Origin: Planctomycetia bacterium
GTDB lineage: Bacteria > Planctomycetota > Planctomycetia > Pirellulales > UBA1268
DNA length: 40,878 nt
NCBI GenBank assembly: GCA_021414115.1
Contig: JAIOPD010000070.1
Coordinates: 1-40,878 of the forward strand
Reading direction: 5' to 3'
Shown here: piece after piece, positions 1-40,878 of the stretch
Position numbering within the stretch: the first letter of the stretch is position 1
Layout: the number at the start of each line of letters is the position of its first letter
Translations under genes and position numbers: made by a program
The notes under the pieces: model-generated
The model's input: only the letters and a program-made list of their open reading frames with translations
Told to the model about the DNA's origin: nothing
Database searches by the model: none

Positions 1-111
1 GCCGGCGCCGACGACGATCGCCGTGCGGCTCGGTTCCTGGCGGGCAATTTCCGTGAGGGCGTGGGCGAGACGGTCTTCGACGGCTGCGTCGGCGATGGTG
101 GCGGTGGTCAT
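1..111 (-). CDS. N-terminus of a probable AMP-forming acyl ligase (partial)
   Basis: Only the first 37 codons lie in the window; the gene runs off the left edge. The ATG at 111 overlaps the TGA of the acyl carrier protein gene (ATGA), so the two are translationally coupled. The visible protein starts MTTATIADAAVEDRLAHAL and continues with a P-x-x-TAIVVGAG stretch. This resembles the opening of acyl-CoA/acyl-ACP ligases and adenylation domains, where an N-terminal helix precedes a strand like 'PDRPALV'. Placement directly behind a carrier protein fits an enzyme that loads the phosphopantetheine arm. The core AMP-binding motifs are outside the window, so the family call is inference from context and a short N-terminus. 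Confidence 0.5.
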   Translation of the reverse strand, partial: MTTATIADAAVEDRLAHALTEIARQEPSRTAIVVGAG

Positions 112-371
112 GAGTGGCCCAGAGCCTGGGTGTAGATCGAGATCAGATCGGAGACGGTGCGGATGCTCGGCCGCGACGGGGCAGGCGACCGGAATGGATC
201 GACGCCCAGGGATCGCTCCAGAAGAACGATCGTCTGGGCGAGATCGAGCGAGTCGAGACCGATGTCGGCGGCCAGGAGCATGGCGGGCTCGAGCGGCTTC
301 GTGTCGCGGCCGGTGTCGCTGAGCACGGTGCGGATCGCTGCGATCACGGCATCAGGCACGGCTGGTTTCAC
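108..371 (-). CDS. Acyl carrier protein
   Basis: An 87-residue protein of normal ACP size. The phosphopantetheine site is the GLDSLDLAQ motif, with the modified serine at about residue 41, followed by the usual amphipathic helix and an isoleucine-rich C-terminal helix. The start is GTG at 371, with AGGAG eight bases upstream. That Shine-Dalgarno lies inside a copy of the last codons of the sugar transferase gene, which shows that the carrier gene originally overlapped that gene's TGA (GTGA). It overlaps the downstream ligase gene by four bases. It is probably a dedicated carrier for an acyl group used in glycan modification rather than the fatty-acid-synthase ACP, because it sits in a glycan operon with its own ligase. 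The substrate is unknown. Confidence 0.85.
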   Translation of the reverse strand: MKPAVPDAVIAAIRTVLSDTGRDTKPLEPAMLLAADIGLDSLDLAQTIVLLERSLGVDPFRSPAPSRPSIRTVSDLISIYTQALGHS

Positions 372-452
372 GGGGCGAACTCCTGCATCGTCGCGGCGCC
401 GGGAGCGGTGATCCCGCGGGGCGACGGAATCGGCCGTCCAAGGGCCTGCGCC
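372..452 (-). pseudogene. Remnant: sugar-transferase tail joined to HicB tail
   Basis: On the minus strand this stretch holds a second copy of the 3' end of the sugar transferase gene (compare 1298-1345). It is fused at a CCCGCGG sequence to a copy of the HicB C-terminal codons (compare 712-750, encoding AQALGRPIPSPRG). Relative to the intact arrangement at 616-910, it has lost about 50 bases between two CCCGCGG direct repeats and most of the hicB gene. It is a decayed tandem copy and supplies the ribosome binding site for the carrier protein gene. Together with the repeat at 463-569 it accounts for the gene-free stretch up to 691. Confidence 0.75.
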
Positions 453-462
453 ATCGCGATTA

Positions 463-569
463 GGAAGCCCGGAGCGCGAGCGACGGGTAGACGGGCGGCG
501 ACCTCGTTGGCGGCGCGGAACCGAACGACACGGCAACCCGTATACCCCGCGCTTGCGCTTGGGGCTTCC
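463..569 (+). repeat. Inverted-repeat (REP-like) element, copy 1
   Basis: A 107-bp element. The left arm begins GGAAGCCCGGAGCGCGAGCG and the right arm ends GCGCTTGGGGCTTCC, so the termini form an imperfect inverted repeat around a variable centre. The copy at 990-1096 is nearly identical, including about 12 bases of upstream flank (CATCGCGATTA) and about 20 bases of downstream flank (CGATCAGAGGCAGAGCAGAG). Confidence 0.9.
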
Positions 570-599
570 CGATCAGAGGCAGAGCAGAGGAGAGCCGGT

Positions 600-667
600 T
601 TAGTTCAGCGGGTTTCACGGGGCAAACTCCTGCATCGTCGCGGCGCCGGGGGGTGGTGATCCCGCGG
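600..667 (-). pseudogene. Duplicated junction of sugar-transferase end and carrier-protein start
   Basis: A second copy of the sugar transferase 3' end with the first codons of the carrier protein (GTG at 618, reading V-K-P-A, then diverging into unrelated sequence). The same junction appears at 371-412 and at about 1275-1345. Only the copy at 371 leads into an intact carrier protein. The copy at 1297 is the true end of the transferase. Confidence 0.75.
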
Positions 668-691
668 CGTGAAAATCTTCTTTTCATCGTG

Positions 692-910
692 TTAGGCGTA
701 CATCAACTTCCCGCGGGGCGACGGAATCGGCCGCCCAAGGGCTTGCGCCGTCTCAATCCATTCGCCGATCACAACCTCGGCATTTGCCAAGGCTTCCTGG
801 TAGGTGGCCCCATCTGCCGCGCAGCCCGGCAGTTCAGGAACCTCCGCGATCATCGCTCGGTCCTGCTCGCTCCAATACAGAATGATTTCGTAGCGGGGTT
901 GCATGTTCAT
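692..910 (-). CDS. HicB-family antitoxin-like protein (orphan)
   Basis: A 72-residue protein starting MNMQPRYEIILYWSEQD. It has the HicB partial RNase-H-like fold signature: a Y-x-V/I-I strand, 'MIAEVPELPGCAADGATYQEALANA' type spacing, and a C-terminal helix ending in GRPIPSP. This is the short form without a C-terminal DNA-binding domain. The ATG at 910 has GGAAG about 11 bases upstream; a second ATG at 904 is possible. No HicA (short dsRBD-like toxin with the catalytic histidine) is visible on either side. It sits inside a duplicated segment between the sugar transferase and carrier protein genes, on the operon strand, so it may simply be co-transcribed. HicB proteins normally neutralise HicA and repress the hic promoter; the role of this solo copy is unknown. 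Confidence 0.75.
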   Translation of the reverse strand: MNMQPRYEIILYWSEQDRAMIAEVPELPGCAADGATYQEALANAEVVIGEWIETAQALGRPIPSPRGKLMYA

Positions 911-928
911 TCTGGCTCTTCTTCCTCT

Positions 929-948
929 GGGCTCGCACCTGCGAGCCC
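929..948. promoter_or_regulatory. Palindrome upstream of the orphan hicB
   Basis: A perfect inverted repeat, GGGCTCGCA-CC-TGCGAGCCC (9-bp arms, 2-base centre), starts 19 bases upstream of the hicB start. Its position suits an operator. HicB systems are generally autoregulated, but this HicB lacks an obvious DNA-binding domain, so the link is inference. Confidence 0.35.
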
Positions 949-989
949 GTAAGCCACTCGTAAGCCTCGCGCGCGCCCCATCGCGATTA

Positions 990-1096
990 GGAAGCCCGGA
1001 GCGCGAGCGACGGGTAGACGGGCGGCGACCTCGTTGGCGGCGCGGAACCGAACGACACGGCAACCCGTATACCCCGCGCTTGCGCTTGGGGCTTCC
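990..1096 (+). repeat. Inverted-repeat (REP-like) element, copy 2
   Basis: A 107-bp near-duplicate of copy 1, including both flanks. It is followed by a doubled GAGGCAGAGCAGAG stretch (about 1100-1130), a small tandem expansion. Confidence 0.9.
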
Positions 1097-1130
1097 CGAT
1101 CAGAGGCAGAGCAGAGGAGGCAGAGCAGAG

Positions 1131-1262
1131 GAACATTACGTCACCGTCTCGAGGCAACCCGTATACCCCGCGCTCGCGCTTGGGGCTTCCCGACCGGAGG
1201 CAGAGCCGAGGGGCATTACGTCACCGTCTCGAGGCAGTCCGTATTCCCCGGCGCTCGCGAGA
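1131..1262 (+). repeat. Two degenerate half-copies of the repeat in tandem
   Basis: Each unit begins CATTACGTCACCGTCTCGAG. The first continues into a right arm at 1158-1190; the second continues into a decayed right arm at about 1238-1260. The left arms are missing. This and copy 2 fill the 386-base stretch between hicB and the sugar transferase gene; I see no gene there. Confidence 0.7.
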
Positions 1263-1296
1263 GTCATAAGTGGGAGCGGGTTTAGTCTCGCTGGCT

Positions 1297-1914
1297 TCAC
1301 GGGGCAAACTCCTGCATCGTCGCGACACCGGGGGCGGCGATCCCGCGGCCGGTGATCGCCTGGAACAGTATTTGAATGATCGTGGCCAGGACGATCCAGA
1401 GATCGGTCAGCGGGGCCGTGATCCGGCTCAGCATTTCGACGTATTGGGCGTCGTATTCAAGCCGGCGGGGCCAATCGACGGCGTTGCGGCCATGGATCTG
1501 GGCCCAGCCCGTGAGGCCGGGACGCACCAAGAGCCGGGTGGCTTGGCGGGCGCTGTAGCGGGAGACGTATCGTAGCGGCAGCGGCCGGGGGCCGACCATG
1601 CTCATGTCGCCCCACAAGACACTGAAGAGCTGTGGGAGCTCGTCGAGGCTGGTCTGGCGGAGGAGACGGCCGAAGAAGGTCAGGCGGTCGGCGTCGGGGA
1701 GAAGTTGGCCGTCGATGGCCGTGGCCTGCGACATCGAGCGAAACTTCGCGATCTGAATCGGACGGCCGTGGAGGCCGGCACGCTCATCGCGGTAGAGAAT
1801 CGGCGGGCCGAGGATCAGGCGGACGGCGGCCGCGATGAGGGCCATCAGCGGGAGGAGGAGGGCGATCAAGAGCAAGGAGGCGATGAGATCGAGGGGCCGC
1901 TTGAGGAACGCCAT
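1297..1914 (-). CDS. Monotopic phosphoglycosyl transferase (PglC-like sugar transferase)
   Basis: 205 residues, the size of the minimal PglC-type enzymes. These transfer a sugar-1-phosphate from UDP-sugar to undecaprenyl phosphate at the inner membrane and so start a glycan chain. The N-terminus has K-RPLDL followed by a re-entrant hydrophobic helix (about residues 8-35). Conserved blocks are KFRSM (57-61), TSLDELPQL with the Asp-Glu catalytic dyad at about 91-92, MSMVGPRPL, and RPGLTGWAQI. The dehydratase and aminotransferase upstream in the operon match the PglF-PglE-PglC logic, so a diamino-trideoxy sugar is a likely substrate (inference). The ATG at 1914 abuts a half repeat element and has no clear Shine-Dalgarno; translation may rely on coupling with the preceding gene, which it overlaps by 49 bases. 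Confidence 0.9.
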   Translation of the reverse strand: MAFLKRPLDLIASLLLIALLLPLMALIAAAVRLILGPPILYRDERAGLHGRPIQIAKFRSMSQATAIDGQLLPDADRLTFFGRLLRQTSLDELPQLFSVLWGDMSMVGPRPLPLRYVSRYSARQATRLLVRPGLTGWAQIHGRNAVDWPRRLEYDAQYVEMLSRITAPLTDLWIVLATIIQILFQAITGRGIAAPGVATMQEFAP

Positions 1915-3014
1915 GCCCGTATACCCGGCGCTTGCGCTTCGGGCTTCCCTTCGGACGGAGACGATTCGACGTTCTTTTCGGAGATGCTCACAAAGGCGAG
2001 GAGGAGGGCTGCGCCGACGAGCACGGTGCCTGCGGCGAGCAAGGTTGCGGTCTTTTGAAGGGCGGGATCGAAGAGCGGAGCGACGGCCACGGCGGCGGCC
2101 ATCGCCGAGAGGCCTCCGTACAGGCTCGAGACGGCGCGATGAGACCAGCCGGCGATCACGAGCCGCTGGTAAAGATGGCTGCGGTGGGCTTCGAAGATGT
2201 TTTCCCGCTTCGACAGTCGCCGTGCGAGCGTGAGGGCGGTGTCAAAAATGAAGGGCCACATGGTGAGGGCTACGATTGGTACCAGGCGGGACGCCTCGTT
2301 GGAGCCAGCAGCGAGCGGCAGCACGGCGATCATGAATCCGCAGAAGGCGCTGCCCACGTCGCCCATGAAAATCCTGGCGGGAGGCCAGTTGCAGCTCAGG
2401 AATCCGAGTGCGGATCCCGCGAACGCAAGCGACACACCGAGCAGCACCGGCACGCCCAACGCCGCTGCCGCCGCGGCGAGCGCCCCGCCCGCGGCGACGG
2501 CCGTGATTCCCGCGATCCCGTCGATGCCGTCCATGAAGTTGAAGGCGTTGGTCATGCCGACGATCCAGAGCAGCGTAAGCGGCCACGCGGCGACGCCGAG
2601 GTCGATGCGGCCAAACGATCCCACGCCGACTTCATCCAGCGGCCCAAGGGCGGCGACCGCGGCGATGGCGGCTGCGAGGTGCACACCAAACCGCACCCGA
2701 TTGCTGACAGGCCGAATGTCGTCCCGCCAGCTGACCGAGGCGATGGCGAGGGAAGCGGCCACCATCGCAACGATCGGCTGCCAAGACTCTGGTTGAAGGA
2801 TCGCGGACAGGATCGCGGCGCCTGTCGTGCCGCCGACGATCGCCAAACCGCCGCCGCGGGGAGTGACGCGGTGGTGGCTGGAGCGGGAGTTGGGCCGGTC
2901 CACCACCCCCCGGGATCCCGTCCAGCCGATGAGTCGCGACGTGATGGCTGCCGACAAGGCCAGAGCGATCCCGAACCAGAGCGCCCCCAACGCGATAGGC
3001 TGCCAGAGCGTCAC
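1866..3014 (-). CDS. WecA/MraY-family glycosyl-1-phosphate transferase
   Basis: A polytopic GT4-type phosphoglycosyl transferase of 382 residues with about ten hydrophobic segments. It joins a sugar-1-phosphate, typically GlcNAc-1-P, to undecaprenyl phosphate. Visible family blocks are VDRPNSRSSH and TPRGGGLAI near residues 38-58, NAFNFMDGIDG with the Mg-binding aspartates (about 155-165), FMGDVGSAF (about 216-224), and a cytoplasmic loop with EAHRSHLYQRL. The start overlaps the aminotransferase stop (ATGA at 3011-3014). From about residue 356 the sequence (GKPEAQAPGIRAW) is encoded by a half repeat element and then overlaps the next gene out of frame, so the native C-terminus was probably shorter by some 25 residues. 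Having both a polytopic and a monotopic initiating transferase in one operon is notable. Confidence 0.9.
   Translation of the reverse strand: MTLWQPIALGALWFGIALALSAAITSRLIGWTGSRGVVDRPNSRSSHHRVTPRGGGLAIVGGTTGAAILSAILQPESWQPIVAMVAASLAIASVSWRDDIRPVSNRVRFGVHLAAAIAAVAALGPLDEVGVGSFGRIDLGVAAWPLTLLWIVGMTNAFNFMDGIDGIAGITAVAAGGALAAAAAALGVPVLLGVSLAFAGSALGFLSCNWPPARIFMGDVGSAFCGFMIAVLPLAAGSNEASRLVPIVALTMWPFIFDTALTLARRLSKRENIFEAHRSHLYQRLVIAGWSHRAVSSLYGGLSAMAAAVAVAPLFDPALQKTATLLAAGTVLVGAALLLAFVSISEKNVESSPSEGKPEAQAPGIRAWRSSSGPSISSPPCS
1917..1949 (+). repeat. Half repeat element at a gene junction
   Basis: Only the right arm is present (CCCGTATACC ... CGGGCTTCC). It lies inside the 3' end of the WecA-like gene, encodes part of its C-terminal tail, and ends three bases before the sugar transferase start codon. 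Confidence 0.8.
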
Positions 3015-4294
3015 GCCACCTGCTTGGCGTTGGCGATCACGTCGCAGACGTCACTCACGACCGCCTCATCAACATGGGCGCCGATCGGCAGCGCGAGGCT
3101 GCGGGCCGCGAGCATGTCGGTCGCGGCGAGCGGCTTCATGCGATCGTGGAAGTGTTCGTAGGCTGTTTGACGATGGCAGGGCGGATCGTAGTAGGCACGC
3201 GTCTCGATTCCCCGGGCGGCAAGCAAGCGGCGAAGAGCGTCGCGGGTCATGCCGAATCGCGTGGGATCGATCGTGATCGAAAAATCCTTGTGGCTCGATC
3301 GGGCCCCCGGCATCGTCTCGACGAATCCGATGCCCGGTAGACCGCTGAGTTCGCACCGATAGAGATCGGCGAGCTGATTACGACGAGCCGAGACCTCATC
3401 GAGAATTCCAAGCGAAGCGAGTGCCGTGGCCGCGCTCAACTCGGGCATCCGGCCATTGACCCCCGGAAACAGAGCGTCGTACGAGCCGTCGTTGCCGTAT
3501 TCGCGGCCCAGCCGCACGAAATGGGCGAGGCAATCGCAGTTGGTGGCGACGATGCCACCCTCGCCGGCGACGAGGAGCTTTGTGGGCGAGAGGCTGAACA
3601 CCTGCGCCGTCGCTCCGGCACCCACCGGGCGACCATGCACGCTCGCGCCGAAGCCATGGGCCGCGTCAATGATCAGCGGCAGGCCGTGCTCGGCCGCGAC
3701 CGCCTCGAGCGCCGGGATATCGCAGGGATTGCCGAAGTTGTGGCAGGCCGCGATGGCGACGGTGCGGGGAGTGATCGCCGCGGCGACGGCCTGCGGCGTG
3801 ACATTGGTCGTGCGCGGATCGACTTCGATGAAGACCGGCCGGAGGTTGTTCCAGACGATCGCAGCCGCGGCGGCGAGGAAGGTAAAACTCGGCATGATGA
3901 CCTCGCCGAGCGGCTCGGAGCGATTACCAGTGCGGGCCACGCCGAACCGCGAGAGCGGCTCCATCGTCGCCACGGCACACGCGTCGGTGGCGGCCCGGCG
4001 GCTGCGGCAGCTGCCGGCCGAGAGATCGACCGCCCGGTAGACGAGCATCAGCCCGATCGTGCAACTGCTGACGGCCACGGCATGCCGCACGCCGAGTCGT
4101 TTGGCGATCGCCTGCTCGAGCCGTTCGCAATAGGGGCCCTTGGTGAGCCGGCCGCTCCGAATGATCTCATCGAACGCGGGCTGCAGAGACTCTGCCGACG
4201 GCAACGCGGGCCGCACGAACGGCACCCGGATTCCCGACCGGGACGGATCACCGGTGTGGATCTCTGGAATCATCTGAAAGAGTTCACGCTTCAT
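3011..4294 (-). CDS. DegT/DnrJ/EryC1/StrS-family sugar aminotransferase with an insertion
   Basis: A PLP-dependent nucleotide-sugar aminotransferase of 427 residues, longer than the usual 360-390. It would convert the 4-keto product of the neighbouring dehydratase into a 4-amino sugar (PglE-like step). Landmarks are VPFVRPALPS at the N-terminus, SSCTIGL in the PLP-phosphate region, IIDAAHGFGA with the pyridine-binding aspartate near 210, and SLSPTKLLVAGEGG with the Schiff-base lysine near 239. Residues of about 92-130 (rich in Arg, Ala and Ser) interrupt the family's continuous 'L-x-x-GDEVI-x-PSFTF' segment. The extra length is in frame and contains no stop. The gene overlaps the WecA-like gene by four bases and follows the dehydratase gene after 27 bases. 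The start lacks a strong ribosome site. Confidence 0.9.
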   Translation of the reverse strand: MKRELFQMIPEIHTGDPSRSGIRVPFVRPALPSAESLQPAFDEIIRSGRLTKGPYCERLEQAIAKRLGVRHAVAVSSCTIGLMLVYRAVDLSAGSCRSRRAATDACAVATMEPLSRFGVARTGNRSEPLGEVIMPSFTFLAAAAAIVWNNLRPVFIEVDPRTTNVTPQAVAAAITPRTVAIAACHNFGNPCDIPALEAVAAEHGLPLIIDAAHGFGASVHGRPVGAGATAQVFSLSPTKLLVAGEGGIVATNCDCLAHFVRLGREYGNDGSYDALFPGVNGRMPELSAATALASLGILDEVSARRNQLADLYRCELSGLPGIGFVETMPGARSSHKDFSITIDPTRFGMTRDALRRLLAARGIETRAYYDPPCHRQTAYEHFHDRMKPLAATDMLAARSLALPIGAHVDEAVVSDVCDVIANAKQVA

Positions 4295-4321
4295 GGCCGC
4301 AGCCGCCTTCCCGCTTCGACG

Positions 4322-6256
4322 TCACTTCGCATGCGTCCGCTGAGTAGGCAACGGCTCCGGCACAGCCCGGCCAGCCTCGCTGGAATACTCGGGAACGAGG
4401 TCACGGAGACGCGCCCGAACCACCTCTGGCCGCTCGTCGATCACATCGGACAGTTCGTCGAAGACGGCCTCGACGACCGTCAAATCGGCAGGCCTGTGGT
4501 GGGCACAGAAGACCTTCGTGTGACGCGTGGCCACCCGCCGCTCTTCCTCGAAATAGAGTTCCTCGAAGAGCTTTTCACCAGGCCGAAGCCCCGTGAACAC
4601 GATCTCGATGTCGTCTTGCTCGAGGCCGGAGAGCGAGATCAGGTCGCGGGCGAGGTCTACGATCTTCACGCTTTCCCCCATGTCGAGCACGAAGATCTCT
4701 CCGCCATCGCCCATCGTAGCGGCCTGGAGCACGAGTTGGGATGCTTCCGGAATCGTCATGAAGTAGCGCTCGATTCCGGGATGGGTGACCGTGATCGGGC
4801 CGCCCCGCCGAATCTGCTCCTGGAACGTCGGCACGACGCTGCCGTTGCTCGCCAAGACGTTACCGAACCGCACCACGATGAACTTCGTCTGCGACACGCC
4901 GGACAGCGCCTGCAGAAACCGCTCGGCAAGCAGTTTCGAGCAGCCCATGACACTCGTCGGATTCACCGCTTTGTCGGTGGAGATCGCGACGAACTCCCGG
5001 ACACCGTGCCGATCGGCGAGCCGGGCGAGGAGCCGCGTGCCGAAGACGTTGTTTTTGATGGCCTCGGCCGGGTTCCATTCCATCATCGGGACGTGCTTGT
5101 GGGCCGCGGCATGAAAGATCACCTCAGGCGAGTAGGTCGCCAGGATCTGCTCCATCCGCCTCTCGTCGGTGATGTCGGCGACGAGGGGTTCGAAGTCGGG
5201 CCGGGGGCTCCGGCGGGAAAACTCCTGTTCGATGAGGAAGAGAGAGTTTTCGGCCTGCTCCACCATGAGCAGCGTCTTCGGCTTGAAGCGGAGGATCTGC
5301 CGGCAGATCTCCGACCCAATCGAGCCGCCCGCGCCGGTGACCATGACCGTGCGGCCTTCGATGAGCGTGGTGATGGCGGTGTCGTCGAGCCTCACGGGCT
5401 CGCGGCGCAGCAAGTCTTCGATTTCGACGGACCGCAGTCTGATGTGTGAAAGATCTTTTTTGTCGCTCAGCAGTTCGTCGATCCCGGGGAGCACCTTCAC
5501 CGTGACGCCCATGTCGGTGCATTCGTCGAGCAGGCGACGAAATGCCTTGCCGGTGAGTTTGCCGGACTGCACGATCACCTCGTCGACGCCGCGGCGGGCC
5601 GCCTCAGCGGCCGTCTGATCGATCGCGCCCAAGACCTCGAAGCCGCCAACCCGCGTGTGCTTGAGCCGGAGGTCGTCGTCCACAAAACCGGTGATGAAAT
5701 ACGGCTCGTGAGAAGCCGCCATGAGGTTGCGGGCGATCATTTCGCCCGCTTCATCGGCGCCCACGATGAGGACCGACTTCGCGACCTTGCCGGTGAAATA
5801 GGGGCGGAGTTCCTCGCGGACGCTTCGCCAGACGGTGCGGAGGCCACCGACGCACATGATCGTGGCCGCCCAATCGAGCAAGATCACGCTCCGCCGCACG
5901 CGGGGCAGCCACGGCACCCAGCCGGTGGACAACACCAGGCTGTCGAATGCGGCGAACAGGAGCATGGAAAGAGTCGATGCCCAAAGCAACGTGGTGAGAT
6001 CGCCGAAGGCGACCCGGCCCCACGACACATGGCACAGGCCCAGCGCGTAAAACACCACCATCTTCACGGCCACGACAAAGATCACCGTCGCGCCATACGT
6101 CTCCAGCCAACTCTGATCGAGCGTGAAATCGCTGCGGATGAAGAACGCGATGAAAAACGCTGCGGCAAAGACAACTGCGTGTACAGCGAGCAGGACCAAA
6201 GCACGGCGACTCACGCTGCGGAACGCGATCGACGCTTTGGGCGCAGGCAGGTTCAT
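4322..6256 (-). CDS. Membrane-bound nucleotide-sugar 4,6-dehydratase (CapD/FlaA1/PglF family)
   Basis: 644 residues, full length for the family. Four hydrophobic helices occupy roughly residues 18-140. They are followed by a CoA-binding-like Rossmann fold (SVLIVGADEAGEMIA, about 161-175) and then the catalytic short-chain dehydrogenase domain with the NAD motif TGAGGSIG (about 307-314). The active-site region reads STDKAVNPTSVMGCSK. The Tyr of classical SDRs is replaced by Met with the Lys four residues on, as in WbpM/PglF-type UDP-GlcNAc 4,6-dehydratases. GLRPGEKLFEE, a sugar-nucleotide loop, is present near the C-terminus. The product would be a UDP-4-keto-6-deoxy sugar for the downstream aminotransferase. 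AGGAAG lies six bases before the ATG. Upstream is the NusG-like gene, after 32 bases. Confidence 0.92.
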   Translation of the reverse strand: MNLPAPKASIAFRSVSRRALVLLAVHAVVFAAAFFIAFFIRSDFTLDQSWLETYGATVIFVVAVKMVVFYALGLCHVSWGRVAFGDLTTLLWASTLSMLLFAAFDSLVLSTGWVPWLPRVRRSVILLDWAATIMCVGGLRTVWRSVREELRPYFTGKVAKSVLIVGADEAGEMIARNLMAASHEPYFITGFVDDDLRLKHTRVGGFEVLGAIDQTAAEAARRGVDEVIVQSGKLTGKAFRRLLDECTDMGVTVKVLPGIDELLSDKKDLSHIRLRSVEIEDLLRREPVRLDDTAITTLIEGRTVMVTGAGGSIGSEICRQILRFKPKTLLMVEQAENSLFLIEQEFSRRSPRPDFEPLVADITDERRMEQILATYSPEVIFHAAAHKHVPMMEWNPAEAIKNNVFGTRLLARLADRHGVREFVAISTDKAVNPTSVMGCSKLLAERFLQALSGVSQTKFIVVRFGNVLASNGSVVPTFQEQIRRGGPITVTHPGIERYFMTIPEASQLVLQAATMGDGGEIFVLDMGESVKIVDLARDLISLSGLEQDDIEIVFTGLRPGEKLFEELYFEEERRVATRHTKVFCAHHRPADLTVVEAVFDELSDVIDERPEVVRARLRDLVPEYSSEAGRAVPEPLPTQRTHAK

Positions 6257-6288
6257 GATTGCTTCCTATGCAAACCTAAGTTGCAAAC

Positions 6289-6861
6289 CTAGAGCCGTTC
6301 CACATCGACGTCTTCAAGCTCGATCGAGGCGCCCTGGTTGAGGAACCGCACTGCGATGAGCAGCCGCTCCTGACCACGCCGCTTGACGACCGTGCCCTCC
6401 ATGCCCCGCATCGGCCCACTTCGTACGCGGACCGACTGGCCTGGTTCGAGCCGCGCCTCGGGCGTGAGCGGTTTGTCGGTGTCGATGAGCCGCTTGATCG
6501 CCCGCAGGTCGCTGACAAGCATTCGCTCGTCGGCGATGGAAAGCCAGCGGGCCACCGTGTTGGTGGCCAGAGCGGCCCGGCGCTGCTCGTCGTCGATTGG
6601 TGCGAAGACGTAGCCTGGGAAGAGTGGGACGAATGAACTGCGGACGCGGCCGCCGGCGGAATGCAACCGCCGCTTGACGAGCGGGGAGTAGAAGGGCACG
6701 CCAGCCGCCTCGAGCTTCCGCATGAGGTCTTTCTCGCGGCGGGCGAGCGTGTAGAAGGCGACCCAGTGAGCCGCCTCAGCCGCGCCACGGCCCGTGATCC
6801 CGCCCGCCTCGTCGAGCAGGTCGTCCGGGAAGATATCCCGCTGCTTGGGCAAGATGGGCAT
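6289..6861 (-). CDS. NusG/RfaH-family transcription antiterminator
   Basis: 190 residues with an NGN domain (HWVAFYTLARREKDLMRKLEAAGVPFYSP at about 32-60, then SSFVPLFPGYVFA) and a C-terminal KOW motif (EPGQSVRVRSGPMRGMEGTVV). Specialised NusG paralogs of the RfaH/UpxY/LoaP type ride with RNA polymerase and allow transcription through long polysaccharide operons. Its place as first gene of the minus-strand glycan operon, apart from ribosomal genes, argues for such an operon-specific factor rather than housekeeping NusG. The ATG at 6861 has no clear Shine-Dalgarno. A 10-base direct repeat TGCAAACCTA (6269-6278 and 6282-6291) covers its stop codon and the spacer to the next gene. Whether its own operon or the divergent exporter genes are its target cannot be read from the sequence. 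Confidence 0.88.
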   Translation of the reverse strand: MPILPKQRDIFPDDLLDEAGGITGRGAAEAAHWVAFYTLARREKDLMRKLEAAGVPFYSPLVKRRLHSAGGRVRSSFVPLFPGYVFAPIDDEQRRAALATNTVARWLSIADERMLVSDLRAIKRLIDTDKPLTPEARLEPGQSVRVRSGPMRGMEGTVVKRRGQERLLIAVRFLNQGASIELEDVDVERL

Positions 6862-7091
6862 AGGGCGGAGTTTCGACGCGAGGTCATTGATTGACGGCGA
6901 TCAGATGGGCTGCGGCAGGCCGCGCAAACTCCGTTCTCCTGGGTGACAAGGCAATCCCTGCCCCCAGTGAGAACCGACGCGACCAACCGCTGAACTCCCG
7001 CAAGTTTACGTCTGCAAAAGGGCGGTGTCGCCCGCCCGGCACCATTCTCGGGGGAATCCCGCAGACCGCCCCTTTCCCGATCGGAAGGAAG

Positions 7092-7104
7092 GGCAAAGTT
7101 TGCC
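7092..7104. promoter_or_regulatory. Operator-like palindrome in the divergent glycan promoter region
   Basis: GGCAAA-G-TTTGCC is a perfect 6-1-6 inverted repeat 58 bases upstream of the exporter start. It lies in the 301-base spacer (6862-7162) between the divergent antiterminator and exporter genes. A related GCAAGTTTACGTCTGCAAA stretch lies at 6999-7017. The spacer has no convincing ORF and must hold promoters for both operons; I cannot place -35/-10 boxes with confidence. Confidence 0.4.
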
Positions 7105-7162
7105 GGTTGAATCTGCCGATGACAGCGATTGCAACGACCCTGCCGGTCGTAAGGAGTTTGCC

Positions 7163-8545
7163 ATGCCCAGCGACACGACTCTTCGAACCCGCGGAAAAAC
7201 CGCCTGGAAATGGTCGCGGCTGCGGCTCGGGCGGGGCTTCTGGACGGGCCGTGTGGGCAGGTTTTTGGCGATTGCGGCCGTGATGGCCCAGGTGACGGGC
7301 TGCAACATCTATGGCCGGCCCCAGCGGTCGACCACGCAGCAGGTGATGCTCGACGCCCAGTGCCCGACCGAGCCGGAGCGGATGCCCGCCAAGGAACTGG
7401 CGAAGATCACGCTCCCGGCCTACGTGATCGAGCCACCGGACATTCTGCTCATCGACGCGCTGCGGGTGGTGCCCAAGCCGCCGTTCAAGATCCAGTCGTT
7501 CGACACGCTGCAGGTGATCGTGGAGGGCACGCTCCTCGAACAGCCGATCAACGGGCTGTATGTGGTGGAGCCGGGCGGAATGCTCGACCTTGGACCTTCC
7601 TACGGCAAGGTGATGGTGGGCAATCAGTCGCTCGAAGAGGCCCAGGACGCCGTCTTCAAGCACTTAAAGCGGGTGCTCAAGGAGCCACAGGTGTCGCTCA
7701 CGCTGGCCCAGGCAGCCGGCCAGCAGCAGATCGCCGGCGAGCACCTCGTAGGCCCCGACGGCACGATCAATCTCGGCACCTACGGCAGCGTGTTTGTGAC
7801 GGGCCTAACTCTCGACGAGGCCAAGGTGGCGATCGAAAAACATCTCGGCAACTTTCTCGACGCGCCGCTCGTGAGCATCGACGTGTTTGCGTACAACTCG
7901 AAGGTCTATTACGTCGTGACCGAAGGCGCCGGCTTCGGCGACAACATCGCCCGCTTTCCCGTCACCGGCAACGAGACGGTGCTCGACGCGATCTCCCAGA
8001 TCAACGGCATTTCGCGGCTCTCGAGCAAGGATATGTGGATCGCCCGGCCGGCCCCGTCGGGTGTGGGCTGCGATCAGATCCTGCCTGTCGATATCGAGGC
8101 GATCATGAAGGGGGGCTCCACGGCCACCAACTACCAGATTCTGCCGGGCGACCGGGTGTTCATCGCCCAGGACCAGTGGATCGCTGCGGACAGCATCATC
8201 GGGAAGATCACGGCCCCGTTCGAGCGTATCTTCGGCTTCACGCTGCTCGGCACGAGCCTCGTGCAGCAGATCAACCGCTTCCCGTTCGGTTTCAACCCGA
8301 ACTTCGGCGGGGCCTGCTGGGTGGCTCGCGAGGTGTATGGTGTGGAAAACCCGCAGTGGATGCTCTTCCGGGCTTGGTTGCTGACGGAAGCCCCGGTGTG
8401 GCTGCGGGAGACCTACCTGGCCCACGGCGAGGAGTTTGCCGCCTGGATTCACGACAAGCCGGTCATGAGGGCTGTTGTGAAGGCCCTCATGGATCAGGTG
8501 GTGGAGCGGTATGAGGCGGAGATGCCGAAGGCAGCGGCCGAGTGA
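7163..8545 (+). CDS. Polysaccharide export lipoprotein (Wza/SLBB family) with CFI-box-like C-terminus
   Basis: 460 residues. The start at 7163 is set by AAGGAG at 7151-7156. The N-terminal signal (about residues 20-47) ends in the lipobox VTGC, so the mature protein is probably an outer-membrane lipoprotein. Next comes the polysaccharide export domain (YVIEPPDILLIDA), then SLBB-type repeats (HLVGPDGTINLGTYGSVFVTGLTLDEA; YYVVTEGAGFGDNIARFPVTGNETVLDAI; LPGDRVFIAQD). The last 75 residues form a separate module beginning ACWVAREVYGVENPQWMLFR. This looks like the 'CFI-box-CTERM' tail found on assorted surface proteins (family recalled, not searched). Wza homologues form the outer-membrane pore for capsule and EPS. 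The gene is divergent from the glycan operon it probably serves. Confidence 0.9.
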   Translation: MPSDTTLRTRGKTAWKWSRLRLGRGFWTGRVGRFLAIAAVMAQVTGCNIYGRPQRSTTQQVMLDAQCPTEPERMPAKELAKITLPAYVIEPPDILLIDALRVVPKPPFKIQSFDTLQVIVEGTLLEQPINGLYVVEPGGMLDLGPSYGKVMVGNQSLEEAQDAVFKHLKRVLKEPQVSLTLAQAAGQQQIAGEHLVGPDGTINLGTYGSVFVTGLTLDEAKVAIEKHLGNFLDAPLVSIDVFAYNSKVYYVVTEGAGFGDNIARFPVTGNETVLDAISQINGISRLSSKDMWIARPAPSGVGCDQILPVDIEAIMKGGSTATNYQILPGDRVFIAQDQWIAADSIIGKITAPFERIFGFTLLGTSLVQQINRFPFGFNPNFGGACWVAREVYGVENPQWMLFRAWLLTEAPVWLRETYLAHGEEFAAWIHDKPVMRAVVKALMDQVVERYEAEMPKAAAE

Positions 8546-8588
8546 TTGATCCACGATCCATGACCCGGATACATTCGAGGGTGGCGGG

Positions 8589-9059
8589 ATGATGCGACCA
8601 CGAGGTTTCCAGATGATCCGACGAACCGACAACTTCCTTGGACGTGGACTGGTTCTCGCCGCCATGGTGACGGTTGCCTCGTCGCTTGGGAGCCAAGAGG
8701 CAGAGGCCCAGCCGGGGAGGTCGACTTATTCCGCTGGCGCACGTGCCGGCGGCCAGGGCGCGGACCTTCCCTTCTCGAGCACTTACCGACGGCCCACGGT
8801 GAGCCCCTACATGCAACTCCAGCAGCAGGGCTACAACCCGCTCCAGTCTCAAAACATTTACCAGACGATGGTTCAGCCCCAAGTGCAGCAGCAACAGCAA
8901 CAGATCGAGCAACTGAGCCAGCGACGGCAGATGAGCAATCTGCAAAACCAGGTGCAGCAGATCGGCAGAGACACCTCGAACCGCCAGATCGATGAGTCGA
9001 TCCGCCCAACCGGCCACCGGGCGACGTATATGAACTACTCACACTTCTACGGCCGGTAA
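8589..9059 (+). CDS. Small secreted Gln-rich protein, function unknown
   Basis: 156 residues with a positively charged N-terminus (MMRPRGFQMIRRTDNFLGR), a hydrophobic segment and an Ala-Glu-Ala cleavage-like site near residue 40, so probably exported. The middle (about 85-125) is rich in glutamine (QVQQQQQQIEQLSQ) with heptad-like hydrophobic spacing, suggesting a coiled coil. The C-terminus is Tyr-rich (TYMNYSHFYGR). It begins 43 bases after the exporter stop on the same strand and is probably co-transcribed, so a role in export or envelope structure is plausible. I recognise no family. A second ATG at 8622 would still leave a signal peptide. Confidence 0.7.
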   Translation: MMRPRGFQMIRRTDNFLGRGLVLAAMVTVASSLGSQEAEAQPGRSTYSAGARAGGQGADLPFSSTYRRPTVSPYMQLQQQGYNPLQSQNIYQTMVQPQVQQQQQQIEQLSQRRQMSNLQNQVQQIGRDTSNRQIDESIRPTGHRATYMNYSHFYGR

Positions 9060-9070
9060 GGCCTCCGTCA

Positions 9071-9186
9071 GGAAGCCCGGAGCGCGAGCGACGGGTAAAC
9101 GCGTCGCATCGAGGCAACGCCGCGCGGCTCCGCACACGTCGATTTCGAAGCCACCCGTCTACCCCGCGCTCGCGCTTGGGGCTTCC
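9071..9186 (+). repeat. Inverted-repeat (REP-like) element, copy 6
   Basis: 116 bp, left arm GGAAGCCCGGAGCG, right arm ending TTGGGGCTTCC, with a centre containing GGCTCCGCACACGTCGATTT that is shared with copies at 10889 and (diverged) 11413 and 15466. It lies directly after the small secreted protein gene. Confidence 0.9.
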
Positions 9187-9238
9187 CGCCGGAAAGACAG
9201 CGCGCGGGAAAATCCCCGTTGGTCGTAGAATGCCGGGC

Positions 9239-10219
9239 ATGAAACTGCTCGTCACTGGCGCCCGCGGGTTTGTCGGTCGCCGCCTTTGCGAATGGCTCGC
9301 GGCGCACGGGCATGAGGGCTTTGGCACGGGCCGCGAGCCCCCGCACGACTTACCCACGGGATGGAGAGGCGCGACTCGCCGCTCGGTGCTCGAGCCGGTT
9401 GAGGCTCCGCAGGCAGCACTCGCGGACGTGATGGCGGTCGTGCATCTCGAGGTGAAGCAGCATGTGCCGCGTCCCACGCGAGCCGACATCGACGACTTCA
9501 CAGCGGTAAACGTCGGCGGCACGCGGGCATGGCTCGATTGGGCGAGCCGGCGCGGCGTGGGCCGCTTCGTGTTTCTCAGCTCGATCAAGGCCGTGGCGGC
9601 AGAGGACGGGCCGATGACGGAGGCCGGCCCGCCCGAACTCACCACGCCCTATGGCCGATCGAAGGCCGAGGCCGAAGCCGCCGTTCGCGAGTGGGCGGCC
9701 GCGGATTCATCACGCTCCGCCGTGATCCTTCGGCCGGCACCGGTCTACGGTCCGGGAAACGAGGCGAACCTCGCCGCGTTCGTGCAGCAGATTCTCGCGA
9801 GCAAGCCCTGCTTGATCGGTCGCGGCGAGACGCGGAAGTCGATCGTGGCACTCGACAACCTCTGCGCGGCGATCGAGTTTGCGACCGCAAGGACCGCGAG
9901 CGGGGGCGAGGTTTTCAACGTCTCGGACCGCGAGACACCGTCGCTGGAGGAACTCGCCGCCATGATCGCCGAGCTGGCCGGGGCTCCGCCCCCAAAGCGC
10001 ATCCCAGCATGGCTCGCGACTCTCGCGGCGCCCGTCGGCGACGCGATCGAGGCGACCACCGGCCGCGAGTTTCCACTCACCACCGCAAGGTTGCGAGCGA
10101 TCCGGGAAACCACGGTGTTTCCATGCGAAAAACTCGTGGCCGCGGGTTTCGTGCACCCGCAGACTACCCGCGAGGGGCTTACCGAGATGATTGCGTGGGC
10201 GAAGTCGCAACGTGCGTGA
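9239..10219 (+). CDS. NAD-dependent epimerase/dehydratase family protein
   Basis: 326 residues, extended short-chain dehydrogenase. The NAD motif TGARGFVG lies right at the N-terminus (MKLLVTGARGFVGRRL). The catalytic region has SSIKAVA and PYGRSKAEAE (Tyr-x3-Lys with the upstream Ser), and RPAPVYGPG follows in the substrate domain. I chose the ATG at 9239 because it gives the standard family N-terminus; an ATG at 9230 adds three residues. Substrate is not evident: it resembles the broad UDP-glucose 4-epimerase/NAD(P)-binding group, and nucleotide-sugar use is likely but not proven. The gene stands alone between repeat element 6 and a convergent secreted-protein gene (stops six bases apart). 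Confidence 0.85.
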   Translation: MKLLVTGARGFVGRRLCEWLAAHGHEGFGTGREPPHDLPTGWRGATRRSVLEPVEAPQAALADVMAVVHLEVKQHVPRPTRADIDDFTAVNVGGTRAWLDWASRRGVGRFVFLSSIKAVAAEDGPMTEAGPPELTTPYGRSKAEAEAAVREWAAADSSRSAVILRPAPVYGPGNEANLAAFVQQILASKPCLIGRGETRKSIVALDNLCAAIEFATARTASGGEVFNVSDRETPSLEELAAMIAELAGAPPPKRIPAWLATLAAPVGDAIEATTGREFPLTTARLRAIRETTVFPCEKLVAAGFVHPQTTREGLTEMIAWAKSQRA

Positions 10220-10224
10220 CACCG

Positions 10225-10839
10225 CTACGGGGCGAGCATCTCGTCGTGGCGGATCGCGGCACGCTTCGCGGGCTCGATGAGCCCCGCCCGCTGCCAACCG
10301 CGGATCGCGAGGCTCTGCGCCGAAATCGCGAGGTCGCGGCGGCCGTCGCCCGCGGCCCGCGCCGCCACACGCTCCGCCACCTCGGCCAATCCCGCGGCCC
10401 GCTGCGGCGACAGGATCCGCAGCGGGATCTCCTTGAGCGCGCGGTATTCGTCTTCCACCGCATCGAACTCGTAGGTGGCCGACGCAAGCACGATCGCCCG
10501 GTCGAGCGTGGCCGCATTGCCCGACGCAGCCGCCATCCGTCGGGCCTCCGCCAGCATGAACCATTTGACGCCGCGATCCTCCTCCGTGACCGCCGCCTCA
10601 ATCAGCGCGTCGGCGACGAGCGCCGCCCCGGCCGTCGTGCGACCACGCGCCAAAAGGCCCGGATAGCGGCGGTCGAACTCGGCCCGGGCGTCTACCAAGG
10701 CCCGAGCCGAAGGCGGAGCCTCCAGCGACGCAGCGGCCGGGAGCTGCCGCATCGAGGGTCGCGACGGCGGAGACTCGGCGAGGGGCTCCGCGACGGCCGT
10801 CGCAGCGACGAGGGCGAAGAGAAGCGAGAGAAGACGCAT
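10225..10839 (-). CDS. Secreted helical protein, function unknown
   Basis: 204 residues with a clean signal peptide (MRLLSLLFALVAATAVAEP, cleavage probably after Ala-Val-Ala). The mature part is Ala/Arg-rich and predicted helical, with DARAEFDRRYPGLLARGRTT and later AERVAARAAGDGRRDLAISAQ stretches. This style is common among planctomycete secreted hypotheticals. I recognise no catalytic motif. It converges with the epimerase gene. Its start region (10825-10854) recurs 27/30 identically at 11041-11070 on the far side of repeat element 7. Confidence 0.7.
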   Translation of the reverse strand: MRLLSLLFALVAATAVAEPLAESPPSRPSMRQLPAAASLEAPPSARALVDARAEFDRRYPGLLARGRTTAGAALVADALIEAAVTEEDRGVKWFMLAEARRMAAASGNAATLDRAIVLASATYEFDAVEDEYRALKEIPLRILSPQRAAGLAEVAERVAARAAGDGRRDLAISAQSLAIRGWQRAGLIEPAKRAAIRHDEMLAP

Positions 10840-11070
10840 GATCCAAGCGTATCACGCGGGCAAGGGAATGCGACGCGCGGGCGGGAAAGGAAGCCCGGAG
10901 CGCGAGCGACGGGTAGACGCGTCGCTTCGAGACAACGCCACGCGGCTCCGCACACGTCGATTTCGAGGCTACCCGTATACCCCGCGCTCGCGCTTGGGGC
11001 TTCCCGGCCCGACGGCGGAGCTGCCACTACGCATTGCGAACGAGAGGAGACCCATGATCAAAGCGTATCA
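10825..11070 (+). repeat. 30-bp direct repeats flanking a REP-like element
   Basis: The 30 bases at 10825-10854 (covering the start codon of the secreted-protein gene) match those at 11041-11070 in 27 of 30 positions; the shared core is AAGCGTATCA after ATGATC. Repeat element 7 (10889-11004) lies between the two. This resembles the duplicated gene ends around copies 1 and 2. Confidence 0.75.
10889..11004 (+). repeat. Inverted-repeat (REP-like) element, copy 7
   Basis: 116 bp, very similar to copy 6 across arms and centre. It sits in the 259-base spacer between the secreted-protein start and the second HicB-like gene. No other gene is visible in that spacer. Confidence 0.9.
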
Positions 11071-11098
11071 AGCCACCAACGGAAAGACGGCCGCTTGC

Positions 11099-11314
11099 TC
11101 ATGGCACCGCGATTTCAAGATCTCTGATACCGATGAACGTCGTGTTCTCCCCCGGAGCCTCTCCTGGAAGGCACGCCTCGATAGCCTCGCGAATGTTCGC
11201 GATGGCCTCGTCCATCGTGACGCCGTAACTCCGACAACCCTGAATCAAAGGGCAATCGACGATGAAGACGCCGTTCGCGTCTTGTTCGATGACGATCGGG
11301 AAATGGCGAGTCAT
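11099..11314 (-). CDS. HicB-family antitoxin-like protein (second orphan)
   Basis: 71 residues starting MTRHFPIVIEQDANGVFIVD. It has the HicB pattern: an N-terminal strand pair, C-P-x-I-x-GCRSYG in place of the usual LPGCxSxG, then TMDEAIANIREAIEACL and a short tail. GGAG lies eight bases before the ATG at 11314. No hicA gene is visible next to it. Repeat elements lie on both sides (10889-11004 and 11352-11528). It is not a recent copy of the HicB at 692-910, as the two proteins differ through most of their length. Function as an antitoxin is uncertain without a partner. Confidence 0.75.
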   Translation of the reverse strand: MTRHFPIVIEQDANGVFIVDCPLIQGCRSYGVTMDEAIANIREAIEACLPGEAPGENTTFIGIRDLEIAVP

Positions 11315-11351
11315 GGGGCGATCTCCGGAGAGTACGTTTTTGGAGTCTACC

Positions 11352-11385
11352 ACCCGTATACCCCGCGCTCGCGATTGGGGCTTCC
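11352..11385 (+). repeat. Half repeat element
   Basis: Right arm only (CACCCGTATACC ... GGGGCTTCC), 37 bases upstream of the orphan hicB start. Confidence 0.8.
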
Positions 11386-11412
11386 CGGCGGGAGGCGGAC
11401 CGATGGTGGCAA

Positions 11413-11528
11413 GGAAGCCCGGAGCGCGAGCGACGGGTAGACGCGTGGCTTCGAGGCAACGCCACGAGCCGCCGCGAACGTCGATTTCAAGGCTACGCGT
11501 ATACCCCGCGCTCGCGCTTGGGGCTTCC
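11413..11528 (+). repeat. Inverted-repeat (REP-like) element, copy 9
   Basis: 116 bp with both arms. It lies downstream of the EF-G stop, separated from it by the stem-loop at 11536-11562. Confidence 0.9.
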
Positions 11529-11535
11529 CGAAAGC

Positions 11536-11562
11536 GGCGTTGCTTCAAGGCGAAGCAACGCC
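11536..11562 (-). terminator. Stem-loop downstream of the EF-G gene
   Basis: A perfect 11-bp inverted repeat (GGCGTTGCTTC, 5-base loop, GAAGCAACGCC) lies 10 bases after the EF-G stop codon. There is no following T-run on the minus strand, so this is either a hairpin-only terminator or an mRNA-protecting stem. Confidence 0.55.
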
Positions 11563-11572
11563 ACGCCGCGAA

Positions 11573-13663
11573 CTACTTCGCGGCTGCCAACTCGGCCTTC
11601 TTCCGCTCCTCGACGATTTCCCGCTGGATGTTGCCCGGAGTCGGCTTGTACTTGCTGAACTCCATCGTGAACACACCCTGGCCCTGCGTCATGCTCCGCA
11701 GGTCGGTCGAGTAACCGAAGGTCTCGGCCAGCGGCACCTCGGCGACGATCGTGGACGTGTTGCCCACCGTCTCCGTCGAGATGATCAGGCCGCGACGCTT
11801 GTTGAGCTCGCCCGTGACCGCACCCTGAAAGTCCGCCGGGACCTCGACCTCCATCTTCATGATGGGCTCGAGAAGCACCGGCTTCGTGGCCAGGAAGGCC
11901 TCGCGGAAGCCGGCCCGGGCGCACGTCTGGAACGCCATGTCGCTGGAGTCGACGTCGTGGTAAGAGCCGTCTTCCAGCGTGGCCTTCACGCCCACGATCG
12001 GGAAGCCCGCGATCGGACCCTTGCCCAGCACCGCGCGGAACCCCTTCTCAACCGACGGGATGTATTCGCGGGGCACACGGCCGCCGACGACTGCATCCTC
12101 GAACTCGAAGCTCTCGGTCGCATCCTCCGGGAGCGGCTCGAGATGGCCGATGATGTGGGCGTATTGGCCCGAACCACCGGTCTGCTTCTTGTGTTTGTAG
12201 TCATAGGGCGTGCCACGGGTCGGGGCCTCGCGGTAGCTCACCTTCGGAGCGCCCACTTCGACCTCGACCTTGTATTCACGCTTGATCCGCTCGACGTAGA
12301 TGTCGAGATGCAACTCGCCCATGCCGGCGATCAGCGTCTCGCCCGTTTCCTCGTCGGTGGCCACGCGGAAGGTGGGATCCTCGCGGGTGAACCGCTGGAG
12401 CGCCTTGCCGAGCTTGTCGAGACCGTCGCGATTGGTCGGAGTGATCGCCATCTTGATCACCGGCTCCGGCACGAACATGTTTTCGAGCGTGCAATACTTG
12501 GCCTCGGCGGAATAGGTGTCGCCGCTCGCCGCGTCGACGCCCATCACCGCCACGATGTCGCCGGCCTCGGCGGAGTCGATCTCCTCCCGCTTGTCGGCAT
12601 GCATCCTCACGATGCGGCTGAACCGCTGCTTCTGGCTCGTGCGCTGGTTGATGTAGGCCTCGCCCTTCTTGAGCGTGCCCTGGTAGAGCCGCATGAACGT
12701 GAGCTGGCCATAGGGATCGTCGACGATCTTGAAGGCCATCGCCACGAGCGGCTTCGACGGATTCGGCTCGAGGTCGAACTTCTCGTCGGGGTTGGACCAG
12801 TTTTTCGCGACCACCTTCCGCTCGAGCGGATTGGGCAGATAGCGGACGATGGCGTCGAGCAGCAGCTGCACGCCCTTGTTTTTGTAGGCCGAGCCGCAGA
12901 ACACCGGCGTGATGCTCTGGTTGGCGACGGCCGCCTTCACCACGGTGTGGATCTCGTCTTCCGTGGGGACCTCCTCCGAGAGGAGCTTCTCCATCAGCGA
13001 GTCGGAATACATCGCGAGGGCTTCGAGCATCGCATGCCGGGCCTCGGCGGCGGCTTCCTTGAGGCCGGCCGGGATCTCCTCCATGCGCACGGTCTCGCCG
13101 TTGTCGCCGTCGAAGTAGGCGGCCTTCATCGTGACCAGGTCGATCACGCCCTCGAGCTTGTCTTCCTTGCCGATCGGAATCTGCATCCGGACGGCGTCGC
13201 AGCCGAGCTTGTCGCGGAGCTGGCCGACCACGCGGTCGTAGTTGGCGCCGGTGCGGTCCATTTTGTTGACAAACGCCAGGCGGGGCACTTTGTAGCGTTT
13301 CATCTGACGGTCGACCGTCATCGACTGGCTCTGCACGCCGCCGACGCTGCACAGCACGAGGATCGCGCCGTCGAGCACGCGGAGGCTCCGCTCCACCTCG
13401 ACGGTGAAGTCGACGTGGCCCGGGGTGTCGATGAGGTTGATGTCGCAGTCGCCCCACCTCACGCTCGTGGCGGCGGATGTGATCGTGATGCCGCGCTCAC
13501 GCTCGAGGTCCATGTAGTCCATGGTTGCCCCATCCCCATCGCCCTTCACTTCCTGGATGCGATGGATTCGCCCGGCGTAATAGAGGATGCGCTCGGAGAG
13601 CGTGGTCTTGCCGGAATCGATGTGGGCCGAAATGCCCATGTTGCGGAGCTTGGTCAGTTCCAT
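11573..13663 (-). CDS. fusA: Translation elongation factor G
   Basis: 696 residues, standard length. GTPase motifs are visible: [15 protein letters not shown] (P-loop, residues about 14-28), [10 protein letters not shown] (switch I), DTPGHVDF, and NKMD. Domain II ([16 protein letters not shown]) and domains III-V follow ([40 protein letters not shown]). EF-G drives ribosomal translocation and, with RRF, recycling. The P-loop AHIDSGKTT carries Ser where canonical EF-G has Ala (AHIDAGKTT); this occurs in some EF-G lineages, including paralogs, so I cannot say whether this is the only EF-G. The start at 13663 gives the usual N-terminus ([16 protein letters not shown]). No ribosomal-protein or tuf genes lie nearby. 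Confidence 0.95.
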
Positions 13664-13828
13664 GAATACACGTTCTTCGGGGAAAACACGGGGAGGGAAT
13701 GGGGCCGCCAAGGAAGGCAAATGACGCGCGGCCCTCGGAAACGCGACTTTCGAAATATACTCGCCGTTGGAAAAACGTGACAGACGCCTCGTTCCGGGCG
13801 GCGTTTCCCGCTCCAGGCACCGCCCTCG

Positions 13829-14596
13829 ATGACCGACCAAGCACCCGCCAGCCAGTCCCACAGCCACGAGCCCCACGCGCCGGCCCCCGTCGATCACGGC
13901 CCCGGGCACCCGTGGCTGACCTGCCTGGTGCCAATGCTGCTTTTTTTGGTCGTGGGCCTGCTGGAGCCCTCAAAAAGTGGCGGCGGCTTGGGGGGCAGCC
14001 TGGGGATTCCCTACGAACGCTACCCCGTGATCTACGCGATTCGCGTGGCGGCCACGCTCCTGCTCCTGGTCTGGGCATGGCCTTCCCTCCGTGGCTGGCT
14101 GGGCCGGCCCACGTGGTGGCCGCCGCTCGTGGGCCTCGGTCTGGTGGTGCCGTGGGTGGTGCTGGCAACGCTCCAGCATCAAGCCGGCTGGGTGGCGGGA
14201 GGCACCGGTCGGGCGGCCTTCAACCCCTTCGACTCTTTCGGGGCCGGCTCGATGCAGCTGTGGGCCTACCTCGGACTCCGCGGCCTCGGGCTCGTGGTGC
14301 TCGTGCCGATCATCGAGGAGCTCTTCCTGCGTGGCTTTCTGCTGCGGTTTGTGATCGACGAGCACTTCTGGAAGGTGCCCTTCGGAATTTTGACGGCCGC
14401 GTCGGCGGGCGCCTGCGCCCTCTACGCCGCCGGCAGCCATCCGAGCGAGGCCGTGGCCGCCGTGGGATGGTTTGCCATCGTGAGTGGAATCGCCGCCGCA
14501 ACCCGCAAGCCGATCGACTGCATCCTCGCCCATGCCGCCACCAACCTCGCCCTGGGCGCGTATGTGCTCGCGACGGGCAACTGGTGGCTGCTCTAA
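13829..14596 (+). CDS. CPBP-family intramembrane protease (CAAX/Abi-type)
   Basis: 255 residues with six to eight hydrophobic segments. The defining motifs are [14 protein letters not shown] (EExxxR, about residues 157-170) and [12 protein letters not shown] (HxxxN) near the C-terminus. The first 30 residues are His/Pro-rich and cytosolic in appearance. CPBP proteins act as intramembrane metalloproteases or scaffolds. Planctomycetes with exosortase/PEP-CTERM sorting often encode a relative, and a PEP-CTERM protein is present in this window, but no exosortase is, so the connection is speculative. The GluQRS gene starts three bases after its stop, so the two are probably co-transcribed. The 165-base spacer to the divergent EF-G gene must hold both promoters. 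Confidence 0.88.
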
Positions 14597-14599
14597 GGC

Positions 14600-15442
14600 A
14601 TGCCTCTCCGCGGACGCATCGCACCGACGCCGACCGGCCACCTCCATGTTGGCCACGCGCGGACGTTCGCCCTCGCCGCCGACCGGGCCCGCGGGGCAGG
14701 ACTCGTGCTTCGCATCGAAGATCTCGACGGCCCCCGTTGTCGGCCCGAATACACCGCCGCCGCGATCGACGACCTCCGCTGGCTCGGCCTCGACTGGACC
14801 GAAGGCCCCGATCTCGGCGGCCCGCACACGCCCTATGTGCAGAGCGAACGCACGGCGTGGTTTCTCGATGTGTGGCGGCGACTCGAAGCGACCGGGGCGA
14901 TCTACCCGAGCCCGCACTCGCGGCGCGACGTGGAGGAGGCGGCCACGGCGCCCCACGAGCGTTCCCATGGGCAGGCGGTGGATGCGGAGCCGATTTTTCC
15001 CGCCAGCCTGCGGCCGACGCGGCAGGAGCGGGCGACGGCCCCGGGGGGCGTGGCCTGGCGATTTCGCGTGCCCGACGGCCGCAGGATTGAGTTTGAAGAC
15101 GGGCTCGCGGGCCGGGTGTGTCGCACGGCCGGCATCGACTTCGGCGATTTCGTGGTGTGGCGACGCGACGACCTCGCCGCCTACGAGCTGGCCGTCGTGG
15201 CGGATGACCACGCGATGGAGATCGCGGAGGTGGTGCGCGGCGCGGATTTGCTCACGAGCACGGCCCGGCAGATTTTGCTCTTCGAAGCCCTCGGATGGCA
15301 GCCGCCGGCTTTTTGTCACGCCCCGCTCGTGCGCGACGCCGCCGGCCAGCGGCTCGCCAAGCGCTCGGGCGGCCTCGCGATCCGCGAGCTCCGGGCCGCC
15401 GGATGGACGCCCGCGGAAGTGCTCACGCGAGCGATCGCCTGA
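14600..15442 (+). CDS. gluQ: Glutamyl-Q tRNA(Asp) synthetase
   Basis: 280 residues, the size of GluQRS, a truncated glutamyl-tRNA synthetase paralog without an anticodon-binding domain. These enzymes attach glutamate to the queuosine base of tRNA-Asp. Class I signatures are GRIAPTPTGHLHVGHART (HIGH motif) at the N-terminus and RLAKRSGG (KMSKS equivalent) near residue 252. The zinc-site cysteines of Escherichia coli GluQRS appear lost: the expected Cys positions after 'IYP' read SPHSRRDV. The C-terminus stops soon after KMSKS, as expected. The gene follows the CPBP protease gene by three bases. Confidence 0.88.
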   Translation: MPLRGRIAPTPTGHLHVGHARTFALAADRARGAGLVLRIEDLDGPRCRPEYTAAAIDDLRWLGLDWTEGPDLGGPHTPYVQSERTAWFLDVWRRLEATGAIYPSPHSRRDVEEAATAPHERSHGQAVDAEPIFPASLRPTRQERATAPGGVAWRFRVPDGRRIEFEDGLAGRVCRTAGIDFGDFVVWRRDDLAAYELAVVADDHAMEIAEVVRGADLLTSTARQILLFEALGWQPPAFCHAPLVRDAAGQRLAKRSGGLAIRELRAAGWTPAEVLTRAIA

Positions 15443-15465
15443 CGCCAACACCGCACTCTCCGTCG

Positions 15466-15581
15466 GGAAGCCCCAAGCGCGAGCGCGGGGTATACGCGTA
15501 GCCTTGAAATCGACCTCCGCGGAGCCGCACGACGTCACCTCGATGCCACCCGTATACCCGTCGCTCGCGCTCCGGGCTTCC
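15466..15581 (-). repeat. Inverted-repeat (REP-like) element, copy 10 (reverse orientation)
   Basis: 116 bp. It begins GGAAGCCCCAAGCGCGAGCG and ends CTCGCGCTCCGGGCTTCC, so the two arm types are in reversed order relative to copies 1-9. It follows the GluQRS gene. The rest of the 345-base spacer (15582-15787) is C-rich and without a supported gene. Confidence 0.9.
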
Positions 15582-15729
15582 CCAAGGCAGATACCGCACC
15601 ACCCTCCCCCCGCCCCAACGCCGCAAACGCCGCATCCCCCGGATTGCCTGGTCTGCTCGCGCTGCCCCGCCCGCCGGGACGGCGGCCTCCACGCCCCCCT
15701 CCCTCCTTAGAGGGGCCACCTGCCGCTCA

Positions 15730-15746
15730 TCCGAGGCCACCTCGGA
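15730..15746. promoter_or_regulatory. Short palindrome upstream of the modification gene cluster
   Basis: TCCGAGG-CCA-CCTCGGA, 7-bp arms, 41 bases upstream of the first gene (15788) of the three-gene unit. It could be an operator or a leader hairpin; nothing else supports either. Confidence 0.25.
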
Positions 15747-15787
15747 CGCCGATAACTCTACGGGTCGTGCCGATCGTAGGGGGCGGG

Positions 15788-16657
15788 ATGGATATCGCGG
15801 TCATCATTTCGACATTTGAACGGCCCCGCCATCTCGAGCGGTGCCTCGCATCGCTCGCCGTTCAAGACGATGTAGCCGGTCGCTTCGAGGTCGTCGTCAC
15901 CGACGACGGCTCCCGCGATGAAACGCTGCCGCTGCTCGCCACCCTCGCCCGCCACGCGACATTTCCGCTCACCTTCACCACCCACGAGCACGGCGGCTTC
16001 CGCCTGGCTCGCTGCCGCAACGAGGGCGTCGCCGCCTCGACGGCTCCTTACCTCCTGTTCACCGATGGCGACTGCATCCTGCCCCGCGACCACCTGCGGC
16101 AGCACCTCGCCGCACGCCGCCGAGGCTGGGTCGTCGGCAGCGACTGCGCGCGACTCGACGAGGCCACCTCGGCACGCATCGACGTCGACACCATCGTCCA
16201 CGGCGACGTCACACGACTCGTACACCGGTCGGAGGCGCAGCGGATGTGGCTCAAAGGACTGCGGGCCAAGGCCTATCAGTGGGCTCACGTGCCGATGCGG
16301 CCGCGGCTCTCCGGCAACAACATCGCCCTCTGGCGGGACGACTACGAGCGGATCAACGGCTTCGACGAACAGTTCGTCGGCTGGGGACTCGAAGACCGCG
16401 ATCTCCAATACCGGCTCGAACGGCTCGGGCTACGCGTCAACTCGATCCTCCTCAAGACGGCACCAATCCATCTCTGGCATCCGCCGGCACCGAGCTTCGC
16501 CCGCAACAACGTGGGCACGCAGAACCTCGACTACTTCAAGGCGCTGCATGCGCGGCCCATGCGCTGCATCGACGGGCTCGTGAAGCTCGACGAACGGCAG
16601 GGCACGATCACCTTCCCGGACCCTGCGACAGCGGCCCCGCGCCGCCAGGCGGCCTGA
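15788..16657 (+). CDS. GT2 glycosyltransferase with galactosyltransferase-type C-terminal region
   Basis: 289 residues. The start at 15788 gives MDIAVIISTFERPRHL and has a G-rich ribosome site just upstream. The GT-A fold shows VVVTDDGSRDET (about 37-48), then LLFTDGDCILPRDHL with the metal-binding acidic motif (near 93-103). The second half has LSGNNIALWRDDYERINGFDEQFVGWGLEDRDLQYRL, the acceptor-side signature of the GT7-like/chondroitin-polymerase group (GWGxED). It would transfer a sugar from a nucleotide donor in the cytoplasm. The next gene starts three bases after its stop, so it belongs to the unit with the pyruvyl-transferase fusion and the asparagine-synthetase-like gene. Confidence 0.9.
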   Translation: MDIAVIISTFERPRHLERCLASLAVQDDVAGRFEVVVTDDGSRDETLPLLATLARHATFPLTFTTHEHGGFRLARCRNEGVAASTAPYLLFTDGDCILPRDHLRQHLAARRRGWVVGSDCARLDEATSARIDVDTIVHGDVTRLVHRSEAQRMWLKGLRAKAYQWAHVPMRPRLSGNNIALWRDDYERINGFDEQFVGWGLEDRDLQYRLERLGLRVNSILLKTAPIHLWHPPAPSFARNNVGTQNLDYFKALHARPMRCIDGLVKLDERQGTITFPDPATAAPRRQAA

Positions 16658-16660
16658 TTC

Positions 16661-18547
16661 ATGTGGCCTTTCTCACAAGCACGCCGCGCCGCTCCGCGGA
16701 CACTCCGCATCGACACGCCGCGGCTCCGCACCAGTGACAGGAGTCAGCGGGTGACGGCAACCACGGCGGGCCGCAGGGTGTGGTTTGAGTCGGCCGATGC
16801 TCCCCTGAGAGCGAGCAGCGAGGCCTTTGGCGCGGCCCTGCTCTTGCCCGCATTGCATGCCGGCAGGTCGCTCGCGGTGCGCGGAAGTGTCTGCCCGACC
16901 TGGGCGGCCAACCTCGAGCCGCTCGCCGCCGCCTATCGGCAACTCTGGTATCCCGACGCGCCGGCACCGCAGGTGAGCCCCGAGCAGTGCACCGCCACCG
17001 CCGCGGCTCCCGGCACGGCCCTCTGCTTCAGCGGCGGAGTGGACGCCTTCCACACGCTCCTCGCCGGCGGCCGACCGGTCGACACGCTCGTCTATGTGGC
17101 GGGCTATGACGTGAGCCTTCGCGACACGGCGAGACTCACGGCCGTCGAGCGGCTCCTCCGGGAGGTGGCGGCTTCGAGCAACGCCACGAGCGTGGTCGTG
17201 AGAAGCAACCTCCGCCGCCATCCGCTGGTGCGGGCCACGCCCTGGCGGCTCGAGTTTGGCGCGGCGCTCGCCGCCGTGGGCCATGTGCTCACACCGCACG
17301 TGGGCCGGCTGTTGATCTCGAGCGACGGCCTCGGCTTCGAGCACCCCGGCGTAGGCTCGCGGGTCAGCACCGATCCCCTGCTCGGCTCGGCGGCGCTCAC
17401 CGTCGAACATGTGGCCGCGCAGGTGACGCGGCTCGAAAAGCTCCGCGCGATCGGCGGCGAGCCGCTCGTGCAGCGCCACCTGCGGGTCTGCTGGCAGAAC
17501 GTCGCCGGCAAGACCAACTGCGGCCGCTGCGAGAAGTGTGTGCGGACGATGCTCATGCTCGACGTCTGCGGTACGCTCGGCCAGTTCCCGGGGTTTGACC
17601 ACGGCCGACACCTGAGCGCGGCGGTCGACGCCCTGCCGCAGGTGGATGACGTCGTGGCCCCTTTCTACCGCGACCTGCTCACGGCCGGACTCACGGCCCA
17701 TGCCGCCGCGAGCGTCCGGCGGCTGGTCGATCGCAGCGTGGCGGTAGCGGCGCGGCCGCGCCGCGGGAGTCGCGAGCCCCTGCGAGAAGCACGCCACCGG
17801 CTGCTCGGCCCCGAGGCCTTCGCGCACGTCTGCGAGCCACTCGTTGGCCGAAAGGTCGGCTATGTCCGCCCCGTGGGCAACGTCGGCGACCACCTCATCG
17901 AACTCGCGATGACGCAGCTCTTCGCGATCTACGGCATCGACTGGTCGCTCGTGAACCTCGACGACGGCCCGCAGGCCAGCGCGGGGCTCGACCTGCTCGT
18001 GTTCGGTGGCGGCGGCAACATGGGCACTCGCTACGAGGGCAACTACGACCTCCGCAGCCGTGCCCTCGCCACGGGGTTGCCGCTGGTGATCCTGCCGCAG
18101 TCGTTTACGACGACGGAAGATCGGCCCTTTGAGCGGGTGCATGTCCGCGAACGGGGCAGCCTCGCCTACTGCCCCACGGGCATCCTCGCGCCCGACCTGG
18201 CGCTCGGCCTCGCCTGGCCCGAGCCGCCGCCGGCCGTCCGCGACCTGGGCGTGTATCTCCGCCGCGATCAGGAACGGGGCGGCCGCAAGCCACTGCTGGC
18301 CCGCGACCCCGTGCGGCTCGCCGCGACGCCGGGCGACTACCTCGCGTTTGCCGCGCGGCACAAAAGGATCGTGACCGACCGGCTGCATTTCGCGGTCGCC
18401 GGGCTCCACGCCGGCCGCGACGTCACCCTCGTGGCGAACGACTATCACAAAAACCGCTCCATGCACGAGACTTGGCTCGCGGATCTCGGCTGCCGGTTTG
18501 CCGAGTCTGCCGCGGAGGCCCTGCACCGTGGTCGCCGCGCCGCGTAA
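16661..18547 (+). CDS. Fusion: QueC-like PP-loop/zinc domain plus polysaccharide pyruvyl transferase
   Basis: 628 residues in two parts. The N-terminal half has a PP-loop, LCFSGGVDAFHTLL (about 121-134), which binds ATP in enzymes that adenylate carboxylates or carbonyls. It also has a four-cysteine zinc site, C277-x9-C287-x2-C290-x2-C293 (TNCGRCEKCVRTM), arranged much as in QueC. The C-terminal half (about 395-628) matches polysaccharide pyruvyl transferases (CsaB/ExoV type): GNVGDHLIELAM, LLVFGGGGNMGTRY, VILPQSFTTTED, TDRLHFAVAGLHAGR and an NDYHKNRSMHETW end motif. Those enzymes attach ketal-linked pyruvate from PEP to sugars. I know of no characterised protein with this pairing. The junction is a basic linker (about 360-380). 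The flanking GT2 and asparagine-synthetase-like genes suggest modification of a glycan under construction. The reaction of the PP-loop half is unknown. Confidence 0.8.
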   Translation: MWPFSQARRAAPRTLRIDTPRLRTSDRSQRVTATTAGRRVWFESADAPLRASSEAFGAALLLPALHAGRSLAVRGSVCPTWAANLEPLAAAYRQLWYPDAPAPQVSPEQCTATAAAPGTALCFSGGVDAFHTLLAGGRPVDTLVYVAGYDVSLRDTARLTAVERLLREVAASSNATSVVVRSNLRRHPLVRATPWRLEFGAALAAVGHVLTPHVGRLLISSDGLGFEHPGVGSRVSTDPLLGSAALTVEHVAAQVTRLEKLRAIGGEPLVQRHLRVCWQNVAGKTNCGRCEKCVRTMLMLDVCGTLGQFPGFDHGRHLSAAVDALPQVDDVVAPFYRDLLTAGLTAHAAASVRRLVDRSVAVAARPRRGSREPLREARHRLLGPEAFAHVCEPLVGRKVGYVRPVGNVGDHLIELAMTQLFAIYGIDWSLVNLDDGPQASAGLDLLVFGGGGNMGTRYEGNYDLRSRALATGLPLVILPQSFTTTEDRPFERVHVRERGSLAYCPTGILAPDLALGLAWPEPPPAVRDLGVYLRRDQERGGRKPLLARDPVRLAATPGDYLAFAARHKRIVTDRLHFAVAGLHAGRDVTLVANDYHKNRSMHETWLADLGCRFAESAAEALHRGRRAA

Positions 18548-18565
18548 GCCGGCAGACCAACCCGC

Positions 18566-20398
18566 ATGGCCCACCTCGCCCTCGTGATCGATGCCGATCC
18601 GCTCCGCCGCGAGCGGTTCGTGGCGGGCGTGCGCCGGCTGTTTGGCGAACTGCCCGGCGTGACGATCGCCGAGGAGCAAGACGACACGCTGGCCTGCGTG
18701 TGGGCGACGGGCCCGCGAGCGCCGGTGAGCGTGCACCGCGATGCAGACGGGCTCGCCATCTTCATCGGCTACGGCATCACCGACGACGGCCGCCGGATCA
18801 CGGCCCGCGATCTCGTCGCCGACTGGCTCGTGCCCGCAGGCACGCCGCGGGTCCACGACGGCTATCACGTGGGCCTGGCCTGGTCGCGCGACCACGGCCT
18901 CGCCGCTGGTATCGATCCGATGGCAATGTTTCCCTTTCAGTGGACCCAGATCGGCGCCGGCGCTGGCGCCCCGCTCATCGCCGCCACCACGCCGGCCGCG
19001 TTTCGCTGCCATCCGCAGTTTGAGGCGACGATCGACCGCCGCGGGCTGGCCGGAATCCTCCTCGTGCACGGGCCGCTCTGCAATCGGCCGCTGCTCGCCG
19101 GCACCCAGCGGCTACCGAAGGGGCATCTGCTCCGCTGGTCACGCGATCGCGGCGCCACGGAGCATCAGGTCTACCGCTTACGAGGCACGCCGCCCCCGGC
19201 GGACGAGACTCCCGCTGCGATGCAGGAGCGGATTCACGACGCCTACGTGTCGGCGATCCGTCGACACTGCCCTCCCGATGACGACGCCTCGATTCTGCTC
19301 TCGGGAGGACTCGATTCGCGGCTCGTCGCCGCCACGCTCGCCAGCGAAGGCATGGCGGTGAACGCGATCGCGCTGGGACGCGACGACGACTTCGAAGTGA
19401 TCGCGGCCGCGAATGTCGCCCGGCGTCTGGGCATGCCGTTCGAGACCGTATCGACCGAACTCTTCGACGAGGGGTTTCCCGCGCGGACGAATCGGACTGC
19501 CCGCTTTCTCGAGATGACGTCTGCCCCTTCGAGCGAAGACTTCGCGGAGGGTCTCGCCCACGCGAAGCGGCTCGGCCGGTATCTCTGGTCGGGTTTCATC
19601 TACGACTGGACGTTCGAGCCGGTGTCGTATGCGGAGGGCCGCGATCCCAAGACGGGCACGTGGGCGCTCGAAGGCATGCTCGCGTACATGAACCGCTGGG
19701 GCGTGCCGGCGGCACGGCTGCCCGCGCTGATGGGCGATGATGGCCCGGCCCTGTGCGACGCCCTCGTCGCCGATCTCCGGGCCGCCTGCCTCCACGGTTC
19801 GGATCGACCCGAAAACGAGGCCTGCCACATCCGCTGGGATCAGCGGGTTCGCAATCACGTGGCCACGGCCTGTCACGGCACGTCCTTTCAATCGTGGCCG
19901 CTCATGCCGGCGACCGACCGCCGCTTTCAAGAGGCCGTCTTCGGACTGCCGCCCCCCGCCTACAAAGACCGCGTGATCGAAGAGGTGATCCTCCGCACGA
20001 TCCGTCCCGACCTCTGCGATGTGCCACTCGACACGAACTCGTTTCGGTTCGACCCGCTGTCGGGCAGCCGCTCGTGGCTGGGGAAGCTCGCGGCATCCAC
20101 GCAGGGGCGGCTGCGGCGGCTCTACTGGCAGCGAGTGAAGGGCCGCGACCCACGCCGCTACGAGCGGCTCTTCAACGTGGATCATCCGCGCTGGATGGCG
20201 GTGCGTCGCGACGTCGAACCGCTGCGACCGCTCCTGCACCGCCACCTCGATCCGCGGATCGTGGCAGACCTGCTGCCGTCGCCGGACGTCCGCACCGACT
20301 TCGCCAACCCGGTGAACACCGGCGGCGCGATCCGCCTGCTGCTCAGCCTGGCCATCGTGCTCGATGATCTCGAGCGGCCGATCACCGGGAGCTCCTGA
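18566..20398 (+). CDS. Asparagine-synthetase-like protein lacking the glutaminase cysteine
   Basis: 610 residues. The C-terminal synthetase domain carries the PP-loop ASILLSGGLDSRLVAATL (SGGLDS at about 246-251), followed by the family's helical body. The N-terminal 200 residues resemble the Ntn amidotransferase fold in layout (PLLAGTQRLPKGHLLRW corresponds to the region before the synthetase domain). The protein begins MAHLALV, however, and has no Cys at position 2, so it cannot release ammonia from glutamine in the normal way. Such proteins in polysaccharide and natural-product loci form amides or other acyl-N bonds using free ammonia or an amine. It follows the fusion gene by 18 bases on the same strand. 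A carboxylated or pyruvylated sugar would be a fitting substrate, but that is inference. Confidence 0.82.
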   Translation: MAHLALVIDADPLRRERFVAGVRRLFGELPGVTIAEEQDDTLACVWATGPRAPVSVHRDADGLAIFIGYGITDDGRRITARDLVADWLVPAGTPRVHDGYHVGLAWSRDHGLAAGIDPMAMFPFQWTQIGAGAGAPLIAATTPAAFRCHPQFEATIDRRGLAGILLVHGPLCNRPLLAGTQRLPKGHLLRWSRDRGATEHQVYRLRGTPPPADETPAAMQERIHDAYVSAIRRHCPPDDDASILLSGGLDSRLVAATLASEGMAVNAIALGRDDDFEVIAAANVARRLGMPFETVSTELFDEGFPARTNRTARFLEMTSAPSSEDFAEGLAHAKRLGRYLWSGFIYDWTFEPVSYAEGRDPKTGTWALEGMLAYMNRWGVPAARLPALMGDDGPALCDALVADLRAACLHGSDRPENEACHIRWDQRVRNHVATACHGTSFQSWPLMPATDRRFQEAVFGLPPPAYKDRVIEEVILRTIRPDLCDVPLDTNSFRFDPLSGSRSWLGKLAASTQGRLRRLYWQRVKGRDPRRYERLFNVDHPRWMAVRRDVEPLRPLLHRHLDPRIVADLLPSPDVRTDFANPVNTGGAIRLLLSLAIVLDDLERPITGSS

Positions 20399-20410
20399 AG
20401 ACGCATCGTC

Positions 20411-20585
20411 CCTTCCGCAACACCCCCTCACAACGCCGCATCGCTCCCGCATCAACGCCACGCCCCCGGCATTAACGCCACGCCCTTTCTCACAACGCCA
20501 CGCCCCTCCCGAAACGCGACGCCCCTCCCGCATCAACGCCCCTCCCGCATCAACGCCACGCCTCTCCCGAAACGCGACGCCCGCC
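20411..20585 (+). repeat. Degenerate short tandem repeat
   Basis: Repeated variants of CCCGCATCAACGCCACG and CCCGAAACGCGACGCC, about 16-22 bases per unit and eight or so units. The array is C-rich on the plus strand. It fills the space after the asparagine-synthetase-like gene up to repeat element 11. No gene is supported in 20399-20723. Confidence 0.7.
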
Positions 20586-20589
20586 GTCG

Positions 20590-20705
20590 GGAAGCCCCAA
20601 GCGCGAGCGCGGGGTATACGGGCAACCTCACAAGCAACGTCCGCAACGCCGCAAACGATCCCCTCGACGCCACGCGGATACCCGTCGCTCGCGATCCGGG
20701 CTTCC
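20590..20705 (-). repeat. Inverted-repeat (REP-like) element, copy 11 (reverse orientation)
   Basis: 116 bp, begins GGAAGCCCCAAGCGCGAGCG and ends CTCGCGATCCGGGCTTCC. It lies between two convergent genes. Confidence 0.9.
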
Positions 20706-20723
20706 CGAGAACGGCTCGACGGA

Positions 20724-21839
20724 TCAGGCCGCGGCGTGAGCCTGCTGCTCGTGGATGGCCGTTGACCGCAGCAGGATGCAGCCCTGCAAGACCTCGGGAC
20801 GGCCGGGGCTGCCGACGGCGGCGGTGGGGCACGCAATCAGCCCCGCGAGCCGTCCCCACGTGGCTTTGAGGGCGTGCGGCACCGAGCAGGCGCTGACGTT
20901 GCCCGTGCGCCGCGTGAGCCCGTTGACGAGTTCGCCGGCGACGCCGTGTTCGTCCAGCTTCATGCCGGTGAACCGCACGATCCCCGAACCGGCTTGATGC
21001 GGCACGACGAAGTTGACGTCGCCGCCAGTGAGCCCCGTATCGGCCAGCGCCTTGCCGACGGCGGACGCCATCGCCCGTGGGGCAATCTCGGCGATCGCCA
21101 TGCCGTCGAGCGAATAGACGAGCCGCTCATTGGCAACGACCCTGCCACCGTCCGGAGCCGGCACGGTGACCTGCGGCCGCAGGTGAAAGTCGAACGCCGA
21201 CCGCTCGGCGGGCTGCTTCTCGGCCGCGGCATGGACGATCTCGAAATGCACCGGATGCCTGCGGCTTGTCGTGGGCGCGAGCAGCGTGGCCGAGGCCATG
21301 TCGCCGAACAGGCCGGCCGTCTGTCGGCAGCCGTAGTCGGTGATGCGGCTGATGCGACTGGCGACGACGACGAGCACAAACTCGTCTTGCCGCAGGCCGA
21401 GCCGCGGGGCCCAGCGCCGGCTCACGAGTTCGAACGCCCGGCTGTAGCCGCAGCAGAACCAGTTGATGCCAATCGTGCGGCAGCGCCGCACACCGAGCTC
21501 GCGGGCCAGCTGCCGCGCCGCGCGACTCGGCCGCTCAGCGGCCACCGCGGCCGGCGCGAGATGCCGCCGGGCCACCGAGGGGGGAAGAAAGGATGGCGAC
21601 ACGAAGACGATGCCGCGGCAGTCGGCCAGGTTGCAGCCGGTCTCGCGCTGGAGTTGTCGGACCGTGTGCAGGCCCATCGTCAGCTCGTCATCGAGCGAGA
21701 TCCCACGGGCCTCGATCCCGGTGTGGTGCGCGAACTTGCGGGGCATGGTGTCGCCAAACCATTCGTTCTCCAACTCCCAGGCGGGCTGATGGAGCGAAAT
21801 GGCGGCGATGCCGAGCGGCTGAGGGCGAATTGCATCCAT
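20724..21839 (-). CDS. 3-oxoacyl-ACP synthase III-like (KAS III/FabH superfamily) protein
   Basis: 371 residues with the thiolase-fold triad. The cysteine lies in GINWFCCGYSRAF (Cys near 129), the histidine in NFVVPHQAGSGIV, and the asparagine in RTGNVSACSVPHAL. KAS III enzymes condense an acyl thioester with a carrier- or CoA-bound extender; relatives make hydroxymethylglutaryl-CoA, quinolones or head-to-head hydrocarbons. This one lacks a malonyl-transferase or reductase neighbour, so I do not call it FabH. The unusual Trp-Phe before the double Cys and the low similarity of the first 100 residues to FabH (by inspection) suggest a specialised substrate. The start at 21839 gives a normal N-terminus; a longer reading would run into the spacer. 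The gene is alone between repeat arrays. Confidence 0.8.
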   Translation of the reverse strand: MDAIRPQPLGIAAISLHQPAWELENEWFGDTMPRKFAHHTGIEARGISLDDELTMGLHTVRQLQRETGCNLADCRGIVFVSPSFLPPSVARRHLAPAAVAAERPSRAARQLARELGVRRCRTIGINWFCCGYSRAFELVSRRWAPRLGLRQDEFVLVVVASRISRITDYGCRQTAGLFGDMASATLLAPTTSRRHPVHFEIVHAAAEKQPAERSAFDFHLRPQVTVPAPDGGRVVANERLVYSLDGMAIAEIAPRAMASAVGKALADTGLTGGDVNFVVPHQAGSGIVRFTGMKLDEHGVAGELVNGLTRRTGNVSACSVPHALKATWGRLAGLIACPTAAVGSPGRPEVLQGCILLRSTAIHEQQAHAAA

Positions 21840-21975
21840 GCCTGGCAGACGATCTGACGAGTTATCGGGGAACAGTCGGAGCTGCCGACCGTGGCAGCGG
21901 GGCGGGATTGTGGCGTGCGGCGGCAGCCGGGGCCAGCCAGAAATCAGCCCGTAAAACAAGCCACATCTCCCGTCA

Positions 21976-22082
21976 GGAAGCCCCAAGCGGAAGCGCGGGG
22001 AATACGTCCCCCACCCCAACCCGCTCCGCGCTGCCTTCAAGGGTCGCCACCCCGATCCCCGTCGCTCGCGCTCCGGGCTTCC
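21976..22082 (-). repeat. Inverted-repeat (REP-like) element, copy 12a
   Basis: 107 bp in reverse orientation. It is the first unit of a direct tandem array with a 127-base period (arm starts at 21976 and 22103). Confidence 0.9.
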
Positions 22083-22102
22083 CGAGCGCACGCTTCCCGT
22101 CA

Positions 22103-22209
22103 GGAAGCCCCAAGCGGAAGCGCGGGGAATACGTCCCCCACCCCAACCCGCTCCGCGCTGCCTTCAAGGGTCGCCACCCCGATCCCCGTCGCTCGCGCTC
22201 CGGGCTTCC
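22103..22209 (-). repeat. Inverted-repeat (REP-like) element, copy 12b, plus a half-copy
   Basis: An essentially identical second unit, including the CGAGCGCACGCTTCC linker. It is followed by a right-arm half-copy at 22226-22257. The 563-base stretch 21840-22402 between the divergent KAS III-like and SelO genes holds these repeats. About 145 bases before SelO remain in which I see no gene and no clear promoter boxes. Confidence 0.9.
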
Positions 22210-22402
22210 CGAGCGCACGCTTCCCCCCGATCCCCGTCGCTCGCGCTCCGGGCTTCCTCGAGGCTCGCGGATCGCCACGCTGACGCAAAGACGCCTGACG
22301 ACTTCATCCCCACAAAAAAATCCAGCTGGACCGGAAACGCTAGAGTGGAGAGGGGGGCTTCGCACCTGTCGCGAGCCGCCCCGAGACTTTGGAAACGGGC
22401 AC

Positions 22403-23875
22403 ATGCAGCGGTCGATCGCGGACGCAGGCTGGCGGTTCGACAACTCCTACGCGCGGCTGCCGGAGCCGCTCTTCACCCCTGCGGTTCCCGCGTCGGTCCG
22501 GGCTCCCGCGATCGTGGTCTTGAATGCGCCGCTCGCCGCCGACCTGGGGCTCGACCCCGAGGTGCTCGAGGCCGAGGGCGCCGCGGTGTTCGCGGGCAAC
22601 GCGCTTCCGCCGGGAGCCACGCCGATCGCTCAGGCCTACGCCGGTCATCAGTTTGGCCAGTTCACCAACCTCGGCGACGGTCGCGCGATCCTCTTGGGCG
22701 AGCAGCTCACGCCCGACGGCCGCCGCTACGACATCCAGCTCAAGGGCTCGGGCCGCACCCGTTACTCCCGCGGCGGCGATGGCCGCGCGGCACTGGGGCC
22801 GATGCTCCGCGAACACATCGTCAGCGAGGGGATGCACGCGCTGGGCATTCCCACCACCCGCAGCCTCGCCGTCGCCACGACCGGCGAGCAGGTGTTGCGG
22901 GCCACGCCCCTGCCGGGCGCGGTGCTGACCCGAGTTGCGGCCAGTCACATCCGCGTGGGCACGTTTCAATACGCGGCGGCATTGGCAGACGAGGGTCTGC
23001 TCGCGCCGCTGTTCGAGCACGCGCTCGCGCGACATGATCCGGAGCTGGCCAGAGCCGACGACCCGGCGGCAGCCTTCCTCGAAGCGGTGGTCGAACGGCA
23101 GGCGGCGCTCGTGGCCCGATGGATACTCGTGGGCTTCGTGCATGGCGTGATGAACACGGACAACATGGTGGTTTCGGGAGAGACGATCGACTACGGGCCC
23201 TGCGCGTTTCTCGACGCCTATGATCCGGCGACGGTCTTCAGCTCGATCGATCGGCAGGGCCGCTACGCCTACTCGAACCAGCCTGCGATCGCACACTGGA
23301 ACCTCGCGAGGCTCGCCGAAAGCCTTCTGCCGCTCATGAAGGGTGGCGACGAGGCGGCGCTCGAGCGGGCGCAGGGCGTGTTGGGCACGTTTCCCGAGCG
23401 GTTCGAGCGGCACCGGCTGGCGGGAGCGCGGGCGAAACTCGGACTGATCTCCAAAGAAGAAGGCGACGGCGAACTGTTTGCGGCACTGCTCGAGCGGATG
23501 CACGAGACCCGGGCCGACTTCACGGCGACGTTCGCGGGTCTTGCCCGCTGGGCGGAAGCGGGCCCGTCGGCGGCCGACGGCTGCGGCGAATCGGTCTTCA
23601 GCGGTTGGTGCGATCTGTGGCGAGCCCGGCTGACGCGGCAGTCCGGCACGCCTGCAGAGGCCGCCGCGCGGATGCAGCGGGTCAATCCGGTCGTGATCCC
23701 GCGAAATCATCGCGTCGAGGAGGCGCTCACCGCGGCGGAGGCGGGCGATTTCTCCGTGCTCCACCGACTGCTCGCCGTTCTCCACTCGCCCTTCGACGAG
23801 ACACCCGAGAACGAGGCCTACCGCGTGGGGCCGCCGGCGGGCTGCGGCCCGTACCGCACGTTTTGCGGCACGTGA
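22403..23875 (+). CDS. selO: Protein adenylyltransferase SelO (YdiU family)
   Basis: 490 residues, full length. SelO has an inverted pseudokinase fold and transfers AMP from ATP to Ser/Thr/Tyr of target proteins. Visible landmarks are YAGHQFGQFTNLGDGRA, IQLKGSGRTRYSRGGDGRA (nucleotide-binding lysine and arginines), FVHGVMNTDNM (catalytic loop) and DYGPCAFLD (metal-binding, DFG-like). The C-terminus YRTFCGT has cysteine near the position where eukaryotic SelO has selenocysteine. The start at 22403 was chosen because it opens directly into the family N-terminus (FDNSYARLPE); in-frame sequence upstream is repeat-derived. The gene is not part of an obvious operon. Confidence 0.93.
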   Translation: MQRSIADAGWRFDNSYARLPEPLFTPAVPASVRAPAIVVLNAPLAADLGLDPEVLEAEGAAVFAGNALPPGATPIAQAYAGHQFGQFTNLGDGRAILLGEQLTPDGRRYDIQLKGSGRTRYSRGGDGRAALGPMLREHIVSEGMHALGIPTTRSLAVATTGEQVLRATPLPGAVLTRVAASHIRVGTFQYAAALADEGLLAPLFEHALARHDPELARADDPAAAFLEAVVERQAALVARWILVGFVHGVMNTDNMVVSGETIDYGPCAFLDAYDPATVFSSIDRQGRYAYSNQPAIAHWNLARLAESLLPLMKGGDEAALERAQGVLGTFPERFERHRLAGARAKLGLISKEEGDGELFAALLERMHETRADFTATFAGLARWAEAGPSAADGCGESVFSGWCDLWRARLTRQSGTPAEAAARMQRVNPVVIPRNHRVEEALTAAEAGDFSVLHRLLAVLHSPFDETPENEAYRVGPPAGCGPYRTFCGT

Positions 23876-23886
23876 CCGAAGACGAC

Positions 23887-24118
23887 GATGCCGATCGGCG
23901 CCGCGTTGCCTTCGAGGGTCGCCACCCCGATCCCCGTCGCTCGCGCTCCGGGCTTCCCGTCAGGAAGCCCCAAGCGCCAGCGCGGGGAAGACGGCTTCCA
24001 CGCCGATCGGCGCCGCGCTGCCTTCGAGGGTCGCCACCCCGATCCCCGTCGCTCGCGCTCCGGGCTTTCCGTCGGGAAGCCCCAAGCGCCAGCGCGGGGA
24101 AGACGGCTTCCACCCCAC
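23887..24118 (-). repeat. REP-like element array, copy 13 (one full, two partial)
   Basis: A right-half copy (about 23887-23957), a full copy (23963-24070, right end decayed to GGGCTTTCC) and a left-arm half (from 24075) stand in tandem with about 112 bases between equivalent points. They fill the 260-base space between the convergent SelO and GT25 genes. Confidence 0.85.
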
Positions 24119-24135
24119 CCCGCTCCGCACCACCC

Positions 24136-24918
24136 TCAGCTTCGCCACCAGGAGGCGCGGGTGTTTTTCGCCACCGCCAACAGCATGCCGTGCAACGAAC
24201 GCAACGGGGAACGATGCAAGTCTTTGGCCGCCCGCCGCTCAGCTTCGAGCAGCGAGCCCCCCAGGTCGACCGCCGCCTCGGTGACCGGATTCGGCATCGC
24301 GCTGATGATCCGGAGGCCGCTCTCCCAGGGATGCGACCAGTCTTCGTCGATCGGCCGATAGATCGTCCGCCGCGCGAGCAGCCGCGCCGCGGCCGATGCG
24401 CGGATCAGATAGGCGACGCAGCCGGAAGGAGGATATTTGTAGGCGACAAACTCCGTGCGGTCCGCCTGCCAGCGCCGCACGGGCACTTTCGGCTTGAAGT
24501 CGAAGAGCTTGAGGATGTCCCAGTCGATCGGGAGCGCGCGAGCGTCGGCGATGGCATCGAGCAACGCCTCCTCGTCTCCGATCTGGAAGTCGTCCTCGAG
24601 CACGAGAGCCAGGTCATGACCAGCGGCGAGCAGCAGCCGCCAGATGCGCCGGTGGCCCAGATAGACCCCGACCTCGCCCCCCGTCATCGGCCGCTTCATG
24701 AGAAGCCGATTCCGCCAGGCGGAATACCGCGGCGACTCGGCCGGGGCGTCGAGCCGCACGCCCGGCACGAACGTCACGTCGAGCGGCAGCCTCGCCAACT
24801 GCCCGGCAGCGCTGCGATAGCGGATACCCCACGGCGAGTCGAGCGTGAGCACGTAGCAGGGGAGGTGCCCGGAGACCCGCGGCAGCGGCCTGATCGGGAT
24901 GGTGGCCACGGCCTTCAT
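24136..24918 (-). CDS. GT25-family glycosyltransferase (LPS/LOS type)
   Basis: 260 residues. GT25 signatures are CYVLTLDSPWGIRYRSA at the N-terminus, MTGGEVGVYLGHRRIWRLLL (about 77-96) and LALVLEDDFQIGDEE with the metal-binding acidic cluster. YPPSGCVAYLIRASAARLL-like acceptor sequence and IDEDWSHPW follow. Family members add galactose or related sugars to lipooligosaccharide or glycoprotein. The ATG at 24918 has GGGAGG six bases upstream and overlaps the stop of the preceding GT4 gene (ATGA), so the two are coupled. It is the last gene of the minus-strand arm, and its 3' end abuts the repeat array. Confidence 0.9.
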   Translation of the reverse strand: MKAVATIPIRPLPRVSGHLPCYVLTLDSPWGIRYRSAAGQLARLPLDVTFVPGVRLDAPAESPRYSAWRNRLLMKRPMTGGEVGVYLGHRRIWRLLLAAGHDLALVLEDDFQIGDEEALLDAIADARALPIDWDILKLFDFKPKVPVRRWQADRTEFVAYKYPPSGCVAYLIRASAAARLLARRTIYRPIDEDWSHPWESGLRIISAMPNPVTEAAVDLGGSLLEAERRAAKDLHRSPLRSLHGMLLAVAKNTRASWWRS

Positions 24919-25907
24919 GACCGACCTCCCTCACCGTCGTCGGCTACAGGCAAGCCGAGGGCCCGCAGGAGATACCGGCGTTCGCGATCCATGGTGTAGT
25001 AGGTCGCCACCGCCTGCCCGCGCTCACGCAGCCCGTCGCGGAGCACGGGGTCGGCGAGCACGCGAGCGACCGCGGCGACGAGCCCCGCACCGTCGCCATT
25101 CGGCACGACCAGGGCCGTTTCGAGATGCCGCATGAACTCGAACCCACCCACCCCCGGAAATCCGACCACGGCACATCCGGCGGTCATCGCCTCGAGCGGC
25201 GGCAGCCCCAGGGCCTCCTGGGCGGAGATCGCCAGAAACACGTCGGCCGACTTCAGCCGGGCCGCCGTGTCGCGCTCGGAGAGTCCGTCGATCTGCACGA
25301 AGGCGACATCCGGGAGCGCCTCGCGCACCGCCTGATAGACGGCGTCTCCCTTGCGCCGCATCACGGCCACAAAGCCCTCCACCTTCGGCTCGCCCCGCCA
25401 GCGGAAGACATCGGGGATGCCCATCGCCACATAGGGCGCGACTCGGCCCCGCTCCTGGAGCCGGTAGGTCATGTGCAGGCCGTGCGAGATGCACTCGTAG
25501 CCGCGGGCCGGATCGATCATCTCCCAGTCGGCGGGCGTGTTGGCGCCCTGCATATGGAGGATCGTGCGGCCGGCCGGCAGCGCATCGACGAACGCCGCGT
25601 CTGCCGGGCAGGAAAAGAGCACGGCGTCCGTCGGCCGGCAGCAGCGGGCGAGTTCATCGCGGGTGATCACCGCAGAGCTGTTGTCGAACCAGGTCGCGCG
25701 CGTGCCATCCGGAGTCGCCACCGTGCAGGGATGACCGCTGGCCGACAGCAGGTCGGCGCAGTGGAAGCCCTTCTTGACGCCGCCGTAGATTCCCGTGCCC
25801 GGCAGCACGTAATAGAAGTGCGTCGGTGGACCGGCCGCCCGATGCGCCGCCCGCTGGATCGCGCGGCTGTCGGCAGCGCTTGCAGGGCGTTTCCACCAGC
25901 GGACCAT
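24915..25907 (-). CDS. GT4-family glycosyltransferase
   Basis: 330 residues with a GT-B fold. The N-terminal half has FYYVLPGTGIYGGVKKGFHCADLLSASGH, with the glycine-rich loop of retaining GT4 enzymes. The C-terminal half has VFLAISAQEALGLPPLEAMTAGCAVVGFPGVGG, the E-x7-E donor-binding motif. GGAGG lies nine bases before the ATG at 25907. The N-terminus has no membrane segment, so the enzyme is cytosolic or peripheral. It resembles the protein at 31696 in its opening layout (Y-F-V-x-P-x-x-x-x-G-I/V-K), although that copy lacks a clear catalytic C-terminus. Confidence 0.88.
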   Translation of the reverse strand: MVRWWKRPASAADSRAIQRAAHRAAGPPTHFYYVLPGTGIYGGVKKGFHCADLLSASGHPCTVATPDGTRATWFDNSSAVITRDELARCCRPTDAVLFSCPADAAFVDALPAGRTILHMQGANTPADWEMIDPARGYECISHGLHMTYRLQERGRVAPYVAMGIPDVFRWRGEPKVEGFVAVMRRKGDAVYQAVREALPDVAFVQIDGLSERDTAARLKSADVFLAISAQEALGLPPLEAMTAGCAVVGFPGVGGFEFMRHLETALVVPNGDGAGLVAAVARVLADPVLRDGLRERGQAVATYYTMDRERRYLLRALGLPVADDGEGGRS

Positions 25908-25968
25908 GGCGAGAATCCTCCGGGAAGCGAGGGGATGGTTCTGGGCCGGGCCGCGGCGACACCTGCTC

Positions 25969-26175
25969 CTAGCCCAGGAGCTCCACGTAGCTCTGCATCT
26001 CGCGCTGCGAGATCTTCACGTACCGGTCGCCGAGGATCTCCTCCATCTCCTCCTCCGTGAGTCGCATGCGCAGGATGTCGAGGGCGTCCTGCGGGGAGCG
26101 GCCATACGCGAGCTTCTTGCGGCCGTTTTTCAGGTCGAACAGATACATGAAATGAGGATTGCTGAAACTGCTCAT
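25969..26175 (-). CDS. 68-residue protein between radical SAM and glycosyltransferase genes
   Basis: A small acidic/basic protein, MSSFSNPHFMYLFDLKNGRK at the start and QREMQSYVELLG at the end, with one clear amphipathic helix (SPQDALDILRMRLTEEEMEEIL). It lies 27 bases after the radical SAM stop and 61 bases before the GT4 gene on the same strand, so it is very probably translated from the same message. It has no signal peptide and no cysteine. I recognise no family. Possible roles are an accessory subunit or a peptide substrate of the radical SAM enzyme, but nothing in the sequence decides this. Codon pattern and position support a real gene. Confidence 0.7.
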   Translation of the reverse strand: MSSFSNPHFMYLFDLKNGRKKLAYGRSPQDALDILRMRLTEEEMEEILGDRYVKISQREMQSYVELLG

Positions 26176-26202
26176 GGTCCGGCGCCCGCTGCCCTGGTCG
26201 GC

Positions 26203-27603
26203 TCATGCCTTCGCCAGGGCCCTCCCGTAGTCGGATGCTCGCTCGCCGCCGAGAGAGCCGTCGGCGTCGATATCGGCGTCGTATCGGCCCGCGAGAAGCT
26301 CCCGGTAGAACGCGTAATCGACTCCCTTCACCTTCTCGTCGTCCGGATAGCGGTGGTAGTTGTCGCGGCTCATCAGGCTCTTGCCCTCCGCGATCAGCTG
26401 GTTGCCGAGCGCGGAACCGGGATAGGGGGCGTAGAAGGCGATCGACGGCAGGACGTATTTCATGCGCCGCAGCATCTGCATCGTCTTGAACGCATCGGCG
26501 CGGGTCTCTCCCGGCACGCCGAGCATGATATTGGCCCAAAACTTCGGCGGCTCGCGGCCCTCGCGCTCGAGGTCGGCTCCGATCCGGTTGATCAGGTCGA
26601 TGGCGAAGTCGTTGTCCTCCACGGTGCACTCCTTGTTGAGCATCCGCAGCATGCGATCGCTGCCCGACTCGAATCCGATCGAGATGGTTCGCCAGTTCGT
26701 CTCGCGGACGAGTGCCTCGAAGAGATCGGGCCACTGCCGCACCGTGTCGGAGCGGGCGGCGGCCCAATACGGCCAGATCCGCTTCGCCCGCCGGGGATAC
26801 TTCACGAGCCACTCGCGGAGCCACTTCGGATTCTGAAAGAACATGGAGTCGTGAATCACCACCGAACCGACGCCATGCGTGTCGTCGAGGTGGTTGAGCT
26901 CGTCGATCACGTCGTCCACCGGCCGCCGGCCCATGTTGGGAATGAACGAGTTTTCATTGCAGAAGACGCACTGCCACGGACAGACGCGGCTGGTGAGGAC
27001 CGTCGCGACGGGAGGCGGTCCCCAGCCGCACGCGGGCTCCAGCGGCCAGTGAAACCGGCGGCGGGTCTTGCGGCCCACCGGCTGCGGCCAGAGCGTGCGG
27101 TCGATTCGCGGCCATTCGGCCATCGATCGGGCGCCGACGCCGCGGATGACGCGGGGAAAGGCGTGGGGATCGCGGACGAGATCGACGATCGTGTTTTCAC
27201 CGGGCCCCTGGCAGATCCGGTCGAAATCCCGATTCGGCTCCAGCTCGTCGAGCGCGACGGTGGCGTGCATGCCGCCGACCATGCAGATGCCGTCGGGGTT
27301 GAGCTCCTTGAAGATGCGCGCCGCCCGAAGAGCCACCGGAAAGGTGTAGCTGCGAACGTTCATCAGCAGCTTTTTGTAGCCCCGCATCTGCCGGGCCAAC
27401 TGATCCCACGACACGACCGCGCGGGTGGACGCGAGGTCGGTCATCACGTTATGACGGTGGAGGATCGTCCGCAGCAGGCCCAGGCCGTGGTCCTGCCACT
27501 GCTCGTGCGGGCCGCTTTGATTGACCAGGTCGCCGAGGTCGCCGAGGTCGAGCCACAACACGTCGGATGTTTTCCGCGGGCTCCAGGGAAAGCTGAATGG
27601 CAC
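26203..27603 (-). CDS. B12-binding-domain radical SAM protein
   Basis: 466 residues. The start is GTG at 27603 with GGAGG ten bases upstream; longer readings run into the divergent promoter region. The N-terminal third is a cobalamin-binding Rossmann fold (LWLDLGDLGDL opening; GICMVGGMHATVALDE), without a clear DxHxxG. The radical SAM core has SRVCPWQCVFCNENS, that is Cx3Cx2C for the 4Fe-4S cluster, then IGFESGSDRML and a TIM-barrel end MLGVPGETRADAFKTM. Such enzymes use adenosyl radicals, often for methyl transfer or rearrangement on unactivated carbon. In a glycosyltransferase locus it could modify a sugar, lipid carrier or the 68-residue product of the next gene. It is the first gene of the minus arm, divergent from the GT4 at 27788; the 184-base spacer would hold both promoters. 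Confidence 0.88.
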   Translation of the reverse strand: MPFSFPWSPRKTSDVLWLDLGDLGDLVNQSGPHEQWQDHGLGLLRTILHRHNVMTDLASTRAVVSWDQLARQMRGYKKLLMNVRSYTFPVALRAARIFKELNPDGICMVGGMHATVALDELEPNRDFDRICQGPGENTIVDLVRDPHAFPRVIRGVGARSMAEWPRIDRTLWPQPVGRKTRRRFHWPLEPACGWGPPPVATVLTSRVCPWQCVFCNENSFIPNMGRRPVDDVIDELNHLDDTHGVGSVVIHDSMFFQNPKWLREWLVKYPRRAKRIWPYWAAARSDTVRQWPDLFEALVRETNWRTISIGFESGSDRMLRMLNKECTVEDNDFAIDLINRIGADLEREGREPPKFWANIMLGVPGETRADAFKTMQMLRRMKYVLPSIAFYAPYPGSALGNQLIAEGKSLMSRDNYHRYPDDEKVKGVDYAFYRELLAGRYDADIDADGSLGGERASDYGRALAKA

Positions 27604-27787
27604 GGCAGACAACCCTCCGCAGCGACGGCCAGGACGCCCTTCGAGGGACGAGCCGGCAAACCGTTGCGGCGGAGGGTAGCGGACGGATCGGAGGCCAGAC
27701 AGGCCGTTTTGCGGGCGATTTTCCGCGACGCGACTGCCCTGTCGCGCGGCCTCGGTGCGAGCTTCTCGTGCGGCGGGAGGTCCGGGC

Positions 27788-28963
27788 GTGCGGCTGATGC
27801 AGCTGACCGTCGACTGCCCGTGGCCGGCCGTGTCCGGCGGCGACATCCGCAATGCGCTGGTGGCCGCCGCTCCGGGTGTGTCGAGCCTCCTGACCGTGGG
27901 CCTGACGCCGCCGCTGCCAACCACAGAAGCCGAGCCGCCTCCCTACCGTCATCTCACCTGCTTCGGGGATCGAAACCCGTGGCGGTGCATCGACCCGGCC
28001 GTGCCCACATGCCTCCGCTTTCCCACGGCTGCGCTGACGGCCCTCGACACCATCGTCGATGACTTCAGGCCCGATGCGGTGGTCGCCGTAGGCGTGGCGT
28101 GGCGCGACGTGATCGAGCGGCTGCATCATCGCGGAGTGCCCACCGCGGTCGACATGCACAACGTGGAATCACGACTCTTCGCCGAGCAGAGCGGCGCACG
28201 CCCCTGGTGGCGGCGGCTGATGGCCACCGGCAAGACGGCACGACTCGTCTCGGCCTGCGAGCGGGCCGACGGCTCGATCAGCAACCTCGCGGCCCAGACC
28301 TGGGTCTGCTCCGTGGCCGACGCGTCGCTCCTCCGCGGGATCGGAGGGCGAGCCGATGCCGTGATCCGCAACCCCATCCCCGACGAGTCGCTGCTCGCGT
28401 TGCCGATCGCCGCCGACCGTTATCACAGCCCGACGCCCCTCTTCATCGGGCATCTGGCCTATTTTCCCAACGTCGCCGCGGTGATGGAGCTGGCGGGGCC
28501 GGTGGTGGCCGCGGCGGCCCGGCATGGAATCCGGATTCGCCCCACGGTGGCGGGTCGGTCGCCGCGCCACCGGATCGAGTCGCTTTCTCGCGCCGGCACG
28601 ATACGGCTCGTCGCTGATCCTACCTCGACGGTCGAGATATCGCAGCTCCACGGCTACGCGGTGCTACCGATCCGACACGGCGGCGGCACACGCATCAAGG
28701 CCATCGAAGCATTGGCCGCCGGGCTTGTCCTGATCGCGACACGGAAGGCGGTCGAGGGACTGGAACTCGTGCACGGGCTGCATTTCACCGCGGCGGAGAC
28801 GCCCGACGAGATGGCTGCTGCCCTGGCCCGGTTCGTACAGCAGCCCGACGAGGCCGCTGCCCTGGCGGCCTCCGGACGACGGTTTGCGATCGAGCATCAC
28901 GGCCGCAGCGCCGTACTGTCGGCAGTCGCCACGGCCTTGAGCACCGTGGCGCGGACCGGCTGA
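27788..28963 (+). CDS. GT4-family glycosyltransferase
   Basis: 391 residues. I chose the GTG at 27788 because GGGAGG lies seven bases upstream; the next ATG (27797) would be too far from it. The opening VRLMQLTVDCPWPAVSGGDIRN has the glycine loop after the first strand. AVDMHNVESRLF and SNLAAQTWVCSVADASLL mark the inter-domain region, and VLPIRHGGGTRIKAIEALAAGLVLIATRKAVEGLEL is the C-terminal donor-binding block typical of GT4 enzymes. It is the first gene of the plus-strand arm. A 121-base gap separates it from the next gene, so that gene may have its own promoter. Confidence 0.88.
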   Translation: MRLMQLTVDCPWPAVSGGDIRNALVAAAPGVSSLLTVGLTPPLPTTEAEPPPYRHLTCFGDRNPWRCIDPAVPTCLRFPTAALTALDTIVDDFRPDAVVAVGVAWRDVIERLHHRGVPTAVDMHNVESRLFAEQSGARPWWRRLMATGKTARLVSACERADGSISNLAAQTWVCSVADASLLRGIGGRADAVIRNPIPDESLLALPIAADRYHSPTPLFIGHLAYFPNVAAVMELAGPVVAAAARHGIRIRPTVAGRSPRHRIESLSRAGTIRLVADPTSTVEISQLHGYAVLPIRHGGGTRIKAIEALAAGLVLIATRKAVEGLELVHGLHFTAAETPDEMAAALARFVQQPDEAAALAASGRRFAIEHHGRSAVLSAVATALSTVARTG

Positions 28964-29084
28964 TCCCTCCGGGCACGGCATGCCAGTTTTTGCGGCGGAT
29001 TCCTGTCTGGCCGTCGTGACGGGCCGGTCGTCACAATATCCGGCCGCACCTGACCCGGTTCACACGTGAGGGCTCGCGCACCAG

Positions 29085-30944
29085 ATGTGGAGAGGGATTC
29101 AGGCCGCCGGCGCTCTGATGCGATCCCGTCGACGGCGGCGCTCCGCCGACCGCGCTGCCGGGGCGAAGACCGTCCTCTCCCGTGCCGCCGACGCCGAGCT
29201 CGACGCGTTTCTGGCGTCGGGTCGGTCCCTGGACATTCCGGCGGTGGCCGAGCCTGACGTGTCGGTGCTCTTGATCCTCTGGAACCAGGCGGCCCTCACG
29301 CTCCGCTGCCTGCGGTCGCTCGCCCGGGAGGCGAAACGGGGCGTCGCGGTCGAGATCGTGATCATCGACAACGGCTCGACCGACCTCACGCACGAACTGA
29401 CCGCAAGACTCGGCGGCGTGACGACGCTTCGCAACGAAGTGAACGGTGGCTTTCTGGCCGCCTGTAACCAGGCGGCCGCGCTGGCCCGCGGCCGGTGTCT
29501 CCTGCTCTTGAACAACGACACCGCCGTTCGCGAGGGGGCGCTCGCCGCCGCGGTGGCGTGCCTGGACTCAGCGGCCGATATCGGCGCCGTCGGCGGTCGG
29601 CTCGTCCTGCCAGACGGCATGCTCCAGGAGGCCGGCGGGATCGTCTGGGCCGACGGCACCACGAGCGGCTACGGTCGCGGCAAGCGGCCCGACGCGGCGG
29701 CGTTCATGCACCGCCGCGACGTGGACTATTGCTCGGCGGCCTTCCTGCTGACCCGTCGTCACGCCTGGGAACAACTCGGCGGATTCGCCGAGCTGTTCGC
29801 GCCGGCCTACTACGAAGACGCCGATTATTGCCTGCGGCTCTGGGCCGCAGGCTGGCGCGTGGTCTATGAGCCGGCGGTGGTGGTCGATCATTACGAATAC
29901 GCCAGCGACCGCAGCGGTGCCGCCGGCCAGCTTATCGGCCGCAATCGCGGCCTGTTCGTGACCCGGCATGCCGATACGCTCGCGGCCCACCACATCGCCC
30001 CCGATCGCCGCCGCCGAAGCGCGGCCAGCGTGCACTGGAGCCGCCGCTCCGAGGCGGCAGTCGCTCAGCCGAAGTCGCGGCGTGAACGCAGCGGCAAGGC
30101 GGCCACCACCCGCGCGGTGGCCTGCATGCTCGTGCATGGCGACGCCGCCTACGCCCGCGCGGCCCGCGTGGCCGTCGACAGCCTGCTCGCGGATTCCGAC
30201 TTCGACGTGCTGGTCGTGCACGGGGGCGGGCCGGTCGATGCGTGGCCGCGACAACGGCGGCTCCATCGGCAACGCATCGAGTGCCCTCCGGCCGATGGCC
30301 ACAGGGCCCGGCGATTTCTCTTGAAGTTCGAGGCCCTCCAGACCTGCCTCGAACGATTCGACGCGCCCTGGGTCTTGAACCTCGATGCTGACGTCGTGTT
30401 GGCGCGGCCGCTCCGCGGCGTCGACGTGGCCGCCGCGCTCGACGGAGCCGGCCTCGGCATGGTGGAGCAGACCTGCATCCGCGGCTCCACCATGGACCGG
30501 AGGGCATTTCTCGACCACTACCGCACGCACTCGCTCGCGGCGATCGCGCCGGATGCACCGGTGCCCGCGGTCGATGCGTTTCGCTACTACAACAGCGGCG
30601 TCGTGGTCGCGGCGGCTGCCACGCTCAGCGCGCTCGTGGCCTGGGCCCTGCAGGCGATCGCCGGCCATGCCGGTGAATACCAGAGCGGCGAGCACATCGT
30701 CGCCGACCAGGACTTTTTCCAATACTGGGCGAACCAGCTACACCCGGAATCGAGCCGGCAACTCCCCTGGTATTGGAACCATTGCGAGCACTGGGACGCG
30801 GACTTCCCGAGGCGCGGCGTGCTGTTCGCCCACTTCAGCAACTTCTGCCTCGGGCCGTCCGGCTCGACCGTCAGGCGCATGCGCAGGCTGCGTCGTCCAT
30901 GGACACGATGGCTCAATCGATGCATGTCACCGTCATCATCGTGA
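29085..30944 (+). CDS. Bifunctional glycosyltransferase: GT2 domain fused to a second GT-A (GT8-like) domain
   Basis: 619 residues. The first half is a GT2 of rhamnosyltransferase style: VSVLLILWNQAALTLRCLRSL, VIIDNGSTDLTHEL, LLLLNNDTAVREGAL (metal site), and FAPAYYEDADYCLRLWAAGW (acceptor/catalytic ED). After a basic linker (about residues 325-345) comes a second GT-A-like domain with VACMLVHGDAAYARAARVAVDSLL, PWVLNLDADVVLARPL (DxD) and a late FRYYNSGVVVAA and QDFFQYW, as in GT8-type or related enzymes. One polypeptide could thus add two successive sugars. The ATG at 29085 is the longest; 29118 is an alternative without a better ribosome site. The 3' end overlaps the next gene by about 46 bases. 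Confidence 0.85.
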   Translation: MWRGIQAAGALMRSRRRRRSADRAAGAKTVLSRAADAELDAFLASGRSLDIPAVAEPDVSVLLILWNQAALTLRCLRSLAREAKRGVAVEIVIIDNGSTDLTHELTARLGGVTTLRNEVNGGFLAACNQAAALARGRCLLLLNNDTAVREGALAAAVACLDSAADIGAVGGRLVLPDGMLQEAGGIVWADGTTSGYGRGKRPDAAAFMHRRDVDYCSAAFLLTRRHAWEQLGGFAELFAPAYYEDADYCLRLWAAGWRVVYEPAVVVDHYEYASDRSGAAGQLIGRNRGLFVTRHADTLAAHHIAPDRRRRSAASVHWSRRSEAAVAQPKSRRERSGKAATTRAVACMLVHGDAAYARAARVAVDSLLADSDFDVLVVHGGGPVDAWPRQRRLHRQRIECPPADGHRARRFLLKFEALQTCLERFDAPWVLNLDADVVLARPLRGVDVAAALDGAGLGMVEQTCIRGSTMDRRAFLDHYRTHSLAAIAPDAPVPAVDAFRYYNSGVVVAAAATLSALVAWALQAIAGHAGEYQSGEHIVADQDFFQYWANQLHPESSRQLPWYWNHCEHWDADFPRRGVLFAHFSNFCLGPSGSTVRRMRRLRRPWTRWLNRCMSPSSS

Positions 30945-31699
30945 CTTACGAGTCGGCCGCAGTGCTCGGCCCGTGCCTGGAGTCCGTTCGCGGCCTCGAG
31001 GACGTGAGCGTGCGCGTGGTGGACAACGCCTCCACCGACGCGTCGCGCGACATCGCCCGGAGCCTCGGTGCCGACGTGATGCCGCTCGAGCGCAACCTCG
31101 GCTTCGCCGCGGCCGCGAACCGCGGCGCCGAGGGCGTGTCGGCGGGGCTGCTCTGCTTTCTCAATCCCGACTGCTGCCTGACGGCCGAGGCAGTGCGGGT
31201 CGCCCGCGAGGCCCTGGGGGATGGTCGCGGCCGCTGCGGCGTGCCCGACTTCGAACAGGGGGGCGAGGTCGTTTCCGGTCGCCAGCCCGGCTACACCTGG
31301 CGGAAGGTGCTCGCGGACGTGATGGAGGGCAATCGCCGGCTGCGATTCGCGACCCGCTGGCTCCGCCGGCACCCGCGGCATCACCACCGCGACTGGCACT
31401 GGCCGCTGGGAACGTGCCTGTTCGTGCCGGCGGAATACTTCCGGGCGGTCGGCCGGTTCGACGAGCGGTATTTCCTCTATATGGAAGACGTCGAATTCGG
31501 GATCCAGGTTTGCCGGAGCGGTGGCGAGGTGATCGGCCTGCCGGTGAGGCTCCGCCACGTGGGGATGCAGGGATCGACGATCTCGTCGGAGCGACGGCAG
31601 CAGATGCTCGACGAGGCACGGATCCAGTTCGCCCGCCGCCACTACGGTCCGCTGGTCGCTACGCTCGCCACATGTGCCACGCTCGGATCGCGACGATGA
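30899..31699 (+). CDS. GT2-family glycosyltransferase (rhamnosyltransferase-like)
   Basis: 266 residues from the ATG at 30899; ATGs at 30908 and 30920 are alternatives, and the last gives the tightest family start (MHVTVIIVTYESAAVL). Motifs are VRVVDNASTDASRDIA, NLGFAAAANRGAE, LLCFLNPDCCL (NPD in place of DxD, usual for this subgroup) and FDERYFLYMEDVEFGIQV. The gene overlaps the preceding one in another frame, and its TGA overlaps the ATG of the next gene. Sugar specificity cannot be read. Confidence 0.88.
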   Translation: MDTMAQSMHVTVIIVTYESAAVLGPCLESVRGLEDVSVRVVDNASTDASRDIARSLGADVMPLERNLGFAAAANRGAEGVSAGLLCFLNPDCCLTAEAVRVAREALGDGRGRCGVPDFEQGGEVVSGRQPGYTWRKVLADVMEGNRRLRFATRWLRRHPRHHHRDWHWPLGTCLFVPAEYFRAVGRFDERYFLYMEDVEFGIQVCRSGGEVIGLPVRLRHVGMQGSTISSERRQQMLDEARIQFARRHYGPLVATLATCATLGSRR

Positions 31700-32577
31700 T
31701 CTACTCCTTCGTTTCCGATCCCGAGTCGGTCCACGGCATCAAAGCCGGCTGCCAACTCGCCGCTGCGTTCGCGGCGTGCGGTGTGCGCTGCGTGATGGTC
31801 ACGCCCGACGGGACGGCGCCGGACTGGGTCGGCTCGTCGGCTCCATTCGCGGCCGAGAGCCTCGTGCTCCCCCGCATCTCGGCCGCCGACACGGTGATCT
31901 TCTCCACGCCGCGCGACCGGGAGCGGCTGGCACGGCTGCCGGCACGGCTCGTCTTTCATGCCCAGCACGCGGCGGCGACGATCGATCCGTTGTTCGCTGA
32001 TCCCTCGATCACGGTGCTGACCTGCTGGCCGGAGGCGGCGGCCATACGGCCGCAAAGGGAGCGGGAGTCGATCGACGTGGGGATCGCCGTCGCAGACGTC
32101 TTCTTCCACGCGGGGCTCCGGAAACTCGCGGGCACGGTCGCGATTCTGCCGAGTGACGGCGCCGCTCGCGTGGCGGAGTGTGCCGCCGCCCTGCCGCATC
32201 TCAGCGTCGCGCCGATTGTCTGCCGCGACGACCGCGGCAGCGCCGCGATCTTGCACACGAGCGAGTTTGCCGTCGCCGCTGCAGAGGGTGCTGGCTGCGA
32301 ACTGGCGGTCCTCGAGGCTCTCGCGGCGGGCTGCGTGGTGATCAGCGAACCTTCGCCTACAGCGGCCGCACTGGTGCATGACGGCGTCAACGGGATCGTG
32401 GCCGCCAGACACGACCTCTGCGACGTGCTGCGGGAGTGGTCGGCACCTGCCGCCCGCATCCGCCGCGCCGCCCTCTGCGATCGCGGTCGGGCCACGGCCG
32501 CCGCCCATCGGCCTGCCGGCCTGCGGCGACGGATCGCCCACCTGCTCGCCGGCCCCCTGGCGTTTCTCCGGTCATGA
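31696..32577 (+). CDS. Probable GT-B-type glycosyltransferase, divergent
   Basis: 293 residues starting MIYSFVSDPESVHGIKAGCQLAAAF at 31696 (ATGA overlap with the previous stop). The layout is like the GT4 at 24915: VMVTPDGTAPDWVGSS, then VIFSTPRDRERLARLPARLVFHAQHA, and near the C-terminus SEFAVAAAEGAGCELAVLEALAAGCVVISEPSPTAAALVHDGVNGIVA. That last block is the donor-binding region of GT4 enzymes, with E near the expected positions. It is shorter than typical GT4 proteins, so the activity is less certain. Its stop overlaps the start of the next gene (ATGA). Confidence 0.78.
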   Translation: MIYSFVSDPESVHGIKAGCQLAAAFAACGVRCVMVTPDGTAPDWVGSSAPFAAESLVLPRISAADTVIFSTPRDRERLARLPARLVFHAQHAAATIDPLFADPSITVLTCWPEAAAIRPQRERESIDVGIAVADVFFHAGLRKLAGTVAILPSDGAARVAECAAALPHLSVAPIVCRDDRGSAAILHTSEFAVAAAEGAGCELAVLEALAAGCVVISEPSPTAAALVHDGVNGIVAARHDLCDVLREWSAPAARIRRAALCDRGRATAAAHRPAGLRRRIAHLLAGPLAFLRS

Positions 32578-33314
32578 GCGAAATCGTCTCCGCCATCGTG
32601 TTGTCACGGGACTTCGACGCCCTGCTGGCCATCTGCCTCCAGCGGTTTGGGGAGTCGGCCCGTCGGGCCGGGCTCGCTGCCCGCTGTGTCGTGATCGACA
32701 ACGCCTCGCAGACGCCGTGCCCCGAGACGCTCCCCGGCGCTCCGCCGTATCGGCTCGTGCGGTTCGACCGCCACCACGGCTTCGGCACCGCCTGCAACCA
32801 CGGGGCCCGGCGGGACGACGGCGACTTTCTGCTCTTCCTCAACAACGACGTGCTGCTCGACCCCGACGCCCTGGCGGCCATGCGCGAGGAGTTTGCGGCG
32901 CGGCCGACGCTGGCCGCCTGTGGCACGCGGATGGTGTTTCCCGACCGCACGATCCAGCATGCCGGCGTGGTCTTCGGTGCAGGCGACGTGGGGCCGTATC
33001 ACATTCACCGGAAGCGGCCCGCCAGTCTCGTGCCCCGGAGCGAACGCCGCTTCCAGGCCGTGACCGGCGCCTGCCTGATGATCCGCCGCGACGTGTTTCT
33101 GGGGAGTGGCGGGTTCGACGAGCGGTATCCGTTCGGTTTGGAGGACGTCGATCTCTGCCTGCGGCTCGGCCGCGACGTGGGCGAGATCGTCTGCAACCAG
33201 GAGACGGAGTCGCTGCACTTCGAATCGATGACCCCGGGGCGGGTGGAACTCGACCCTCCGTCGCGCAGCTTCTTCATGAGCCAGTGGAAAGGACGCTATG
33301 CCATCGACGGATGA
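32574..33314 (+). CDS. GT2-family glycosyltransferase
   Basis: 246 residues. MSEIVSAIVLSRDFDALLAICLQ opens the GT-A fold. VVIDNASQTPC, HHGFGTACNHGAR, FLLFLNNDVLLDPDAL (metal site) and FQAVTGACLMIRR with FDERYPFGLEDVDLCLRL (catalytic ED) follow in the usual order. It belongs to the rhamnosyltransferase-like group. The ATG overlaps the previous TGA, and its end overlaps the next gene by 17 bases. Confidence 0.9.
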   Translation: MSEIVSAIVLSRDFDALLAICLQRFGESARRAGLAARCVVIDNASQTPCPETLPGAPPYRLVRFDRHHGFGTACNHGARRDDGDFLLFLNNDVLLDPDALAAMREEFAARPTLAACGTRMVFPDRTIQHAGVVFGAGDVGPYHIHRKRPASLVPRSERRFQAVTGACLMIRRDVFLGSGGFDERYPFGLEDVDLCLRLGRDVGEIVCNQETESLHFESMTPGRVELDPPSRSFFMSQWKGRYAIDG

Positions 33315-34212
33315 TCTGCACCGCGTGACCGTGATCGTGCACGCGCGGAATGCCGCAGCCGGGCTCGCAAAACTCCTGCCTACCGTGCGCTGGGCGGGTG
33401 CCATCGTCGTCGTCGACATGGAGAGCACCGACGACACGGCAGACGTGGCGCTGGCGCACGGTGCAAAGGTCGTGCCGGTGGAGCTCCACCCCCGGGTGGA
33501 CGCGGTCCGCAACCGGTTTCTGGAAACCGCGACGACCGAGTGGATCCTCGTGATGGACGCCGACGAATACCTCGCAGACGATGCCGCGGAACTCGTGGCC
33601 GGACTGATCGCGGAGCACGGCACGAGTCGTGACGCCTTCGCGATTCCCCGGCTGAACCGCATCGGCAGCCACGTGATGCGCGGCTCCGGCTGGTATCCCG
33701 ACCAGCAGATCCGGCTGTTTCGTCGCGGCACCGTCCGCTGGTCTGACAGCACGCATCGCCCCCCGGAAGTCTTGTCTGGGCGGGAGCGACTGCTGCTGCT
33801 GAAGGCTCCCGGCTGTCTTCACATCCACCACGACAACTACACCGACCTCCGGGCGTTTATCGAGCGGCAGGTGCGGTATGCCTTGAACGATGTCTACGAT
33901 CCGCACAGCTACGAGCCCGACCGTTACGCGGCGGCGGCGCTCGAGGCCTTTGCGGGGCGGCACGATCCGGAGGCTGACGGCGATCTCTCCCGGGCACTGG
34001 CGGTGATCATGGCCTGGGATCAGGTGATCCGGGGTCTGATCCACTGGGATCAGCTCGCCGACAAGCCCTCGCTCGAGGGCTATCTCACGCTGCCCGCGAT
34101 CGGTGCGGTGCCGACGCCGCGGCGGTCACGAGTCGGCGCGTGGCTCCGGTCGCTCTGGCGTCGGCCGCGCCGCGGCGGAGGTTCGCGGATGAGAAAAGGC
34201 ACACGATCATGA
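33298..34212 (+). CDS. GT2-family glycosyltransferase (WaaE/KdtX-like)
   Basis: 304 residues. VTVIVHARNAAAGLAKLLPTV, AIVVVDMESTDDTADVA, VDAVRNRFLETATTEWILVMDADEYL (metal site) and QQIRLFRRGTVRW are the signatures of the LPS-core beta-glucosyltransferase-like subgroup. The C-terminal half is helical, with HIHHDNYTDLRAFIERQVRYALNDVYD. The 3' end is very basic (WRRPRRGGGSRMRKGTRS), possibly for membrane association. It overlaps the previous gene by 17 bases, and its TGA overlaps the next ATG. Confidence 0.88.
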   Translation: MPSTDDLHRVTVIVHARNAAAGLAKLLPTVRWAGAIVVVDMESTDDTADVALAHGAKVVPVELHPRVDAVRNRFLETATTEWILVMDADEYLADDAAELVAGLIAEHGTSRDAFAIPRLNRIGSHVMRGSGWYPDQQIRLFRRGTVRWSDSTHRPPEVLSGRERLLLLKAPGCLHIHHDNYTDLRAFIERQVRYALNDVYDPHSYEPDRYAAAALEAFAGRHDPEADGDLSRALAVIMAWDQVIRGLIHWDQLADKPSLEGYLTLPAIGAVPTPRRSRVGAWLRSLWRRPRRGGGSRMRKGTRS

Positions 34213-34970
34213 CACTGCTCGAGATCCTCGCCGCGGTCGTGCCGTCTCGGCGGCTTGCCCGCCGCCTGAAAGACAAGGCCGAGCGGGCCCGCTGGCGGCT
34301 GCATCAGGCCAACACGGCCGCGTTTCGGGAGTGTTGTGCCGGGTTGTCGCGGCGGGTGCGAGAGCCGTTTTTCGTGAAGGTCGGCGCGCACGATGGCATC
34401 AAGAACGATCCCTGCTCCGACATTCTGCTGGCCGACCCGGCGTGGAAAGGGATGTTGATCGAGCCCGTTCCGGGTTGCTTCGCCAAGCTCCAGGCCAACT
34501 TCCCTGACGCCTCGCGGTTCACGCTCGAGCAGGTGGCCGTGGGCCCCGGCGCGTCCCCTGCGACGTTCTACTACGTGGCCGCCGACGCCCGGGAATCACT
34601 TCCGCAGCTACCGGACTATTTCGACCAGCTCGGTTCCTTCGACAGGAATCACATCCTCAAGCATTGCGACGGCGTTCTCGAGCCCTTCATCAGGAAGATG
34701 GAAGTCGAGGTGCTTCCCCTCTCCGCGCTCCTGCAGCGCCGCGGCGTGCAGGTCTGTCATCTGCTCACCATCGACACCGAGGGATACGACGACAAAGTTC
34801 TCCGCACGCTCGATTTCACCGCCGTGAAACCGCTCGTGATCTTCATCGAGCACGACCACCTCGCCCCCGCCGAGAAACGAGGGCTGGCCAGGCTGCTGCG
34901 GCGACACGGCTACGTGGTCCGTGATTGCGGCCGTGACTACTTCGCGCGCGGGGCTTCCCGATCGGGCTAA
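34209..34970 (+). CDS. FkbM-family methyltransferase
   Basis: 253 residues. FFVKVGAHDGIKNDPCSDILL is the SAM-binding opening of the FkbM family, followed by GMLIEPVPGCFAKLQANFP, LEQVAVGPG, LLTIDTEGYDDKVLRTLDF and LVIFIEHDHL. These enzymes O-methylate sugars or other small hydroxyl groups and are common at the ends of polysaccharide operons, where methylation may cap or decorate chains. The start overlaps the preceding stop (ATGA). The last residues (GASRSG) and the TAA come from a partial repeat arm; a full element starts at the next base, so the native end of the gene has been altered. Confidence 0.9.
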   Translation: MTLLEILAAVVPSRRLARRLKDKAERARWRLHQANTAAFRECCAGLSRRVREPFFVKVGAHDGIKNDPCSDILLADPAWKGMLIEPVPGCFAKLQANFPDASRFTLEQVAVGPGASPATFYYVAADARESLPQLPDYFDQLGSFDRNHILKHCDGVLEPFIRKMEVEVLPLSALLQRRGVQVCHLLTIDTEGYDDKVLRTLDFTAVKPLVIFIEHDHLAPAEKRGLARLLRRHGYVVRDCGRDYFARGASRSG

Positions 34971-35076
34971 GGAAGCCCGGAGCGCAAGCGACGGGTAGAC
35001 GGGTGGCGACCTCGACCGTGCCGCGGAGCGAGTTGACGTGGAGAACGTCTTCCCCGCGCTCGCGCTGGGGGCTTCC
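34971..35076 (+). repeat. Inverted-repeat (REP-like) element, copy 14
   Basis: 106 bp, both arms present. Its first base follows the stop codon of the FkbM gene. A further right-arm end (GGGGCTTCCCG, 34950-34960) lies inside that gene's last codons. The centre (GACCTCGACCGTGCCGCGGA) is shared with the copy at 36008. Confidence 0.9.
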
Positions 35077-35186
35077 CGATGAAGAGCCATGGCCTCGGGG
35101 GCTTGAGAGACGCGTTGGCGGGGAGCGTGTCGGCCGCTATGATCTTGGCCCGTCGCCGCGTTTGCTCAACAGGATTTACTCCCGCC

Positions 35187-35987
35187 ATGGCCACCTCGCT
35201 TTCCGCGTTCCTTCGCCCGGGCTTCTCCGCACTCTGTGCGGCCGCTCTCGTCGCCGTAACCATGCCGGTCGTGGCCGCTCCGCCGCCGATCACGTGGGGC
35301 TCCCCGCAGACGGTGAGCGGCGACAGCGACGTCGATACCACAGGCACGCTCCTCTACGCGTTCACGTTCGGTGGCACGGCATCGCCGCCGTCCACGACGG
35401 TCAACGGCGTGACGTTCTCACCGTTCAGGATCCCCGGTGGCATCGTCACGTCCGCGACCGTCGGCAACGTCACGATCTCGGAGTCCCCGGGAAACCTCCT
35501 CGCCTACAACACGTTCGGCTCCGCATCAGCCCCCTTCTCCGGCCTCAGCAGTAGCTATCAATCGCTCCTCGGCACCGGTGCCTACGCCGACGTGCCCAAC
35601 ACCATCACCGTCGCGCTCAACGGCCTGACGTCGGGTCAGGAGTATCGGCTGCAGTGGTGGACGAACGACTCGGCCAAGCTCACCGGGGCTTTTGGCGGAT
35701 CGTTCACGAACACGACGGCCAGCGCCGTCAACTCGGTGACCCTCGATGCCAACGTTACCAACGTCGTGGGTGGTGTCGGCCAGTTTGCGATCGGCACCTT
35801 CACCGCATCGGGCACGACGCAGGCGTTTAGCCTCACGGAGCCCAGCGGCAACAATCCGTTGATCAATGCCCTCCAGGTGCGGGCGGTGCCCGAACCGGCC
35901 ATGTCGGCCCTTGCCGTCGCCGCCGCGTCCGCGGGGTGGATGCTCTGGCGCCGCCGGCAAAAAGCGGTTTGCACACGAAGCGAATGA
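35187..35987 (+). CDS. PEP-CTERM sorting-signal protein
   Basis: 266 residues. The start at 35187 (AGGA about 12 bases upstream) gives a signal peptide (ALCAAALVAVTMPVVA). The mature domain is Thr/Ser/Gly/Asn-rich and predicted to be beta-stranded. The C-terminus has the PEP-CTERM tripartite signal: VPEPAMSALAVAAASAGWML then WRRRQK, that is V-P-E-P, a hydrophobic helix and an Arg/Lys cluster. Such proteins are processed by an exosortase and delivered to the surface, often into an EPS matrix. No exosortase gene is in the window. The function of the mature part is unknown. The last residues after the basic cluster (AVCTRSE) slightly overrun the usual end. Confidence 0.88.
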   Translation: MATSLSAFLRPGFSALCAAALVAVTMPVVAAPPPITWGSPQTVSGDSDVDTTGTLLYAFTFGGTASPPSTTVNGVTFSPFRIPGGIVTSATVGNVTISESPGNLLAYNTFGSASAPFSGLSSSYQSLLGTGAYADVPNTITVALNGLTSGQEYRLQWWTNDSAKLTGAFGGSFTNTTASAVNSVTLDANVTNVVGGVGQFAIGTFTASGTTQAFSLTEPSGNNPLINALQVRAVPEPAMSALAVAAASAGWMLWRRRQKAVCTRSE

Positions 35988-36007
35988 TCGCGGGTCATCG
36001 GGCCCGG

Positions 36008-36112
36008 GAAGCCCGGAGCGCAAGCGACGGGTAGACGGGTGGCGACCTCGACCGTGCCGCGGAGCGAGTTGGGGTGGAGAACGTCTTCCCCGCGCTCGCG
36101 CTTGGGGCTTCC
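36008..36112 (+). repeat. Inverted-repeat (REP-like) element, copy 15
   Basis: 105 bp following the PEP-CTERM gene. It is preceded by TCATCGGGCCCG, which recurs as GCATTGGGCCCG before copy 16, indicating tandem duplication with flank. Confidence 0.9.
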
Positions 36113-36156
36113 CGACGGAAAAACGTGGCCTTCTGCGAGCCGGGGCATTGGGCCCG

Positions 36157-36262
36157 GGAAGCCCGGAGCGCGAGCGACGGGTAGACGGGTGGCGACCGTG
36201 ACGACCGTGCGGAGCGAGTTGGGGTGGAGAACGTCTTCCCCGCGCTCGCGCTTGGGGCTTCC
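36157..36262 (+). repeat. Inverted-repeat (REP-like) element, copy 16
   Basis: 106 bp, same orientation as copy 15, 149 bases downstream of it. Together they occupy most of the 366-base stretch 35988-36353, in which I see no gene. Confidence 0.9.
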
Positions 36263-36353
36263 CGAGCACGAGGCGTGGGCGTTCGACAGGTGGATACCGT
36301 GCGAGTAGTCTGCTGCGCAAGGTTTGAAAGCCCCTGCCTCCACGAGGAACGCC

Positions 36354-37385
36354 ATGTCCAAGCTTGCCACAGGTTCGATGCGCTGGAGGGCCTGCGGGCG
36401 TTGCAGTGTCTTCTCGACAACGACGCGGCTTCTGGTCATCTGGATGGCGGCCGCTACCACCCTCCCGAACGCGTGCGGCCAGCAGCGGGTCGAGTCGACG
36501 GGGTCGCCCGCCGACGTGGCCGCGATCCGCGCGGCAGCGACGGCCTACCGGGAGTCGCTCGCGAAGGGAGACGCAGACGCCGTCAAGGCCGCCTGGACCG
36601 CCGATGGCGATATCGTCGATGGCTGGGGCAACCGACTTCAGCCTCAGGACATCGCCCCGCTCAAGGGCGGACCTGCGGCCTCGACCGCCCCCCGTCCCGA
36701 GGTCCGGCTGAGTGAGACACAACTTCGCTTCATCACGGCCGACGTGGCTGTCGAGGACGGCACGGTCGATGTCGTTCTTCCCGGAATGAAGACATCGATC
36801 GAAGGCTGGTTCTCGGCCCTCTGGGTGCGCCGCGGTGACTCCTGGAAACTGGCAGGCCTGCGCGAGTCGGAACGGCCGATCGTGGCTGACGCCAACATGC
36901 TCGCCGATCTCGACTGGCTGGTCGGAGACTGGATCCTGGAAGTCGAACCCTCCGCCGAGCGGGCCGGGGCCGCCGCTCCGGCCGCCTCGACCGCGATGGA
37001 GATGAGCGTGCGCTGGGATGCGGGCCACGAGTTCCTGGTTCGCGAAGCCCGCGTTCCCGTCGAGTCGACGAACGACGGCGACCCAACCGTCGTCGAGGTG
37101 CACCAGCGGATCGGCTGGGATCCGTTGGTCAGGCGGGTCCGGTCGTGGAGCTTCTCGTCGGACGGCAGCCGCGGCGAGGCCACCTGGTTTCGCGACGGTG
37201 ATTCCTGGGTCGCGGTGCAAACGGCGGTGCTGCCGAGCGGCCGGCAGGAAACCGCGGTCAACGTCTACAGTTACAACGGCCTGGATCGGTGCGTCTGGCG
37301 GATCCTGCCGGAGGCGCTGGAGTCGGACGACGCTCGGACGACGCGAGCAACCTGGGTTCGCAAGCCGAAGGGAGTGGAGCGATGA
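36354..37385 (+). CDS. Exported NTF2-like (SnoaL/DUF4440-type) protein
   Basis: 343 residues. GAGGA lies five bases before the ATG at 36354. A hydrophobic segment (LLVIWMAAATTLPNACG) suggests export; the Cys is not in a good lipobox. Residues of about 55-185 form an NTF2-like domain: DVAAIRAAATAYRESLAKGDADAVKAAWTADGDIVDGWGN, then VDVVLPGMKTSIEGWFSALWVRRGDSWKLAGLRES. This matches the SgcJ/EcaC-type group. The second part (about 190-340) is a separate beta-rich domain (LDWLVGDWILE ... WSFSSDGSRGEATWFRDGDSW), like proteins with a lipocalin-like 'WxxGxW' start. Enzymatic role unknown. It is coupled to the next gene by an ATGA overlap. Confidence 0.8.
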   Translation: MSKLATGSMRWRACGRCSVFSTTTRLLVIWMAAATTLPNACGQQRVESTGSPADVAAIRAAATAYRESLAKGDADAVKAAWTADGDIVDGWGNRLQPQDIAPLKGGPAASTAPRPEVRLSETQLRFITADVAVEDGTVDVVLPGMKTSIEGWFSALWVRRGDSWKLAGLRESERPIVADANMLADLDWLVGDWILEVEPSAERAGAAAPAASTAMEMSVRWDAGHEFLVREARVPVESTNDGDPTVVEVHQRIGWDPLVRRVRSWSFSSDGSRGEATWFRDGDSWVAVQTAVLPSGRQETAVNVYSYNGLDRCVWRILPEALESDDARTTRATWVRKPKGVER

Positions 37386-38152
37386 ACCAATCGAGTTGTG
37401 GTTCCCGCTGTGATGCCAGCCGGGCTTTCCGCTGGGGATTGGCGGCGATCGCCTGCGGACTCTGTTGGCTCGTGACGGACGGGCCGGACGCCCACGCTGC
37501 CGATCCCGGTGGCGGCCAGGCAAGGAGTTCCTTCGCCGACGACGACGGTGACTTCGCCCGCAAGGCCGACATTCTCCACAGCCCGCAATGGCAGCGGGCG
37601 ATCACCGAACTCGGCAGCTGGCTGGCAACACAAACCCTCTATACGCCCGCCGAGGTCCGCCGGATCAAGGTGCAGGTCAACGATCAGGTGGCATCGATGT
37701 CGTCGTACGAGCTGGAGTATCTCCTCGACTCGATTTCGGCAAAGCTGCGGCTGCTCGACACGGCCGAGGCCCGCGACGCCAAAGCCTGGCTGGGCGAGTA
37801 TCTCTCGGCGATGTCCGACGCCCGGCGGGCCCAGGCGCTGCGAAACGTCCCCAACATCCTCGACATGTCCGCCGATCAGCTCTGGCAGGAGATCCAACGC
37901 ATCGATTCTCTCCGAGCGAATCTCCGGCAACGTCAGCAGGGGGTCGAGGCGAGGCAAGCCACGCTGACGGCGCGGGCCGCCGCCGGCCGAGAGGCGACGT
38001 CTGCCGCATCCCGCGCGGCGGCGGCTCGGCCACGGACCGCTCCATCTCACTCGCCCTACCGCTCCGGTGGCGGCTCGCCACCATTTTCAGACATCCCGCC
38101 CCGGCGGATGTCGATCGGCGTCGGTCCGATGGGCGCCTGCATCATGCTCTGA
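37382..38152 (+). CDS. Secreted helical protein, function unknown
   Basis: 256 residues. The N-terminus has a signal peptide (FRWGLAAIACGLCWLVTDGPDAHAA). The centre (about 55-200) is helical with charged residues (SPQWQRAITELGSWLATQTLYTP; VASMSSYELEYLLDSISAKLRLLD; QALRNVPNILDMSADQLWQEIQRI). The tail is Ala/Arg/Ser/Pro-rich and ends near MGACIML. It starts within the stop of the NTF2-like gene (ATGA), so the two products are probably made together and may act in the same periplasmic process. I recognise no family. Confidence 0.75.
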   Translation: MNQSSCGSRCDASRAFRWGLAAIACGLCWLVTDGPDAHAADPGGGQARSSFADDDGDFARKADILHSPQWQRAITELGSWLATQTLYTPAEVRRIKVQVNDQVASMSSYELEYLLDSISAKLRLLDTAEARDAKAWLGEYLSAMSDARRAQALRNVPNILDMSADQLWQEIQRIDSLRANLRQRQQGVEARQATLTARAAAGREATSAASRAAAARPRTAPSHSPYRSGGGSPPFSDIPPRRMSIGVGPMGACIML

Positions 38153-38167
38153 AGGACGAAGACTCCG

Positions 38168-38674
38168 TCAGAATGTGGCATTCGCCCGCAGGCCGTACAC
38201 GAAGGCGTTGTCGGTGGAGATCGCCCCGAGCCCCGGGCGGATCCACTGGAGATCGGGCGTGATGTTCAGCCAGCGCGTGGCCTGGATGTTGTAATGCCAC
38301 TCGACGCCGATCCCATTTCGCGGGTCAAAGATCGCCTTGGGAACCGGGCCAAACTGGTCGCTCGCCCCCACCAGAAACCAGCCGAGGCCGAAGGTGTCGC
38401 CGCGGTCTTGCCCCAGCGGGCTGAAGCCGCCGATGCCGGTGCTCAGAAAGTAGCGGATCGGGTTTGGGTTGCCGTCGGCGAAGGCGTCTTGGTCGAAGGA
38501 GTCGAGCACGTCCTTCTTCCCGCCAAACACGACCCAGTTGGGCGACAGGGGCTGGGTGAAGAGAACGTTGGTGATGGAGGGCACGCCCGGGTCGTTGGGC
38601 CGAGGGGGCAAGATCGCCGGAAACACCACCGGCGTGAACGCGCCCGCCCGCAGCGAGGTTTGCCAACAGTTTGG
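38168..38674 (-). pseudogene. 5'-truncated OprB-like outer-membrane porin
   Basis: The open frame encodes the C-terminal part of a carbohydrate-selective porin: LRAGAFTPVVFPAILPPRPN, TNVLFTQPLSPNWVVFGGKKDVLDSFDQDAF, GIGVEWHYNIQATRWLNITPDLQWIRPG and a final strand ending ...GLRANATF, with terminal Phe as in outer-membrane barrels. The frame upstream is closed by TAG at 38675-38677, and several hundred N-terminal residues with the signal peptide are missing. The only starts inside are GTG codons at 38629 and 38626 that would give an unexported fragment. It is almost surely a remnant. The break lies between this gene and tRNA-Lys. Confidence 0.75.
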
Positions 38675-38689
38675 CTAACAGTAGCCCTT

Positions 38690-38716
38690 CCGAGCCTCTG
38701 TCCGCCGGAGGCTCGG
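38690..38716 (-). terminator. Stem-loop downstream of tRNA-Lys
   Basis: A perfect 9-bp inverted repeat (CCGAGCCTC, 9-base loop, GAGGCTCGG), 40 bases beyond the 3' end of tRNA-Lys on its strand. There is no T-run after it. It probably ends the tRNA transcript. Confidence 0.5.
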
Positions 38717-38756
38717 CTGCGAGTAAGTCACCGTCGCCGCAGGCACTTCCGTCAAA

Positions 38757-38830
38757 TGGGGCCGCTGGGACTCGAACCCAGGACCAACGGATTAAAAGTC
38801 CGATGCTCTAACCAACTGAGCTACGGCCCC
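38757..38830 (-). tRNA. tRNA-Lys (anticodon TTT)
   Basis: The cloverleaf is complete: acceptor GGGGCCG/CGGCCCC with discriminator A, D-arm AGCTCAGTTGGTTAGAGC, anticodon loop ACTTTTAA with TTT, and T-arm GGGTTCGAGTCCC. CCA is not encoded. It lies between the porin remnant and a plus-strand secreted-protein gene. Confidence 0.97.
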
Positions 38831-38886
38831 GGGACTATCCTACCGACGGCATCCGGCCCGGCAACACGACCCTAAGGACTCTCGGG

Positions 38887-40065
38887 ATGATCCAAAACAC
38901 AGCGACGCGAGCCCTCACCGCCGCCCTCCTTCTCGCCGTCGAGACGACCGCGACGGCCGCCCCGCCCGCCTGGGGCCGGATCGACGACAGCCGCGCGGCG
39001 AATGGCCGCTTCACCTTCAAGGTGACCGATTGGCCGGCCGACGGCCGTCTCGCCGTGCCGCAGGGCTTTTCTGAGATTGTCGACTGCACGGCCGATGCGG
39101 AAGGGACACGCCAGGATCTGGTGGTGGAATACAACGCCGATGCCACGACCATCAGGATCCTCGCCCCCGCAGGCGACCGGCCCGCCGCCGTGGCCGTCGA
39201 TACCGCCGACGAGACACGGCAGTTTGACGACGGTCGGATCGTGCTCATGGCCCGCAACGCCACGGTGAACGGCACGAAGGCAAAACTGGAGTCGCATCCC
39301 GCCAACCACCGGATCGGCTTCTGGTCAGACGCCGCGGAGAGCGTGTCGTGGATGCAGAAGCTCACCCGCTGGGGAGCCTATGACGTGCGACTCACCTACT
39401 CGACCGCCTCGCCGTCGGGCACCGAGATCGAAGTCGAACTCGGCGACACGAAACTGGCCGGTCGACTCGAATCGACCGGAAGCTGGTATCGCTATGCGAC
39501 GATTCCGCTGGGCCGCGTCGTGATCCCCGCCGCAGGCGACCTGCCCGTGACCGTGCGCTGCACGAAACTCGTGGGAGGGGCCGTCATGAACCTCAAGGCG
39601 ATCACGCTCACGCCCGCATGCGAAGGCACGCCGCCGGTACAGGCGGAGGATGGCACGGTGACGCTGCACGGCCGCGACGCCACCGTCCGCGGCACGATGC
39701 TCCGCTGGGAGCCCGCCGAGAAGAAGCAGACGCTCGGGTTTTGGACACGGCGGGCCGACGCCGCGGAGTGGGTGTTTACCGTCCGCTCTCCGAGCGAGTT
39801 TGACGTGGAGGTGCTGCAGGGCTGCGGCACAGGCCAGGGGGGCAGCGAGATGGCGATCGAGATCGACGCGGCGCGGCCGACGGCGGCGCAGATCGCGTTT
39901 ACCGTCGAAGACACCGGCGGCTTTCAGGCATTTCGTCCGCGGACGGTCGGCCGCGTGACGATCGCCGAAGCAGGAGACCACACGCTCCGCGTGCAGCCGC
40001 AGAAGATCGCCAAGGCCGCAGCCTGCGACATCCGTCAGATCCGGCTCGTGCCGGTCACGAAGTGA
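38887..40065 (+). CDS. Secreted protein with two beta-sandwich (carbohydrate-binding-like) repeats
   Basis: 392 residues with a signal peptide (ALTAALLLAVETTATAAPP). After about 110 residues two homologous segments follow, at about 120-245 and 255-390. Each starts with V-x-L-x-x-R-x-A-T-V-x-G-T (VLMARNATVNGT and VTLHGRDATVRGT), then a G-F-W-T/S block (IGFWSDAAESVSW and LGFWTRRADAAEWVF), Y/F-D-V-x-L/V and a final I-R/K-x-I-x-L-x-P. The pattern resembles the DUF5077/CBM6-like modules seen in planctomycete sugar-active enzymes, but no catalytic domain is present here. It may bind glycans outside the cell. It stands between two minus-strand tRNA genes and has its own transcription unit. Confidence 0.78.
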   Translation: MIQNTATRALTAALLLAVETTATAAPPAWGRIDDSRAANGRFTFKVTDWPADGRLAVPQGFSEIVDCTADAEGTRQDLVVEYNADATTIRILAPAGDRPAAVAVDTADETRQFDDGRIVLMARNATVNGTKAKLESHPANHRIGFWSDAAESVSWMQKLTRWGAYDVRLTYSTASPSGTEIEVELGDTKLAGRLESTGSWYRYATIPLGRVVIPAAGDLPVTVRCTKLVGGAVMNLKAITLTPACEGTPPVQAEDGTVTLHGRDATVRGTMLRWEPAEKKQTLGFWTRRADAAEWVFTVRSPSEFDVEVLQGCGTGQGGSEMAIEIDAARPTAAQIAFTVEDTGGFQAFRPRTVGRVTIAEAGDHTLRVQPQKIAKAAACDIRQIRLVPVTK

Positions 40066-40079
40066 CCGTGGCCGGCAAA

Positions 40080-40163
40080 TGCCCGAGAGAGGACTTGAAC
40101 CTCCACCCAGTTACCTGGACAAGAACCTGAATCTTGCGCGTCTGCCAATTCCGCCACTCGGGC
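40080..40163 (-). tRNA. tRNA-Leu (anticodon CAG)
   Basis: A class II tRNA of 84 bases: acceptor GCCCGAG/CTCGGGC with discriminator A, D-arm TGGCGGAATTGGCAGACGC, anticodon stem CAAGA/TCTTG around TTCAGGT with CAG, variable arm GTCCAGGTAACTGGGTG and T-arm GGAGGTTCAAGTCCTC. CCA is not encoded. Confidence 0.96.
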
Positions 40164-40243
40164 GAGTGGACCCAAGATCGTAGCAGGCCGGTGTGCGCAC
40201 GAAAGCCCCCGGGCATGAGGCCGGGGAATGCCGCCGCCCGTCA

Positions 40244-40348
40244 GGAAGCCCAAGCGCGAGCACGGGGAATACGCCTGCCACGCCGATCGGCTCCCCGCCG
40301 CGTCTCCGATAGCCACCCGTTTACCCGTCGCTCGTGCTCCGGGCTTCC
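40244..40348 (-). repeat. Inverted-repeat (REP-like) element, copy 17 (reverse orientation)
   Basis: 105 bp, beginning GGAAGCCCAAGCGCGAGC and ending GTGCTCCGGGCTTCC. It lies 40 bases downstream of the kdsB stop, between that gene and tRNA-Leu. Confidence 0.88.
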
Positions 40349-40387
40349 CGAAAGCGAGGGCAACCGACGCGTGGATCGCCACGCGTG

Positions 40388-40878
40388 TCACGCCGGCGGG
40401 CGACACCGCGCGACGAACGCTGCGTAGTCTTTCGGCGTGTCGATGCCGCGGGCGGCGTGGTCGATGCGCGCCGCCACGATCGGAATGCCGGCCTCGATCA
40501 CCCGCAGCTGCTCCAGGCTCTCGACCGCCGCCAGCCGCGATTCCGGGAGCGTCTCCCACCGCTCGAGGACGCTCCGCCGATAGGCATAGAGCCCGACATG
40601 CTGCCAATAGAGCGGGGGCTCCGCAGCGAGCAGGGCGTCGGTCCAGTCACGGGCCGCCGGCACGGCCGCGCGGCTGAAGTAAATCGCCCGCCAGCACCCC
40701 GCCTCCGCGTCGCCGTCGGCGCGATGCCACGGGGTAAGCACCGCCTTCACGGCGGCCGGATCGCGGAGGTCGTCGGCCCGCCGCATCGGCGTCACGAGCG
40801 TCGCCACGCCCGCCTCGGGGCAACGGGCGAGCAGGTCGATCGCGGCGTCGATCGCCGCGGCGGACAGTTCTGGCTCGT
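40388..40878 (-). CDS. kdsB: 3-deoxy-manno-octulosonate cytidylyltransferase, C-terminal part (partial)
   Basis: The frame is open to the right edge, so the N-terminus with the nucleotide-binding P-loop is outside the window. The visible 163 residues include ELSAAAIDAAIDLLARCPEAGVATLVTP, DPAAVKAVL, AIYFSRAAVPAARD and WQHVGLYAYRRSVLERWETLPESRLAAVESLEQLRVIEAGIPIVAARID, then the terminal GIDTPKDYAAF. All are characteristic of KdsB. The enzyme makes CMP-Kdo for lipopolysaccharide or capsule. IYFSR and HVGLYAYR lie at the Kdo site. Confidence 0.93.
   Translation of the reverse strand, partial: EPELSAAAIDAAIDLLARCPEAGVATLVTPMRRADDLRDPAAVKAVLTPWHRADGDAEAGCWRAIYFSRAAVPAARDWTDALLAAEPPLYWQHVGLYAYRRSVLERWETLPESRLAAVESLEQLRVIEAGIPIVAARIDHAARGIDTPKDYAAFVARCRPPA

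Follow-up and report, generated by a model that had tools for sequence, protein, structure and literature searches.

Of 90 novel junctions in E. coli, 22 were located within REP sequences according to the part of the study considered here (PMC3161906), and REP or REPIN elements have been described in Planctomycetes as well (PMC3733652, likewise in part). As far as these portions of the two sources go, the locus reported here shares with the REP-associated tandem duplication and template switching of E. coli direct duplications, small deletions, short repeats at the junctions, REP-rich DNA and complex nested products. Unlike the E. coli case, it spans less than a kilobase, has become fixed in a natural genome and has decayed in part, and the source region of its primary junction, between a ligase and a dehydrogenase, is missing (PMC3161906). 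With REP and REPIN elements it has in common a short palindrome present in hundreds of copies, the occurrence of inverted pairs, and reiterated clusters with flanking DNA (PMC3733652). Unlike these systems, neither this draft genome (95% complete) nor the REP-rich sister genome G017 gave a match to a companion transposase gene (Y1_Tnp, RAYT, PF01797), and the likeness concerns general REP features. The third related system is the type II toxin-antitoxin pair HicAB. The locus contains a hicB-like gene (PF15919) and relatives possess hicA (PF07927) with a stop/start overlap, whereas here only hicB is whole and hicA is reduced to a relic of 15 codons. A description of this locus was not found among the listed literature on REP elements or Planctomycetes, orphan HicB, tandem duplication, toxin-antitoxin relocation, template switching or translational coupling.

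The locus is situated close to one end of the window, by which we mean the whole stretch of 40,878 nucleotides that was analysed. Its genes belong to a sugar-polymer operon of a planctomycete-like bacterium and are encoded on the minus strand in the order transferase, spacer, acyl carrier protein and AMP ligase:

1297-1914, minus strand: sugar transferase (Bac_transf, PF02397, E 7e-53), intact open reading frame; its stop codon TGA (1299-1297) lies in the first of the junction copies described below
108-371, minus strand: acyl carrier protein, intact, with an ATGA overlap with the ligase
1-111, minus strand: AMP ligase, 5' end only; the contig stops after 37 codons

The assembly is a draft of 144 contigs and the window begins at a contig end. 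Ligase sequence past codon 37 and the dehydrogenase were searched in this assembly and not found. In the region 1866-1952 a REP sequence (1916-1948) makes up part of the last codons of a glycosyl transferase 4 gene, which extends over the sugar transferase start.

The search for the transferase covered 60 genomes, including the genome of the window, and gave a match in 49. Besides the locus of the window we inspected 24 loci, 20 from the family (L012-L031) and four of nine order-level loci that had been fetched. The transferase stop and the carrier start share 4 nt (GTGA or ATGA) in 16 of the 20 family loci, among them the sister genome and L023, which the motif had missed and which was read by eye. 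The remaining family loci have a spacer of about 28 nt (L020), an in-frame fusion (L029) or no adjacent carrier (L021 and L025), and the motif found no carrier at this place in the four order-level loci. In G017, whose transferase is 82% identical, the junction reads GTGAAGCCAGCC and the spacer is absent; among the loci examined the long spacer is restricted to the genome of the window. These data confirmed a GTGA-type overlap as the ancestral state of the transferase-carrier junction, as proposed in an earlier note on this DNA, and also its loss from this genome, where the long spacer now splits the junction. Two other arrangements were seen at this junction. In L111 (G029, 1303-2421 in operon orientation) transferase and carrier seemingly form one reading frame, and in L110 (G030, another genus, about 2172-2259) a C-terminal extension of the transferase is seemingly encoded by repeats, with the ATGA overlap with the carrier retained.

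In the window, a stretch of 59-60 nt comprising the transferase end and the first carrier codons is present three times. Sequence comparison and alignment identified the following elements in and around the spacer:

1290-1349, minus strand: junction copy 3, the true transferase tail with carrier codons 1-4 (GTGAAGCCAGC), followed by the insert
608-667, minus strand: junction copy 2, a pseudo copy of transferase tail and carrier start
361-419, minus strand: junction copy 1, the duplicated transferase tail with AGGAG, then the true carrier GTG at 371-369
412-455, minus strand: fragment of a second hicB copy, flanked by deletions of 230 and 49 nt
956-1259, minus strand: composite element of palindromic repeats, made up of a truncated REP, a left arm, a REP, a REP pair and a right arm, in the place of most of hicA
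448-592, minus strand: second copy of the REP pair block, identical to 975-1119 at 144 of 145 positions

Identity amounts to 55/60 between junction copies 2 and 1, to 53/59 between copies 3 and 1 and to 83/101 between copies 3 and 2 if the left edge of the insert is counted in. A global alignment revealed that the unit 607-361 (247 nt) differs from the unit 1289-608 (682 nt) by the loss of 155, 230 and 49 nt, apart from a few substitutions and single-base gaps. The 230-nt deletion took the 5' part of hicB and left a match of 41/44, and the 49-nt deletion sits between two 8-nt repeats (CCGCGGGA). The earlier note had described a junction in triplicate within a nested duplication, deletions in the carrier-side unit, a loss of about 50 bases between two CCCGCGG repeats and the absence of most of hicB from the deleted unit; all of these features were recovered, and its coordinates were right within about 10-20 bases. 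Self-comparison of 428,647 bases of the genome, in which direct repeats had to reach 30 nt and 80% and to lie within 2.5 kb, gave no other non-repeat duplication that was equally long and similar, and therefore the duplication of the junction exceeds chance. Two derived states, GATCACC and AAACC, are common to junction copies 1 and 2 and absent from copy 3 and from G017, which have ATCGCC and AAGCC; thus copy 3 and the ancestor of the other two arose in a first duplication, and copies 1 and 2 split in a second. Head-to-tail copies in such a nested order are the pattern of a tandem duplication followed by deletions between short repeats.

The coupling of transferase and carrier through overlapping codons would be lost in this arrangement. 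As the earlier note had also stated, the duplication preserved the AGGAG site of the carrier: it is located 8 nt ahead of the GTG and is now provided by the duplicated transferase tail, so that the carrier could be started independently. The carrier gene is under constraint, with a dN/dS of 0.11 against G017.

The REP palindrome gave 594 matches in this genome and none in the reversed control, in line with the short high-copy palindromes and inverted pairs of REP and REPIN elements. The arms of the composite element recur elsewhere in the genome. The REP pair folds into a single long hairpin (z -5.9), which is the type of structure tied to rearrangement junctions in the E. coli study, in the part considered here (PMC3161906). 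Between the two units, the REP blocks differ at 0/141 positions versus 6/98 for the flanks (Fisher p 0.004), or at 1/145 versus 6/98 (p 0.018) if a mismatch at the block edge is counted. Since the blocks are more alike than the surrounding DNA, it is probable that their homogenisation followed the duplication. In the other genomes of the genus the number of REP matches was 363 in G017, 61 in G014, 47 in G010 and at most 6 in the other 18.

Three further elements concern the origin of hicB:

692-910, minus strand: hicB-like antitoxin gene, intact, 72 aa, 77-81% identical to hicB of G008, G010 and G018
907-951, minus strand: 3' end of hicA, the last 15 codons (YGLAGASPEEEEPE, then stop), identified by a codon-level test; the stop overlaps the hicB start
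1260-1289, minus strand: possible relic of a ligase stop (TAAAC) and a hicA start (ATGACTC), suggestive only

The gene at 692-910 passes the cut-off of the HicB-family antitoxin model PF15919 (E 2.4e-07) and has no NCBIfam match. Among 72 family genomes, including the genome of the window, a hicB of at least 77% identity is present only in the latter and in G008, G010 and G018; two further genomes match at 39-40%. A broader contig scan gave 80 loci, of which one (L130) was used for the present locus; the others matched at 53% identity or less and belonged mostly to other phyla. In G008, G010 and G018 the close hicB is located in the same operon, between ligase and dehydrogenase and after hicA. 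The gene preceding hicB in G008 is HicA by Pfam (PF07927), and hicA of G018 appears shortened by eye. The hicA relic of the window is identical to YGLASGSTGEECDE of G018 at 9 of 15 positions, stop included, and shows the same stop/start overlap as in the relatives. Early alignments of the relic at the nucleotide level gave weak or non-significant results; significance was reached in the codon-level test, for which the stop/start overlap served as anchor. Among the 1155 stop-ended 15-codon windows in the six frames of the 40.9-kb window the relic ranks first, with a summed score of 78 versus 35 for the runner-up. Because hicB follows hicA in the same operon of three relatives and a hicA end precedes hicB here, hicB was most likely displaced from inside the operon, with loss of its toxin partner. 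The capture of an orphan gene, which the earlier note had suggested, was not supported.

Directly after the four carrier codons of junction copy 3, the pattern TAAAC-12 nt-ATGACTC is similar to what G008 and G010 have at the ligase stop and the hicA start. The similarity gave p 0.005 against G018 and was not significant against G008 or G010, and in unbiased scans of the relatives unrelated windows outscored it. The pattern occurs only once on both strands of the window, although it was picked after being seen. The hicB gene itself looks conserved (pN 0.12 with pS near-saturated against the relatives), a comparison that covers the time before the move too. Since the nearby hicA is reduced to 15 codons, hicB at this locus can hardly work as part of a toxin-antitoxin pair.

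The gap between ligase and dehydrogenase is a favoured slot for hicAB-type genes. In 8 of 17 relatives with both genes located, the distance from the ligase to the SGGS motif of the dehydrogenase is just 20-32 bp. Among the loci L094, L095, L096 and L099, those of G008 and G010 contain hicAB in this gap. G018 has the shortened hicA and hicB plus, by eye, a second hicB/hicA-like pair, and G015 has a different hicB-like gene with a REP-like core. In the sister genome G017 hicB was not found, and hicAB therefore was either lost in G017 or gained after the split. The transferase tree groups the genome of the window with G017 (100/99), and the bearers of hicB are scattered.

We regard as probable a tandem duplication of the carrier-ligase-hicA-hicB segment inside the operon, followed by deletions, replacement by REP elements and a second, decaying local duplication. 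The ancestral order would have been transferase, carrier (with the 4-nt overlap), ligase, hicA, hicB and dehydrogenase. A tandem duplication may have copied a segment that began about 50 nt before the end of the transferase and reached just beyond hicB. Carrier and ligase would then have been deleted from the upstream copy, in which four carrier codons now abut the apparent ligase end and hicA start, and REP palindromes would have taken the place of most of hicA, of which the last 15 codons remain beside an intact hicB. For the later steps the alignment is direct evidence: the unit of REP, hicB and junction was duplicated a second time, and the second copy shed 155, 230 and 49 nt, where the 49-nt loss took place between the 8-nt repeats. 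The statistics show that the two REP blocks remained or became identical while their flanks diverged. The likely agent would be template switching or slippage prone to occur at palindromes. Several observations count against this course of events. The ligase is missing after codon 37, which leaves the hicAB copy predicted further downstream out of view; the relic of ligase stop and hicA start is weak, with significance against one of three relatives; hicB is missing from G017; and 104 of 108 REP clusters with usable flanks, in 1,167,849 bases of this genome, are without strong flank duplication, so REP elements do not usually act in this way. For the same reason the idea that REP elements cause flank duplication as a rule was rejected. 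A preliminary survey had comprised 50 clusters in 429 kb.

Alternatively, a mobile cassette of REP and hicB could have been inserted at the transferase-carrier junction with a target duplication of 59-60 nt, the operon neighbourhood in the relatives being coincidental or due to a shared target preference. Direct target copies indeed border the insert, and flank repeats scoring at least 34 occur in 4 of the 108 clusters versus 0.1 expected from mispaired flanks. These four are the present locus, the window locus 10825-11084 and two outside the window (one an exact match of 20 nt, the other a match of 31 nt). At the second window locus (region 10225-11528) a REP pair is bordered by a 44-nt stretch that repeats, at 36 of 44 positions, the start region of the gene that follows (10225-10839), and a further hicB-like gene (PF15919, 11099-11314, minus strand) has REP elements on either side; thus both window loci with flank duplication adjoin hicB-like genes. 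At the corresponding site of G017, between fusA and that next gene, a single REP pair and no hicB-like gene is present, and the second hicB-like gene has no match above 53% identity in the 71 other family genomes. However, most clusters are without such repeats, and the repeats of the four cases vary in length (20, 31, 44 and 60), unlike the fixed-length target duplications of a transposon insertion. Moreover, apart from its own fragment the hicB DNA has no other copy in the genome, and the hicA end is placed exactly as in a native pair. Just two of four hicB-like hits in 1.17 Mb lie near REP elements, both in this window, and these are too few for a general association, which was rejected. 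A cassette insertion is therefore unlikely. It is quite doubtful, too, that REP palindromes and hicB-like genes would jointly drive a recurring local copying of neighbouring gene boundaries in this lineage, with two such assemblies within 11 kb (361-1349 and 10825-11314), one of them moving an antitoxin inside its operon while destroying the toxin.

The spacer could also be a selected regulatory leader in which REP hairpins and re-created ribosome sites tune the expression of the carrier. The AGGAG and GTG kept ahead of the carrier, the very stable fold of the REP pair and the constraint on the carrier gene would agree with this idea. Nevertheless we consider it very improbable: such a leader is present in none of the 20 family loci examined, the units are decaying through deletion, window positions 1-12000 gave no Rfam match, and the constraint on the carrier is explicable without a leader. 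An assembly artefact, in which reads of several places were merged via repeats, might be suspected at a contig end in a draft with REP copies in hundreds, but is very improbable, since a simple mis-join would not yield the substitutions among three junction copies and the three separate deletions between the units, hicB and junction sequences are found nowhere else in the assembly, and the hicA end sits where the operon of the relatives predicts.

Taken together, the processes at this locus are known, and the record of the rearrangement is real, well preserved and unusually legible, and ordinary in kind. With tandem duplication inside the operon as the preferred explanation, the inferred steps yield testable predictions on the missing downstream part of the operon. 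The locus provides a case, readable step by step, in which an overlapping and coupled gene pair of an operon was pulled apart. A lone hicB of this type could pass for a captured orphan, and the relatives reveal that here a native neighbour has most likely been displaced. The locus thereby shows how an antitoxin may remain solitary once its toxin has been lost.

Follow-up and report, generated by a model that had tools for sequence, protein, structure and literature searches.

Enzymes of the QueC superfamily use ATP to activate carboxylates (PMC13279940, PMC13329287). With QueC the carboxylate becomes first an amide and then a nitrile, whereas Cap9 couples a carboxylate to a glycine at a protein N-terminus (PMC13279940, PMC13329287). 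The reaction of QatC, which belongs to the qatABCD anti-phage system, is reported as unresolved (PMC13279940). A survey of PF06508 sorts the QueC superfamily into ten sequence clusters; we saw none in its main text that is associated with pyruvyl transferases (PMC13329287).

Polysaccharide pyruvyl transferases (PF04230) include CsaB and yeast Pvg1p. Residues serving PEP or the acceptor have been shown or proposed for both enzymes: D106, R217, R337, H339 and K361 in Pvg1p and R148, R306, H308 and K328 in CsaB (PMC10435577, PMC4872226). A term search of a review on glycan pyruvylation revealed neither a fusion nor an amide of a pyruvate ketal (PMC6801904).

Here we describe a planctomycete protein in which an uncharacterised domain of QatC architecture, related to enzymes of tRNA modification and phage defence, is joined to a pyruvyl transferase. 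The superfamily is known; the partnership is undescribed in the literature that we found. Our searches returned nothing relevant on pyruvyl transferases together with QueC, or together with a PP-loop protein and an asparagine synthetase, and no paper on DUF6395 or on amidated carboxyethylidene glycans (supplements and subscription papers were outside the scope). According to the initial annotation of this DNA, no system with the fusion is known to have been described; none appears in the papers found, which does not prove the absence of a description.

The window, i.e., the whole analyzed stretch of 40,878 nucleotides, carries three open reading frames on the forward strand at 15788-20398 (Table 1). 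They encode a GT2-type glycosyltransferase, the 628-residue fusion and a homologue of asparagine synthetase B (AsnB), and are separated by gaps of 3 and 18 nt. This layout is the one initially annotated, and the motifs listed for the fusion were also recovered: SGGVDAF at residue 124, four cysteines from C277 to C293, GNVGD at 406, GGGGNMG at 449 and TDRLHF at 572. The open frame of the GT2 gene begins upstream of the ATG, at a TTG. According to Pfam, the genes of the window around the fusion encode Rce1-like, GluQ-RS, GT2, AsnB-like and KASIII proteins and glycosyltransferases.

Table 1. Features of the three-gene unit and its flanks; positions are those of the window
Feature	Position	Strand	Details
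GT2-type glycosyltransferase gene	15788-16657	+	289 aa from ATG; PF00535 E 8.6e-18, PF02709 E 5.1e-13
QatC-like fusion gene	16661-18547	+	628 aa
Predicted N-terminal QatC-like ATP-pyrophosphatase domain, residues 1-375	16661-17785	+	AlphaFold2 model and VIA-align
PP-loop SGGVDAF, residues 124-130	17030-17050	+	motif [ST][GAC]GxD in 41/41 family members
Predicted zinc site C277-x9-C287-x2-C290-x2-C293	17489-17539	+	four Cys invariant in 41/41 family members
C-terminal pyruvyl-transferase domain (predicted), residues 376-628	17786-18547	+	PF04230 at residues 407-595; Pvg1p fold
AsnB-like PP-loop protein without glutaminase nucleophile	18566-20398	+	610 aa; PF00733 E 1.7e-6
Dispersed inverted-repeat element, copy upstream of the three-gene unit	15460-15587	.	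flanking, outside the function of the unit
The same dispersed inverted-repeat element, second copy, 3' of the three-gene unit	20587-20708	.	flanking

The C-terminal half of the fusion matches PF04230 with an E-value of 1.7e-12 (profile positions 1-280; the score of 48.3 bits clears the cut-off of 25.3). Its model resembles yeast Pvg1p (5ax7; Foldseek E 2.6e-9, VIA Z 21.4) and the Klebsiella structure 6x1l (VIA Z 22.2). D410, R496, R574, H576 and K597, assigned by motif, are the equivalents of the Pvg1p and CsaB residues, and they are identical in all 12 aligned sequences. Judging by profile, fold and these residues, the C-terminal half is a pyruvyl transferase with a predicted intact PEP site, and the earlier reading of it as a full pyruvyl-transferase domain holds. 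It differs from the described enzymes of the family in its fusion to a QatC-like domain and in its compactness (approximately 250 residues).

The N-terminal half is less readily recognized. Ahead of PF04230 no Pfam match over the cut-off was found in the fusion, and sequence searches of Pfam, NCBIfam, PADLOC and the PDB with the domain alone yielded no useful match. An AlphaFold2 model of residues 1-375, built from 41 sequences, has a pLDDT of 93.3 and a pTM of 0.90. It comprises an N-terminal extension (approximately residues 11-110), a PP-loop core (approximately 115-305) with the four-cysteine site, and C-terminal helices. Foldseek alone gave nothing convincing for this model (best E 0.099). 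The top VIA-align match was QatC (9y01; also solved as 9y02), with Z 14.4 and rmsd 4.5 over 295 residues; it covers residues 11-361 of the model, including the N-terminal extension, and shares the PP-loop and the four-cysteine site. QueC (Z 11.7 and 11.5) and Cap9 of type IV CBASS (9nto; Z 10.7) follow with the core fold, and other PP-loop enzymes, such as MnmA and LarE, do not exceed Z 9.4. QatC and then QueC also come first for this half in the model of the full-length fusion, whose pTM of 0.60 leaves the placing of the two domains relative to each other uncertain. The best PDB chain for a 41-row profile of the domain is again QatC, at a weak E-value of 0.016. Compared with a profile built from planctomycete QatC sequences, the domain aligns at the cysteine site (89% probability, P 2e-6).

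Homologues of the domain are 22-74% identical to the window protein. The PP-loop and the four cysteines are kept in all 41 family sequences; therefore these features are not due to chance. Gly126, Asp128, Gly148, Arg257, Lys260, C277, Asn286, C287, C290, Lys292 and C293 are invariant or nearly so, and among them Gly126, Asp128, Arg257 and the cysteines are strictly invariant in these diverse sequences. Most members have Asp at position 238, and some relatives carry PP-loop variants with T or A replacements. By analogy with QueC and QatC, the four-cysteine site would bind zinc. A decayed N-terminal half, which had been named as a possible objection to the fusion, is excluded by the motifs kept throughout the family and by the confident model.

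The domain shares with QueC the Rossmann-like core fold, the C-x9-C-x2-C-x2-C site and the SGGxD PP-loop. However, the QueC motifs YxQxHxxE, VPxRN and YPDC occur in none of the 41 family members, in contrast to all nine true QueC proteins. The PF06508 profile does not match the window protein and matches five of 17 relatives only weakly, below the cut-off (best E 0.011), and a separate true QueC is encoded elsewhere in the genome of the window (G000:C31). These observations exclude canonical QueC as the identity of the domain. Thus the initial description of a QueC-like PP-loop/zinc domain stands as to the superfamily, the PP-loop and the cysteine pattern, but the nearest structure is QatC and the substrate motifs of QueC are missing. 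Since they are missing, the nitrile-like product suggested earlier has no specific support.

The domain also departs from the other described relatives. The QatC motif TRTTHP, found in every one of 10 sequences comprising planctomycete QatC proteins and their near relatives, is absent from all 41 members, and other QatC motifs are absent from nearly all. The QatC profile NF041925 matches none of the 17 members scanned and nothing in the genome of the window; qatA, qatB and qatD neighbours were not seen at the window locus (QatB has no Pfam model). Unlike QatC, the window domain lies among glycan genes and has a pyruvyl transferase as its partner. Cap9 is minimal and retains the substrate motifs of QueC (PMC13329287), and no CD-NTase was noticed at the window locus. 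NCBIfam models of the WbpG/PseA N-acetyl-sugar amidotransferases match none of 17 members. For 16 of 17 members, DUF6395 (PF19932) gives a sub-threshold match around the four cysteines, but the family stays far under the curated cut-off: the window domain scores 14.5 bits against 25, and a search of 40 genomes gave nothing over the threshold. From model and motifs, we assign the domain to the QueC superfamily as a member of QatC architecture that is neither QueC nor QatC, i.e., a predicted third branch, so far unannotated.

The third gene of the unit encodes a protein that shares with asparagine synthetase B and beta-lactam synthetase an SGGLDS PP-loop and a weak similarity to the synthetase domain. 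SGG(L/M)DSR is kept in all 10 relatives, and the PF00733 match spans the PP-loop; the best PDB matches are a hydroxyamidotransferase (7ylz) and beta-lactam synthetase (1jgt). In contrast to the canonical enzymes, position 2 is Ala (MAH start) in 10/10 relatives, so the Cys2 nucleophile is lacking, and the RGPD motif, present in eight canonical AsnB sequences, is absent. This agrees with the initial view of a cysteine-less homologue. The glutaminase function appears to be lost because both Cys2 and RGPD are missing. The catalytic Lys motif RxKxGF of AsnB was not located and is apparently absent, the C-terminal alignment being poor there.

We searched 72 genomes of the family to which the window organism belongs. 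The complete fusion was found in 10 of them, including the window's own, and the other nine proteins are 62-80% identical to it. In all 10 genomes the fusion is a single open frame (one copy is cut by a contig start), and the gene order is kept; an assembly error joining two genes is thereby ruled out. The order GT2, fusion, AsnB-like gene is found at every fusion locus with enough sequence, which bears out the conserved unit that had been proposed. The GT2 gene lies directly upstream of the fusion in nine genomes, the tenth being cut by the contig start. The surrounding genes (EF-G, Rce1-like and GluQ-RS on one side) are common to only some of the fusion genomes. Since the flanks vary, the conserved unit is limited to GT2, fusion and AsnB-like gene.

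A solo pyruvyl transferase without the N-terminal domain (64-76% identity, in one case just 42%) is encoded in further genomes of this family, in several of them directly behind the GT2 gene. The AsnB family member is present in all 10 fusion genomes (in one as two overlapping pieces on a different contig) and in one more genome, whose contig stops just before the expected start of the N-terminal domain. In the same-family search it is absent from all genomes with the solo pyruvyl transferase. On a tree of the pyruvyl-transferase domain, several branches of which are weakly supported, the fused or solo state switches approximately three times. The N-terminal domain and the AsnB-like gene thus seem to have been gained or lost together, and their common loss suggests that they act jointly in one pathway. 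The initial annotation had asked whether the whole unit stays together across planctomycetes. It does not: the AsnB gene goes with the fused form alone, within one family.

A phylum-wide search detected homologues of the N-terminal domain in 20 of 391 other genomes, in addition to those of the same family. Their Pfam-annotated neighbours include pyruvyl transferases, sulfotransferases, methyltransferases and glycosyltransferases. To count the partnership, we considered 41 places in 31 genomes, leaving out fusions of the window type. A separate PF04230 gene lies within 2 kb of the homologue at 13 of the 41 places, often as the next gene, where 0.08 would be expected under uniform placement; this null is over-generous because both genes belong to glycan loci, and the planctomycete genomes are phylogenetically non-independent. 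The control family PF02397, whose members are initiating sugar transferases and about as abundant, occurs within 10 kb at none of the 41 places. The other 28 places have no pyruvyl transferase nearby, and PF04230 gave no match in four of the 31 genomes.

The branch is not confined to planctomycetes. Profile and motif checks verified members, labelled "hypothetical protein", in alpha-proteobacteria, cyanobacteria, bacilli and haloarchaea, specifically on plasmids of Gemmobacter, Azospirillum, Gloeothece, Nostoc, Priestia and haloarchaea. An annotated polysaccharide pyruvyl transferase is adjacent or at most two genes away in Gemmobacter (two loci), two Azospirillum plasmids, two Gloeothece species and Priestia; there is no such neighbour in the Nostoc, haloarchaeal or Paracoccus loci. 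A suspected fusion of a pyruvyl transferase with a QatC-like domain in Paracoccus yeei was rejected, having no Pfam support. One planctomycete genome (G320) encodes the QatC-like domain as a fusion with a GT2, immediately downstream of a pyruvyl-transferase gene, i.e., the same three partners occur in another arrangement. The element that recurs across phyla is the pair of a QatC-like protein and a pyruvyl transferase, not the three-gene unit. The two proteins are very probably paired in function.

Members of other amide-forming families, ATP-grasp and Mur ligase, are encoded close to the domain in Gemmobacter and Halorientalis. Such neighbours fit amide chemistry, with an ambiguous division of roles between the enzymes. 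Formyl transferases are encoded directly upstream of the homologue in a further locus (L053) and in Gemmobacter.

Taken together, we tentatively favour the following explanation, which we hold to be the best overall though somewhat short of an even chance. The three-gene unit would decorate a surface glycan. The GT2 would attach a sugar, and the C-terminal domain of the fusion would transfer pyruvate from PEP to it as a ketal with a carboxylate remaining free. The N-terminal domain would then adenylate a carboxylate, most simply that of the pyruvate ketal formed by its partner domain, because the superfamily activates carboxylates and the partner creates one. Reaction of the activated carboxylate with ammonia or an amine would give an amide, which would mask the negative charge or attach another group. 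The AsnB-like protein, a second PP-loop enzyme of an amide-forming type but unable alone to draw ammonia from glutamine, may perform or complete a step that depends on the N-terminal domain; it could be an amide ligase of the same pathway. We infer which carboxylate and which amine take part, as well as the role of the AsnB-like protein.

Amidation of the ketal itself by the QatC-like domain, in keeping with the activated and amidated carboxylate suggested in the initial annotation, is plausible to the same tentative degree. It would fit the chemistry of the superfamily and the pairing of separate genes; the replacement in the N-terminal domain of the substrate-binding residues of both QueC and QatC counts against it. 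The main objection lies in the distribution: a pyruvyl transferase is missing near two thirds of the non-fused copies and from a few genomes altogether, so the pyruvate ketal is not the universal substrate, and different members may use different carboxylates or carbonyls. In a more speculative and unlikely version, the ketal carboxylate would be a handle coupled through an amide to the amine of an amino sugar, a lipid, a peptide or a protein N-terminus. Pyruvylation would then be the first half of a new glycan linkage, and QatC a relative of these glycan enzymes.

Other explanations give the domain a different substrate or task. It might act on the acceptor sugar in the manner of WbpG/PseA, turning an N-acyl or other carbonyl into an amidine or amide, with pyruvylation a separate decoration of the same sugar. 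The WbpG-type N-acetyl-sugar amidotransferases are indeed PP-loop enzymes acting on glycans (PMC13329287), and both the formyl transferases mentioned above and the many places without a pyruvyl transferase agree with such a role. However, the sugar-amidotransferase models of NCBIfam do not match, the cysteine pattern is that of QueC and not CxxC(x)6CxC, and the recurrent pyruvyl transferase is left unexplained, so that we regard this as rather unlikely. Were the domain to bind nucleotide and regulate the pyruvyl transferase, with no chemistry of its own, this would account for the fusion to an enzyme and for the T/A variants of the PP-loop. Such a role is hard to reconcile with the invariance of Gly126, Asp128, Arg257 and the cysteines, with the existence of free-standing copies, and with the joint loss of domain and AsnB gene, a pattern suggestive of a pathway step; its probability is small. 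Equally small is that of a sulfur transferase related to LarE, TtuA or MnmA that converts a carboxylate into a thio-acid. These enzymes share the core fold (Z 7-9.4) but rank below QatC, QueC and Cap9, mostly with coverage of the core only, and the four cysteines are arranged like the zinc sites in QueC and QatC (PMC13279940, PMC13329287), not like the three-cysteine iron-sulfur type.

The likeness to anti-phage proteins suggests two further possibilities. With Cap9 chemistry (PMC13279940), the domain would join the N-terminal amine of a protein to a carboxylate, which could belong to a pyruvylated glycan or to a 7-deazaguanine. A PTPS/QueD homologue is present in all 24 tested genomes bearing the domain, so 7-carboxy-7-deazaguanine could be available, although the test is not discriminating. 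No QatB-like or CD-NTase partner was noticed in the unit, and the YPDC motif, which in QueC supplies the base-stacking tyrosine, is missing in 41/41; we consider the linkage to protein improbable. A defence module akin to Qat or type IV CBASS is very improbable: the closest solved structure is QatC, which has the same N-terminal extension, but PADLOC gives no useful match, NF041925 and TRTTHP are lacking as described, and the neighbours are glycan genes.

The partnership of the QatC-like branch with pyruvyl transferases suggests that the assembly of bacterial surface sugars includes a chemical step not yet described, and that the pyruvate of bacterial glycans undergoes further processing. Since the branch has a strong genetic partner of known reaction, its substrate is directly testable. 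Comparison with this branch may also help to find the substrate of QatC.

An inverted-repeat element with the half-site GGGAAGCCC[CG][AG]AGCGCGAGCG is scattered over the window, where 32 half-sites were found in 40.9 kb against an expectation of 0. Paired half-sites flank the three-gene unit on either side, and the element resembles REP/BIME elements. A second glycan-like gene group lies downstream of the unit on the opposite strand; no co-conservation of this group with the unit was observed in the examined loci.

Coordinates of the repeat copies and of features in the window and in loci with QatC-like homologues
Feature	Locus	Coordinates
Inverted-repeat element, example copies	window	15460-15587; 20587-20708; 1077-1191; 36006-36263
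Second glycan-like group (GT25, GT4, B12-binding radical SAM)	window	24136-27924 (-)
QatC-like domain with sulfotransferase-like stretch N-terminal to it, one open frame	L055	7963-9861 (-)
Protein annotated DUF6395	L138	14823-16298 (-)

A formyl transferase gene is immediately upstream of the QatC-like gene in the alpha-proteobacterium Gemmobacter (L132), where GT25, pyruvyl transferase and Mur ligase genes come after the two, and in planctomycetes (L053, L054). The sulfotransferase likeness in the possible fusion of L055 rests on PKTAGTS, and a Pfam scan of this stretch gave no match.

Two or three QatC-like paralogues stand in tandem in L115 (G247:C83), L118 (G096:C9), L113 (G308:C291) and the Priestia plasmid L138; a pyruvyl transferase adjoins the arrays of L115 and L138. 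The plasmid, with two QatC-like proteins, also encodes a DUF6395-annotated protein whose match to the QatC-like profile is weak (E 1e-4), and DUF6395 is therefore probably a remote relative. In the tandem pairs of L030, L031 and L032, copy 2 has a degenerate PP-loop (SGGLRS) and the cysteine motif CGRCPEC or CGTCPEC, which suggests that these pairs combine one active and one inactive partner.
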